Of a DNA stretch of 64,000 nt, positions 1 through 64,000 are shown piece by piece. How positions within the stretch are numbered: position 1 is the first letter of the stretch; each line of letters begins with the position of its first letter. A model generated the notes under the pieces. The model saw only the letters and a list, made by a program, of their open reading frames with translations, did not search any database and had not been told where the DNA came from. A program made the position numbers and the translations under genes. This DNA comes from Dastarcus helophoroides (taxonomy: Eukaryota > Arthropoda > Insecta > Coleoptera > Bothrideridae). The DNA is taken from assembly GCA_028583605.1 (NCBI GenBank), contig CM053337.1:15913654-15977653 (forward strand). Reading direction: 5' to 3'.

Positions 1-721
1 GACTTTGTCAAGCAATGCTTGACCTATACGAAGAAGATGAAAATTTGAATATCATAATGAGCGACGAAGCCCATTTTCACCTGGAGGGATCAGTTAATAA
101 ACAAAACTGTCGCTACTGTTTACAGATAATTCTCGGGAAGTGTATGAGACCGCTACACAGTTCTAAGGTTACAGTTTGGTGCGGTATTCGACAGCGCGGA
201 ATTATCGGGCCATTTTTTTTTTTTTTTTTTGAGGAAACCGGGAGAACGGTGACGGTTACTTTTGCTCGCTATGTAAACTTGCTGCAAACTTTTTTTTTAC
301 CCGAACTTCACAGACGTTCAATTGCTAGAGCAGAGGTATGGTTCCAGCAGGATGGGCTACGGCTCATACAGCAAGGACTTACATGGCTGCATTTCCTAAT
401 TGGTTAATTTCTCGTTTTGGAGATCTCTTTTGGCCGTCGCGCTCTCCCGTGATTTTTATCTGTGGGAATACTTAAAATCTTGGGTGTATGAGAATAAACC
501 TCGTGCTTTAGAAGATTTGAAGACACGTTGCGAAAGGTGGAAGCAAACTTTCGCGAACGGCTTCAATGCTGTCTACGTGAAAATGGGCGTTATTTTTCGT
601 ATTTAGACATATAGATGGCATAGCTCAACAAATATTTATATGAAAATAATCTCATTTTTTTCTTAAATTTTAAAAGTTATTCCTCATTGAAAAATGTCCG
701 TTTCCCGTGACTCACCCTGTA
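1..721 (+). pseudogene. Tc1/mariner-type transposase remnant with 3' terminal repeat
   Basis: Remnant of a cut-and-paste transposase of the Tc1/mariner (DDE_3) superfamily, cut by the left edge of the window. The reading frame 15-407 shows the first catalytic Asp in the context SDEAHFH, then KVTVWCGI and the second Asp in WFQQDG. A second frame, 400-606, resumes with LWEYLKSWVYENKP, the usual C-terminal block, so there is a frameshift near 400; the third catalytic Asp is not recognisable. A run of about 18 T at roughly 214-231 lies inside the coding region and encodes a string of Phe, probably a slippage expansion. The element appears to end at 700-721 with GTTTCCCGTGACTCACCCTG followed by TA, the typical end and target dinucleotide of this group. 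The family call is from recognised motifs; the copy is clearly dead. Confidence 0.85.
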
Positions 722-1764
722 TTTAGTATACATAAAGGTTTATCTTTAAGGGGTTACAATTTCGAAAAAATAAGAAAACGTTTTAGAAATATGTAAACGA
801 ACTTTTTTCAAAATATGATACATTTTCAAAAACATCCAGAACACATGAAAGTTATTGTAGTCCTCAAATTCAGAAAGGAATTACAGCGCATCTCGCTCTT
901 CAAGAAACAGTGAGAAAAGGAACGCAAATGATACAATATCTCCCAATGGAGAAAAATTGTCGATTGCTACAAAAATACAGAAGTTTCAGTTACTTTCTAA
1001 TGTGGTATTTCTAGATGCCCTAAAGGAAAAAATGCAGCAGGAGTATTTTATGAGCGACGACGATCCAAAATAATATAAGGCTTAGGTGAAGATGATATTG
1101 TGAGCAACCAGAGTTGGCCCGCATCGTTTATATTTTGTGGCGCCAATCACCAGGAAAGAATTCCAATCTCAGCTTGTCCCGGCTGCGGGGATACTCTCCC
1201 AGCGTCACTCGGGCCTGGCGGAAGTGGATTGTTAATTACATATTCCTGTTCAATTAATCGATAAATCGTTGCCTGTTTTAACATTCGTTCAATTAATATT
1301 TTGAAGTTTGTGTTACCTTTTATTATCGTTATAATTTGTGTGTCGCTACCGTTATTGGTGTTTAAATTATGCAGGAGGAACACGAATCTAACAATATACA
1401 ATGATATACAAACCAGGAGACTTTTATGTTCATGGCACGTAATAAAAAATTGGAATTTGTTTGTTGGTAATTACACTAATACTATCATTAGTTAACATTA
1501 GTGCATGATTAAATTTAATTTTTTCATTAACGATAATAATACTAATACTTGGTGAATTCAAATAATCCTTATAGATTGTTTGCAATTTAGGGGGGTTATT
1601 AACTCATATTAACGATTGTTACTAACAGTTTGTTTAAAAGTTTACTAATAACAGTAACATTTAAATTAACAGTGCATGATTAAAAATTGTTTGGTGCATG
1701 GTATTTTTCCTCAAAATTAGGACACCAGGCTCTGCAATTTCGAGGAGATTGCAGGGGCATTACC
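722..1764. other. AT-rich spacer, no gene seen
   Basis: No convincing gene. The stretch is AT-rich apart from a short GC-richer patch at about 1150-1230. A run of open frame around 822-1000 has no recognisable domain. The segment 1480-1690 is full of TTAAC/GTTAA-type words and could be 5' flank or untranslated sequence of the jockey copy that follows. Confidence 0.5.
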
Positions 1765-3174
1765 ATGGCGGCGGCTATGGAAAAATTCTCCACCGAGATA
1801 GAGACCCTCTTGAAACTGTTTCAAGAGGTTAAAACCGAGATAAAGGAGTCAAAACAAAGCATCGACGCAGAGCAAAGGAGGGTTGACGTTCTCTATTCCG
1901 AAAGAATACTCAAACTAGACAACACGTCAAGCGAAATGAGCTATAGCGATGTAAGCGTTGTCAGTGAAGCGCCCAGCGAGGTTTCTGTAGGGAAACGTGC
2001 TCGCTCATCCTCTGGGGAGGCGGAAAATGAGGGAGGATTCCAGGTTCAGAAAAGGCAGAGAAGGAAGAAAACCGCGAAAAGGCTAGACATCTCGGAAGAG
2101 TCGTCTGGGGACGAAACTCCGACGCCGCCTGAACCAAGAAAGGGGAAGACGACGTCAGAGAAGTCTCCAAAAACCAACAAGGCAGCCCCCGTCAAACCTC
2201 AGGAAGAGGAAACGACGAAGGAAGCCAGTAGAGACGGAAACCGGATTCCACCGATTATCAGGGATAGCGGTAAGTGGAAGCACATTAATTCTTAAATGTA
2301 TTCCAGACAGATCGGATTCACAAAGGCAAAGTGCGTCTTTGAGGGAATCCGAATTCAGCCGGCATCAGAAGACGATTTGAGAGCGCTAACAAGGCTCCTG
2401 GAGAATGAAAAGGTGCTCTGTCACACCTTCACTCTCCCAGGAGACAGAAGCGTCAAGGCAGTGATTAGAAATGTTCCAAAGGACACCCCGGAGGAAGATT
2501 TTAAAACTGACCTTGAAGAGGAGGACTTCAAGGTTGTCAACGGGCGAAGAATGAAAAATTCTCGCACGAAGAAGACTCACAGTCTAATGTTCGTGGAGCT
2601 GCACACGGACAAGGTGTCTTCCAGACGACAAGGTTAATGGGGCTGGATATCCAGGTGGAGATCCCAAGGTCCAATAACCTGGCGAAGCAATGCCACAGGT
2701 GTCAGCGTTTTCACCACGGACAGATGAACTGTCACGCCGAGGCAGTTTGCGTGAAGTGTGCTGGGAAACACCTCACGAAAGATTGCAAGCGGCCGAGGGA
2801 AAAACCGGCCAACTGCAAAGGAGACCATGTAGCGAGCTACAGAGGATGCCCTGCCTTTCCAGCGCCAAGGAAGCAAAAGGCCACTCAGGAGAAGACCCAT
2901 AACTTCGAAAGCCAAACCGACAGTAAAGGCAACAACAACAGTCAATCCTCCAAAGGCTGTGCCGAAACCGATCGGAACCTCCAACCCAAAGGTAAGTGGA
3001 AACATTTATGCCTCAGTTGCAGGTGGCGCAAAGAAGATCCCCAAGAAAACTTCGGAAACGACAAAACGAGTCGTATTGGACTTGATTAGGGCCGTCTCTG
3101 AAGCCGGGAACCGCCAAGATGCCATCGTAAGCATCATGATGATGCTTCCCAAGATAATCTCTCTGAAACAGTAA
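1765..3174 (+). pseudogene. jockey-type LINE ORF1 (gag-like nucleic-acid-binding protein), broken
   Basis: ORF1 of a jockey-clade non-LTR retrotransposon; in intact elements this protein packages the RNA. The likely start is the ATG at 1765 (MAAAMEK, CCATGG context). An acidic/basic low-complexity N-terminal part is followed by a PRE_C2HC-like block (EGIRIQPASEDDLRAL... KAVIRNVP) and then zinc knuckles: CHRCQRFHHGQMNC and CVKCAGKHLTKDC. The third knuckle is damaged. The frame is closed by an in-frame TAA at 2293-2295 and shifted near 2610-2635 and again near 2950-2990; the tail SLKQ ends at 3174. ORF2 does not follow: MULE sequence begins at once. No terminal structure is visible, so this is a truncated, inactive copy. 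Confidence 0.85.
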
Positions 3175-3198
3175 TGGAGAGACGCCAGGAAAGGAGAG

Positions 3199-3815
3199 TT
3201 AACGTAAATATATTTATTGATTTTGAAAAAGCCACCCACACAGCAATGGAATTAGTATTGCCAAATACAAATATAAGGGGGTGCCGCTTTCATCTTGGGC
3301 AAAGTTGGTATAGAAAAATTCAGACCCTTGGCTTGAGTACAGAATACAAGTCCAAATCTGAAACTGCAATGTTTTTGAAATTATTTTTTGGACTTCCATT
3401 TTTACATCCTCGCCAAGTGTCTGATATATTTACAGACCATTTAATAGCAATTGCACCTAATGATACGAAAGTGACAGAATTTTTCGATTACGTGCTAGAC
3501 ACTTATATATTTCCTCCCAAAATTTGGGGCGAATTTTCTTCTTCCGCTAACAGAACAACAAATAATTGTGAATCTTTTCATCTAAATTAAATAAGTTGTT
3601 CAATAGTCCGCATCCCAATATGTTCATATTTATGGACGTATTAAAAGTAATACAAAATGAAACGAGTATTCAATTAAGAAGTAACTCTGTTAAACAGTCG
3701 AAAATTGAGAGAAAAGGAAATGTTTTTGAGAACCAACATCGGTAGCTTACTTAGGGAAAGTATAACTGTTTTTGAATTTGTAAAAAGGGTTTTCTTCAAG
3801 TTTCTGCCAATGTAA
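3199..3815 (+). pseudogene. MULE-type transposase fragment (C-terminal part)
   Basis: Part of a Mutator-like (MULE) transposase. The frame 3174-3590 contains FIDFEKA, CRFHLGQSWYRKIQ and WGEFSSSANRTTNNCESFH, the conserved end of the MULE domain seen in many insect copies. A stop at 3588-3590 interrupts it; the next frame continues with NKLFNSPHPNMFIF and, after further breaks, a tail near 3760-3815. The N-terminal FLYWCH-type zinc finger and the first catalytic region are missing. The fragment begins within about 25 bases of the end of the jockey ORF1, so the first 25 bases of the open frame probably belong to that element or to the junction. Confidence 0.75.
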
Positions 3816-4165
3816 CTGCCACCTATGTATGTATTTTTAATATCTGTGTATTGTACAAGTTCATAATAAACTGTATACTGTATCCTATATTGTTTTATTA
3901 ACTTATACATATTTTGACGTTGCAACTTCCAATCCCAATGAATATAACCCTATCGAGAACAGTACATATTTAAAATCTCCAGAATGTGTTCAAAAAAATA
4001 ATTCTTTAATACTTCGGGTAGGTACATAATTAGGACGCTAGTTATACATACACTTATTTAATGAGGAGCGCGGACGCTTGTTACGTACCTATAATTTTTG
4101 TGCTGGGACGCTAGTTACCTAGTCAGGTAGAAATGGGGAGCTAGTTACCCCGACCCCTCACCGAC
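3816..4165 (+). other. 3' flank of MULE fragment with repeated GGACGCTAGTTA motif
   Basis: No gene. An AATAAA lies near 3864. The segment 4028-4150 carries three variants of a short word: GGACGCTAGTTAT near 4032, GGACGCTAGTTACC near 4106 and GGAGCTAGTTACC near 4137. Repeated sub-terminal motifs like this often mark transposon ends, and the position behind the MULE fragment suggests its 3' terminal region, but I cannot pair it with a 5' terminus. Confidence 0.35.
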
Positions 4166-4350
4166 GAAGGTGGATTAAGTAGCTTTCGTCCGGTGAACGA
4201 ACTCTCGCTAGCGCACCTAACAACATAGAGCACAGTCGACGGCACGCACCAAAGGGGGTGAACTGATTAGCCTTCTTTTGGGGCGGCTGCAGGTGGTCAC
4301 GGACGCCTGCCATCAGGGGTGAATCGAGTAGCTTTCGATCGGCGGCGCCC
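4166..4350 (+). repeat. GC-rich patch with a motif present three times
   Basis: A GC-rich island in AT-rich surroundings. A word close to GGTGAATCGAGTAGCTTTCG appears near 4169 (GGTGGATTAAGTAGCTTTCG), near 4256 (a more diverged version, GGTGAACTGATTAGCCTTC) and near 4318 (GGTGAATCGAGTAGCTTTCG). Open frames here on both strands have no recognisable product. Confidence 0.45.
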
Positions 4351-4559
4351 GCAGCTCACAAAATTATCACCACAGTTAATGTTCACCAAAAGACGGCGGT
4401 CAAAGGAACGAAAGTTTCGGAACCGCGTTAAACTAACAAAGAACCATGATGACGGCCACATCCCAAGTGGTGGCAGGAGCAGAATGACACCCACAATTAG
4501 GAAAAACATAACAACTCAAAATGTCAACTTCTTAGCAACTTACATAAACATCAGTTCTA

Positions 4560-6009
4560 GGTAAATGCAAAGTGAAATCATCGATGGCAGTTTAATAACT
4601 TCAAATAAAGAGCTATCTGCTTCTGCAGTACTGCCATATTTTATAAATTCAATTTAAAAAAAAGACATCTATAGGGAATATTTCGCAGGTAATCAAAATA
4701 TGTTAAAGTAACTACACGTTATAAGATCAGCTTATACACAACTTGCCAAGTGAAAGTTGATTGCTATAACATAAGGTTCTTGAAAATTTTGCTTAAGATA
4801 AGAGTATAATTCAGTGGAGTTTTCCGGCAATGTACAAGATTAGTTCACAGGACTCTCCAATCCCCAAGGTGGCTAGAGTACTTCCTGGAAGTTCTTGTTC
4901 CTTGAACAGCATCAATCAGGGGTAGCTGTCGTTTGGTTTTCAATTGTAAGGGATGATGCAACGTGACTGAAAAAGCAAATAAGTTGTTAATGAATCATTC
5001 ATAAGCTTGGTTTAATCTAAGAAAAATGTTTATTCGATAAAAAAAAAATAAAGATAATTTAAGATGATTAACACATAAAGTTCATTTTTTATGTCAATTT
5101 CAATTGTTAAACAGAGTTAAACAGGTAGTTTATGAATTTTGGTCAAATTGGCTTAATTAATTTATCACTGTACCAAATTACAACAATTTTTTATTTAAAA
5201 ATTGGAAGAATAAGGTTTTAATTTATAAATTTACAGCTATATACACAGCGATGTCTGCATATCTTATTATGAACCTCAAGGGATTGAAGAAATCTGTTCT
5301 TTATAAGCGAAATTCGTATTAAAAGATAATTAATTACAGTACAGTAGAACCCCGCTAGTCCGAACTTCGGGTGGTTCAATTCTATGGGTAATTCTACCTT
5401 AACCTTGGTACCACATAGAATTGTTTTCTTTAATCTACAGCTTGCAGAAACTGTATTATGTAAACTTTTTAAACAAAAAATGCTTTTGGAGTGTCTCAAG
5501 CATGTTGAATGGCATTTCTAATCCGCTCCTTCTGAGACATTTAAAAACATGGAATAATAGAGGTGCAAAAGGATGTCATCCAAATCTGTGCAGGAGAAAA
5601 TATTAGCCTTCTTTTAATTTGATATCAAAAATATTACAGACATTGTAAACAAAAAATAGAATAAATATATTTTATTAAATTCACCTTAATTTATTCAAAG
5701 TCAACATTCCGTAAAAAAGGACCTTTTGGAAAAAAAATCGAAATTTTGAGAGAAAGGGAAATAAGGTCGGAATAACGAAATAATCAAACGAATTTTATAA
5801 AACAAGTGAAAATTTCCATAAGGTTTAAAGTCGAAATTTGTAGAAATATGTATTTTGCAAAATGTTGAGAAGAACAGTGAAACAAATTTGAAAACAATTC
5901 GAAATTTTTAGAAAAAGGGGAATAGTGAAATAAAAACATTGGGAATAAAGTCGAAATAGTGAAAAAATGCAAATATTGAAGAAATTTTACAAAAACTGTT
6001 GGTTAGTTA
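4560..6009. other. non-genic AT-rich sequence with a pogo/Tigger-like terminus
   Basis: No host gene is recognisable. At 5340-5370 the sequence TACAGTAGAACCCCGCTAG resembles the terminus of pogo/Tigger elements (CAGTAGAACC... after a TA target); I find no convincing mate or transposase. From about 5700 the AAAGTCGAAATTT-type repeat dominates. Confidence 0.45.
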
Positions 6010-6100
6010 TTGTAGGACAATTCGTAACTATTCAACTTTATTAACGATCAAAAAGCAACAAATATTAAAAAAAAACGCAATGTTTTGATAAATATTTGCT

Positions 6101-6143
6101 AACACCGGACCAGGTTTCACATTACTCCATCTTCGGCGGTGTT
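6101..6143 (-). ncRNA. hammerhead ribozyme-like motif, family D (Penelope arm)
   Basis: Read on the minus strand: stem I strand AACACCG, core CCGAAGA (one change from CUGANGA), a single U, a weak hairpin with a GUAA loop, GAAA, stem III word ACCUGGU, then C as the predicted cleavage nucleotide and the second stem I strand CGGUGUU. Stem I is seven perfect pairs, the strongest evidence here. Stem II is poor (GGA against UGU). The U-to-C change at core position 4 probably abolishes activity. The related right-arm copy at 6420-6458 keeps a perfect CUGACGA and GAAA but has lost its stem I partner. Confidence 0.6.
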
Positions 6144-6333
6144 TTTAATAGATGCACAACATAAACTTACACGTGTGAACACAGTAGAAGTATTACATAT
6201 TTGTAATAACACTAAAAAACTTAAATTCTTGAAAGCCGTAGAAATTCACAAATACTTACAATATAGTCAATTTACACTCATGAACGAGCAGCTTGATCTT
6301 GAGAAAACACCTCTAATTGAAGCTTTGGACTAG
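6139..6333 (+). pseudogene. GIY-YIG domain tail of a Penelope-like polyprotein
   Basis: The open frame resembles the extreme C-terminus of Penelope-like proteins: DAQHKL, then EVLHICNNTKKLKFLKAVEI with an N/Q-rich tail up to LIEALD. In the family this end of the GIY-YIG nuclease follows a conserved His, an ILH-type strand and a Glu in a helix (LE...I); here the helix reads KAVEIHKY. The upstream GIY and YIG motifs and the whole reverse transcriptase are missing. The first residues (MFLI) come from the arm junction, not from the domain. The call is by pattern recognition only and needs a profile search. Confidence 0.6.
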
Positions 6334-6683
6334 AATTCGTATTAGACGGAATATTCGTAGGAGTCTGTGACCCATGGAGCTTGTTAGCATAACAACGGCT
6401 AAACAAATTGCTGGTATAACTGACGATGATGCAGTAATGCGAAATCTGGTCCGGAGTTGGCAAATATTGATCAAAACATTGTGGAATTTTTAATATCTGT
6501 TGCTTTTTGATCGCTAATAAAGTTTAACAGTTATGAACATTAAAGAATTCCACAAAAGGGTTGGAAATGTCAATTAGTGTAGGAGAAAACACGGTCTGCC
6601 CATCTATTCCACCGATACCACTCAATGTAAAATCTCCCATTATATTCTCCCCATGCACAGTGTTTAACTTTCCAGACCCACTA

Positions 6684-6830
6684 AAGCACTGAACTAAACA
6701 CCGTGGCTTGTGATCAAGTCCAAAGAAGGTTTCACCCCTTTACCACATCGGCAATTAAATAAATAATTACGCAACGGCGTATGTGGTAAAGGGGTGAAAC
6801 CTTCTTTGGACTTTCCAGACTCAATTAATC
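6684..6830. repeat. fold-back repeat, family B, ribozyme deleted
   Basis: A near-perfect inverted repeat: about 32 bases starting AGTCCAAAGAAGG and reading through CACCCCTTTACCACAT return in reverse complement about 30 bases later. The same unit, including the preceding word GCACTGAACTAAACAC, recurs at 51.08 kb; a related copy lies at 40.38 kb. In those two copies the arm continues into a hammerhead-like motif; here the centre has collapsed to ATTACGCAACGGCGT, so the motif is lost. Confidence 0.75.
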
Positions 6831-7558
6831 AACCAACAGAAAATTTGTTTACCCTTTTTTCAATCCAGTGCAACATGTCGAATATCTGACCACTGACCAT
6901 GTGCCAGTTGAAATAAATAGTTCCTTCATTGTTATCTCCTTTGTTGAAGCGTTCAAACTTATCATTCATCTAAAAATGTTTACATCCAAAGTATTTGCTT
7001 GCTAAGGATAAAAAGATATTAAAAGCATAATTATAATTACCACAAAAGATTTTTCGATAACAGAAGTACGTCCCACGGTAAGTGTAGATGTCTCTCAATC
7101 CCACAAAGCCAATTTTAATAGTATCGAAGGCAAGCACAATAGCGCAAGCACTCTTGTTAGATCAAAAAAAAAGTGAGGTTAATTACAATATCAACAATTA
7201 AGCGGGCCGAGGTGGGAACCTCAAAATTTTTGCGGAAGACGCGGAAGTGGACTTTATCAGTTGTCAGCACTGACGCGCCAGCACCATAGAAACAGAAACT
7301 AGGGAGATGTTTATAGTCCATTTCAGTTCAATGTGCATCCGAGTCGGTGTTGCCATGTCTACGATAATTATCGTTTTATAGGATAACTAGCGGTTTGTGG
7401 GCGAAATTCGATCAATTGCATCTGTAAAAAACGAAATTTTTGTTCACATAATTAATTAGTATTTATTTATACGCAAATTCCTAATTCTTACCTTGAGGAT
7501 ATGAAGGAAGGGATGGAAGTAGGAAAATTACCACTTTTACCGACAATTCAGCGCCCCT
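6831..7558. other. no gene seen
   Basis: Mixed-composition spacer. I see no coding signature, RNA gene or repeat that I recognise, apart from a short GC-richer section at 7200-7300. Confidence 0.4.
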
Positions 7559-7559
7559 C

Positions 7560-8800
7560 AAATTAACGATTTTTTTTTAAATTTCATTTTTTTTAGAATT
7601 TCAACCTTTTTTTTAAACTACAACATTTTTTAACATTGTGAAGTTTTTTTGTTAACCCCACTTTATTCTATTTCATCTTTAATATAAACAGATTTTTATT
7701 TTGATAATTTTAACTTTTCTTTGAAATTAAATCAGTTTTTAAATTTTGTTTATTTTGAAACTAAATCAATTTTTAAATTTTGTTTATTTTAAAAATTTCG
7801 ACTCCAAAATTTGGACTTTCTTCCGAAAAATTTAACTTTTTCATTTCAATTTTTTTCAAATTGTTCATTTTATTTTAATATCGATCACTTGAATATTTCG
7901 ACTTATTGACAAGTTTCACTTTCTTTGAAAATTTCGAATTTTTAAATGTCCGCTGTTTTGGAAGATTTCGACTTCTTTTGAAAATTCTTACATTTTAAAG
8001 TTTCCACTTATTTCAAACTTTCCATTTTTTCGATATTTTGACTGTTTCTCAAAATTTTGACTTGATCAATTTTTTCGGTTTTTTGACATTATTTTTAACT
8101 CTTGGCTTTTAAAAACGTTAATTTTTTGAAAATTTCGACTTTTTTAAAATTCTTACTCTTTTCAGCATTCGATTTTTTAAAAGTTTCGGCTTTTTTGGAT
8201 AATGTAATCTTGTTTTGAAAATTTAATAGTGTTAACTTTATTTCAAAAATTTGACTTATTGAAAATTGCGATTTTTCAAAATTTTCCGCTTTTTTAGAAA
8301 AGAGATCACTTTTAAATTCTATGGTTTTGGCAGTTTTGATTTTATAAAAAAATCCTATTTCTATTTAACTCTTCTTCTTCTTCTTCTTCCTATTTAAGTC
8401 TTCTTCAAAATTGCCCATTTTTTAATTTGAAAATGTACATCTTTTTTAAAAATTCCCTACTCATTTGGAAGTTTTCGATTTGTTTCAAAAAGTCGGCTTT
8501 TTTGACATTTCAATCTTTACTCAAATTTTTGACCATTTTTTTTTGTTTGATATTTTTTAATAATTTGAATTTTTTATAAATTTTGACTCCATTTTGAAAA
8601 TGTTACCTTTAAAATGCGTACTATTTTTCTAAATTTTGGTTTTTCTCAAAATTGATTTCCGTAAATTTGATGGCGCCAAAGTTTTTAATTTTTTCAAATC
8701 TTTAACATTACCAAGTTTCAACTTTCTTTAAAATTTTTACTTTTTCTTGAAATATTATCTATTTATTTTGTAAATTTCGATTTTTGAAAAATGTTTCTTT
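7560..8800 (+). repeat. T-rich degenerate satellite block (AAATTTCGACTTTTT type)
   Basis: About 1.2 kb made of loosely repeated words such as AAATTTCGAC, TTTTTGAAAATTTCG and TTTCAAAATT, with no long open frame. The unit period is blurred, around 20-40 bases. A (TTC)n microsatellite sits at about 8370-8390. The same vocabulary, or its reverse complement, builds most of 20.8-36, 38-40.7, 45.7-47.4 and 53.8-54.9 kb. Confidence 0.7.
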
Positions 8801-8885
8801 TAAACATGTTTATTTTTGCCGACAGGCAATTAATTTGACATTAGTGAATGGCGATATTCTCGTTGTTTCGGATTCACTTATGTTT

Positions 8886-9006
8886 GATGGAACGGACTGG
8901 TTCTTGGTTACCTTCAAACATTGCAATACAGAACATAGAGCAACCTTTGTTGTGTTTTTTAATCTTTCTTGGTTTCAGGGAACAAGTTCTGTATTTCAAT
9001 TTTCAC
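8886..9006. repeat. family A repeat, collapsed inverted copy
   Basis: Begins with GGAACGGACTGG...CTTGGTTACCTTCAAACATTG (minus-strand end of the family) and runs straight into AGAGCAACCTTTGTTGTG, then CTTGGTTTCAGGG and ACAAGTTCTGTATTTCAAT in plus orientation. It is a head-to-head pair of family A units whose centre, including the ribozyme-like part, is deleted. Short open frames across it are incidental. Confidence 0.65.
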
Positions 9007-9138
9007 TGGTGTTACTTTCATCCCCATGATGGCGCCACTATGTTCGCCAGGGCCACCCCACCCTGTCATCTTAAATGAGATTTAAAAACATACCTTGTAG
9101 CGACCTCTTACACAGATTTTTGAATTATCGTCGATTCC

Positions 9139-9665
9139 AATCAGTGTTACCAGCGGTAGCGGGATTCCGCTACTTAAACGAAAGGTAAACGGAAGATTTT
9201 TTATATCTTTGGCAGAGAATAACACTGCCCGACACGTTAAAATTTTAAATAATCTTGTTGTTATTTATTTTTTACGTCGTTTAAATTTTAATATAGTTTT
9301 AAGTGTTTTTCAGTGTTGAGTCCCAAACAGCGATTGATAAACCAAGATCCAACGCAATCGCTGTTTGCGGCAATCTAAAACAGATTGCCATCCCTTAATA
9401 GAAAGTACTGAAATTTAGGATTGTGAAAGGAGTGACCGACGAAGAAAAAGCCAATAAAACTGCATACAAATATGAATACTTCGCAAATAAATTACAGAGA
9501 ATATCTTTGGCTTTAATTACCCACCGAAGGTAACAAAATATATTTATTCTTTAAGGTCAGGTTTTTTGCAGAATTCTTTACCCTTGCTGTATTGGGTAGC
9601 GGCCGGTAGCGGAATTTTAGAGATCTGATAGCGACATTTGGCATTGAACCATTGGCAACACTGAT
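9139..9665. mobile_element. small element with inverted termini (AATCAGTGTTRCC)
   Basis: The left end AATCAGTGTTACC (9139) and right end GGCAACACTGATT (9653-9665) are inverted repeats. Just inside, the left side has the palindrome GTAGCGGGATTCCGCTAC, and the right side carries GGTAGCGG twice. There is no transposase. It contains a second fold-back repeat at about 9425-9508. No clear target duplication is visible, so the superfamily is unknown. Confidence 0.4.
9425..9508 (+). repeat. copy of the 51.9-kb fold-back repeat (single arm)
   Basis: GTGAAAGGAGTGACCGACG, then AAGAAAAAGCCAATAAAAC and TGCATACAAATATGAATAC, match the right arm of the palindrome at 51.9 kb almost base for base. Only one arm is present here. 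Confidence 0.75.
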
Positions 9666-10165
9666 TATAATTCCCAAATTCTCCAACGATGGCGCTTGAG
9701 AAATATATTCTGTGCTTGAGAACATAAAATTCATAGTTGGCAACATCTGGAGAAATGTAAAGAGTAAATAGTTTAAAAAAGTGTAATAAAAAGGTAAATA
9801 TTATCTACATCTACCACGATTACCGATAAATGGGAAAGCGTAATGAAATTGTGGAAGTTTAATATGAATCGAAATGACGTCCACGGCTTCAGAAAAAGAA
9901 AATGTTACATTCTCACCTCAAGGATCATAATATGGTTTTCATTCCCCGTCTAATGATTCTCGAAGAACGAGTGTAAATATAAATAAAGTAAAATAGTTTT
10001 TCCAAATTTCATGAAGTTACACTCAGGAAGAGTTTAAACCTGGGAACTACATAGATCGGGGTATGCACAAAAGATCTCCTTAGGTCGAGGAACGGGGTGG
10101 ACGAAGAGAAACACTGAAACGACCCATATATAATCTAATCTAATCTACACTCATGCGGACCTACG
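9666..10165. other. no gene seen
   Basis: Unique-looking spacer with no recognised coding or RNA feature. A short TAATC repeat lies near 10130-10145, just before the tandem array. Confidence 0.4.
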
Positions 10166-11335
10166 AAGATTAGCATGAGTGTATCGTAATGTTAAAAGTT
10201 CACAAAATAATCGATTGCCTAAATCCTGACTGAGAATTTTAATCAACTCTCCAATGGCACTGATTCTACGTTCTCTGTTTTGGACAGGTTTTTCTAAAAG
10301 CTTCATGCAAGAAACTAGATTTTATGAAAAGTTCAGGTAATTTGTTTGAATCTGTTAACGTTAATGTTAATGCGATCAATGTTTATACAACAGTTGAAAT
10401 TTCAGATTGCAATGTTCCCGTAGGGCCATGTTTGACCAATAACTTTTTAAGAAGCTACTCATCAAGATCGCTCGATCCCAAGATAAGGAAAATAACTTCT
10501 AAAATTGAAAAGCATGCTTTAGAAGTCTAAACAAATGGCAAAATATCAACATATGAAGATTAGCAGAGTGTATCGTAATGTTAAAAGTTCACAAAACAAT
10601 CGATTGCCTAAATCCTGACTGAGAATTTTAATCAACTCTCCAATGGCACTGATTCTACGTTCTCTGTTTTGGACAGGTTTTTCTAAAAGCTTCATGCAAG
10701 GAAACTAGATTTTATGAAAAGTTCAGGTAATTTGTTTGAATCTGTTAACGTTAATGTTAATAGGATCAATGTTTATACAACAGTTGAAATTTCAGATTGC
10801 AATGTTCCCATAGGGCCATGTTTGACCAATAACTTTTTAAGAAGCTACTCATCAAGATCGCTCGATCCCAAGATAAGGAAAATAACTTCTAAAATTGAAA
10901 AGCATGCTTTAGAAGTCTAAACAAATGGCAAAATATCAACATATGAAGATTAGCAGAGTGTATCGTAATGTTAAAAGTTCACAAAACAATCGATTGCCTA
11001 AATCCTGACTGAGAATTTTAATCAACTCTCCAATGGCACTGATTCTACGTTCTCTGTTTTGGGCAGGTTTTTCTAAAAGCTTCATGCAAGAAACTAGATT
11101 TTATCGAAAGTTCAGGTAATTTGTTTGAATCTGTTAGCGTTAATGTTAATAGGATCAATGTTTATACAACAGTTGAAATTTCAGATTGCAATGTTCCCGT
11201 AGGGCCATGTTTGACCAATAACTTTTTAAGAAGCTACTCATCAAGATCGCTCGATCCCAAGATAAGGAAAATAACGTCTAAAATTAAAAAGCATGCTTTA
11301 GAAGTCTAAACATAAATCGCAAAATATCAACTTTA
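10166..11335 (+). repeat. three tandem copies of a 390-bp unit, each with a conserved short ORF
   Basis: The word GAAGATTAGCA...GTGTATCGTAATG recurs at about 10166, 10556 and 10946, giving a period of 390 bases and nearly identical copies. Each unit contains an open frame: 10324-10530 and 10714-10920 (68 codons each) and 11121-11309 (62 codons; the upstream ATG has become ATC). The product starts MKSSGNLFESVNVNVN and ends SKIEKHALEV. It has a hydroxyl-rich middle (LRSYSSRSLDPKIRKI) and no signal peptide, membrane segment or domain that I recognise. Differences between copies are few (A/R, V/I, E/K, N/S). It could be an amplified gene exon or a transposon fragment; I cannot tell which. Confidence 0.8.
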
Positions 11336-11451
11336 AGATGAGTCATTTGCTGTGTACATTACATAAGGATGAATTCTCATATTTTTGTAAATTAAAGCAG
11401 AGAGGTACTAAAATTACCAAATTAGATTGTATCATTGTTTATATTATTTTC

Positions 11452-11696
11452 TACAGTAGACTCCCACTAAAGTTACGCCCACCTGTACTGTACATTGTCG
11501 AAAAATGTATATGTTTTATTGCTCCTTGCGCGATTGCGTGGGTTATTCAAAAGTGTCGCTTAAACTCGGAAGTCTATTTTATTGTTCGAAAATTAGAGAG
11601 GGGGATTATCCGCGCAACTTTAACGATTCGTATCCTGACAATTTTAACTGAGCATAGAACTTTAACAGGGCGCAACTTTAGCAGGAGTCGACTGTA
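11452..11696. mobile_element. short pogo-like MITE with TA target duplication
   Basis: A 245-bp element with inverted ends: TACAGTAGACTCC on the left and GGAGTCGACTGTA on the right, extended inward by CTAAAGTT..CGCCC and its inverse. TA flanks both ends, and the CAGT start fits pogo/Tigger-type non-autonomous elements. There is no transposase; a 119-codon open frame overlapping it (11338-11697) is incidental. Confidence 0.7.
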
Positions 11697-14209
11697 ATCA
11701 ATTTATCTCGAGATTTAATTTTATGACAAAGTTTGTGTAGAAGTAGGAGCTTCGAAACATTCTTGTGAATTGCTTAAACATACTTTAGTACTCTACAAGG
11801 GTGTGGCTAATATGAAAGTGTTTTAAAGACGAACTTTGTTAAGGTTTCTTCTAATATTCAACTTACGTTATCATTTCTAAAAATTTGAGTACCATTTTAG
11901 AAACATCTTGGATATTAAAAAAAATAAATTTATGATATAAAAATGGTTATGTAACAAGAAGTGTGTATTTTAGATTAACTTTTTCAACAGATTACTTTGT
12001 TATTAATTATAATTAAATAAAACTGTATTTAATAAAGTGATCATTTCAAGCGACAATTGATTTTTTACCCCTACAACCAAAAACTGTTTTGAGGTTTCCA
12101 TTTTGCACATTTTAACCTGAAGTACAATGACGGCTCCTGGCAGAAACTAATGGAGATGCTGCGATGATTTTTAGCGTTTTATGTTAAAATTGTATAAAAG
12201 CATAGTTCAAAAACACAGTAATATAAACCAGCTCTGATGCTTCCCAGAGGACCCCCACTAGAAATCTCAACTTAAGTCAAACTTGAATTTACAATAAATA
12301 TCGAATTTAACCTATTCCCAAAAAAATTTGAAGGTTTGAGCGGATGAAATTCGAAATTAAAATAAAGCTTAAAAATTATTTAAAAAAATATCGAAGTTTT
12401 AAGCAAACATTTCACATTAAGCTTGAGATTAAAAAAAAACAATTGCTTTCCATTGTAATGATTCAAAAATTATTTATTTTTGTTTTTTATATTACAAACT
12501 AAATTATCTATCTACTGTACTTCCATTAGTCTATTTTGACGTTTCAGTTGAAATTAAAATCCTCATTTTACATGTAAAAATGCTCAGAAAAACATTAAAA
12601 GTATTGACTTAATGCTAAAAAAGAGTGGAGAAAGAAAATTTTAGGTTTAAGTAGAGAATTTTGAGAACAAACTCGAGATTTAGAAAAACGTGCAATTTAT
12701 TATTTATGATGAAGTTCTAATATGATATTTTAAAAAAAAGTTGGAATTCTGAAAACAAATTTTACAATAATTAAAGTTCAATCTAAATCTCGGATATTTC
12801 GATAAAATTTCTAGAAAACTCGAAATTCTGGAATTTTTTAATAGATTTGTTTATCTTGCACGTTTTCAAACTGGAAATTAGAATTTTTCCAAAAATATCT
12901 TTGGAAATTGGGCGTTTCCTTTTACAAGAATAATAAACATTTTAGCTTTGAACTCTGGATTTCTAGAAAATTCGAGATTCTGAATTTTTTAATAGAGGCG
13001 GCAAAAGCGAGTGTTTTATTGTCATAATCATATGACTTAAGCTAGTCTTTCTTAATAATTTTTTTGCACACAGGCGCGAAACGTCTTTGTCGTGGGGTTC
13101 TCCAGGGCGCGCGGCCCGTAGCATTTGCTAACCCTCGTTACGTGATTAATCCAACACTGTTATGAAATGGAAAATTTTTGAATTTAATGAAAATAACGAT
13201 CTAGTTAATGATTGAGAAAAACGCCGAAGTCTCGAAATTAAAGTTAAAAATTAAAAAAAACAAAATTTGTAAATCATAAACAATCGTTATTTCATCTATA
13301 TCAACTCTGAACGTGAATATTTGTTAGCTTGGGGTTTTGGGGAAAAAAAATAAAAATTTATATAAATAAATTAGTTAGAATATAGAGGAAAATTTGACCG
13401 TGAGCTATAAATTTTGAGAAAAAATTCCAAATTATAATCGAACTAATGAAAAAGTTTTCTATAAACTACGATAAACAATCGAGCATTTAAAATTAAAATC
13501 GAAATATTAAAAAAACATTTTTGTAAAAAAAAAGAAAATTTTGAGCTTAGATAAGTTTTACGTTTAAATCGAAAATTTTTAGCAAAAAGTAGAAATTTAG
13601 AAAATTTATTAAAAAGAATTGATCGAAATTTGATTGTAAAATCCAAATTAAGAGAAAAATGGATTTAATTTTGTATAAATTAGATATTAAATCCTTGAAA
13701 TAGTTATTTGATAAAAAATTAATTAATTCAGTTTTCCTTTTCCCATTTTCAGATCCAGTAAGCTTTTTTCAATAATCTGTTCATGTACATTTTGCATTTA
13801 TTATTATTATTATTATTAGCTAACTTTGCTATGAATTAATCTTAGCTGATTAATTCACAGGTCAAGTACCGTTTAGAAATAGAATTCTGGGTGAGGGGTA
13901 GCACCCTCAAGGGCCGATACTGTGTAAAGAAAAATCATCCATAGTTAGAAACCATTTATAGCACACAACAAATACAAAAAAGAAATTTGATTCCGGTGTC
14001 ACTATATTAAATAATGCAGCTTGAGAAGGTTTGCTAGACGAGGAAGTTAATTATCCAAGTTGTATAAATAGTATCGACATCAACACCACTCTATAAATAC
14101 CTAAGCACTTAACAGCCGAAGTGTTGTGTCTTGTGCATTTTAAATTCTTGTTAATTGTTTTTAGACATCGTTTCAATAAAATCAATCGAAAAGCGTTTTA
14201 TATATATAT
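11697..14209. other. AT-rich non-genic sequence
   Basis: No gene. Much of 12.3-13.7 kb is degenerate AAATTTCGA-type repeat. A (TTA)n microsatellite is at about 13798-13819. A GC-rich island at 13070-13135 includes GGCGCGAAACGTCTTTG, which looks like the 3' half of a hammerhead motif, but the CUGANGA half is absent. Confidence 0.5.
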
Positions 14210-14575
14210 TGTAATGCAATGTAAATAGATGTAATAAAATTGTAGAATTTAGTAAGTAAAAAACAAAGTTTCTAGAAGGTTCTGAAAAGGGAAAAGCGGC
14301 CGCGATAACGAAACAAACGGCAGGTAAGCGTTCCAGAAATTTCGGCATTCGATAAGCCTTATCTGCCGAAAATTCTGAAATCCGGGGGCCGAAACTATAA
14401 AAAGGCGATCAGCTTTCCCTCCAGTCAGTCAGTTAGAAGCAAGTACAATAAGTTGGTTAGCAATTAGTAAATAATTAGTGAGTTACTGTTCAGTTGAAGT
14501 GTACCGAGTTAATTCAGTAATAAAGTGGGTATAATCTATCACTTGTATCAATTCGAACCGATAACGCACGTAACA
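14210..14575 (+). mobile_element. solo LTR (366 bp, TGTAAT...TAACA)
   Basis: It starts TGTAATG, ends GTAACA and is flanked by ATAT on both sides, consistent with a 4-bp target duplication. Internally it has a TATA box (ACTATAAAAAGG near 14394), then a CAGTCAGTCAG-type start region and AATAAAG near 14519, the order of U3, R and U5. No internal retrovirus-like domain adjoins it. Close relatives lie at 57058-57245 and 58021-58327. A palindromic segment, AAGCGTTCC...GATAAGCC, is shared with the 58-kb copy. Confidence 0.75.
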
Positions 14576-14630
14576 ATATATATAATCAATTCCCTTATAC
14601 CGTAAGGTGTCGGGATTAGTATTCTCTATT

Positions 14631-17600
14631 TCATTCACAAAATTTTTTCCATTCCTTTTTGCTTAGCGCTAAAATTTTTGCTTCGTTTAGGTTTAATTGT
14701 CTCTTTCTGATTAATTTATCAATGGTGTCACCCCATCTTTCTTCAGGTCTGCCTCTACGTCTCCGGTCCGATGTTCTTGCTTCCCATATTTTCTTTACTG
14801 GCATGTTATCTTTCATCCTTTGTATATGTCCCCACCAACCTAATTGTTTTTCTTCGACAATTTCTAATACAGGCTTAGCATCCAGTTCTTCCCTCACTGT
14901 TTGATTTCTTATTCGATCTCTTCTACTTATTTCCTTTATCGCTCTTAAGAACTTCAGCTCGACTGCTTGTATCCGGCTTTTCATTCTCTCCGTTAAAATC
15001 CAGGTTTCATTTCCAAATAGTAGTATAGGCTGGAAAATAGTCTTGTATACCAACATTTTCGTATTTTTGGATATTTCTTTTTTCTTGACTATGGTTGCAC
15101 ACATACTGTAATATGCGTTCATTGATGTCCCTATCCTGATTTCCTTTATTATCTATTATTACTCCTAAATATTTGAATTCCTTGACCTGCTGTATATCCT
15201 TATTTACCAATCGTATATTTATTTTTTTATTTTCATCTTCTGTTATCGCCATTACTTTTGGTTTTATTGACATTTATTTTCATTTGTTTAGATTCTAGAG
15301 CTTCTTTCCATATTTCTAAGTTAGTTTGTAGGTCTTCGGGTGAATTGGCCATTATTACTATATCATCTGCAAATGCACATTCTTTTATACCTACTTTTTG
15401 TAGATTGTAGTATCCTAATTGTAGGCCTGTTGTTTTAGGACATGTTTGTTTGATTATGTCATCTATCAGGATAATAAATAGTAATGGGCTAAGTACTCCT
15501 CCCTGTCGTAAACCATCTCTTGTGTAGAAAGTAGAAGACTGCATATTTCGCGTTCTGACGTAATTTGCATTTTCCTCATATATGCTTTTTATTCCAGCAA
15601 TTAATTTTCGGCTGACTCCTCGTTGTTCCAAACTTATCCATATTTCTTTTCTGGGTGCTCTGTCAAAAGCCTTTTCAAGATCAATGAACGCTAGATATAC
15701 CTCTCTCCGTTGTCTTCATATTTTATCCGTAAGTTGTTTCATCCTGAATATATAGTCCTGAATACTGTGGCCTCTTCTAAATCCACTTTGGGATACACTT
15801 AATTGCGTTTCTATGACTAAATGGAGCCTGTTTGCTAACACCCTTTCATATATCTTTGCTACAGTGCTCAATAAAGTTATACCTCGATAATTTTGGCATT
15901 GTTTTCTATCTCCCTTTTTATATATGGGCATAATAACACCTATTCCCCAATCTTTAGGTATTTTTCCTTTTATCCATGCCTTATTACAAATGTTGTACAA
16001 TAGTTTTACACCTTTCCTCCCCATGTGTTTAATCATATCTGGTGTTATTCCATCATGCCCGGGTGCTTTTCCACGTTTTGTTGCCTTGATTGCTTCTTCA
16101 ACTTCCTCTATCGTAAGTACTTCATTTTCTTCATCTGCTATTGTGTCATTTGTTGTTACTTTTTTGCCTTCATGTGTCTCTGTTTCCAGTGGATTTAATA
16201 GTTCGTAAAAGTATTCTTTCCATCTGTTCATAATTAAATTCTCATCTTTTAGCAATGCGCCTTCTTTGCTTGTTATAGTCGTCCATTTCTTTTCTTTTCC
16301 TTTTCTTATTGTCTTCACTGTTTTATAAAATAGCTTGCGATCTCCTTTATTTGTCTCCTTCATTTTTTCCCCAAAACATTCCCATGCCTTCTGTTTAGCT
16401 TCCAAAACCATTTTTTTTTACTTTGGTTCTTCTCTCCTTATACAAAGTGTATTTTTGTGCGGTGTTATTATTTAAGTACTCTTTCCACGCTTGTTTCTTA
16501 AATTTAGCTTCTTTTTTGATTTCATCGTTCCACCAGGCAGTTAACTTTTTATTGGCGTTAGTTGTAATCGTGCCACATGCTTGTTTAACTGCTTCTATTA
16601 CTACTTTCTTAAATATTTGCCATATGTCTTCAATATCTTTTTGTTCAATCTCCTTTTCTATATTACTTATTTTTTCCTCAATAATTTGATGATGATTGTT
16701 TGCTACATCTTTTTCTCTTAATCTGTATGTTTTAATATTTTCTTTTTTTACTGGTGCAGTTTTGTGTCGTTCGTTGTCACTCCTACACCTCTTCTTTTTC
16801 CTAATTTTTGCTACAACCAGGTAATGATCACTAAATATTTCCGCACTTCTTTTGACTCTTACATCCGTGATCGATTTCCTATTATTTTTTTGCACAAGTA
16901 CGTAGTCAATTATGGATCTTTCTTTTCTGTTTTTCGCTATTCTTGTAAATTTATGTATATCCTGGTGTTCATAAAACGTATTTGTTATTATGAGATCGTT
17001 CAATATGCAATATTCTATCATTCTTAACCCATTGTTGTTTATTTTTGTTTCCCCACATTTTCCAATCACATTTACATTTCTATTCTCTCTTTTACCCACC
17101 CTACTGTTAAAATCTCCCATTACGATAATTTTACCTCTACATGTCTCCGTGGCCAATGGTAGTTCCTCCCAGAATTGATCTTTATTACTCGCTAAATCAT
17201 CTTCATTTGATCCATACGCTATTATCATGCATATTCGTTCCCCATATATATCATCAAATTCTATTTTTAGTATTCTTTCAGAAATGCCTTCCCAATTTAG
17301 TATATTATCTACTAATCCTTTCTCTATTATGCACCCAACCCCTGCCGCAGCATGTTTACTTTGTTTTACTCCACTGTAATTAAAAGGTGTCCATTTTCTA
17401 GCACTAGTTCCCCTTGCCCCTTCTTCTTCGTTTCTGTTATTGTTAATATTTGGATCTCTGTCATTTCAAATTATTCTATTAGTTTCTCCTCTTTTCCCCT
17501 TAGTCCTCTAACATTCCATGTTCCCCCTTTCCAAATTTCTTTTCCTGTTTTTTCCTTTTTATTTATTTTTTCTATTGTTGTGTTTTTATGTGTTTTCGTA

Positions 17601-17704
17601 TCCATTTTCATTGCCTTGTTCGTCATCATACTATTTACCTCTTTAGATTTATTGCTCAGTTTTTTGAATTTGTACTTTCTAATTTTTCCTTGATTTTGTT
17701 CCAT
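14631..17704 (-). pseudogene. LINE ORF2: APE endonuclease and reverse transcriptase, broken
   Basis: On the minus strand the protein starts near 17704. The endonuclease shows GTWNVRGL, TETKKKGQGE, MGDFNSRVGK and SDHYLVVAKI, the last two holding catalytic Asp/Asn and Asp/His. The reverse transcriptase shows YRGITLLS, SGFRRGHS, AFIDLEKAFD, RQGGVLSPLLF and FADDIVIMA (FADD in place of the usual YADD), then KYLGVIID and the C-terminal domain ending WKKFCE at 14631. Frames change near 17475, 17370, 16405 (in a run of T), 15716, 15260 and 15120, and stops occur at several of these points. The biochemical role in intact relatives is target nicking and target-primed reverse transcription. Confidence 0.85.
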
Positions 17705-18330
17705 TTCAAAGTTTCTCCATCAACTATTATCTTGTTATATCCCATTTTGACATTCTTATCCATGCGTTTCTCCTCTTCTGCTTTATTTTTTAGTTGTCTC
17801 TGCTTCTCCCTTTCTTTATGCGTCAAGTCTTCATTTATGAAATTTTTTTCATTAATTTTTGTAAGCTTTGATTTGTTTTTCCTAATCTGTTTCTTTTCAT
17901 GTTCATTTTCCAGTTTCACAAGATATATATTTCTACCAATGCTGTAAGCTTCTTCAACTTTGGTTTGTATTTCTAATTTTTCTTTAAAGAAATTTTCCAT
18001 TTCTGTAATTAAAATTGCATTGTCATTTGTATTTACTGTTAGACCGTTGACAATTATGTTATTTTTCCTTTTATCTTTTTCGATCCACTCCAAATTATTG
18101 CTTATTATTTTTATATTCCTTTTCATTTTCTCGTTTTCTTTTATAATTCTCTCGTTTTCTTCTCTTAGTTTGGTGTTTTCGATTTGGATTTTTCTAATGT
18201 CGTTATTGTATCTTTTCTGTTCATTTTTTATTTCTTGTATTTCTTCTCTTATATCCTGCATCATACTTAGAATAAGATCAAGTTTATCCTCGTTATCAAT
18301 TGTTTTTGTTTTTATTGGCGTTCTCGACAT
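17656..18330 (-). pseudogene. LINE ORF1 (coiled-coil RNA-binding protein)
   Basis: A 224-codon frame beginning MSRTPIKTK. Residues about 15-95 form a long charged coiled coil (KLREENERIIKENEKMK), followed by an RRM-like block (NNIIVNGL... VEEAYSIG) and a basic tail (KEREKQRQLKNKAEEE), an arrangement like L1-type ORF1 proteins. It overlaps the start of ORF2 by about 50 bases in another frame. Upstream of the ATG, a different frame reads from an ATG near 18429 through KFSTDEGGKRKRRNLSESKKK and is separated from this frame only by a run of nine A (minus strand). The true protein therefore probably started about 30 residues earlier, and an indel in the A-run broke it. Confidence 0.75.
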
Positions 18331-18471
18331 TTTTTTTTGCTCTCGCTAAGGTTTCTTCTTTTTCTCTTGCCTCCTTCGTCTGTGGAGAACTTCTCTATGT
18401 CGGCGTCTCTCATATAATTCTTGTCCATGTTTATTTCTTTATTTCAGCGCTGATTCCTAATCTGATTACTA

Positions 18472-20306
18472 TACCGGGTGTTTTTTTTAGTTGGGAGGTT
18501 ACCTTTGTATGGAGTATCACTAATTATAAAGGCAAACTGATTTTGTCGATATGGCTAATCGGAGCTAAACTACCTTTCAAAAATATGTTCAACTTCCTCT
18601 CACTTCCGGTTATACCGGAAGTATACATCAACTTTCTTATTTTAAATAGCAACCCCCAAATTTTATATTTTATTTAGATTTTACGTCGAAAAATAAGGTG
18701 AGTTTATGTATACATGTTTATTGCTATCTTTGGTAGTTTTTAAGATATTTCAATTTTTCGGAAAAAAACTGACAGAAAAGAGGGTTATTTTGGCTCTTTG
18801 TATCTTTTTTATTATTTGCAATAAAAACCTGAAATTTGGGTTGAAGTCATGGAATATTATGGAGACTATATTAACGTAATCAAGTGTTACATTTATTACA
18901 CAGGGTGATGAAAATTTTATGATCTTTATTGTTTTTGTTTTATTCAAAAAAACTCTGTTTTTTTAAATGGGAACTATGTGTTTTTTAAACATTTTTCAAT
19001 TCTTCACGTAAAAAGAAGAAAAAAGTTATATGACTAATTTTTTTAAATTCTGCACCGTTACAAAGATATAATGCAAAATAAAAAAGAAAAATATATCTTT
19101 TTTTTTCTAGGAGCAACTTGGTAGTAGACAACAAAATTTTCAACAAAAAAAAACATAACCACAAGGCCTAAAAATTTTAGGCTAAATAACATTTACAAGA
19201 TAACCGCACAAGACGAATAAGTTTTTGGCTAATTGTTAGAATATTTATTGAAAAATGTTTAGGGAGCTACGAATGTAAGTTTCGTAAAAATGGTTTGTTA
19301 AACAGACTTTTCATTTTTGGAGTAATGAAAATCAGCAACAAATGTTCAACAAAATTCGTCCTTTAACTGTTATAATGTTAGATTAGAACTCAGGATTTTT
19401 AAGCGTTACATTTTACAATGAAAATTAGAATGGACATTTTTTAGTGATTTTTTTTACGAGTACTGCATGACAAGCATATTGCTAGGAACAATCGGATGTG
19501 CTTAAAAACGTTACTCAATTCGAAATCTTAAAATATGCCTTTAAATGTATTGAAACAGAAGATCGCCCTTGTTGTTCTTGATGTAAATTATTTGTCAATT
19601 ATTTTTGTTTCCTATTACTTATTATAATTAATTCTTTAAACTTTTATTGCCTACAGTTAATTTCCTACTTGAACAAAAAAGAGATGTTTGATTCTCTTTA
19701 TTTTAAGATTTATGTAAAATACCTCTGTAACGGCACAAAATTTTAAAAAATAAGTAATATAACTTTTTTCTTCTTTTTATGTGAAGAATCCAAAAATGAT
19801 TAAAAAACATATAGTTCCCATTTAAAAAAACAGAGTTTTTTTGAATAAAACAAAAACAGAAAAGATTATAAATTTTCCATCACCCTGTATAATAAATGTA
19901 AAATCTGCTTACGCTATTATAGTCTTTATAATATTTCGTGATTTCAACCCAAATTTCATGTTTTTACTGCAAATAATAAAAAAGATACAAAGAGTCAAAA
20001 TAACCCTTTTTTCTGTCATTTTTTTTCGAAAAATCGAAATATCTTTAAAACTATCAAAGGTAGCGAAAACATGTATACATAAACTTACCTTATTTTTTTA
20101 CGTAAAATCCAAATAAAATATAAAATTTGTGGGTTGCCCTTTAAAATAAGAAAGTTGATGTCTACTTCCGATATAATCGATAGCGGGGGGAAGTTGAAAA
20201 TATTTTTAGAATATAGTTTAACCCCGATTAGCCCCATCGACAAAATCACTTTGCCTTTATAATAAGTAGTACTCCATATAAAGGTAACTAAAAAAAACAC
20301 CCGGTA
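18472..20306. mobile_element. long-arm fold-back element (1.8 kb) with TACCGGGTG ends
   Basis: The left end TACCGGGTGTTTTTTTTAG and the right end, its reverse complement ending CACCCGGTA, bound arms of about 550-600 bases that are diverged inverted copies of each other. Examples are CTTCCGGT...CAACTTTCTTATTTTAAA near 18600 against its inverse near 20140, and GAAAAAAACTGACAGAAAAG near 18761 against its inverse near 20005. An inner pair, CAGGGTGATGAAAATTTT (18902) and AAATTTTCCATCACCCTG (19871-19888), may be a nested terminal repeat. The single-stranded centre (about 19.05-19.75 kb) encodes nothing recognisable. The TA flanks suggest Tc1/mariner-type mobilisation. It interrupts the leader of the adjoining LINE. 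Confidence 0.75.
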
Positions 20307-20714
20307 TGTTGTGATGCGCGTCTTTTCCACGAAAGAAACCGTTCCCCGAAAAGCGTTTTATAAAAGGCAAAATTGATAACAAAAATATTAAGTACAAAAT
20401 CCAACCGGCATTTCTAAAAAAAAAATCAAATTTAAAAAAAAAGTTTTATAAAAAATAAATTTAACAGGGAATTTCGATTTAAATTCGAAAGTACGAGAAA
20501 AATCGAAACCGTAATTTAGATAACAAGTCAACTTTTCAAAAAAGGTGTCTGATATTTGAGAATTAAAATTCTTTTCGAAATTATTATTATGGAAATAATT
20601 ATTGAATCCCAAAGAAAAAAATTAAATTAGCAGGTTTCATCCCGATTTTTTGAAAATATAGAACATATTGGACAATACGCACTTTCATACAAAAGAAAGT
20701 CTTAACATCTTTAT

Positions 20715-21770
20715 AGTATGGATGTCGATCTGAGATCGATTAATCGTGAAATCGATTTTTTCATGTTTCAAGGTCGATTTTTTAGATCGATCTCAAATAT
20801 AGCATCGATCTAATGAACGATTCAAAAATTTCGAGAAAAAATTCGATATCAAAGTCGAAATTCCGAGATTAAAGTCGAAATTTCGAGATTAATCTCAGAA
20901 TTGTAGAAAAAAAGTAGAAATTTCAAGAAAAAAGTCGATTTTTTAGATCGATCTCAAATATAAGATCGATCTAATGAACGATTCAAAAATCCTAAGAATC
21001 GGATTGATGCAGGTCACTATAAATTTAATTACAAAATTTTTTTATTTTTTACATAAGTGTATTTATGCCGTTATGTTATTCTCCACTTCCATCTACCAGC
21101 AATAGCTACGTTAATAGGCCAACAGATGGCAGCATTAACATTTCTTTTCATTCGTTATGTCCTTGACTGAATAGGAAAGATAACTGCGGTGCAGTGTTGC
21201 CATATATTTGAAGGTAAAATTCCGTACAAACGCAGTTAAAATTACCATATATTCACAAAAATTACTCTTACGTTATTTTATTACCTGTTACCGGTCTTAA
21301 AAACTTTAATTTAGTGATCGAAAACGTTACACGCGTACTAATAAATACACTACAAAACTTGAATAAAGTTTCTTTACTTTTTTTGAAGTAAAAATTTCGA
21401 GATTAATCCCGGAATTTTAAGAAAAAAGTCGAAATTTCAAGAAAAAAGTCAAAATTTCGAGGGTAAAGTCGAAATTTCGAGATTGAAGTCGAAATTTCGA
21501 GAAAAAAAGTCGAAATTTCGAGAAAAAAAGTCGAAATTTCGAATAAAAATCGGGTTGGTGGGTTGGTGGGACTGCCTAACCTAAGCATAGTATAAGAAAT
21601 TATGACTTATCTCGAAATTTCGTAAAAAAAAGTTGAAATTTCGAGATTAAAGCCGAAATTTGGACATTATCTATGAAATTTCCTCAAAAAAGGTCGAAAT
21701 TTGGAGAATAAAGTAGAAATTGCCACTTTAGTCTCGAAATTTCCAGTTTAAACTGAAAATTTCATGCTAG
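20715..21770. repeat. GATCGAT-rich repeats and 20-bp tandem AAGTCGAAATTTCGAGAAAA
   Basis: A word TCGATTTTTTAGATCGATCT plus its neighbour ATCGATCTAATGAACGATTC occurs twice, near 20772 and 20934. From 20830 to 21770 the unit AAGTCGAAATTTCGAGAAAA is repeated in tandem or interspersed, most regularly at 21420-21545 (period about 20-21). This is the cleanest version of the motif that appears degraded elsewhere in the window. Fragments of unique sequence, including CAGTGTTGCCA near 21195, are interspersed. Confidence 0.75.
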
Positions 21771-24115
21771 GGACTGTTTGTTCTTTTCCTTTCTGTGAGG
21801 AAACCGGCACTGCTCTAGCTCCATGGAGAACGTGCCACTGACTGGGCCAACCATTAAATACAATCAATAATCAATTACGAAAAGCATAAGAAGCCCGCCC
21901 ACATTTTATTTAATCCTGTTAACAATTAGCGACATAAATATTATTTCAACTACGATCGCAATCTCTAAGCGAAAATACCACTAAAATTGGCCTTGACTCG
22001 GATTGATTTGCATTCAAAAGTTGTCTCTGAATCACCTCTCTTTTATATACGTAATCTTTGGAAATGCACGTATTTATTATTAACAATAATAAGTGCACGA
22101 TATCGCTAAGAGATAGGTACGAAAATGGTACCATATGTGCTCCTGACCATATGCTATTTATCCAACCCACATTCGACATCGAAAACACTTTCGATTGCCT
22201 TATAGGGCATCTAGACTCGCGGACTGGTCGACGCCTCAGCATCCTTCAGTAGAGGCCGCTCACTTGCTGGCTACGCAAGAAATCAACACGCGATGTTATA
22301 TAAAGTCCCTTTTTTTGTGGAAAGGACGTACACGGGCAAATAAAGTTGGAAAGAAACTCTATAAAACGAACGGAACGTTTCATAATTACTCCACGAAAAT
22401 TTAAGATCGAATTTCTTGCTCCAACATATGAAAAGAGTTCATATTAATAAATATCCAAAAACATTTCGTTTCCGTTTGCATCCCTAATCCTCTTAAATAA
22501 TTTTTTATACCTCTTACTTCTAAAGATGCATTCTTAGATAAAGACCAAACACTAAATTGATACCTAAATAATTTATAAATTAGAAAGCAGTGAAAATAAA
22601 ACCATTTGGGATTGTTGGAAATCATGTTCATTACGTGAGAGCAAAAATCTATCGGTACTTATTTTAAAGTAAAATATTAGACACCCTCGAATGCTTTATG
22701 AGTTTCGCTGTATCTTTTACGAAGTGAAATCTGATACGGGTACTTCAACTTATTTGGAACACTCTTAGGTGGATGATTAATTCTAAGAACGTTGGTCAGT
22801 CCCTTTTCTGAATATAGGTTTTAAGGGATTAACGTTGACATGTATATTAGCACTGTATCATGAAATATACCAGATTTATTTGGAAATATTACGAAAAGAT
22901 TCCTTTTCGACTATGAAGTTGAGAATATAATTTCGTCGCGACAACACACACCTTCTGAGACCTCTTGAATAAATAAAGTCTCGATAATTAAAGTGTGGTG
23001 TTTTATTGAACTAAATAGTTCATACACACCCCATTTCCAATAGGGATATTTAAAATTTAATACCCATTTAAAGGCCAGGTTTTTTTTATTTAGATAAGAT
23101 CTCGTAAAGTATTGAGCGTATTGCGGAAAGGGTTGGTCCGTCTGTCTCCTGAATTTGCAATGTTGTCACGCTTCCGACTGCCGTGACATGGATATTATAG
23201 CAGCAATTCAGCTTCCTTACTATTTGGTATAAAAATAACGTTGAGTATCATCCTGCCAACATCCCGAACATGTTCCATGTCAAGCTGCGCTTTATTCAAA
23301 TTCGAAACTAAAGTGTCCTCCAGAAAAAACCAAGCGATACCTTGCATATTCTAAACTGGTAAAGGTTTTCAGTTGAAGTATTTATGGATAAAATTGGCGG
23401 CGGTGCCCCGACTATCCTCTTGTTGCGTCACCCAGTGACTCACAGAGCCAGACAGCTGATATAATTTGGGGATGTTTGCCGGCGCTTTTTAACCCGACCG
23501 ATCGAATATGGGTATACGTTTGAGTCAATGAATAGAAAAAAAAAGTTCAAGAACAAGCACAGCACTTTTCGGACCAAATAGGAGTGTTTTCACACCTACG
23601 TCATTGGCAAATTTGTCTCGACAAGTCGAGATGGATATTAATTATGTTTACAAAGTTCGCCGATAATTGGTAACTCGCTTAAAATGGAAGCAAGCTGTTT
23701 GAAACTGATATTCTTTAAGAGTTAGGATGATTGATTCGGTTCAAACTTTTATATAATTACGCAGCTTACCAATTTGACGGAAATTCCATTTTTGAAATTC
23801 CGAGTGTCGATTTTAATTTCGAATTTGAAGTCGAAATATAGAAACATAATTTCTAGTTCCAAATTAAACTAGAAGTTTTTACCTTTTATAGAATTTTCGA
23901 AAGAATTTTAGTATATAATATCGTAAAGTAAAATGTCGTCAGTGGCATGTCGTGACTTTTATGAATGGGGAAGCTGATCGGACACCCTTTTAAAAGATTA
24001 GTTACAATTTTGCGTTTAGCTGATTACTTTTTGAATGCATTGGCCTTCCAAAAAGTAATATTTGTCGTGTTATTTTGAATAGTTGAAATATCGATTTAAA
24101 TTTAGAATTTTAATG
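21771..24115. other. unique-looking spacer, no gene recognised
   Basis: Composition is more balanced than the surrounding satellite. Short frames on both strands around 21946-22404 and 22401-22631 have no recognised domain. A repeated GATAATTAAAGTGTGG-type segment near 22983 and the GC-rich part at 23130-23520 may be decayed retroelement sequence, but I cannot support a family. Confidence 0.4.
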
Positions 24116-24116
24116 T

Positions 24117-24278
24117 TGGTGGAACGGACTGGTCCTTGGTTATCTTCAAAAATTGAAATACAAAACTTGTCCCCTGAAACCAAGAAAGATTAAAAACACA
24201 ACAAAGGTTGCTCTAACGTGTTTCGAAGATCAAGCTATCATCTTCCGCGAGATACTGATAAAAATAGAAGTATCGTAT
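24117..24278 (-). repeat. family A repeat unit, degenerate ribozyme end
   Basis: Minus-strand copy of family A. It contains, in reverse complement, AGAGCAACCTTTGTTGTG, CTTGGTTTCAGGGGACAAG and CCAAGGACCAGTCCGTTCC. Its upstream end has CGGAAGA, a broken hairpin and CGAAACACGTTAGAG in place of the intact hammerhead-like sequence of the 48.2-kb copy. Confidence 0.75.
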
Positions 24279-27200
24279 TGATTTTTCTTTAAGAAGTTCC
24301 AAATTTTTACTCTTTTAAGGTTTTTGATCTTTTTTTCAAAACTTCCACCTTTTTAAAATATTGACATTTTATTATCAAAATTTCGACATTTTCTCGAAGT
24401 TTTGACATTTTTCAAAATCTCGACTATTTTTAAAAATTTCGTCCATTTTTGAGAATTTAGAACTATTTTCAAAATAGTCTTTTTCAAAACTTCGAATTTT
24501 CGTAAATTGGATTCCTTGAAAAATTTGCGTTTTTTCAGAAATTTTTAATTTTTTTGAGGAATTGGATAAGCAAATTTGACTTTCATTTGAAAAATTCCAC
24601 TTTTTCGAATTTTTTGACCTTTTTTGGTGGATTCTGACATGCGAATTTGACTCTTATTTGAAAAATTCCACTTTTAAAAAAAAAGTCGATTTTCCTTTGA
24701 AAAGTTAGATTTTTCAAAATAACGAATTCTTTTTTTAACTTTACCCTTTTTTTTTGAAAATTTTGACCTTTTATTATCAAAATTTCGATTTCTTTTTCGC
24801 AGTTTTAACTCTTTTCAAAATCCCGACCATTTTCTTAACATTTCGACTATTTTTGTATATTCCGCGAACTTTTTTCAAAATTTTGACTTTTTCTGGAATC
24901 TTCAAATATTTGTAAATAGGGTTATTTCAAAAATTTTCCTTTTTTAATTTTGTTTTTTTTTTGGGGGAATCTGATATGCAAATTTGACTTTTATTTGAAA
25001 AATGCCGCTTTGTTTTATTATCAAAATTTCGATTTTTTTTCGAAATTTTTAGAAATTTCATCCATCTTTCAGAATATGGCACTTTTTTCAAAATTGACTT
25101 TCTACAAACTTCGAATTTTCGTAGATTGGAATGTTTGACAAATTTGTGTAATTTCTAATTTTTTGAGGAATATGTCATGCAAATTTGACTTTTTTGAAAA
25201 ATTCCACTTTTTCGAATATTTTGACCTTTTTTTTTGGAATTTGACTGTTATTTGAAAAATTCCGCTTTCTTTTGAAAGCTGATTATCCTTTGAAAAGTTA
25301 GATTTTTGTAAATAACGAATTTTTTGAATTTTTCAATCTTTTTTTTTCAAAATTTAAACTTTTTTGAAAATTTTGACTTTTTGTTATTAAAATTTGGATT
25401 TTCTCCTCGAAGCTTTGCGAAATTTCGTCCCAATTTGAAAATTCCGAAATTTTTTCAATATCTTTAGTTTTTTTCGCATTTTCAAATTTTTGTAAATTGG
25501 AATTTTTGAAAAATTTCCTTTTTTTAGAAAAATTGTCATTCTTTTGAGGAATCTAACAGGCAAATTGACTTTATTTAAAAAATTCTATTTCTTAAAAAAT
25601 CTACTTTTCTTTGAAAAGTCAAATTTTCTTAAAATTTCTACGTTTTTGAAAGCTCGGATCCTTTTTCCAAAATTTACACTTTTTGGTTTCGAAATTTTGT
25701 TATCAAAATTTTGGTTTCTTTTTCAAAGTTTCTACTTTTTTCAAAATCTCGACCATTTTCCGAATTTCGATTATTTTTGAAATTTCCGAATTTTTTTCAA
25801 AATGTTAGCTTATTCTCGAATTTTAGAATTTTTGTAAATTGGATTTTTTGAAAAATTAACCTTTTTACAAAATTTCCAATTTTTTTGAGGGATCTGATAT
25901 GCAAATTTGACTCTTTAATGGAAAAAGTCCGCTTTCAAAATTTTGAATTTTTCGTAATTTTCGATCTTTTTTGAAAATGTCCACATTTTATTATTGAAAT
26001 TTCGACTTTTTCTCAACGTTTTGACTGTTTTCAAAATTTCAAAATATTTTTAGAATCTCCGTTTTGAAAATTTTGCTTTTTTCTCATCAACATTTCGACT
26101 TTTCCTCGAATTTTTGACTTTTTAAAAAATACAGTGCAATTTTCAAAATTTCGATTTGCAATAATACAGTTTTTCGGATTTCATGGAAAAACGTTGACAT
26201 TTCGAAACGAAAATATCAAAGGAAAGCTTTAATTCCTAAGTATACTAAAAGTGAAAAAGTCGAAACTTTGGTTAAGAAGTAAAAATTATGTCAATTTTGA
26301 CAAATTATTCGAGGTTTACATAAAAACCCACAAGTTCTATTAAAAAAAAATGTTCTCGAAATTTCGAAGAAAAACGATTTTCTGAAAGTAGTGTTGAAAT
26401 TGTTCAAAATCATAAGAATAGGTCCAAATATTGTGTACCAAATTTGACTCTTTAATGAAAAAAGTCCGCTTTCAAAATTTCGATTTTTTTGATATTTTCG
26501 ATCTTTATTTGTAATGTCGACTTTTTTTGAAAATTTCCACATTTTATTATTGAAATTTCGACTTTTCCTCAACGTGTTGACTGTTTTCAAAATTTCAAAA
26601 TATTTTTAGAATCTTCATTTTTAAAATGTTGCTTTTTTCTCATCAAAATTTCGACCTTTCCTCGAATTTTTGACTTTTTAAAAAATACAGAGCAATTTTC
26701 AAAATTTCGACTTTTTTTGAAAAAATAGAACTTTCTTCAAAATTTCGAAGTTTTCAAAATTTCGATTATTTTAAAAATTCCTAATATTTTTCAGAGTTTT
26801 GACTTTTTCTCGAATTATAAAATTTTTAAATTGGATTTTTTGAAAAATAAGCCTTTTTAGAAAATTTCCAATTTTTTTAAGGAATCCTGATATGCAAATT
26901 TGACTCTAATGGAAAAAGTCCACTTTCAAAATTTTGAATTTTTCAAAACTTTCGATCTTTTTTTGGAATGTCGGCTTTATTGAAAATTTCCATATTTTAT
27001 TATTGAAATTTCTACTTTTCCTCAACGTTTTGATTGTTTTCAACATTTCAAAATATTTTTAGAATCTCCATTTTGGAAATATTGCTCTTTAGAACTTTTA
27101 GAACTTTTAAAACTTTTTCCAAAATTCCGAAGTTTCCAATATTTTGATTATTTTTGAAAATTCCGAATTTGTTTTTAGAATTTTGGCTTTTTCTCGAATT

Positions 27201-28080
27201 ATAGAACTTTTGTAAATTGGATTTTTTGAAATATTAGCCTTTTTAGAAAATTTCTAATTTTTTTGAGGAATCTGATATGCAAATTTGACTCTTTAATGGA
27301 AAAAATCTGCCTTCAAAATTTCGAAATTTTCGATCTTTTTTTGGAACGTCGGCTTTTTTGAAAATCTCCACATTTTATTATTGAAATTTCGACTTTTGCT
27401 CAACCTGTTGACTGTTTTCAAAAGTTCAAAATATTTTTAGAATCTCCATTTTGAAAATGTTGCTTCTTTCTCATCAAAATTTCGACTTTTTCCTCGAATT
27501 TTTGACTTTTTTAAAAATACAGAGGAATTCTTAAAATTTCGGTTTTTTTTGAAAAAATAGAAGTTTCTTCCAAATTTCGAAGTTTCCAAAATTTCGATTA
27601 TTTTAAAAATTCCTAATATTTTTCAGAATTTTGGCTTTTTTTCGAATTATAAAATTTTTAAATTGGATTTTTTGAAAAATTAGCCTTATAAAATTTCCAA
27701 TTTTTTTGGGGGATCTGGTATGCAAATTTGACTCTTTAATGCAAAAAGGCCGCTTTCAAAATTTCGAATTTTTCGATATTTTCGATCTTTTTTCGGAATG
27801 TCGGCTTTTTTGAAAGTTTCCACATTTTATTATTGAAATTTCGACTTTTCCTCCACGTTTTGACTGTTTTCAAAATTTCAAAATATTTTTCAGAATCTCC
27901 ATTTTGCTCTTTTCTCATTAAAATTTCGAGTTTCCTCGAATTTTTGACTTTTTTAAAAATGCAGAGCTATTTTCAAAATCTCGGCTCTTTTTGAAAAAAT
28001 AGAACTTCTTTCAAAATTTCGAATTTTTCAAAATTTGATTTTTTGAAAAACCTTTTTCCAGAAAATTCTGATTTTTTAAA
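24279..28080 (+). repeat. T-rich satellite block with recurrent ATCTGATATGCAAATTTGAC
   Basis: About 3.8 kb of degenerate AAATTTCGACTTTTT words. A higher-order marker, close to GGAATCTGATATGCAAATTTG, recurs near 24645, 24965, 25165, 25550, 25892, 26885, 27268 and 27712, so longer units of roughly 200-450 bases are superimposed on the short motif. From about 25.9 to 28 kb these units are quite similar to each other. No gene is present; apparent frames are by-products of low complexity. Confidence 0.75.
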
Positions 28081-29640
28081 GAATCTGACGTGACTGACAT
28101 CTAACAATCTGAATAAAGAATCTGATAGAAGTGTTATACTTAGAAAATTTTAATTTTACAACAACAATATCGGTGGATAAAGATAAGGGTTGCTGATAAG
28201 ATAATTAGGGTATTCGATGTTCAAATGGCCGCACTTTCAACAGCAGCCGCACTTTATGCAGCCGCTCTTTCAACATAACTCGAACCTAAAGAAATTAAAA
28301 AAGCAAATTTAAGTCATTAATTTTGGGAAAGAATTTGTCAGCAAATAGCAAATATGCAAAAAAAATGCATTGTTGATGTAAAAGGGCACTTAGTTCAGAA
28401 AAAGACAAATAATGTGCACAATGCATTTTTTTCTGAGTTTACTCAGCATGTGTAATGAAGGTTAACATAAAATTGGTATGATTCAGTTAAATACTCTTAA
28501 ATCCTGCTGATGATTACGTGCTATCGATGAAAATAATAACAGTAACTGGAGCTAAAGCAATACATAATTTGTATTATTATATCATAATGTTGTATTTAAA
28601 TTTACAGTAGTGACTCATACCGAAAACAAAACTTGTAAAACAAGTCTAGTGTGAAATGTTAAGTAACAATTTGACCATATAAAGACATAGCCACAGGTTA
28701 AAAAATTAACGAGTGAAGCGAGATCAAAATAAAGTACGAATTAACACAATATTTGCATACATTATTCTACAATTAAATGCAACTGGACATAAATTCTAAA
28801 TAAGCTTTATTTATGAAGGCAGTGCCGTATTGACGTATAAGGCAACGTTCTAGTACTCTTAAAACGTCGAAATTCTTTGCTTGCCATTTTACAAACTACG
28901 TCAATACTATCGCTTAGAATTTAATGAAATTTGGTAATAGTATTAAGGTGTTGGGGAATTCGGGCTTTGGAAGCATATTTTTGATTTTTTTCTTAGTATT
29001 CCCATAAATGGGCGTACAATTTGTCTCTTTTTTGCCTGTTTTCAGAAGCGAATATCCCGGAAACTAAATGGAATTTGAAAAAAGTACTTCCAAAGCACGA
29101 ATTCGACATCCTTGCTTCATAAGTTCTCCAAATTTGAAAAAAAATGTTAAAAAATAAAGCCACCATTTGTAAAATTGGAGAGCGGTGTTTGGCATAAAAA
29201 TTGCGCTTAGATTTCGGTTGCCCTCACTCAGGTCAGGCAGCGTACGATGACGTGATGCGGAGCAGAGAAATTTTTGCTCCTTCCCCAATACGTCATCAAC
29301 GAACGAAGTAACAAGCTCATATTTCTTTATCTAAGCAATGCGAATATATCATAATAATAATAAACAATATTAACACATTTGTTCTACCTAAGTTTGAGAG
29401 TAAAATGAGTTGTTTAACATTTGTAGCTTACAATAATTAACTGAATATTTAGTGGTTTTTGTTTTGATATGTTTAGAAGAATTTTTTTCTCTCCTAATTA
29501 ACATTTTGATATTACTCTTTGGAAAAATATAAATGCTATGACAGATTAAAGCAAAAAAAGAAAATTTGATTTTATATCATTTAAATTGGAAATGTTACAT
29601 TCTACTATCATCACTTGTAGTCCAAAATCGACCAATTTAA
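28081..29640. other. no gene seen
   Basis: AT-rich spacer of lower repetitiveness. An open frame on the minus strand at 29064-29288 has no recognised domain. A GC-richer stretch lies at 29215-29295. Nothing else can be supported. Confidence 0.4.
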
Positions 29641-29926
29641 ACATTTCAGGTAAAAAAGTCGAAAAAAATTTATTTGGAAAAAATTCATGCAACGTCTTTT
29701 TTAATGTCAAAATTCCGTGAAAAATTTTTAAATTTCTGGCCTAATTTTGTTCAAAGTTTTTCCAGAATTTTGACTTCAATATCAGATTCCGGATCCTAAG
29801 TTCGAGTTTAAGAAAATATGGATTCTAAATTCGAGCTTAAGAAAATAAATAAATAAAAATAAAAATGAATAAAATTGACATTTGGAAAATGGAAATTTTA
29901 GAAATCTTGTAATTTCAACTTTTTTT

Positions 29927-30802
29927 CAGTGGCGGCTGGTCTTAAAGAGCGCAAGAGCGCGCGCTCCTCGTGAAATGAGCGATCTATTCTTTTCTGTTTA
30001 ATGTAAAAGACTTGGATTTATCACATTTTTAAACACAAAATAATGACATACTACACAGAATAATACTTGTGAATGACTTGGAATCAAATACACCAACGTT
30101 TGATTCCGTTATACATATTAAATATTATAAGGAAATTTAAATAAGTTGGTGGGCGCAGAATTATGCACCTAGCGAGGGTGCCGTGCGATGCCTATCAACG
30201 GTCTTCACGGGATACGGAGAAATAAGCTACAGAACACCACGTTAAAGGTAGCCCGGGGTACGCCGCTCCGCGCATGTGCGATATTGCCAAATGGTGAGTA
30301 CGAGTCAGAGTTTGGAGTGTGTATTTACGTTTATGATGCGGCTGATCTGATTGCGATTGCTAATTGTGCCGCTTCCAGGCCTAACTGCCAATAGTACCGC
30401 TATTCACAAAGAGATAGCAGTACCCATTCTAGGGTCTAATTATTCATTTATAGATTTGGATTTAAACAATTTTATTGAGAAAGTAATGAAGACTTTATTT
30501 CTTTAAAAGATCGTAAAGCGGATTTTGTTTTGAAAAATATTTTTTTTGTGTTTTTGTAGAGTTTAATTAGAACCTTGTAATAAAATATATTTTATTTTCA
30601 AATGCAGTTTTCATGAAATGGAGATTATAAGATGGTAATTAAATTTAATTCGTAAAAATACTATTAAATATCACACCTTTTGTGTCACTTTTGTTTCTCT
30701 TAAATTTAATATCTTGCTATGACACTGGAGTCACCTAAACTCTTAATTACTAATATTTTTGCATCTGCGCACCCCCTGTCAAAAAGTCACCAGCCGCCAC
30801 TG
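29927..30802. mobile_element. DNA-transposon-like element with 14-bp inverted ends
   Basis: CAGTGGCGGCTGGT at 29927-29940 is matched in reverse complement at 30789-30802. The ends resemble those of hAT-like elements, but no 8-bp target duplication is clear. The interior holds a GC-rich palindromic GCGCAAGAGCGCGCGCTC near 29948 and a 68-codon frame (30188-30394) without a recognisable domain. It is probably a non-autonomous derivative sitting in satellite DNA. Confidence 0.65.
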
Positions 30803-30829
30803 ATTTCAAAGTCTAAGTTTTAGAATAAA

Positions 30830-33000
30830 TTGGAATTTTAAGACAAAAAGTTGAACAGTTAATAAAAAAAGAAGAACTTTAAAAAAAATTTAAATATTTT
30901 GAAGAAAGTAGAAATTTTGGGAATAAATTTAAAATAAAGGAAATTTCAAAAAAGATCAAATTTTAAGAAAAATATATTTTGCAAAAGAGACGAATTTTGG
31001 AAAAAGGTAAAAACTTGAATATTTTGAGAAGTGTTGAAATTACGCTAAAAAGACGAATTTTGACAAAAAAACAACATTTTAAAAAAGTTCGAAATGTCAA
31101 GTATCAAGTTCAAAATACAGAAAAAGACAAATTTTCTCAAAAAATGGAAATTTGTTTATAATAATCTGGAATTTTAGGAAAAAAAAAGTTAAACATTTAA
31201 TTAAAGAAAAAAGGAATTTTGGAAAAAATTGAAATATTTTGAGGAAAGTAGAAATTTTGGAAAAATGTTAAAAAAGGGATATTTCCAGAAAAAGATCAAA
31301 TTAAAAAAAATGTCTTACAAAAGAGACAAATTTTGGAAAAGGGTAAAAACTTGAATATTTTGAGAAGTGTTGAAATTACGCTAAAAAGACGAATTTTGAC
31401 AAAAAAACAACATTTTAAAAAAGTTCGAAATGTCAAATATCAAGTCCAAAATACAGAAAAAGACAAATTTTCTCCAAAAATGGAAATTTGTTTATAATAA
31501 TCTGGAATTTTAGGAAAAAAAGTTAAACATTTAATTAAAGAAAAGAGGAATTTTGGAAAAAATTGAAATATTTTGAAGAAAGTAGAAATTTTGGAAAAAT
31601 GTTAAAAAAGGGATATTTCCAGAAAAAGATCAAATTAAAAAAAAATGTCTTACAAAAGAGACAAATTTTGGAAAAAGGTAAAAACTTGAATATTTTGAGA
31701 AGTGTTGAAATTACGCTAAAAAGACGAATTTTGACAAAAAAACAACATTTTAAAAAAGTTCGAAATGTCAAGTATCAAGTTCAAAATACAGAAAAAGACA
31801 AATTTTCTCCAAAAATGGAAATTTGTTTATAATAATCTGGCATTTTAAGAAAAAAAAAGTTAAACATTTAATTAAAGAAAAGAGGAATTTTGGAAAAAAT
31901 TGAAATATTTTGAAGAAAGTAGAAATTTTGGAAAAATGTTAAAAAAGGGATATTTCCAGAAAAAGATCAAATTAAAAAAAAATGTCTTACAAAAGAGAAC
32001 AATTTTGGAAAAAGGTAAAAACTTGAATATTTTGAGAAGTGTTGAAATTACGCTAAAAAGACGAATTTTGACAAAAAAACAACTTTTTAAAAAAGTTCGA
32101 AATGTCAAATATCAAGTCCAAAATACAGAAAAAGACAAATTTTCTCCAAAAATGGAAATTTGTTTATAATAATCTGGAATTTTAAGAAAAAAAAGTTGAA
32201 CATTTAATTAAAGAAAAGAGGAATTTTGGAAAAAATTGAAATATTTTGAAGAAAGTAGAAATTTTGGAAAAATGTTAAAAAAGGGATATTTCCAGAAAAA
32301 GATCAAATTAAAAAAAAATGTCTTACAAAAGAGACAAATTTTGGAAAAGGGTAAATACTTGAATATTTTGAGAAGTGTTGAAATTACGCTAAAAAGACGA
32401 ATATTGACAAAAAAACAACATTTTAAAAAAGTTCGAAATGGCAAATATCAAGTCCAAAATACAGAAAAAGACAAATTTTTTCCAAAAATTGAAATTTGTT
32501 TAGAATAATCTGGCGTTTTAAGAAAAAAAAAGTTGAACAGTTAATAAACGAAAAGAGGAATTTTGGAAAAAATTGAAATATTTTGAAGAAAGTAGAGATT
32601 TTGGAAAAATATTTAAAAAGGGATATTTTCAGAAAAAGATCAAATTAAAAAAAAATGTTTTACAAAAGAGACACATTTTGGAAAAAGGTAAAGACTTGAA
32701 TATTTTCAGAAGTGTTGAAATTACGCTAAAAAGACGAATTTTGACAAAAAAGCAACATTTTAAAAAAGTTCGAAATGTCAAGTATCAAGTCCAAAATATA
32801 GAAAAAGACAAACTTTCTCCAAAAATGACAATTTTAAAAAAAAGTTGAGCATTTAATAAAAGAAAAGAGGAATTTTGGAAAAAAAATAAAATATTTTGAA
32901 GAAAAGTAGAAATTTTGGAAACATGTTAAGAAAAGGATATTTCCAGAAAAAAAAACAAATTAAAAAAAAAGTCGAAAATTTCAGAAAAGTTAACATTTTG
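30830..33000 (+). repeat. A-rich tandem satellite, about 337-bp unit, six or more copies
   Basis: The segment starting GAGGAATTTTGGAAAAAATT recurs at about 31543, 31880, 32216 and 32554 (spacing 336-338), with older copies before 31200 and a decayed one after 32850. Neighbouring units are highly alike. Each gives a lysine-rich open frame of 60-91 codons on the plus strand and a Phe-rich one on the minus strand; these are composition effects, not genes. The unit is itself made of the short GAAATTTTG-type motif. Confidence 0.85.
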
Positions 33001-35030
33001 CCAAAAAGACGATTGTTGACAAAAAAAAAATCTTTTTAACAAACTTCAAAATTTCAAGGGTAAAGTACAAAATTCGAAAAAAAAGGGTAACTTTTGTGTA
33101 AAAAAAAGAAAATTTTTAAATAAAAATGAAAATTTTAAGAAAAAAAGTTAAACATGTCATAAAAAAGACTGAATTTCGGGAAAAAGTAAATATTTTGAAA
33201 AAAGTAGGAATTTTTTGAAAATTTCGCGAAGAGTTTTGGAAAAAACATCGAACTTTTAAAAAAGTAGAAATATCTAATAAGTTAATAAATAATAAACGCC
33301 AAAATATGTCAAATTTTTCTAAAAAATTGGAAATTTGGAGAAACAAATTTTAAGCAAAAATCGAGCTTTTGATAAAAAAAAGATTTTTGGTAAAAAGGTA
33401 AAAATTTTGAGAAAAGTTGAAATATTAAGGAAATTTCAAAATTTCACCAATACGAATTTTGAAAGTCAAACTTTTAAAAAACTTGGTAACGTTAAGGATA
33501 AAATCAAAAATTGGAGAAAGGGTCAAATTTTGGAAAAAAGTAAAACTGAAAAAAAGTCGAAATTTTGAAATATGTTGAAATTTTGCTAGAAAGACGAAGT
33601 TCGAAATTACAAAATGCGAAAAAAGGACAAATTTTCTTCAAAAATAATGGAAATTGTTGAGAAAAAATCGGAATTTTAAGAAAAGAGTCGAACATTTATC
33701 AAAAAAAATTTGGAAAAAAGTAAAAATTTTAAAAAAAGTCGAAATTTAGAGAAAAATTTAAATATTTTGAAGAAAGTGGAAATTTTAGAAAAATGTTACA
33801 AAAGGGAAATTTCCAAAAAAATTCAAATTTTGATAAATATTTCGAACGTTGTATAAAAAAGATAATTTTTTAAAAAAAAACTAAAAACTGCGAAAATAGT
33901 CGAAATTTGAGAAAATGTTAAAATTTCGCGATTTCGCGAATTTTTAAAAAAGTAGAAATGTTTAAGATAAAGTCAAAAATGCTGAAAAATGTCAAATTTT
34001 CTGAGGAAACGGAAATTTGGAGAAACAAATGTTAAAGTCGAAAATGTGATGAAAGGAAGAATTTTGTGGAAATGAAAAATTTGGAAAAGGAAACAAATTG
34101 AAATTTTACGAATATTTTCAATTTTGCTAAATCAGAAAAATTAAAGCAAAAAAATTAAAAAACAGAAGTATTTAAAAATTAATAAAAAAAAGGTCAAAAT
34201 CTCCCCAAAAAATCTAAAAAAAACCAAAATCAAAACCAAAAAATTGGTAACGTTAAGGACAAAATGAAAAATAGGAGAAAGGGTCAAATTTTGGAAAAAA
34301 GTAAAAACTTTGAAAAAAAAATCGAAATTTGGAAATAAGTTGAAATTTCGCTAAAAAAACGAAGTTCGAAAGTACAAAATGCGAAAAAAAGATAAATCTT
34401 CTTCAAAAATAACGGAAATTGTTGAGAAAATACAGGAATTTTAAGAAGAGTCGAACATTTATCAACAAAAATCTGGAAAAAAGCAAAAATTTTGAAAAAA
34501 GTCGAAATTTAGAGAAAAATTTAAATATTTTGAAGAAAGTGGAAATGTTAGAAAAATGTTACAAAAGGAAATTTCCAAAAAAATTCAAATTTTAATAAAC
34601 ATTTCGAACGTTTTACAAAAAAGACAAATTTTTTAAAAAAAAAGTAAAAACTGCGAAAATAGTCGAAATTTTGAAAAATGTTAAAATTTCGCGAATTTTT
34701 AAAAAGGTAGAAATGTTTAAGATAAAGTCAAAAATGTTGAAAAATGTCAAATTTTCCCAGAAAACGGAAATTTGGAGAAACAGAATTTAAAGTCGAAAGT
34801 TTGATGAAAAGGAAGAATTTTGTGGAAATGAAAAATTTGGAAAAGGAAACAAATTGCAATTTTACGAATATTTTCAATTTTGCTAAATCAGAAAAATTAA
34901 AGCAAAAAATTTAAAAAAACAGAAGTATTTAAAAATTAATAAAAAAAAGGTCAAAATCTCCCCAAAAAATCTAAAAAAAACTAAAATCAAAATTAATCAA
35001 TTATTGCAAAATCAAAAGACCAATTAAATT
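33001..35030 (+). repeat. A-rich satellite with a direct duplication of about 760 bp
   Basis: Sequence starting TTGGTAACGTTAAGGA at 33483 recurs at 34243, and the two copies run in parallel to a shared end, GGTCAAAATCTCCCC, at about 34192 and 34949. So a block of about 757-760 bases is present twice in tandem. Inside, the AAATTTTG-type motif is again visible. No gene is present. Confidence 0.75.
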
Positions 35031-36000
35031 AAATAACATTTTCTTAAAAATCTTCAAAAAATTAAATGTCAAATTTTGCGAAAAATCAATCTTTTTCCTT
35101 CAAATTTCGACTAATTTCTCAAATTTTCGATTATTCTGTTGATCTTTTCAATTTGACGTTAAAATTGTTAATTTTTGCTTAATATTTTTGCTTTAGAACG
35201 AAAATTTGGCAATTTTTTTAAAAATTTTGACAAATTTCAAATTTTTTTCCATAAAATGCCAACGTTAAAGAGAAAATTTGTAAAATCAGTTTTTTCCAAT
35301 TTTCGAATAATTTTTTCTATTTTCAATCATACATTTTTGAATTTAAAAATTGAAATTTTTATTTTGTTTCTTATATTTTACATTAAACTTGAAATTTCGA
35401 TATTTTTCTAAAAACTTCGCCAAATTTCGAACTTTTTTCCTCAAAACATCAATTTTAAACAGGAAATTTGGAAATTCAGTTTTTTTCAATTTTTGAATTT
35501 TTTCTCAAATTTTCGATTATTGCGCCAAATTTTTAAATTGAAAATTAAAACTTTTAATCTTTTTTCTATTATTTTTACTTTAAACTCGAAATTTTTCTAA
35601 ACATTTTGGCGAATTTTGTACATTATTTTGTCAAAATACTAAATTTAAACATGAAATTTGGAAATTCAACTTTTAATTTCGAATAATTTCTAGAATTTTC
35701 TATTGCAAACTTTTTAATTCAAAATGAAAATTTCGCCAATATATTTACGTTAAAATCGAAACTTCGACATTTTTCTAAAAATTTCGACAAATTTCTTTTC
35801 TTATTTTAACCCTTTTTTTCCTCTAAATACCAACCTGAAAAACGAAAATTGGAAATTCGAATAATTTCGGAAATTTTCAATTGTTATGTCAAACTTCACA
35901 AGTGAAAGTTAAAATTTTTAACTCTTGCCTAATACTTTTACTTCAAAATCAAAATTTGACTTTTTTCTAAAAATTACAGCTTTTTTTTATAGAGATTTCG
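35031..36000 (+). repeat. T-rich block after strand switch
   Basis: At about 35030-35060 the purine-rich strand changes: upstream the plus strand is A-rich (GAAATTTTG words), downstream it is T-rich (AAATTTCGAC words). Approximate units of about 290 bases begin with TCAAATTTTCGATTATT-type sequence near 35117 and 35500. No gene. Confidence 0.65.
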
Positions 36001-36582
36001 GATATAACCTTGACATTCCAATTAGTCATAACATGAACTTACAAACTAAAGTAAACATTTGAATATGGTAGATTATTCAAAAATAAAAATAAATATAGTA
36101 TTTTTCGAATTAATTATAAGTCAGAGCAGAAAAATAATTACTTAAAATGGTTTGGTTTTATATATTCTAAAAAAATATATTTGCGTAAGAATGTCCTCTC
36201 TTAGCAGCTACACGCTACTGTTTTAGACTTCGCCTATTTTAATTAAAAAGAACCATTTTCGTTTTTAAAAGCTAAGCCCCGTATATGAATTATTTTCGCA
36301 CATGTAAACCCTCAATGACGCTTCATCATCTACGCTCCTGACTGCTATCTATCGCCTTCAATCATTACCGTTCCAAACGCTTACTTTTATAAGGTATTGT
36401 TAATTTTCTCTCTTCCGCATCAGAGCAATCGAATCATCTTCGCGGATAAATAAGGCATCATAAATTATTTCTTCATTGTTATTAACCAGTTGAACCTACG
36501 TGTATTTGAATTCACAACTGGCACCTTTTCCTTTGGTGCTTTAGTCGTTTAGGTGTTGGCAGCGCGCGGAGGAGTGGGGCCC

Positions 36583-36617
36583 TATAAAAGCAAAAACCGT
36601 TGGACGCCATCTCATTT
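36583..36617 (+). promoter_or_regulatory. TATA box and initiator of the beta-tubulin gene
   Basis: TATAAAAG at 36583-36590 lies in a locally GC-rich context. The initiator-like CTCATTT follows, with A at 36614, 31 bases downstream of the TATA start, the standard spacing. That would give a 5' leader of about 78 bases before the ATG at 36692. The upstream 500 bases are the only stretch for several kb free of the satellite motif. Confidence 0.75.
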
Positions 36618-36691
36618 AGATCGATACTCGAGCGGTAGTCGTTACGTCTGAGTTTTATCGCATTTAAAGTAAATTTTAACACTTAATAAAT

Positions 36692-45283
<8,592 letters not shown>

Positions 45284-45370
45284 ACTCTACCGGATCTGAA
45301 TAAGAAAACGCTTTTTTTTTTACAATATTTTTTGCATATTTTTTGTACATTCCTCATATGAACCTTTCAA

Positions 45371-45376
45371 AATAAA
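45371..45376 (+). terminator. poly(A) signal of beta-tubulin
   Basis: AATAAA 88 bases after the stop codon, the first such hexamer downstream of the gene. Confidence 0.75.
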
Positions 45377-45399
45377 TTTAATATTTACTTAATATTTCA

Positions 45400-48170
45400 A
45401 GACTGAATTTTCGTTGCTTATTCATCCGTTTTTATGTAACATGTTTGCAACTATTTATATTTAAGAAAGAGAGAAAAATAGTCATTAAACTGTTGCTGCC
45501 ATTCATTATCTAATTTGATGTTTTATTAAACCTATCATAGTGTAGCGACATTGTGCCTTGCATTAATGGAGAAGTGATTTCAAAAGACAATGGGGACCAT
45601 CCCTAATGAAGTGCTAAGATGCATGCATTACAGTTTAGCTCTTGACCGATTGGAAGCTAAGTATCTAACTTAATAATAATTGATACCCTATCAACATTTA
45701 ACATTGGCATATTCGACTTTATCTTAATATTTTGGCAAAAAAAGTCGAGTTGTTGATTGGAATCTGTACCTTATTTTCACAATTTTTATTTAAAACTTGA
45801 AATTTTGAGTTCAGTATTAAAAAAGGTTTCTATTTTTATCTTGAAATGTTGGATTTAATTTTAAAATGTGCATTTTTAATTCCTGAATATTAAAATTGTT
45901 ACTGAAACTACAGAATTCAGTCGAAAGTTACAGCGTAATTTTGAAATCGACTATTCTCTAAATTTTGACTTGATTAATTTCAAAATTTGTCTTTATGTAT
46001 GAAAGTTCGGTGTTTTGTTACTTGTTAGATGATTAATTTATCTTTCTGAAAATGATTTCAAATTGCAATCAAAATTTGGAGAAAAAGTTCAATATTTGAA
46101 AAAAGAAGTCAAAATTTATAAACATGTTTTAAAATTATCTACTATTTTAGATTCTGAAAAAAAAGGACCGAAGACTTATAAAGAGTCGACATTTTCTAAT
46201 GAACTCAAAGCTTATGTCCAGTTTTAAACAAAAATTGAGAAAAACCTCGAAACTACATTCAATTAAAAGTCTGAATTTTAAGAATACTGCGAATAAGGTC
46301 AAACTATTAGGGAAATGTTCATGCTCAAAAAAAGAAATTAAAACTTCGAGAAATACTAAAAAGTTTGAGCTAAAGTGGATATTTTCAAATAAAAGGTAAA
46401 TGTTTTCAAAAAAAAAGTTTCAACATAATCATATTTTAAAAAATCCAAAATGTTGAAAAAAAGAGAAAATTGTTCAAAAAATCAAATTCTGAAAAATTTA
46501 CAGCTTCGAGAAAAAAGTCAAATTTTAATGATAAAAGATCGAAATTTTCAAAAAAAGTCTAAATTCTGGAAAAGGTTCAAAAATACCAAAAATGTCGAAA
46601 TTTTAGGAAAAATTTAATTTTTGAAAAAACAAAAATTAAAGGAAAATTTAATTTTTCAAATAAAAGTACAGTTTACAACATTAAAGCCGAAACCTGGAGA
46701 ATAAGTCAAAATTTAAAAAAAAATCTATTTTCAAAAAAGATCAAAGCTTTGAGAAATTGTTAAATGTTGGACCAAGTTCAAAAATTTAAAAAAACAGGGT
46801 AAAAGTTTTTAAAAGTCAGTTTTTTAATATCATTAAATTTGGATATTCATCATCGTTATTTGGATATCGTCTTTGCGAAGTTTCGTAAGAAGCAATTGGC
46901 GAAGAAAATGCCAATCAGCAGGAATGGAATCATTAAATTTACAGAAAAAATTCAAAATTTTGAAAATAAATAACAATTTGGAGAAAAGATCGGAAATTAT
47001 GTGTAGATTTAAAAAAAAAATCAGAATCTCGAAAATAGATTAAAATCCTAAAGAAAGGTCAAACTGAAAAAAGTCTTGCGATTAATAAAATAAATAAAAA
47101 ATTTGAAAAAAGTGGAAGCTAAAATAAAGAATATCTAAATTTCAAAGTTTTTAAAATATAAAGACGAAATGCTTTAAAGAAATCGAAAAATGTTTAAGAA
47201 TTTTCAATAAAAATCGAAGGCAGACTTTTCACAAAGTAATCATTTTTAGAAAAGCAGAATTTTACGAAAAAGTGAAAATTGAAAAAAGTTGAATAAAAAA
47301 AAACAAGCACTTGAGAGAGTCTTTGCGAAGTTTCGTAAGAAGACATTGTGTCGAATGCTAAAAATTTTATTACAGAACATTTAATTGACAAAAGCAATAA
47401 TGTTCTCCTTATTAAAAGACCTGAATCTGGACAGAAAAAAAAATTATCAGTGTATAGTTATGGGCAACTCTGGCCCATTATCGTTTCAGCAACTTTATTA
47501 TATTAGCTTGGGGAACATAATTATTTCCGTTTAATAGAAACTTCGGGTAACGTAGCGTATCCAACGGATGAGTAAAATGATGATTCATACGAAAATTACG
47601 CGAAACTCAGACGATATACCGCGCTAGTATTGATTATTAACGCCGTTGTTCTTGATTTCTTGATACAATTTATTAATAAACTTTTTGTCTTCGTAATAAA
47701 AACACTGCGGTGATCGATAAAATAAAGACCTATTTTTGATATGTTATAAACAAGATTGGCATGGAAATGATTTATTTCTATTGTTACGAGTCGAAGTTAA
47801 TGTTCGGATCGATGAATGACACCATGACACATTTAATGTATATATTTGTACAATAAAATTCCTCACACATCACCATAGCACTTAAAACATTTGATACATA
47901 AATGTAGTTATATGTACTACATAAAGCGGTGAATGTATTGATGAATATAATGTGTTAGAGAATTCTATTACTTCAACGAGTTTTTTTTGGCACTGAATCA
48001 GGCTTGTGCTTCAAGGGCGATCTGAAAACTTCAAATATTCTGTTCGTTTCCAGTACTTTACCTTGCTTACCGCTATTTGATTTATTATTATTAATCATTA
48101 GAGACCGGATTTTAGACACGATCAAATGAAGTAAAACGGTGAACAAAACGTTAAATTAGGCAAAAACGAA
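45400..48170. repeat. intergenic spacer, mostly A-rich degenerate satellite
   Basis: 45.40-45.70 and 47.46-48.17 kb look unique; 45.70-47.46 kb is A-rich GAAATTTTG-type repeat. The word GTCTTTGCGAAGTTTCGTAAG occurs twice (near 46871 and 47321). Low-complexity frames such as 46199-46399 are not genes. Confidence 0.55.
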
Positions 48171-48173
48171 TAG

Positions 48174-48217
48174 TTTCTCTCTGAAGATGACAGCTTGCCT
48201 GTCGAAACGCGTTAGAG
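48174..48217 (+). ncRNA. hammerhead ribozyme-like motif, family A (best copy)
   Basis: Plus strand: CTCT (48177-48180), core CTGAAGA (48181-48187), T, stem II GACAG/CTGTC with loop CTTGC (48189-48203), GAAA (48204-48207), self-complementary stem III ACGCGT (48207-48212), cleavage nucleotide T48213, then AGAG (48214-48217) pairing with CTCT. The repeat continues with AGAGCAACCTTTGTTGTG and is cut off at about 48236. Every element of a type I hammerhead is present; the only irregularity is the extra U before stem II. Confidence 0.65.
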
Positions 48218-48264
48218 CAACCTTTGTTGTGTTTTTACATATGTTGGCCACCTCTGGTCTACAG

Positions 48265-48310
48265 CAACATACTGATGAAGCCAAGGAAGGCCAAAACCGG
48301 TTTATGATTG
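48265..48310 (+). ncRNA. hammerhead ribozyme-like motif, family E
   Basis: Plus strand: stem I strand CAACATA, perfect core CTGATGA (48272-48278), stem II GCC/GGC with loop AAGGAA, then CAAAA where CGAAA is expected, self-complementary stem III ACCGGT (48296-48301), T48302 as cleavage nucleotide, and stem I strand TATG-a-TTG. Stem I has seven pairs with one bulged A. The change at the first G of GAAA hits the nucleotide known as G12, the general base, so this copy is probably inactive. It lies 50 bases after the family A copy. Confidence 0.65.
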
Positions 48311-48319
48311 TAAATATTT

Positions 48320-50235
48320 TCAACTATATCACGTTCGACTGTTTCATTACAGAGCATTTAATTGGTTAAGTTTGACATACTTAAACTTTAACTTAAAAAA
48401 AATGAAAATAAAAAATTCCAATTTGGAATACTATAGAAAATCGGATATTAGACTGAAAAAAAATTCCAGGTTTAAACTCAGACACTGGAATTAAAATATA
48501 AGTTAAGAGAGTGGAAAAAAATAATTGAATTTAAATTACAACAGATAGGTAAAAAAAAGTGATAAATCTTAGAAATAACACTAATTTTAACATCCAACTC
48601 AAACCATCAACAAAAAAATCGAATTTTCTAATTTGAGATCGTTATCTAGGAAAAAAGTATAACATTTTTTTAATTTTAAGTAAAAGTTGCAATGCTGCGG
48701 AAAACTCTTGCTTCATAAAAAAATTGGCTTTTTGAGGAAAAAGTTGGGAGAAAGAAAATTCAACCGTTTAAGCTGACGTCATTTGCTTAACAAAAAAAAG
48801 TAAAATATTTGAATGAAAATGAGAAAAAAAAATCAACATGTTAGGTTAAACAAGGTTAAATTATGAGGTTTCTAGGAAAAGTTATTATTTAAGGTTTACC
48901 ATTTTGAAGGTCTGAGCTTAAACTGGAAAATTAGAATATTTTACTTTTTTCTCGTGAAATTTCGAATTTGATATTCCAGATCTAAAATATCGAGATTTTA
49001 ATCAAAATGTGAAAAATGGCCTATTTATAAAGCAAAAGGATTAAAAAATCTTTTAGTGGGTCGCGAAGGTGAAGCGTTAAACCAGAGTTAATATTTTACA
49101 AAGACTTCTTATTCGAAATTTTAAGAAAATAAAAAAACTAGCGCTTGCTTCTTAGACTTCCACCTTTGTTTTAAAACTAATATGCTATTTAAAAAATTTC
49201 GCTTTTAAGGCCTAATTAAAAAAAACTTCCATTTGAACGCACAAAAAAGGAGAAATTTCTTTAAAAAATCCGAAAAATTAAAAATAAGTATATTTTTGGA
49301 ATCCACTTTTTCTTTTCAAACTTTGGACTTTAACCTCTCAATTGTAAAGTTGATATTTTAATGTTGTTTTCAAAATCAATTTAAAGTTCAAAATTCAAAT
49401 TCAATTTCAACATTTTAAAGTTTTGTAAAAGCTCGACTTCGATGCATGAAAATTTGTTGAATTTGAAAAATTTCGACAAAACATAATTTCAGCTTTAAGT
49501 TTGGAGAAAGTTCAGATTATGTAGGAACGGGTTCCTAAAATTTTTCATAGAAATCTTAAAATTTGGTTTTTTCCCCAATGATAGTTTTTTTGAGCTTTCT
49601 ACTTCAGTCATAAAATTTACATATCAAACTTAAGATTTTCGTTTTCAAATTTTCGACTTTAAAATTTTGCAACTAAAATCGAAATTGCCAAAACAAAACA
49701 TATTTGTAAAAAAAAAAGTCTGAGCCCAAAGTCTTAAGTTTTTGTAAAAATATTTAAATCGAAAATTATGAGAAAAACTAAGAAATTTACAGCAAAATGT
49801 TTCTTTTTCGTTTTTCAACTGCTGAACTGAATAGCTGGCAAATGTTAATGAATATTAGTGTGACAACAAATCAAAAGTCAAAGATTGTTTACAAGTTCAT
49901 AGAATTACCTATAAAAATTAGCTTGCACTTAAGTCATAACATGATACAAATAAGCTAAGGATCTATTTTGGGAATAAAATATAGGCACTTTTAAATCATT
50001 TAATTAGGGAAAATTACAAATATAACTCTACACATTAAGATCTAGAATAGTTTGCGTTAATATAATGATAGAGCACAACTAGTAAAAAAAGAGTGACTCC
50101 AAGAGCAGTTGGATAGAATCATCAGGTGAATATCCGTGAACATTCTGCAAGAAAAACACAAATATAATTATTTTTACCAATTTTACAATAAAACTGTTAT
50201 TCTAACGCCCATACCAATCGATTAGAACACTTATC
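48320..50235. other. AT-rich spacer, no gene
   Basis: Degenerate A-rich sequence with weak AAATTTCGA vocabulary to about 49.8 kb, then more unique sequence. No coding or RNA feature recognised. CCTGATGATTC near 50120 (minus strand) has no GAAA partner. Confidence 0.5.
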
Positions 50236-50254
50236 AGATTCAGAGTTTTTAAAA

Positions 50255-50294
50255 CAAAGAGCGGTTTTGACCTTATTAGATCTCGTCAGTTTGG
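50255..50294 (-). ncRNA. hammerhead-like motif, family C copy 1
   Basis: Minus strand: CCAAA, CUGACGA, stem II GAUCU-AAUA-AGGUC (one G-U pair), AAAA for GAAA, CCGCUC, UUUG. The core box is intact but G12 is A, so it is likely inactive. Confidence 0.6.
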
Positions 50295-50400
50295 CATACC
50301 CAACTCGAATGCTAACAAATATTCCAGGCAAAGTATACATTTACAAATTAATGGACTTCGTCCATGTGATTCCTAAGAATCCTGCAACCTGATTGTGAAA

Positions 50401-50441
50401 CCAAAGAGCGGTTTCGATCTTATTAGATCTCGTCAGTTTGG
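50401..50441 (-). ncRNA. hammerhead-like motif, family C copy 2 (intact core)
   Basis: Minus strand: stem I strand CCAAA, core CUGACGA, stem II GAUCU-AAUA-AGAUC (five perfect pairs, tetraloop), GAAA, then ACCGCU as stem III word, C as cleavage nucleotide, and UUUGG pairing with CCAAA. Beyond stem I, GUUG before and CAAU after can pair across an internal loop, as in natural type I hammerheads. The weak point is stem III, where ACCGCU is not self-complementary; the 53.57-kb copy has ACCGGU instead. Confidence 0.7.
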
Positions 50442-50545
50442 CATACCCAACTCGAATGCTAATGAATATTCCGGCAGGTATACATTTACAAATTAATGGA
50501 CTTCGTCCATGTGATTCCTAAGAATCCTGCAATCTGTTTGTGAAA

Positions 50546-50586
50546 CCAAAGAGCGGTTTTGATCTTATTGGATCTCATCAGTTTGG
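50546..50586 (-). ncRNA. hammerhead-like motif, family C copy 3
   Basis: Minus strand: CCAAA, CUGAUGA (canonical), stem II GAUCC-AAUA-AGAUC with one C-A mismatch, AAAA for GAAA, CCGCUC, UUUGG. Same G12 loss as copy 1. Confidence 0.6.
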
Positions 50587-50687
50587 CATACCCAACTCGA
50601 ATGCTAACAAATATTCCGGTAAGTATACATTTACAAATTAATGTTCGTCCATGTGATTCCTAAGAATCCCGCAATCTGTTTGTGAAA

Positions 50688-50721
50688 CCAAATTTGATCT
50701 TATTCGGTCTAGTCAGTTTGG
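50688..50721 (-). ncRNA. hammerhead-like motif, family C copy 4, decayed
   Basis: Minus strand retains CCAAACUGAC and a stem II relic, but CUGANGA has become CUGACUA and the stem III segment is deleted. It is listed as the end point of decay in the array. Confidence 0.5.
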
Positions 50722-51065
50722 CATGCCCAACTCGAATGCTGACAAATGTTCTGGCAAGTATACATTTACAAATTAATAGACTTCGTCCATGTGATTCCTA
50801 AAAATCTCGCTATTTGTTAGTGAACAAAAAAAAAAAAGTGAAATAGCTTCAACAAGTTCTCTGCAGATAGAGCAAGACAACTACACACATCGGGCTTGCA
50901 TTATTGCATTCTAGTTCGTATTCTATTTGCATAAAACTATCAAATAGAAATATTTTGATTGCTTAAATAATTCCTTTTAGGAGCACATTTTGTGTCCTCG
51001 AAATACCACATGACTTTTGCTTAAGAAGAATTATTTCAGCTACAAAAAAAAAATTAGGCATAATT

Positions 51066-51285
51066 AAATCCACTAAAGCACTGAACTAAACACTGTGGCT
51101 TGTGATTAAGTCCAAAGAAGGTTTCACCCCTTTACCACATCGGCAATTAAATAAATAATTACGCGATACGTATTTCGCCAGCCGAGTGCGCTTGAAAATG
51201 CCAGTTCGGCTGGCGAAATACGTATCGCGTAATTATTTATTTAATTGCCGATGTGGTAAAGGGGTGAAACCTTCTTTGGACATAA
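51066..51285. repeat. family B fold-back palindrome, nearly perfect 75-bp arms
   Basis: Left arm 51111-51182 (TCCAAAGAAGG ... TATTTCGCCAGCC) and right arm 51208-51281, its reverse complement, flank a 25-base centre GAGTGCGCTTGAAAATGCC plus neighbours. The left side is preceded by GCACTGAACTAAACACTGTG, shared with the 6.7-kb copy. The right arm starts inside the hammerhead-like motif, so the complete motif is formed only on the plus strand; the left arm holds its 3' half on the minus strand. Confidence 0.9.
51187..51231 (+). ncRNA. hammerhead ribozyme-like motif, family B
   Basis: Plus strand: stem I TGCGC (51187-51191), core TTGAAAA (51192-51198), T, stem II GCCAG/CTGGC with loop TTCGG (51200-51214), GAAA (51215-51218), self-complementary stem III ATACGTAT (51218-51225), C51226 as cleavage nucleotide, stem I GCGTA (51227-51231). 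The 40.4-kb copy has UACGC where this one has UGCGC: an A-U pair against a G-U pair, so pairing is kept. U3 and A8 replace the usual C3-G8 pair in both copies. Activity is uncertain. Confidence 0.6.
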
Positions 51286-51529
51286 TTAAATCCAAGCAAA
51301 CAAAAACGTTGGGATTTCGTTTATTTAAAAACTACGATATAAATTACATTTACCCAAATTTGCGTATTTTAACCCAATTAACGCTAAACAAAATACATAT
51401 TGCTTGTTCAACACTAAAATATGCAACTTTGCCAAAATTTAATAAACACTCTAGTTTTTAAAAAAAGCGAGATCCCAACTAGTGGATTTTTTTCAAAAGA
51501 TGATTAGTTAGTAATAAATATTTACTACT

Positions 51530-51862
51530 TTGAATAACAGAATGTCGATGAAATCAATATTTTCTAATCGGTATTTAAAAAAATGTAACATTTTCATAAA
51601 ATCGACACTTGAGGGGTCATCTAACGACAAAAGCTTCAAACTGCGAGTGTCGATGTTAATGAAGAGAGGGCGCCAGTCGTCGACTGTCACTGACATTCAA
51701 ATAAATTCGTTAAATTTAATCCTTGCTTTGGTTGACAATTTACTCATAATTTACAATAATTTAACTACATGTGATTTATATTGTATATTCCAGAAGGTAA
51801 GTTATAATACATTAATTGATATCTTCGCTAAAAATTACAAGGTTTTTTTTGAATTATTTTAA
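51530..51862 (+). other. open frame of 110 codons, unrecognised
   Basis: An open frame in unique-looking sequence between two fold-back repeats. The predicted product is basic and Ser/Asn-rich in the first half (SSNDKSFKLRVSMLMKRGRQ) and hydrophobic in the second (LNLILALVDNLLIIYNNL). I recognise no domain, and no splice or promoter signal stands out. It may be chance. Confidence 0.2.
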
Positions 51863-51884
51863 GTTCAATCATTCATATTTGTAT

Positions 51885-52020
51885 GCAGTTTTATTGGCTT
51901 TTTCTTCGCCGGTCACTCCTTTCCTTTTTTTTTTTTTGTGAAAGGAGTGACCGGCGAAGAAAAAGCCAATAAAACTGCATACAAATATGAATACTTCGCA
52001 AATAAATTACAGAGAATATT
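51885..52020. repeat. fold-back palindrome around a T-run (GGAGTGACCGGCGAAG family)
   Basis: Left arm CATATTTGTATGCAG...GGCTTTTTCTTCGCCGG...ACTCCTTTC and right arm, its perfect reverse complement of about 47 bases, are separated by a run of T. The right side continues as in the 9.4-kb copy (AATACTTCGCAAATAAATTACAGAG). A fragment, TTTCTTCGCCGGTTGCTC, is near 52903. It has no hammerhead core that I can find. Confidence 0.9.
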
Positions 52021-53235
52021 TCAATCATTCATTTGAATCGACAGCAAAAAACATCTTTTCATCAATATCCTTAAAATATACAGATATGTTAAATCAATTA
52101 AAATTCTTAGACCTCCCGAAGTTTAACAAGTTTCGCTAATGTCGGCTGGTGAATGTTTAAACAATTGGAGTTAATAGTAAAAACATTTCCTAAACAAAAT
52201 GTATAATGACGAAGACGACGACGACGTGGTGCAAATTCATAATAATTAAATTTAACCCTTAAGCATTTGAAGATTTCACTTAATCGTGTAAAAACTATTA
52301 AAAATAAGTTATTTGAGGTTATGTTTACAATTTAGTGTCTTACGTTACGGTTTGATCTACTTACTTTTCTGCTAGTTGATTTCGCTGTGATTTTGTGTAC
52401 CTTGTTAATATCGACCAGGTTTTATTCGGTAAATTTCGAATGTGGCAAACTTTTTGCCTTTTTCAGTGATACGTTGTCAATTTGCTGATCACAGAATAAC
52501 TGTCAAAGATTAAAAAAATGTGGGAGTGACAGATAAACAGATATCTATCAATAATGTTGACGTGGTTTTATCAGTTAGGTCATTGAGACATAGATGGCAA
52601 TCTGTCGCGAGTTTAATTTTCTTGTGTATTAAAGCTATAAATACTTTATTAAATAATTAGGCTAATACAGTTGGTTACATTCAGGTAATTCGTGTATATT
52701 CTGAGAACAATTGCAAGGAACTATTTCTTCATTATTTTCCGAGTTGCTAAAGTACCCTGTAAAATGAGTTTTGTTTTAGCTTTCAATCCTTAGATGGCGC
52801 ATGCTTGTCCATTGCAGGTAGTTCTGTGATGACGCAGTGGCGTATCCAAAGTTCCGTAAAAGTTAAATAAAATATTTCCTATATCTCTGCAAAATGATGT
52901 TTTCTTCGCCGGTTGCTCTATAAATTTAGATTTTCTTTGCCATTTTTTGTAAAGCTGGATAAATTGTCAGCGTATTTGTTCAAATTATAACCACAAATTG
53001 TCTCTTGAAATTGTAATGTTTTTCTTTGAAGTTGAATCCACATCAATAAAAATTTGTGTTTTGCGTTCTGTCACAAAAAGTTAGGTTATATTTACGATTT
53101 TTGTACTGTATTTGAAAAATTTAGGATGCACACGAACGTATTCGACAGTATTAACATACAAAGTAACTGCATGCCACAAAGTAAGTTACCTTGTTTTTTT
53201 TAATCTCAAAATACAATTCTTCATAGTGAACTCTT
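52021..53235. other. spacer, no gene seen
   Basis: Mixed AT-rich sequence. It includes a short GACGAAGACGACGACGACG run near 52208 and a copy of the TTCTTCGCCGG word near 52903. No coding or RNA feature can be supported. Confidence 0.4.
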
Positions 53236-53240
53236 CTTGA

Positions 53241-53761
53241 CCGGAAATATATGTTTTTTAATTTTATTTAACATTTCTTCGGCCCAGTTTGGAAATATTT
53301 AAATTTTTATTGCTTGTTGACAATTTTCTAAACAGTAGTCATATTTCAAAAACTGTTTAGAATATTCAAGAAGAATGCAACCTAGACTACAAATTCATGC
53401 AGCCCTCCAGGCGGCGTGTATAGTGAATCATAGGTAGCTGAACTACCAACAGTTGAAACACTACCACCTAGCGAAGCGGTTGCTCTCTAGGAGAGTTCCC
53501 AGAAGATAAGGATTCTATAATGCACAGAGCAATTAGGTTTGAACATTTATTAGATTCGAAGTTTGGAAACCAAATACCGGTTTCGATCTTGTTAGATGAT
53601 CTCGTCAGTTTGGTATATCCAACTCGAATGCTAAACAAATGTTCCGACAAGTAAGTACTAAAACATTCACAGAATATTGTTAACAAACAATAAAAATTTG
53701 AATATTTCCAAACTGGGTCGAAGAAATGTTAAATAAAATTAAAAAACATAATATTTCTGGT
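53241..53761. mobile_element. element with 85-bp inverted arms enclosing a hammerhead motif
   Basis: The left arm (53241-53330) contains TTTTTTAATTTTATTTAACA, then TTTCTTCGGCCCAGTTTGG and AAATATTTAAATTTTTATTG. The right arm (53677-53761) is its reverse complement with few differences. Between them lie a GC-richer stretch (53385-53520) and an isolated family C unit. The arrangement parallels the Penelope remnant at 6.0-6.5 kb: inverted arms, internal sequence, hammerhead. No protein domain is recognisable inside. Confidence 0.65.
53570..53613 (-). ncRNA. hammerhead ribozyme-like motif, family C (isolated, best stem III)
   Basis: Minus strand: stem I strand ACCAAA (with one flanking base), core CUGACGA, stem II GAUC...GAUC closing a nine-base loop, GAAA, self-complementary stem III ACCGGU, A as cleavage nucleotide, stem I strand UUUGGU. 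Core and stems I and III are complete. Outer GUUGG can pair with CCAAC-like sequence beyond an internal loop. A short self-complementary stem III without a loop is the form known to act as a dimer in Penelope-like and retrozyme hammerheads. Confidence 0.7.
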
Positions 53762-53789
53762 TAAATAAAATTAAAAAAACTCAAAATAC

Positions 53790-55056
53790 AACTTACAACA
53801 CAATTTTTATTGTTGTGGATCTAGCTTAAATCTTGATTTTTAAATCCGTAAGTTCGATTTTTTCGAATTCAAATTCGAATTCGACCTCGAAATCTTAAAT
53901 TTTTTACCGAATTTCCTGGAAGTTTCTCCAAATGTCGACTGTAAATTCGAAATTTAAACTTTCGATTCGACTTGTCTAGAGATTTTAATATATTTCCTGC
54001 TTTAAACTCTAAAATTTTTACAAAAAAAACTGTTTATAGTTTTCAATGTTCTAGAATTTCACTTTTTTCTCTAGAAATTTTGACTTCTTTTACAAAATTT
54101 TGAAAACATCGACATTTTTAAAATAATTGCAATGAAAAAATGAAATTTAAAAAGAATAAGCTGAATGTTTCAAATAAGTTAGGATTTGCAAAATAATTCA
54201 AAATTTCAAGAGACAAAATTTTAAGAAAAATCCAAATTGTCAAAATTTGCTAAAACAAGTTCAAATTTTAAAAATTAAAACTTCTTAACAGAATTCGAAA
54301 TTTACAGAAAAAATTGAAATTTTTAATAAGCGCCGTAACGTTGAAGTGAATTCTGGAAAGTCGAAAACCTCAAAAGCATCTTATTCACAAAATGGAACTG
54401 AACCGAAAATTTCTTCTGTCCTGAAGTGTTTGAAACTTCAACATTTAAAGAAAATCGAAATTTTAAGAAAATATAAATTTGTTTTTCGCAAAAGTCGAAA
54501 TTGTTGAAAAAATCCAGATTATCAAAAGTCGGCATTTCAAAAAATGTCGAAATTCCGAAAGAAGTCAAAATTCTTAAGAAAAACAACAAAAACAAAATCA
54601 AATTTTTAAAAATTCAAATTTTTTAACAGATATCAAGATTTACAAAAAAAAAAAAATTGAAATTTTTCAAAAACGTCGAAAGTCACAATTCTGGAAATAC
54701 AAAATTTTCAAAAAAGTGTCAATCTTTAAACCATAGTACGAAAATGGAAATTTTGAGAAAAAGTCCAAATTTTCAAAAAAGATCGAAATTTTTAAGTCAA
54801 TATTTCAAAAAAATAGAAATTTATACAAAAGCCTAATTCGTTACCTGAAAAGCGATCGGGATCTCAAAAATCGAGATCCCGGGATCAAATCCTCTACACA
54901 CAAGTGGATCTGTACGTCATATCTGAAATGCCCAATGCATAGATATCATTCGAAAATAACTGACCCATAATTTTGTTTTATTTTTATTCCCAAGTTACAC
55001 TTACATGTGACGCAGTTTTTTTAAAGCTATTTTCTGTTATTTCTGAGCCAAACACT
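53790..55056. repeat. degenerate AAATTTCGA-type repeat upstream of NEDD1-like gene
   Basis: Mixed T-rich then A-rich degenerate satellite up to about 54.84 kb, followed by about 250 bases of unique sequence. A hairpin, CGGGATCTC...GAGATCCCG, lies at 54858-54882. No gene. Confidence 0.55.
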
Positions 55057-55123
55057 TATGACAATACTTGTTTTTAGGTTTAGGTTAAAGTTTGTTCTTT
55101 TTAGTATATTATCACTTTTATTT

Positions 55124-55151
55124 CTACTAATACATATTGCGTTATCCGCAG
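55124..55151 (+). promoter_or_regulatory. likely branch point and splice acceptor before the NEDD1-like start
   Basis: CTACTAATAC (55124-55133) is a strong branch-point match, and TTATCCGCAG ends at 55151, five bases before the ATG context GCACCATG. The 33 codons upstream in the same frame are hydrophobic and have no counterpart in this family, so they are best read as intron. This implies at least one upstream non-coding exon. Confidence 0.65.
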
Positions 55152-55156
55152 GCACC

Positions 55157-56857
55157 ATGTACATAGCCTCTTCGTCCACCACAGTCAAGTTCCACGAGTT
55201 CCCTCAAGGCGATCTCTTGTACAACTACCAGCCGGGCACCAAAGTCGACGGTCCGATCCGCAGCATATCCTGGAGTAAAGACGGCAACTGGCTAACCTTG
55301 GTGCCGTACTCCGGCTCCGCGGAGATCATCAGCATTCGCGATCAATTAAAATTGATACACACCGTCACCGACATCGAGGATCCGTCGTGCGCGACCTTCC
55401 AACACACCACTAAACGACTGGTGGGTTTCGCGACGAAGGACGGCCAAGTGCTAGTGTACGATATCAAATCGAAAAATGTCAAAAAAAGATACCAGAAGAT
55501 GCCATCGTGCGTGACTCATTTGGAGTTCACAGCGAAAGATAAGTATCTGGTTGCTGGTTGTTCCACCGGGGAAGTCAAATTGTACAGCAACGTTACTAAT
55601 AACGTGGCTGGGGCCCTGAAGGTTCCCCGATCTAATAGTTGCAGTTGTTTGCGCACTAATCCCATAAAGAGTAACTATGTTGCCGCTGGGAGTGACGAAG
55701 GGGTTGTCGTTGTTTGGGACACTATAGTTAACAAGCACAAGTTTTTTACTGAATCACACAAGGCGCCGGTGACAGGGGTAGCGTTTTCCCCTATCAACGC
55801 CGACTTGGTCATATCCACGGGTAGCGATAGACAGTTTTGCTGCTACGACATCGTTTCTCATAAATGCATCGCCAGCATAACCGTTGACAACAATATGACG
55901 GCTGTGGATTTTTCCCCGGACGGGACCCACTTCGTTATGGCTTCTCAAAACGGCAACATACACGTATTCGATTCCAGACGCATTCAAGAGCCGATGGTAT
56001 CTTTTCAAGCGCACAAAAGTTCCATAAAGCAGATCAGGTTGCAAACCATAGAAACCAACACCAGCAGCTACAGCATCACCGAAGAAAACTCGAACTCGAT
56101 CAAAGATTCGCCAAAATCTAACCTAGTGGACTCTTTCACTCCTTATTTGTATTTGGCTGCCGAGCCGATGGATTGCGAGGGGAATGCGCCCCCATTGACT
56201 GATCACGATGATTCTTTTTTGGCCGCCTTAGGCATCGATAACAGCACAGTCGAATCCGTCAACGATTACTCTTCGATTCGAGAGCGCACGCGCTGGACTA
56301 CTCGTACGGGCGAAGTGGAACCTTCCCCAGTCGCTAGCAAATCTACCATGGGGGATGCCGAACCGTCCCCGGCTGCCCCCCACCTTCCGGTATTCGATAG
56401 AATGAACTTAGTCGATGCCAAGGGCAATCAGATTTCGACGCCGAATTTCCAGAAGGCTTTACCAGAAAATTTGCGTGTGTTCAGCACGGAGAAAGTCCTA
56501 TCGCCTGTGGTTAATTTGTCGCCTGCTTTAAACAATTCTATAATTTCTGACATAAAAAATACGGTGAGGGAGGTGGTAAAGGAGGAGTTGTCGGGGGTTT
56601 TTGAAGCTCTTAAGGACGAGGTTAAGTTTCAAGCGTATGATAGCGTGTGGCAGATGCGCAAATTGTGCATTAATACCAACATGATGATGATTAAAGAGTT
56701 TATTAAGTTGGAAGATAATGTTAATGCTCTTAGGGAGGAATCTTTTAACACTACGTCTGTTCCTAACCTAGCAGAAGAAAATATGAAACTAAAGCAGCAG
56801 GTGATGATGTTGGAACAGCAGTTGGCTAAACTGGGGGCTAACCAAAACTCGAATTGA
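55157..56857 (+). CDS. NEDD1-like WD40 protein (gamma-tubulin ring recruitment)
   Basis: A 566-residue protein of the NEDD1/Grip71 family, which targets gamma-tubulin ring complexes to centrosomes and spindles. Residues 1 to about 295 form WD40 blades: ISWSKDGNWLTLV, GQVLVYDIKSKNV, GEVKLYSNV, GVVVVWDTIVNK, then HKAPVTGVAFSPIN, TAVDFSPDGTHFVMASQNG and FQAHKSSIKQI, in the order and spacing of NEDD1. A low-complexity middle has SP and TP sites of the kind used by mitotic kinases (VEPSPVA, AEPSPAA, ISTPNF). The C-terminal 120 residues are helical, with a basic/acidic helix (NTVREVVKEELSGVFEAL) and a closing coiled coil (NMKLKQQVMMLEQQLAKL), where the family binds gamma-tubulin. The start at 55157 is chosen because of the acceptor just upstream. 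No internal intron is seen, which is unusual but not proof of a retrocopy. AATAAA is at 56947. Confidence 0.9.
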   Translation: MYIASSSTTVKFHEFPQGDLLYNYQPGTKVDGPIRSISWSKDGNWLTLVPYSGSAEIISIRDQLKLIHTVTDIEDPSCATFQHTTKRLVGFATKDGQVLVYDIKSKNVKKRYQKMPSCVTHLEFTAKDKYLVAGCSTGEVKLYSNVTNNVAGALKVPRSNSCSCLRTNPIKSNYVAAGSDEGVVVVWDTIVNKHKFFTESHKAPVTGVAFSPINADLVISTGSDRQFCCYDIVSHKCIASITVDNNMTAVDFSPDGTHFVMASQNGNIHVFDSRRIQEPMVSFQAHKSSIKQIRLQTIETNTSSYSITEENSNSIKDSPKSNLVDSFTPYLYLAAEPMDCEGNAPPLTDHDDSFLAALGIDNSTVESVNDYSSIRERTRWTTRTGEVEPSPVASKSTMGDAEPSPAAPHLPVFDRMNLVDAKGNQISTPNFQKALPENLRVFSTEKVLSPVVNLSPALNNSIISDIKNTVREVVKEELSGVFEALKDEVKFQAYDSVWQMRKLCINTNMMMIKEFIKLEDNVNALREESFNTTSVPNLAEENMKLKQQVMMLEQQLAKLGANQNSN

Positions 56858-57057
56858 ACGTAACCACTAGATTTATTATGTTGTTGAACTAGGTAAATAG
56901 TCTGATGTTTTTTAAGAATTATTTTTAGAAATTTATACCTTATCTAAATAAAATTTATATTTTTTTTAATTGTGTTTCATTTAAAAAGCATTCAGCTTGA
57001 TTTTTCAGGATTTTCAGTCAGGGCTGGTGCGCCAATAGGCGGGTCTCGCTAAGATAT

Positions 57058-57245
57058 TGTAACAAAATGTAATTATAAAATTTAGTTAGGAATTTTCTAG
57101 AAAATTTGGCAGAGGGAAGCGGCGCCGCGATAATGAATCAAATGGCAGATAAGCGTTGCTTCTAGAACCCGAAGCGGGACCTATATAAGGCGGTCGGCTT
57201 TCCCTCGCTTAGTTAGAAGTCAATGAGCCGCAATTTGACTCATTG
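57058..57245 (+). mobile_element. LTR fragment (5' part), relative of the 14.2-kb solo LTR
   Basis: Begins TGTAACAAAATGTAA and shares AAGCGGCGCCGCGATAATG, GGCAGATAAGCGTT and CTATATAAGGCGGTCGGC with the other two copies. It breaks off near 57245, shortly after the expected transcription start. Confidence 0.7.
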
Positions 57246-57261
57246 CCATGATCTCCTGGAC

Positions 57262-57400
57262 CAGAGGTCGGCAAACTTTTAAACCGAAAGAGCCAGCCGC
57301 AATAAAAACATTGATTTCGTGAATTTCTAAGAGCCACAAATTTTTATTACTGATTTTACATTTTATTTCAAAATTAAATCAAACAAAATATGGGACAGAG
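57262..57400 (+). mobile_element. hAT-like 5' end
   Basis: CAGAGGTCGGCAAACTTTT followed by GAGCCAGCCGCAA and GAGCCACAAATTTTTAT is a typical hAT terminal region. There is no downstream terminus or transposase. A short (GA)n follows at about 57399-57410. Confidence 0.55.
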
Positions 57401-57469
57401 AGAGAGAGATACCTCTGACTCATGTAGTCAAACGAAAATATATTCAGCCCAAGAGATCTTTTATTTCTC

Positions 57470-58020
57470 AAAATTTAGACCTTTACTTCGAAATTTGCCT
57501 CTTTTTCACAATTTTGACTTTTTTAACTCTTCTCTATATTAGTCTTTAATATCTATTTTGTTCTTAAAATTAGAATTTTACCCCAAATTTTCCTTTCTCC
57601 TCAAAACTCGACAATTTGTGAAAATGTTTACTTTTTTCTAATTCGACTCACTGGAAGATTCGACTTATTTCTCAAAAATTCATTATTTGCCGATTTTTTA
57701 ATAAAAAAAGTAAAAATTTACAGTAATTGGAGATGTCAAGTGAAATAGTTTTTGAAGACTTCGACCTTTTTTTCAAAGTTTTCTTTTTTCGAAATTTAGG
57801 TCTATTCTCAAATTACACTTTTTTCCAAAATTACAGTTTTTCGAAATCACGTTTTTTCGACGTTATTCTAAATTGCGGCTTTTTTCTAGTACTTTTTACA
57901 TTCTTTTTACCAAATTTCGGCATTTTCCCCAAAATTAATTTTTACTAAACATTTAAACTTTTATTTATTTTCTGCTTTGGACTTGTTTCGCAAAATTCGG
58001 TTTTTTTCGAAATTTCGAAG
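57470..58020 (+). repeat. T-rich degenerate satellite block
   Basis: AAATTTCGAC/TTTTTTC vocabulary, no gene. An open frame at 57727-57948 is Phe-rich by composition only. Confidence 0.6.
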
Positions 58021-58327
58021 TTTCTAGAAAGATCTGATAAGGGGAAAGCGACCGCGATAACGAAACAAACGGCAGATAAGCGTTCCAGAAATTTCGGCAA
58101 ACGATAAGCCTTATCTGCCGAAAAGTTCTAGAAGCCGGGAGCCAAAACTATAAAAGGCGGTCAGATTTCCCTCAAGTAAGTCAGTTGGAGTCAGTGTAAT
58201 TAGTGAGTTCGTAGAAGTTAATAACAAGTGGGTTAATTGTTCAATTGTAGTGATCCAAGTTGAGTTCAGTAATAAAGTGGTGTAATTCACACATAGTAAT
58301 CAATTCGAACCGATAAAGCCCGTAACA
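58021..58327 (+). mobile_element. LTR, 5'-truncated, relative of the 14.2-kb solo LTR
   Basis: From TTTCTAGAAAGATC to CGTAACA it runs parallel to the 14.2-kb LTR, including GATAACGAAACAAACGGCAG, a TATA box (ACTATAAAAGG near 58148), AATAAAG near 58271 and CAATTCGAACCGATAA. The first 45-50 bases of the LTR are missing. Confidence 0.75.
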
Positions 58328-58654
58328 ATATAAAAATAAATAATAAAATGAATTTGTTAAAAAAAATTAATTTAAAAACTATTCTCGAATCTTTGAGAAA
58401 AACTCGAAATTTCAAATTCAAAGCCAGAATTTGAGAAAAAAAGTCAAATTTGAAATTGCCTCAAAGAGGTTATAATTTTGACGTAGACTTCGATATTTTG
58501 TATTAACGATATTACAAAAATTGAATATTTTAATCGAAATTTAGAAATAATTGCTACATATGTGTCGACACTTTTGGTTTAAGCTTACTCTTAACTTTTT
58601 ATCGATCATTTAACTCATAATCGAAGGTTGTTATGTTTGTCTATATATTTTTTT

Positions 58655-59273
58655 AAAGTAGGGGTAATCCGTTAAGGACACCCGGGAAAACCCTTACTTC
58701 TTCGGGCCGGGCCCTTGTCCCCCAATCCCTCCGTCGGAACTGTACAATAGTGCTGGAGCTGTTTTGCCTGAAACATAAGAAACAAACAAAACAAAAATTT
58801 TCGAAATGGAAGTCCTAGAATACCATGCTTGGTCTCCTAATCCTGGTTGGGATGTTTGGATCGTAATCCACTGCCTGTCGAACTAGCTCGTTGGGATGCG
58901 TTTCCGCTCTTACTATCGCCCTGGAATTAATTTCTCTATAAAATCTCTTACCAGGGGTAGTTCAGCTTCCCTATAAAGTTGATTGTTTCTCATAAACCAT
59001 GAAGCGTCCATGGCTTTTCTTAGAAAGACGTTCTGGAACACCTGGAGTTTCTCCATCTGATTATCCGTCGCCTGTGACCAAGCTGCAGAGGCGTGGGTCA
59101 TCGCTGGTCTTATGATTGATTTGTATAGTAACACTTTAAGTCCAATGGACAGGTTATTATTTCTAGCAATCATCGCTTACAGCAGTCCCTTCAGCATGTT
59201 GGCTTTGGATACTGCATAATCGATTGTGCTTGAAAGTCTTTTATCCAGAATTACACCTAGACTTTATACCGTA
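58655..59273 (-). pseudogene. jockey-type LINE ORF2, C-terminal part, 3' of an inserted LTR element
   Basis: Minus strand. It begins at the insertion site with LGVILDKRLSSTIDYAVSKA, then, after an in-frame stop, NLSIGLKVLLYKSIIRPAMT, HASAAWSQATDNQME and PLVRDFIEKL. A frameshift at about 58912 moves on to RAETHPNELVRQAVDY. These are the thumb and C-terminal region of jockey reverse transcriptase. A GC-rich 3' untranslated segment follows and ends in a T-run (plus strand) near 58645. The first half of the gene continues at 63600 on the other side of the LTR element. The copy was already, or later became, inactive. Confidence 0.85.
59269..59273. repeat. target-site duplication AGACT (left)
   Basis: AGACT here and at 63600-63604 bracket the LTR element exactly. 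Leaving out the element and one copy makes the jockey frame continuous across the site (codons CAA-AGT... in the minus frame give AK-SLGV). Confidence 0.85.
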
Positions 59274-59384
59274 TATTCATCTTTTTGACGACGCTTAACG
59301 GTAGAAAAAAAATCGCTGAAAGCTGAAACTTCCATAAAGAAGGATTCACAACCAACCGAGAAGAAATCCGAGAGTAAAAGAATA

Positions 59385-62300
59385 ATGAAAAATCAACAAA
59401 CGCTTCCTCGATGTTGGTTTTGTCCAGGATTTCACTGGAATGCTAACTGTCCAAATAACCAAGGCAACTGGCGCAGCGAACTTTGTGCAGAATCAAATCA
59501 TGGAAACGACAGGAAGCTCGTCGCTCACGGCGGCACCGAGCTCCCAACCAACAGCCGTACCCAGCATTAATTCGGTCACTCCAGACCGGAAAGCCATCGT
59601 GTAGTCTGCCACGCATTCAGATTAGCATCGGAAGAAAGAGCTATTCAGCACTCGTTGATACTGTGCTAATGGTAATTTTGTCCGAGCTGGGCTAATTAGC
59701 CAAGAGTGTCACCCATATCGAACTTCCTTGCAACTAGCCGCCAAGGCCACATCCATCGTCACTGGAGTCCAGAACCTGGAGGTTCAAGTTGGGACCCATG
59801 CAAAGACCATTAAACTTCTGGTGGTCGAGAGTCTTAACGAGGAAATGATCTTAGGTTACCCCTGGATGGAAGAGGAAAATGCCTATCTAGACGCAAGAAG
59901 AAGATGCATCCACTTCGGCAATGAACGCAGGTACACAGAATATCTTTTGGGGCCAATCTACCACAAAGACCACAGCATCACGACACCCACCATTGAGAAT
60001 GCTTTTCCAACACAACTGCAGCCAAATCTACGCAAACTCTTTGCTGAATTTAAAGACATTTTTGCTGGTCAAACAGGCTATATCACTACTCGATCTATGA
60101 CACACGAAATCCGGCTTAAAAATCCAACACCAATCCAACTGCGACTATATGCCTATTCAGAAGCCAAGCGCAAAGCCATGTACGCACAGATTGAGGAGAT
60201 GATGGCCAGCAAGATCATCGAGCCAAGCACATCTGAATACATCTCTCCTGTGGTCATGGTATCAAAAAAAGATGGCACTTGGAGATTTTGCGTTGATTAT
60301 AGGCAACTTAACTCCCAGACTGCGGATGAGTCAACGTCTCTTTCTCTTATTCCTCAAACTTTAAAAGATCTAGGAAACGCCACCATCTTCTCGACACTGG
60401 ACCTAAAGGCTGGCTATTGGCAAATTCCCCTAAGCCAAAACTCCAAGAAATATACAGCATTTACGACACCAAATGGCGCTACTTACCAATTTAGAGTGCT
60501 TCCATTTGGGCTCAAGAACGCACCTGGAACTTTCCAACGCTTCATGTCTCAAGAAGTATGGCCTGGCCTCTTGAATGACATTGCATTGGTCTTCTTGGAT
60601 GACATAATTGTTTATTCCTCTACCTACGAAGAGCACCTTACGCATTTCCAGGTCGTTTTTGAGAGTCTTCGATCCCATGGACTAACTTGTGCACCAGAAA
60701 AGTGTCAACTTGGAAGTTCCCAAATTCAGTACCTAGGTCACCATATGGGAGCATTAAGCAACGAGCCCTTAGAATGTCACTTGGAGTCTATCCAAGCTAT
60801 GAAATCTCCGAAGACGCGAACCCAGCTTCGACGATTTCTAGGCCTCTTTTTTATTGGCTGCGCGAATATATACCTATTTTCACACAGCTAGCCGCACCTC
60901 TCACCAACACTCTAAGTACCAAGAAACCATATCGCTGGAGTGAAGAATGTGACGTCGCCTTCAGAGCCATTAAAGACGCCGCCATGAAGGAACCCAGGAA
61001 ATTGCACCGACCAGATCCAAATCTGCCTTTTATTCTCCAGACAGACGCAAGTGGAGTTGGAATGTCAGCTGTTCTTTATCAGCCAATTCAGGATGGAGGA
61101 AAGAGGATCATATCATATGCCAGGGCTAAGTTCACCCCTGCCGAGCAGCGATATCATGTGAATGAACAGGAGTTCCTGGCTATCGTCTGGGCCGTAAAAA
61201 GATATCGTCAGTTTCTGGAGAGTCGCCCCTTTACTCTCAGAACAGACAACCGCGCTCTTCAGTGGTTAAATAAAATGAAAGACGACAGGTACCCGCTGGG
61301 CACTGCTCTTGCAACAGTATTCTTTCACGGTAGAGCATTGTCCCGGAAAACTTTACGAACTTCTAGATGAATTATCCCGACATCCCCAACCGGCAACATC
61401 TCCGGCCGACTTTACCGATCTGGAAGAAATTCTTCCACTAATTCAAGCCCGACAAAAACCCGTACCAGAACCGTTATGCTGTCAACTGGAGATCGTGACA
61501 TTAACTGAAGAGGTCAAATGAGCCCAGGAGCAAGACGAAGCTACCCAAGCAATGCTGGCCCAACTACAAGCGCCTCTCGGCCCAGATTCAGAAGATTGGG
61601 AACGACGCTCACACCAGCTCAATATAGAGCAAGATGGCCACCTCTATCGACGCGAGATGATGCGTCTCATAGTTCCGCAATCCGTGATAGAGAGGGTCAT
61701 TTTCGAATATCACGACTTTCAATTAGCGGGACATCCAGGACGGGAAGAAACAGCAGATGCAATCTCCCGACATTTCTTCTGGCCTTCCATTTCCCAAGAT
61801 GTGGCCCAATACGTCAGAGGCTGCTTGTTGTGCGCTCAATTCATGCCACCGCCGATCTGTGACCGCGTCAGCCAACTGAATCATGGCAGACCATAGCATG
61901 CGACTTGATGGGGCCGTATCCAGTGACAGATGACGGCAATCGTTTTGTGCTCACGGTCACTGACCTTTTCTCCCGATGGGTCGAAGCGTTTGCTATTCCA
62001 GAAACGAGGACTAGCCGTATCACTCAGCTCCTGGAGGAGCAAGTCTTCCACAGATACGGCTATCCACGAGAGATCATAACTGATAATGGACCTCAGTTCT
62101 TGAGCCGCCGCGGGACAAGAAGTTGCGAACAATGGAAAGCAGCACATTGGACGACTGCCACTTACCACCCGAGGGCAAATCCAGCGGAATTGCGCGATCG
62201 AGAAATTAAGAAGGGCATCCAAATTCATCTATCAGGACAAGATTCCAGCTCTTGGGATGGCTACCTGCCGGCTACGCTCTTCAGTCTCCGAAGGAGAAGG

Positions 62301-62677
62301 AACGCCGCCACTGGCAAATCGCCCAGTGAAATCCTTATGGGCCACCTGCTCCTTGGACCTGGAGAATGGGATACTACAGCCACACCACCTCCACGAGACA
62401 TAACCGATCAACGAGAAGTCGCTCGAAGAAATCAAGCGCTTTACATTCGAAAAAGATGGCCCCAACGAAGACGACATCTCCACCAATACCTTCCGGGGGA
62501 TTCCATCTTGGTGCGAAACGAAGTCCGTCGACCTTTTGAAGCCCGATGGCAGGGACCCTAGCCATCATTCGCGCAGCAGGTGAGACGTGCTACTGGATCT
62601 TTAGAGACGATTTACTGCAAAAGATCCATGTGGACCGTGTTCGACCTGCTCCCCCAATACGACCCGTCACCGAATAG
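59385..62677 (+). pseudogene. gag tail and pol of the Ty3/gypsy-like element, broken
   Basis: Order of domains: zinc knuckle CWFCPGFHWNANC (59412-59450, one residue shorter than the CCHC norm between C and H); protease with LVDT but without the following Gly because of a frameshift near 59660; reverse transcriptase with FCVDYRQLN, FSTLDLKAGYWQI and FLDDIIVYS; RNase H with TDASGVGMSAVLYQ and TDNRALQWL; integrase with an HHCC finger (HDFQLAGH ... CLLC), TVTDLFSRWVEAF, DNGPQFLS and a catalytic Glu in NPAE. Breaks lie near 59660, 60846 (T-run), 61305, an in-frame TGA at 61519-61521, near 61875 and near 62558. The final frame ends RPVTE at about 62677. No envelope gene is seen. Confidence 0.85.
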
Positions 62678-63006
62678 AAAAACAATTTTTTCGCGGATCA
62701 AAGACTCACAGTTTAGTGAAGTGATTGCTCAAAGGTGAATTTATAGTGACAGAGACATGTTTGTAGATTAATTTTTGTGCAATCTATATGTATCTCCTCT
62801 TTGGTTGTTAATGTATGCATCTTATCTGTCAGGGATGTTTCCGTTTTATCTCACCTGTTTATTATTATTTTTTTTTGTTTCTTATGTTAGTTTTAAGGAA
62901 ACATTGTTGTAGATTAGTTGTTTGTTTGAATAAAAAAAAATATCTGGGGGATCAGTATAGCACGGAACACTCATCGAAGCTCATTCCACCGTTAAGTGTC
63001 GCCACC

Positions 63007-63019
63007 AGAGCGGGGGGAA
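63007..63019 (+). promoter_or_regulatory. polypurine tract
   Basis: AGAGCGGGGGGAA abuts the start of the 3' LTR, as expected for the plus-strand primer. Confidence 0.75.
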
Positions 63020-63599
63020 TTATACCGTATATTCATCTTTTTGACGACGCTTAATGGTAGAAAAAAAATCGCTAGGCAGAAATTGAAGTATTCACTAAAG
63101 TGATAAGATAATTATACCCCAATGAATAACAGGATGTTTGTCGTCTTGAGTGCTTTTCCTTATCATGAAAAATGCAATTAGGATGGACAAAGGGTGAGTA
63201 ATGTCGAGCCTTGGATAATTGCTCAAGGCTTTTGTCCCTGAGTCCATTACAGCCCGGATGTTTAATAGACGTTTACCATCAACTGTCCTAATTGCGTTTC
63301 ATTTTAATGGAACTGCAATTGAGATAGACAAAAGCCGATAGTTGCATTCCTTCTAGAATTCGTTGGGGTGGTAAATTGAATCTTAATGACAATCGCTTCC
63401 CAATAAAAGGCCTCGGTGGACAAACCAGAGGCAGTCCCTTGTCAGACACAAAAGGCCTGGCCTTTCCCGACAGTTTTGCCTAGTGATTTTTTTTGAACCG
63501 ACCGTGAACAGCAGTGCTATAGACTTTCAGACTATAAAAAACTATTTCGATTTTTTTTTTTAATTTGTATTTTTACCAAATTTACGCGGCCCCGGTATC
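63020..63599 (+). mobile_element. 3' LTR (580 bp)
   Basis: From TTATACCGTATATTC to CCCCGGTATC, bounded by the polypurine tract and the AGACT duplication. It contains AATAAAAGGCCTCGG near 63402, which could serve as the TATA or poly(A) region, and two similar segments, GGACAAAGGGTGAG/ TAGACAAAAGCCG. Inner boundaries cannot be set because the 5' LTR is missing. Confidence 0.75.
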
Positions 63600-64000
63600 A
63601 GACTCTTTGCCTGAAATCTCCAGTCGACGTTTTGCCCATGAACATTAATATGTCCATATGCTTGGAGTCTTCTTCGGGTGAAGAAGACTGCTTGGGTCTT
63701 GACTGCGTTGACTTGGATTCTCCATTGACCGAAGTAATCTAGTAGACTATCTGTTGCCACCTGAAGTCGTCTGAACTCTGGACTGAAAGAGAACGCCACC
63801 AAAGCTGTGTCGTCTGCATAAGTTACCAATAAGGTGTGGTCGATTGTTGGATTGGTTCTCGGGATGTCCGCTGTGAACAGAGAATATAGCATAGGTGACA
63901 AGGCAGAGCCTTGAGGCACCCCATACTGTAGCCTACACTGGTTTGATAGTTCCTGTCCCACCTTTGCTTTGAATGAGCACTGGTCCAACAGCGAGCTTAC
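63600..64000 (-). pseudogene. jockey-type LINE ORF2, reverse transcriptase palm, 5' of the insertion
   Basis: Minus strand, running in from beyond the right edge. It shows YGVPQGSALSPMLYSLF, then the catalytic TYADDTALVAFS, then the WRIQVNAVKTQAVFF thumb region and ends VDWRFQAK at the AGACT site. The protein continues at 59273 on the far side of the LTR element. This portion is open throughout. The endonuclease and N-terminal reverse transcriptase lie outside the window. A different jockey copy at 1.8-3.2 kb supplies only ORF1, so the two are not parts of one insertion. Confidence 0.85.

Follow-up and report, generated by a model that had tools for sequence, protein, structure and literature searches.

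The metazoan non-LTR retrozymes carry a type I hammerhead in a non-coding tandem unit of a few hundred base pairs, with a GC content below 50%, a strongly self-paired RNA and TSDs longer than 4 bp; in the available sections of the source the animal units range from 150 to 450 bp (PMC7229834). Penelope elements have been proposed as their movers from co-occurrence, and the accessible parts of the same two accounts treat both the mover enzyme and the use of circles as template as likely, though unproven (PMC7229834, PMC7761336). In HHR_Amex1, the hammerhead of the amphibians newt and axolotl, helix III is a single base pair capped by a palindromic tetraloop (PMC7229834, available text). Penelope-like elements, as far as the accessible text of two studies goes, combine opposed arms, short TSDs, a tail on one arm, an internal start of reverse transcription and hammerheads (PMC3846280, PMC11167929): in Adineta they have inverted pLTRs, TSDs of 8–10 bp and a 31-bp tail (PMC3846280), and in Anolis both strands are cut and extended, with internal initiation (PMC11167929). 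A hammerhead in repeated DNA of an insect is known from pDo500 of Dolichopoda cave crickets, which the available text presents as satellite DNA and without head-to-head insertions (PMC2837043).

Here we analyse a stretch of 64,000 nucleotides from the beetle Dastarcus helophoroides (the window), together with the genome to which it belongs (539 Mb, 50 contigs). The minus strand of the window carries a tandem array at 50251–50824 (145-bp period, 4.0 copies, 89% matches; Tandem Repeats Finder), which is probably the decayed product of a local duplication in a diverged member of a dispersed family, here called family A. Family A shares with the metazoan non-LTR retrozymes all of the features listed above; its head-to-head multimers with two fixed ends are undescribed for them, the terms 'inverted' and 'head-to' being absent from the available text of PMC7229834. 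No report of head-to-head retrozyme insertions was found in listings of open-licence papers or in the accessible parts of PMC7229834, PMC7761336 and PMC8490949. Its helix III and loop, A-CCGG-U, have the amphibian form, whereas the host is an insect, the unit measures 377 bp and the sequence is a different one. Opposed arms, short TSDs, a tail on one arm, an apparently internal start and hammerheads are shared with Penelope-like elements, from which family A differs in having no open reading frame, a full 377-nt unit and a tail of ~147 nt, compared with 31 bp in Adineta Pen2a (PMC3846280, available text). We favour, with a probability of roughly 0.6, a joint explanation in which a relic array, the dispersed family A and a two-ended insertion cycle of Penelope type belong together.

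The window also holds a NEDD1-like gene at 55025–56857 (a single 610-aa frame with no apparent intron), whose best named relatives are from ladybird beetles (46–50%), in agreement with the insect origin given by the original prediction. An open frame at 44081–45283 contains tubulin domains; the match begins at profile position 53, so that the N-terminal part is absent from the frame. Further tandem arrays lie at 10165–11331, 30819–32970 and 38751–40204 (periods of ~390, 337 and 297–303 bp), and frames with reverse-transcriptase domains of other retroelements at 59659–62561, 14631–17465 and 63560–64000.

Family A and the anatomy of its insertions

A genome search with the array gave at least 57 matches (40 of 2076 first-look candidates scored), many of them in opposite-strand pairs. 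Twenty regions were chosen by us from these matches, with L023–L026 being L002–L005 again. The unit of one of them, L010, is 377–379 bp long, and a search with it returned at least 197 matches (40 of 1525 candidates scored), the complete units listed being 98–100% alike. Family A thus appears to be a dispersed, non-coding, retrozyme-like family of this beetle with a 377-bp unit and a type I hammerhead. Positions in the unit (u) are numbered from the cleavage site. Of the 41 complete units, drawn from 20 insertions, 39 match an intact hammerhead pattern; one of the two misses is an extraction edge and the other has a changed G12. Helix III is palindromic (ACCGGU), the GC content of the unit is 0.424 and the longest stop-to-stop frame in the tripled unit is 72 aa. 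Folded as a circle, the unit is predicted to reach -134.4 kcal/mol with 69% of its bases paired (z ~ -8 against 60 shuffles).

Insertions were mapped at 33 places, comprising 16 from the chosen regions (L009–L022, L027 and L028) and 17 from the 30 loci that the search with the young L010 unit had retrieved, among which L037 is L010 again; the latter 17 are young copies by virtue of that search. The more diverged places L002–L008 stand outside the 33, and among these seven only L007 has opposed arms (ends at u56 and u207, 11-bp repeat), the other six having no clear form. End positions come from two mappings, which disagree by a few nucleotides for older copies and differ in taking L012 as one piece or two. 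In 26 of the 33 insertions two opposed arms are joined at their 5' sides, i.e. divergently, head-to-head. One outer end of these 26 falls at u55–67 (median u61) and the other at u198–215 (median u208), with 24 of the 26 within 204–216. The flanking repeats measure 12 bp in 15 cases, 13 bp in three, 10 bp in two and 8 bp in two, with 6, 9, 14 and 17 bp occurring once each. Flanks share a string of at least 9 bp in 23 of 27 insertions (the 26 and L053), compared with 6 of 702 mismatched flank pairs. The seven insertions outside the two-ended form (L015, L017–L020, L028 and L053) either run in one orientation or have a complex structure, with a 10-bp repeat in L028.

The arms comprise fractional numbers of units, the longest extending over 5.46 rounds (L060), and the cleavage site is crossed in every round, so that a circle or an uncut multimer must have served as the template. 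In L065 one private base is common to all three complete units of both arms, and in L066 both units likewise share one. Private bases of this kind argue against a linear template, in which an uncut multimer is transcribed from an array in the genome and otherwise inserted as proposed below. So do the dispersed positions of the 1525 first-look candidates and the longest arm, of 5.46 rounds, no long source array having been seen among the loci examined. A linear template would readily give arms that run through uncut cleavage sites and units that differ inside one arm, where 6 differing positions are counted for L010, 7 for L055 and 32 for L022, which a single monomeric circle leaves unexplained; we regard such a template as a serious, if somewhat unlikely, alternative. 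Units differ on average by 3.15 positions within an arm (20 pairs), by 1.45 between the arms of one insertion (20) and by 5.68 between insertions (780).

The two preferred ends have a possible counterpart in the folded RNA. In three near-identical young units u58–62 is predicted to pair with u195–199 and u49–53 with u203–207, so that both start sites would sit at the base of one folded domain, with u61 and u208 opposite each other on a single helix. Two older family-A units were also folded, and in these the two ends were not placed across one helix; the facing is thus seen in three of five folded units.

Penelope-type elements and the candidate enzyme

The original prediction linked the locus to Penelope-type reverse transcriptases, and such genes are present: a GIY-YIG search of the genome gave at least 91 matches (150 of 1070 candidates scored), and both of the two open reading frames tested, of ~416 aa, combine RVT_1 with GIY-YIG as in Penelope-like elements. 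Family A has no such frame of its own, the frames lying elsewhere in the genome, and shows no DNA similarity to the 20 GIY-YIG loci L067–L086. Near the array, 31 frames of 55 aa or more overlap 47–55 kb; in the 10 of them compared with Pfam, no reverse transcriptase or GIY-YIG match was found at E 0.1.

Two short head-to-head copies of one Penelope-type 3' end lie in the window. The first, at 51073–51280, is 97–98% alike to L087 and L088 and is flanked by a TSD of 13–14 bp (51059–51072 and 51281–51294); the second, at 6678–6809, has an 11-bp TSD (6667–6677 and 6810–6820). Both consist of opposed arms, with one end ~35 nt longer, so that the two ends are spaced by ~35 nt compared with ~147 nt in family A; this resembles the layout described for Penelope-like elements (PMC3846280, PMC11167929). 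Other pieces of the Penelope-type element in the window, for example at 40378–40505, have no clear flanking repeat. That retrozyme and Penelope copies of one genome have the same geometry adds indirect support to the proposal that Penelope elements move retrozymes. A degenerate hammerhead-like relic on the plus strand at 48268–48306 (21.2 bits, E 0.011) belongs to a stretch, 48268–48365, that is 78% alike to the motif of the GIY-YIG locus L072.

Twin priming of LINEs also yields inverted copies, and frames with LINE-like reverse transcriptases occur within the window. A LINE-type enzyme might therefore insert family A by twin priming in place of a Penelope-type enzyme, and the available part of one report gives TSDs of 15 bp, near LINE sizes, for Nematostella repeats (PMC4918200). 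Both ends are fixed in the RNA, however, family-A insertions were not seen to carry an A tail or a 3' end of LINE type, and the Penelope copies of the window have the same two-ended form, which together make a LINE-type enzyme improbable and leave a Penelope-type enzyme as the preferred candidate.

Two other palindromic stretches of the window should be recorded. At 51871–51992 an inverted repeat of two perfectly matching 53-nt halves, 16 nt apart, gives several sub-threshold matches to Rfam microRNA families, which we take to be an effect of the palindrome; the stretch is possibly another minimal head-to-head insertion. The palindromic repeat at 41354–41578 matches Rfam MIR9563 on both strands (67 bits, below gathering), is related to stretches in several GIY-YIG loci and has an 11-bp flanking repeat.

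The 145-bp array and the nested insertions at 53 kb

Each array unit ends, at its 3' side on the minus strand, in a type I hammerhead block of the form CCAAA-CUGANGA-stem II-GAAA-short stem III-NUH-UUUGG. The original prediction of four minus-strand 145-bp units with hammerhead motifs is borne out at 50251–50824, with a further copy at 53.57 kb, and so is the full core of its copy 2 (counted by ascending coordinate), the block at 50398–50460, which has the only full core of the four, a non-palindromic stem III (ACCGCU) and the triplet CUC (RF02275, 24.0 bits). The other three cores are altered at G8 or G12 (in the usual hammerhead numbering, with which the literature consulted agrees). The blocks at 50251–50313 and 50543–50605 (the latter with 24.3 bits in RF02275) have G12 changed to A, and the relic at 50685–50740 (59.2 bits in our own model R1) has G8 changed to U, lacks ~7 nt and has no cleavage triplet. 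As predicted, the CUGANGA box is found in three copies and altered in one, the 50.7-kb copy reading CUGACUA, and CCAAA and UUUGG can pair as stem I, with UUUGU in the 50.25-kb copy. The predicted GAAA or AAAA holds for three copies (GAAA in 50398–50460 alone, AAAA in two) and is not quite right for the 50.7-kb copy, where the missing ~7 nt include the triplet.

On the minus strand the stretch that precedes the array (50825–50880) continues the longer unit of the relatives L002–L008 (~u200–u240, divergent; alignment), and the array is closed by the short family end, a tail at 50203–50250 that lies 3' of the last hammerhead and is homologous to family-A u1–~u61 and to the 53.5-kb copy (BLAST, alignment). 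At the junctions of the units the first bases 3' of the cleavage site are joined to ~u238 at a short shared string. Such junctions are most simply explained by a local tandem duplication, although a short RNA circle may have been their origin; no TSD of the array locus was found. The period of 145 bp is therefore probably not that of the retrozyme unit.

A retrozyme whose 145-nt monomers process themselves into 145-nt circles would account for the period, for the hammerhead motif in every unit and for unit junctions close to the cleavage site. Against the array itself being such an element stand the three changed cores, the upstream continuation into a longer unit, the 377-bp unit of family A and the lack of any other pair spaced by 145 bp among the 57 matches listed, and we consider it quite improbable. 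The working array of 145-nt monomers envisaged in the original prediction is not supported. In the genome search the 56 other matches listed (40 of 2076 candidates scored) are all 155 bp long or shorter, and a spacing of 145 bp occurs between none of them. The units were called unusually short; 145 bp would be not far outside the range of 150–450 bp in the available text of PMC7229834, and the family unit here is 377 bp. What remains of the predicted retrozyme-like locus are hammerhead motifs beyond chance, a retrozyme-like family and frames with reverse transcriptase and GIY-YIG in the genome.

Two sites of the window, at 50436 and 53608 on the minus strand, match a strict type I descriptor; simulated windows with matched first-order base transitions contain 0.01 on average, and at least one site in 4 of 400. 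The hammerhead motifs of the window exceed chance. Covariance models are less decisive. Rfam at its gathering thresholds gives no match in the window, and a relaxed Rfam search of the 64 kb lists RF02275 (Hammerhead_HH9) at 53626–53552, 50595–50531 and 50454–50383, all on the minus strand, with 24.4, 24.3 and 24.0 bits, and no other hammerhead place. The E values are 0.11–0.15 for the whole window, 0.0013 and 0.0017 for the array stretch alone and 0.00043 for 53.57 kb alone. Copy 2 and the 53.57-kb copy, for which a covariance-model match had been expected, do therefore match, at about 24 bits compared with a gathering score of 52, so that the covariance support alone is sub-threshold for Rfam. 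RF00163 (Hammerhead_1) has no row in the Rfam listings of the window, which show the best of each clan only.

The alignment of the four window copies contains no compensatory pair changes, and among 57 aligned hammerhead matches (33 distinct rows) two pairs have both sides changed, a number reached in 39 of 500 shuffles; the covariation support for the hammerhead is weak. Conservation of the core above the rest of the unit, also expected, holds when copy c3 of the array is compared with the one at 53.57 kb (49/54 identical in the hammerhead block, 40/62 with 31 gap columns in the upstream part) and hardly within the array, where c3 and c4 agree at 51/54 positions of the hammerhead and at 84/91 of the remainder. 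An extended stem I (AGCAUUCGAGUUGG with the tail) pairs better than shuffled partners at the two tail-bearing loci (p 0.016 and 0.038) and has no advantage over them at two internal array junctions (p 0.18 and 0.12). For the array copies at 50398 and 50543 the structure of minimum free energy contains a different hairpin in preference to the hammerhead. Exact-pattern scans of viral and prokaryote collections gave 0 hammerhead matches.

The copy at 53 kb is a family-A insertion on the minus strand (53367–53670; 94–95% to the unit) with its 3' end at u208 and its 5' side truncated at ~u284, flanked by an 8-bp TSD, AGAATATT, at 53359–53366 and 53671–53678. Its hammerhead (53567–53632, minus strand; RF02275, 24.4 bits) has a full core, a palindromic stem III (ACCGGU), the triplet GUA and a 3-nt insert in stem II or its loop. 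The insertion is hosted by a short head-to-head copy of a second family, family B, which lacks its hammerheads here (53217–53779; 12-bp TSD CTCAAAATACAA at 53205–53216 and 53780–53791). Once joined, the flanks of the family-A copy can be aligned through their junction, without a break, with L030, L032, L034 and L036 of family B (L032, 87.5% over 120 columns), so that the empty site is seen. Family B is a hammerhead family of different sequence, with up to 45.9 bits in RF02275; a genome search gave at least 43 matches (58 of 46564 candidates scored), none above the RF02275 cut-off. Its helix III is palindromic as well, ACAUCGAUGU occurring in 10 of 10 distinct strict hammerheads of seven family-B loci. 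Two of these seven have head-to-head arms, L032 with a 12-bp repeat and L034 with one of 14 bp, and the other five are single-armed or complex without such repeats.

A TIR DNA transposon at 53.57 kb was considered and rejected, because the inverted repeat is the short head-to-head family B, into which family A was inserted later. In general terms, the head-to-head loci might be cut-and-paste TIR elements or products of later DNA rearrangement, with the hammerhead as a passenger: the arms are long inverted repeats with TSDs, and family B in L032 is nearly symmetric over ~1 kb. The ends of family A are unequal, though (u61 and u208), its arms differ in their non-integer unit numbers and the inner junction is variable, all of which renders a DNA-level origin very improbable. 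A chance likeness to hammerheads, to which the lack of an Rfam match at the gathering score might point, is rejected as practically negligible, given two strict motifs where 0.01 per window are expected, an intact pattern in those 39 of 41 family-A units and full hammerheads in the unrelated family B.

A putative insertion cycle

The cycle that we propose would begin with multimeric transcripts that are cut by their own hammerheads, which perhaps act as dimers held together by helix III, a palindrome. The monomers, and sometimes larger forms, would be closed into circles. An endonuclease would then nick the target twice, ~12 bp apart as the TSDs suggest. The anatomy of the insertions, with their two preferred ends and opposed arms, is consistent with reverse transcription starting at ~u61 on one DNA end and at ~u208 on the other, and with repeated rounds on the template until the two arms meet head-to-head. 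The enzyme would be of Penelope type, its machinery using both ends of the cut DNA to prime the copying of circular or multimeric retrozyme RNA. In one old copy the part next to the hammerhead would later have been duplicated in tandem, giving the 145-bp array. As a model for animal retrozymes at large, two-ended target-primed reverse transcription of one ribozyme circle, with a Penelope-type double cut ~12 bp apart, starts at u61 and u208 and several rounds on each side giving head-to-head multimers, is put forward tentatively, at slightly less than even odds.

The insertions provide a DNA-level signature for which any genome can be searched, namely opposed arms that stop at two fixed 3' positions, are flanked by a TSD of ~12 bp and run repeatedly through the cleavage site. 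The back-to-back multimers of the young family-A copies hint at how such RNA elements jump, and a genome with many near-identical copies of the family is a place where the model can be tested.
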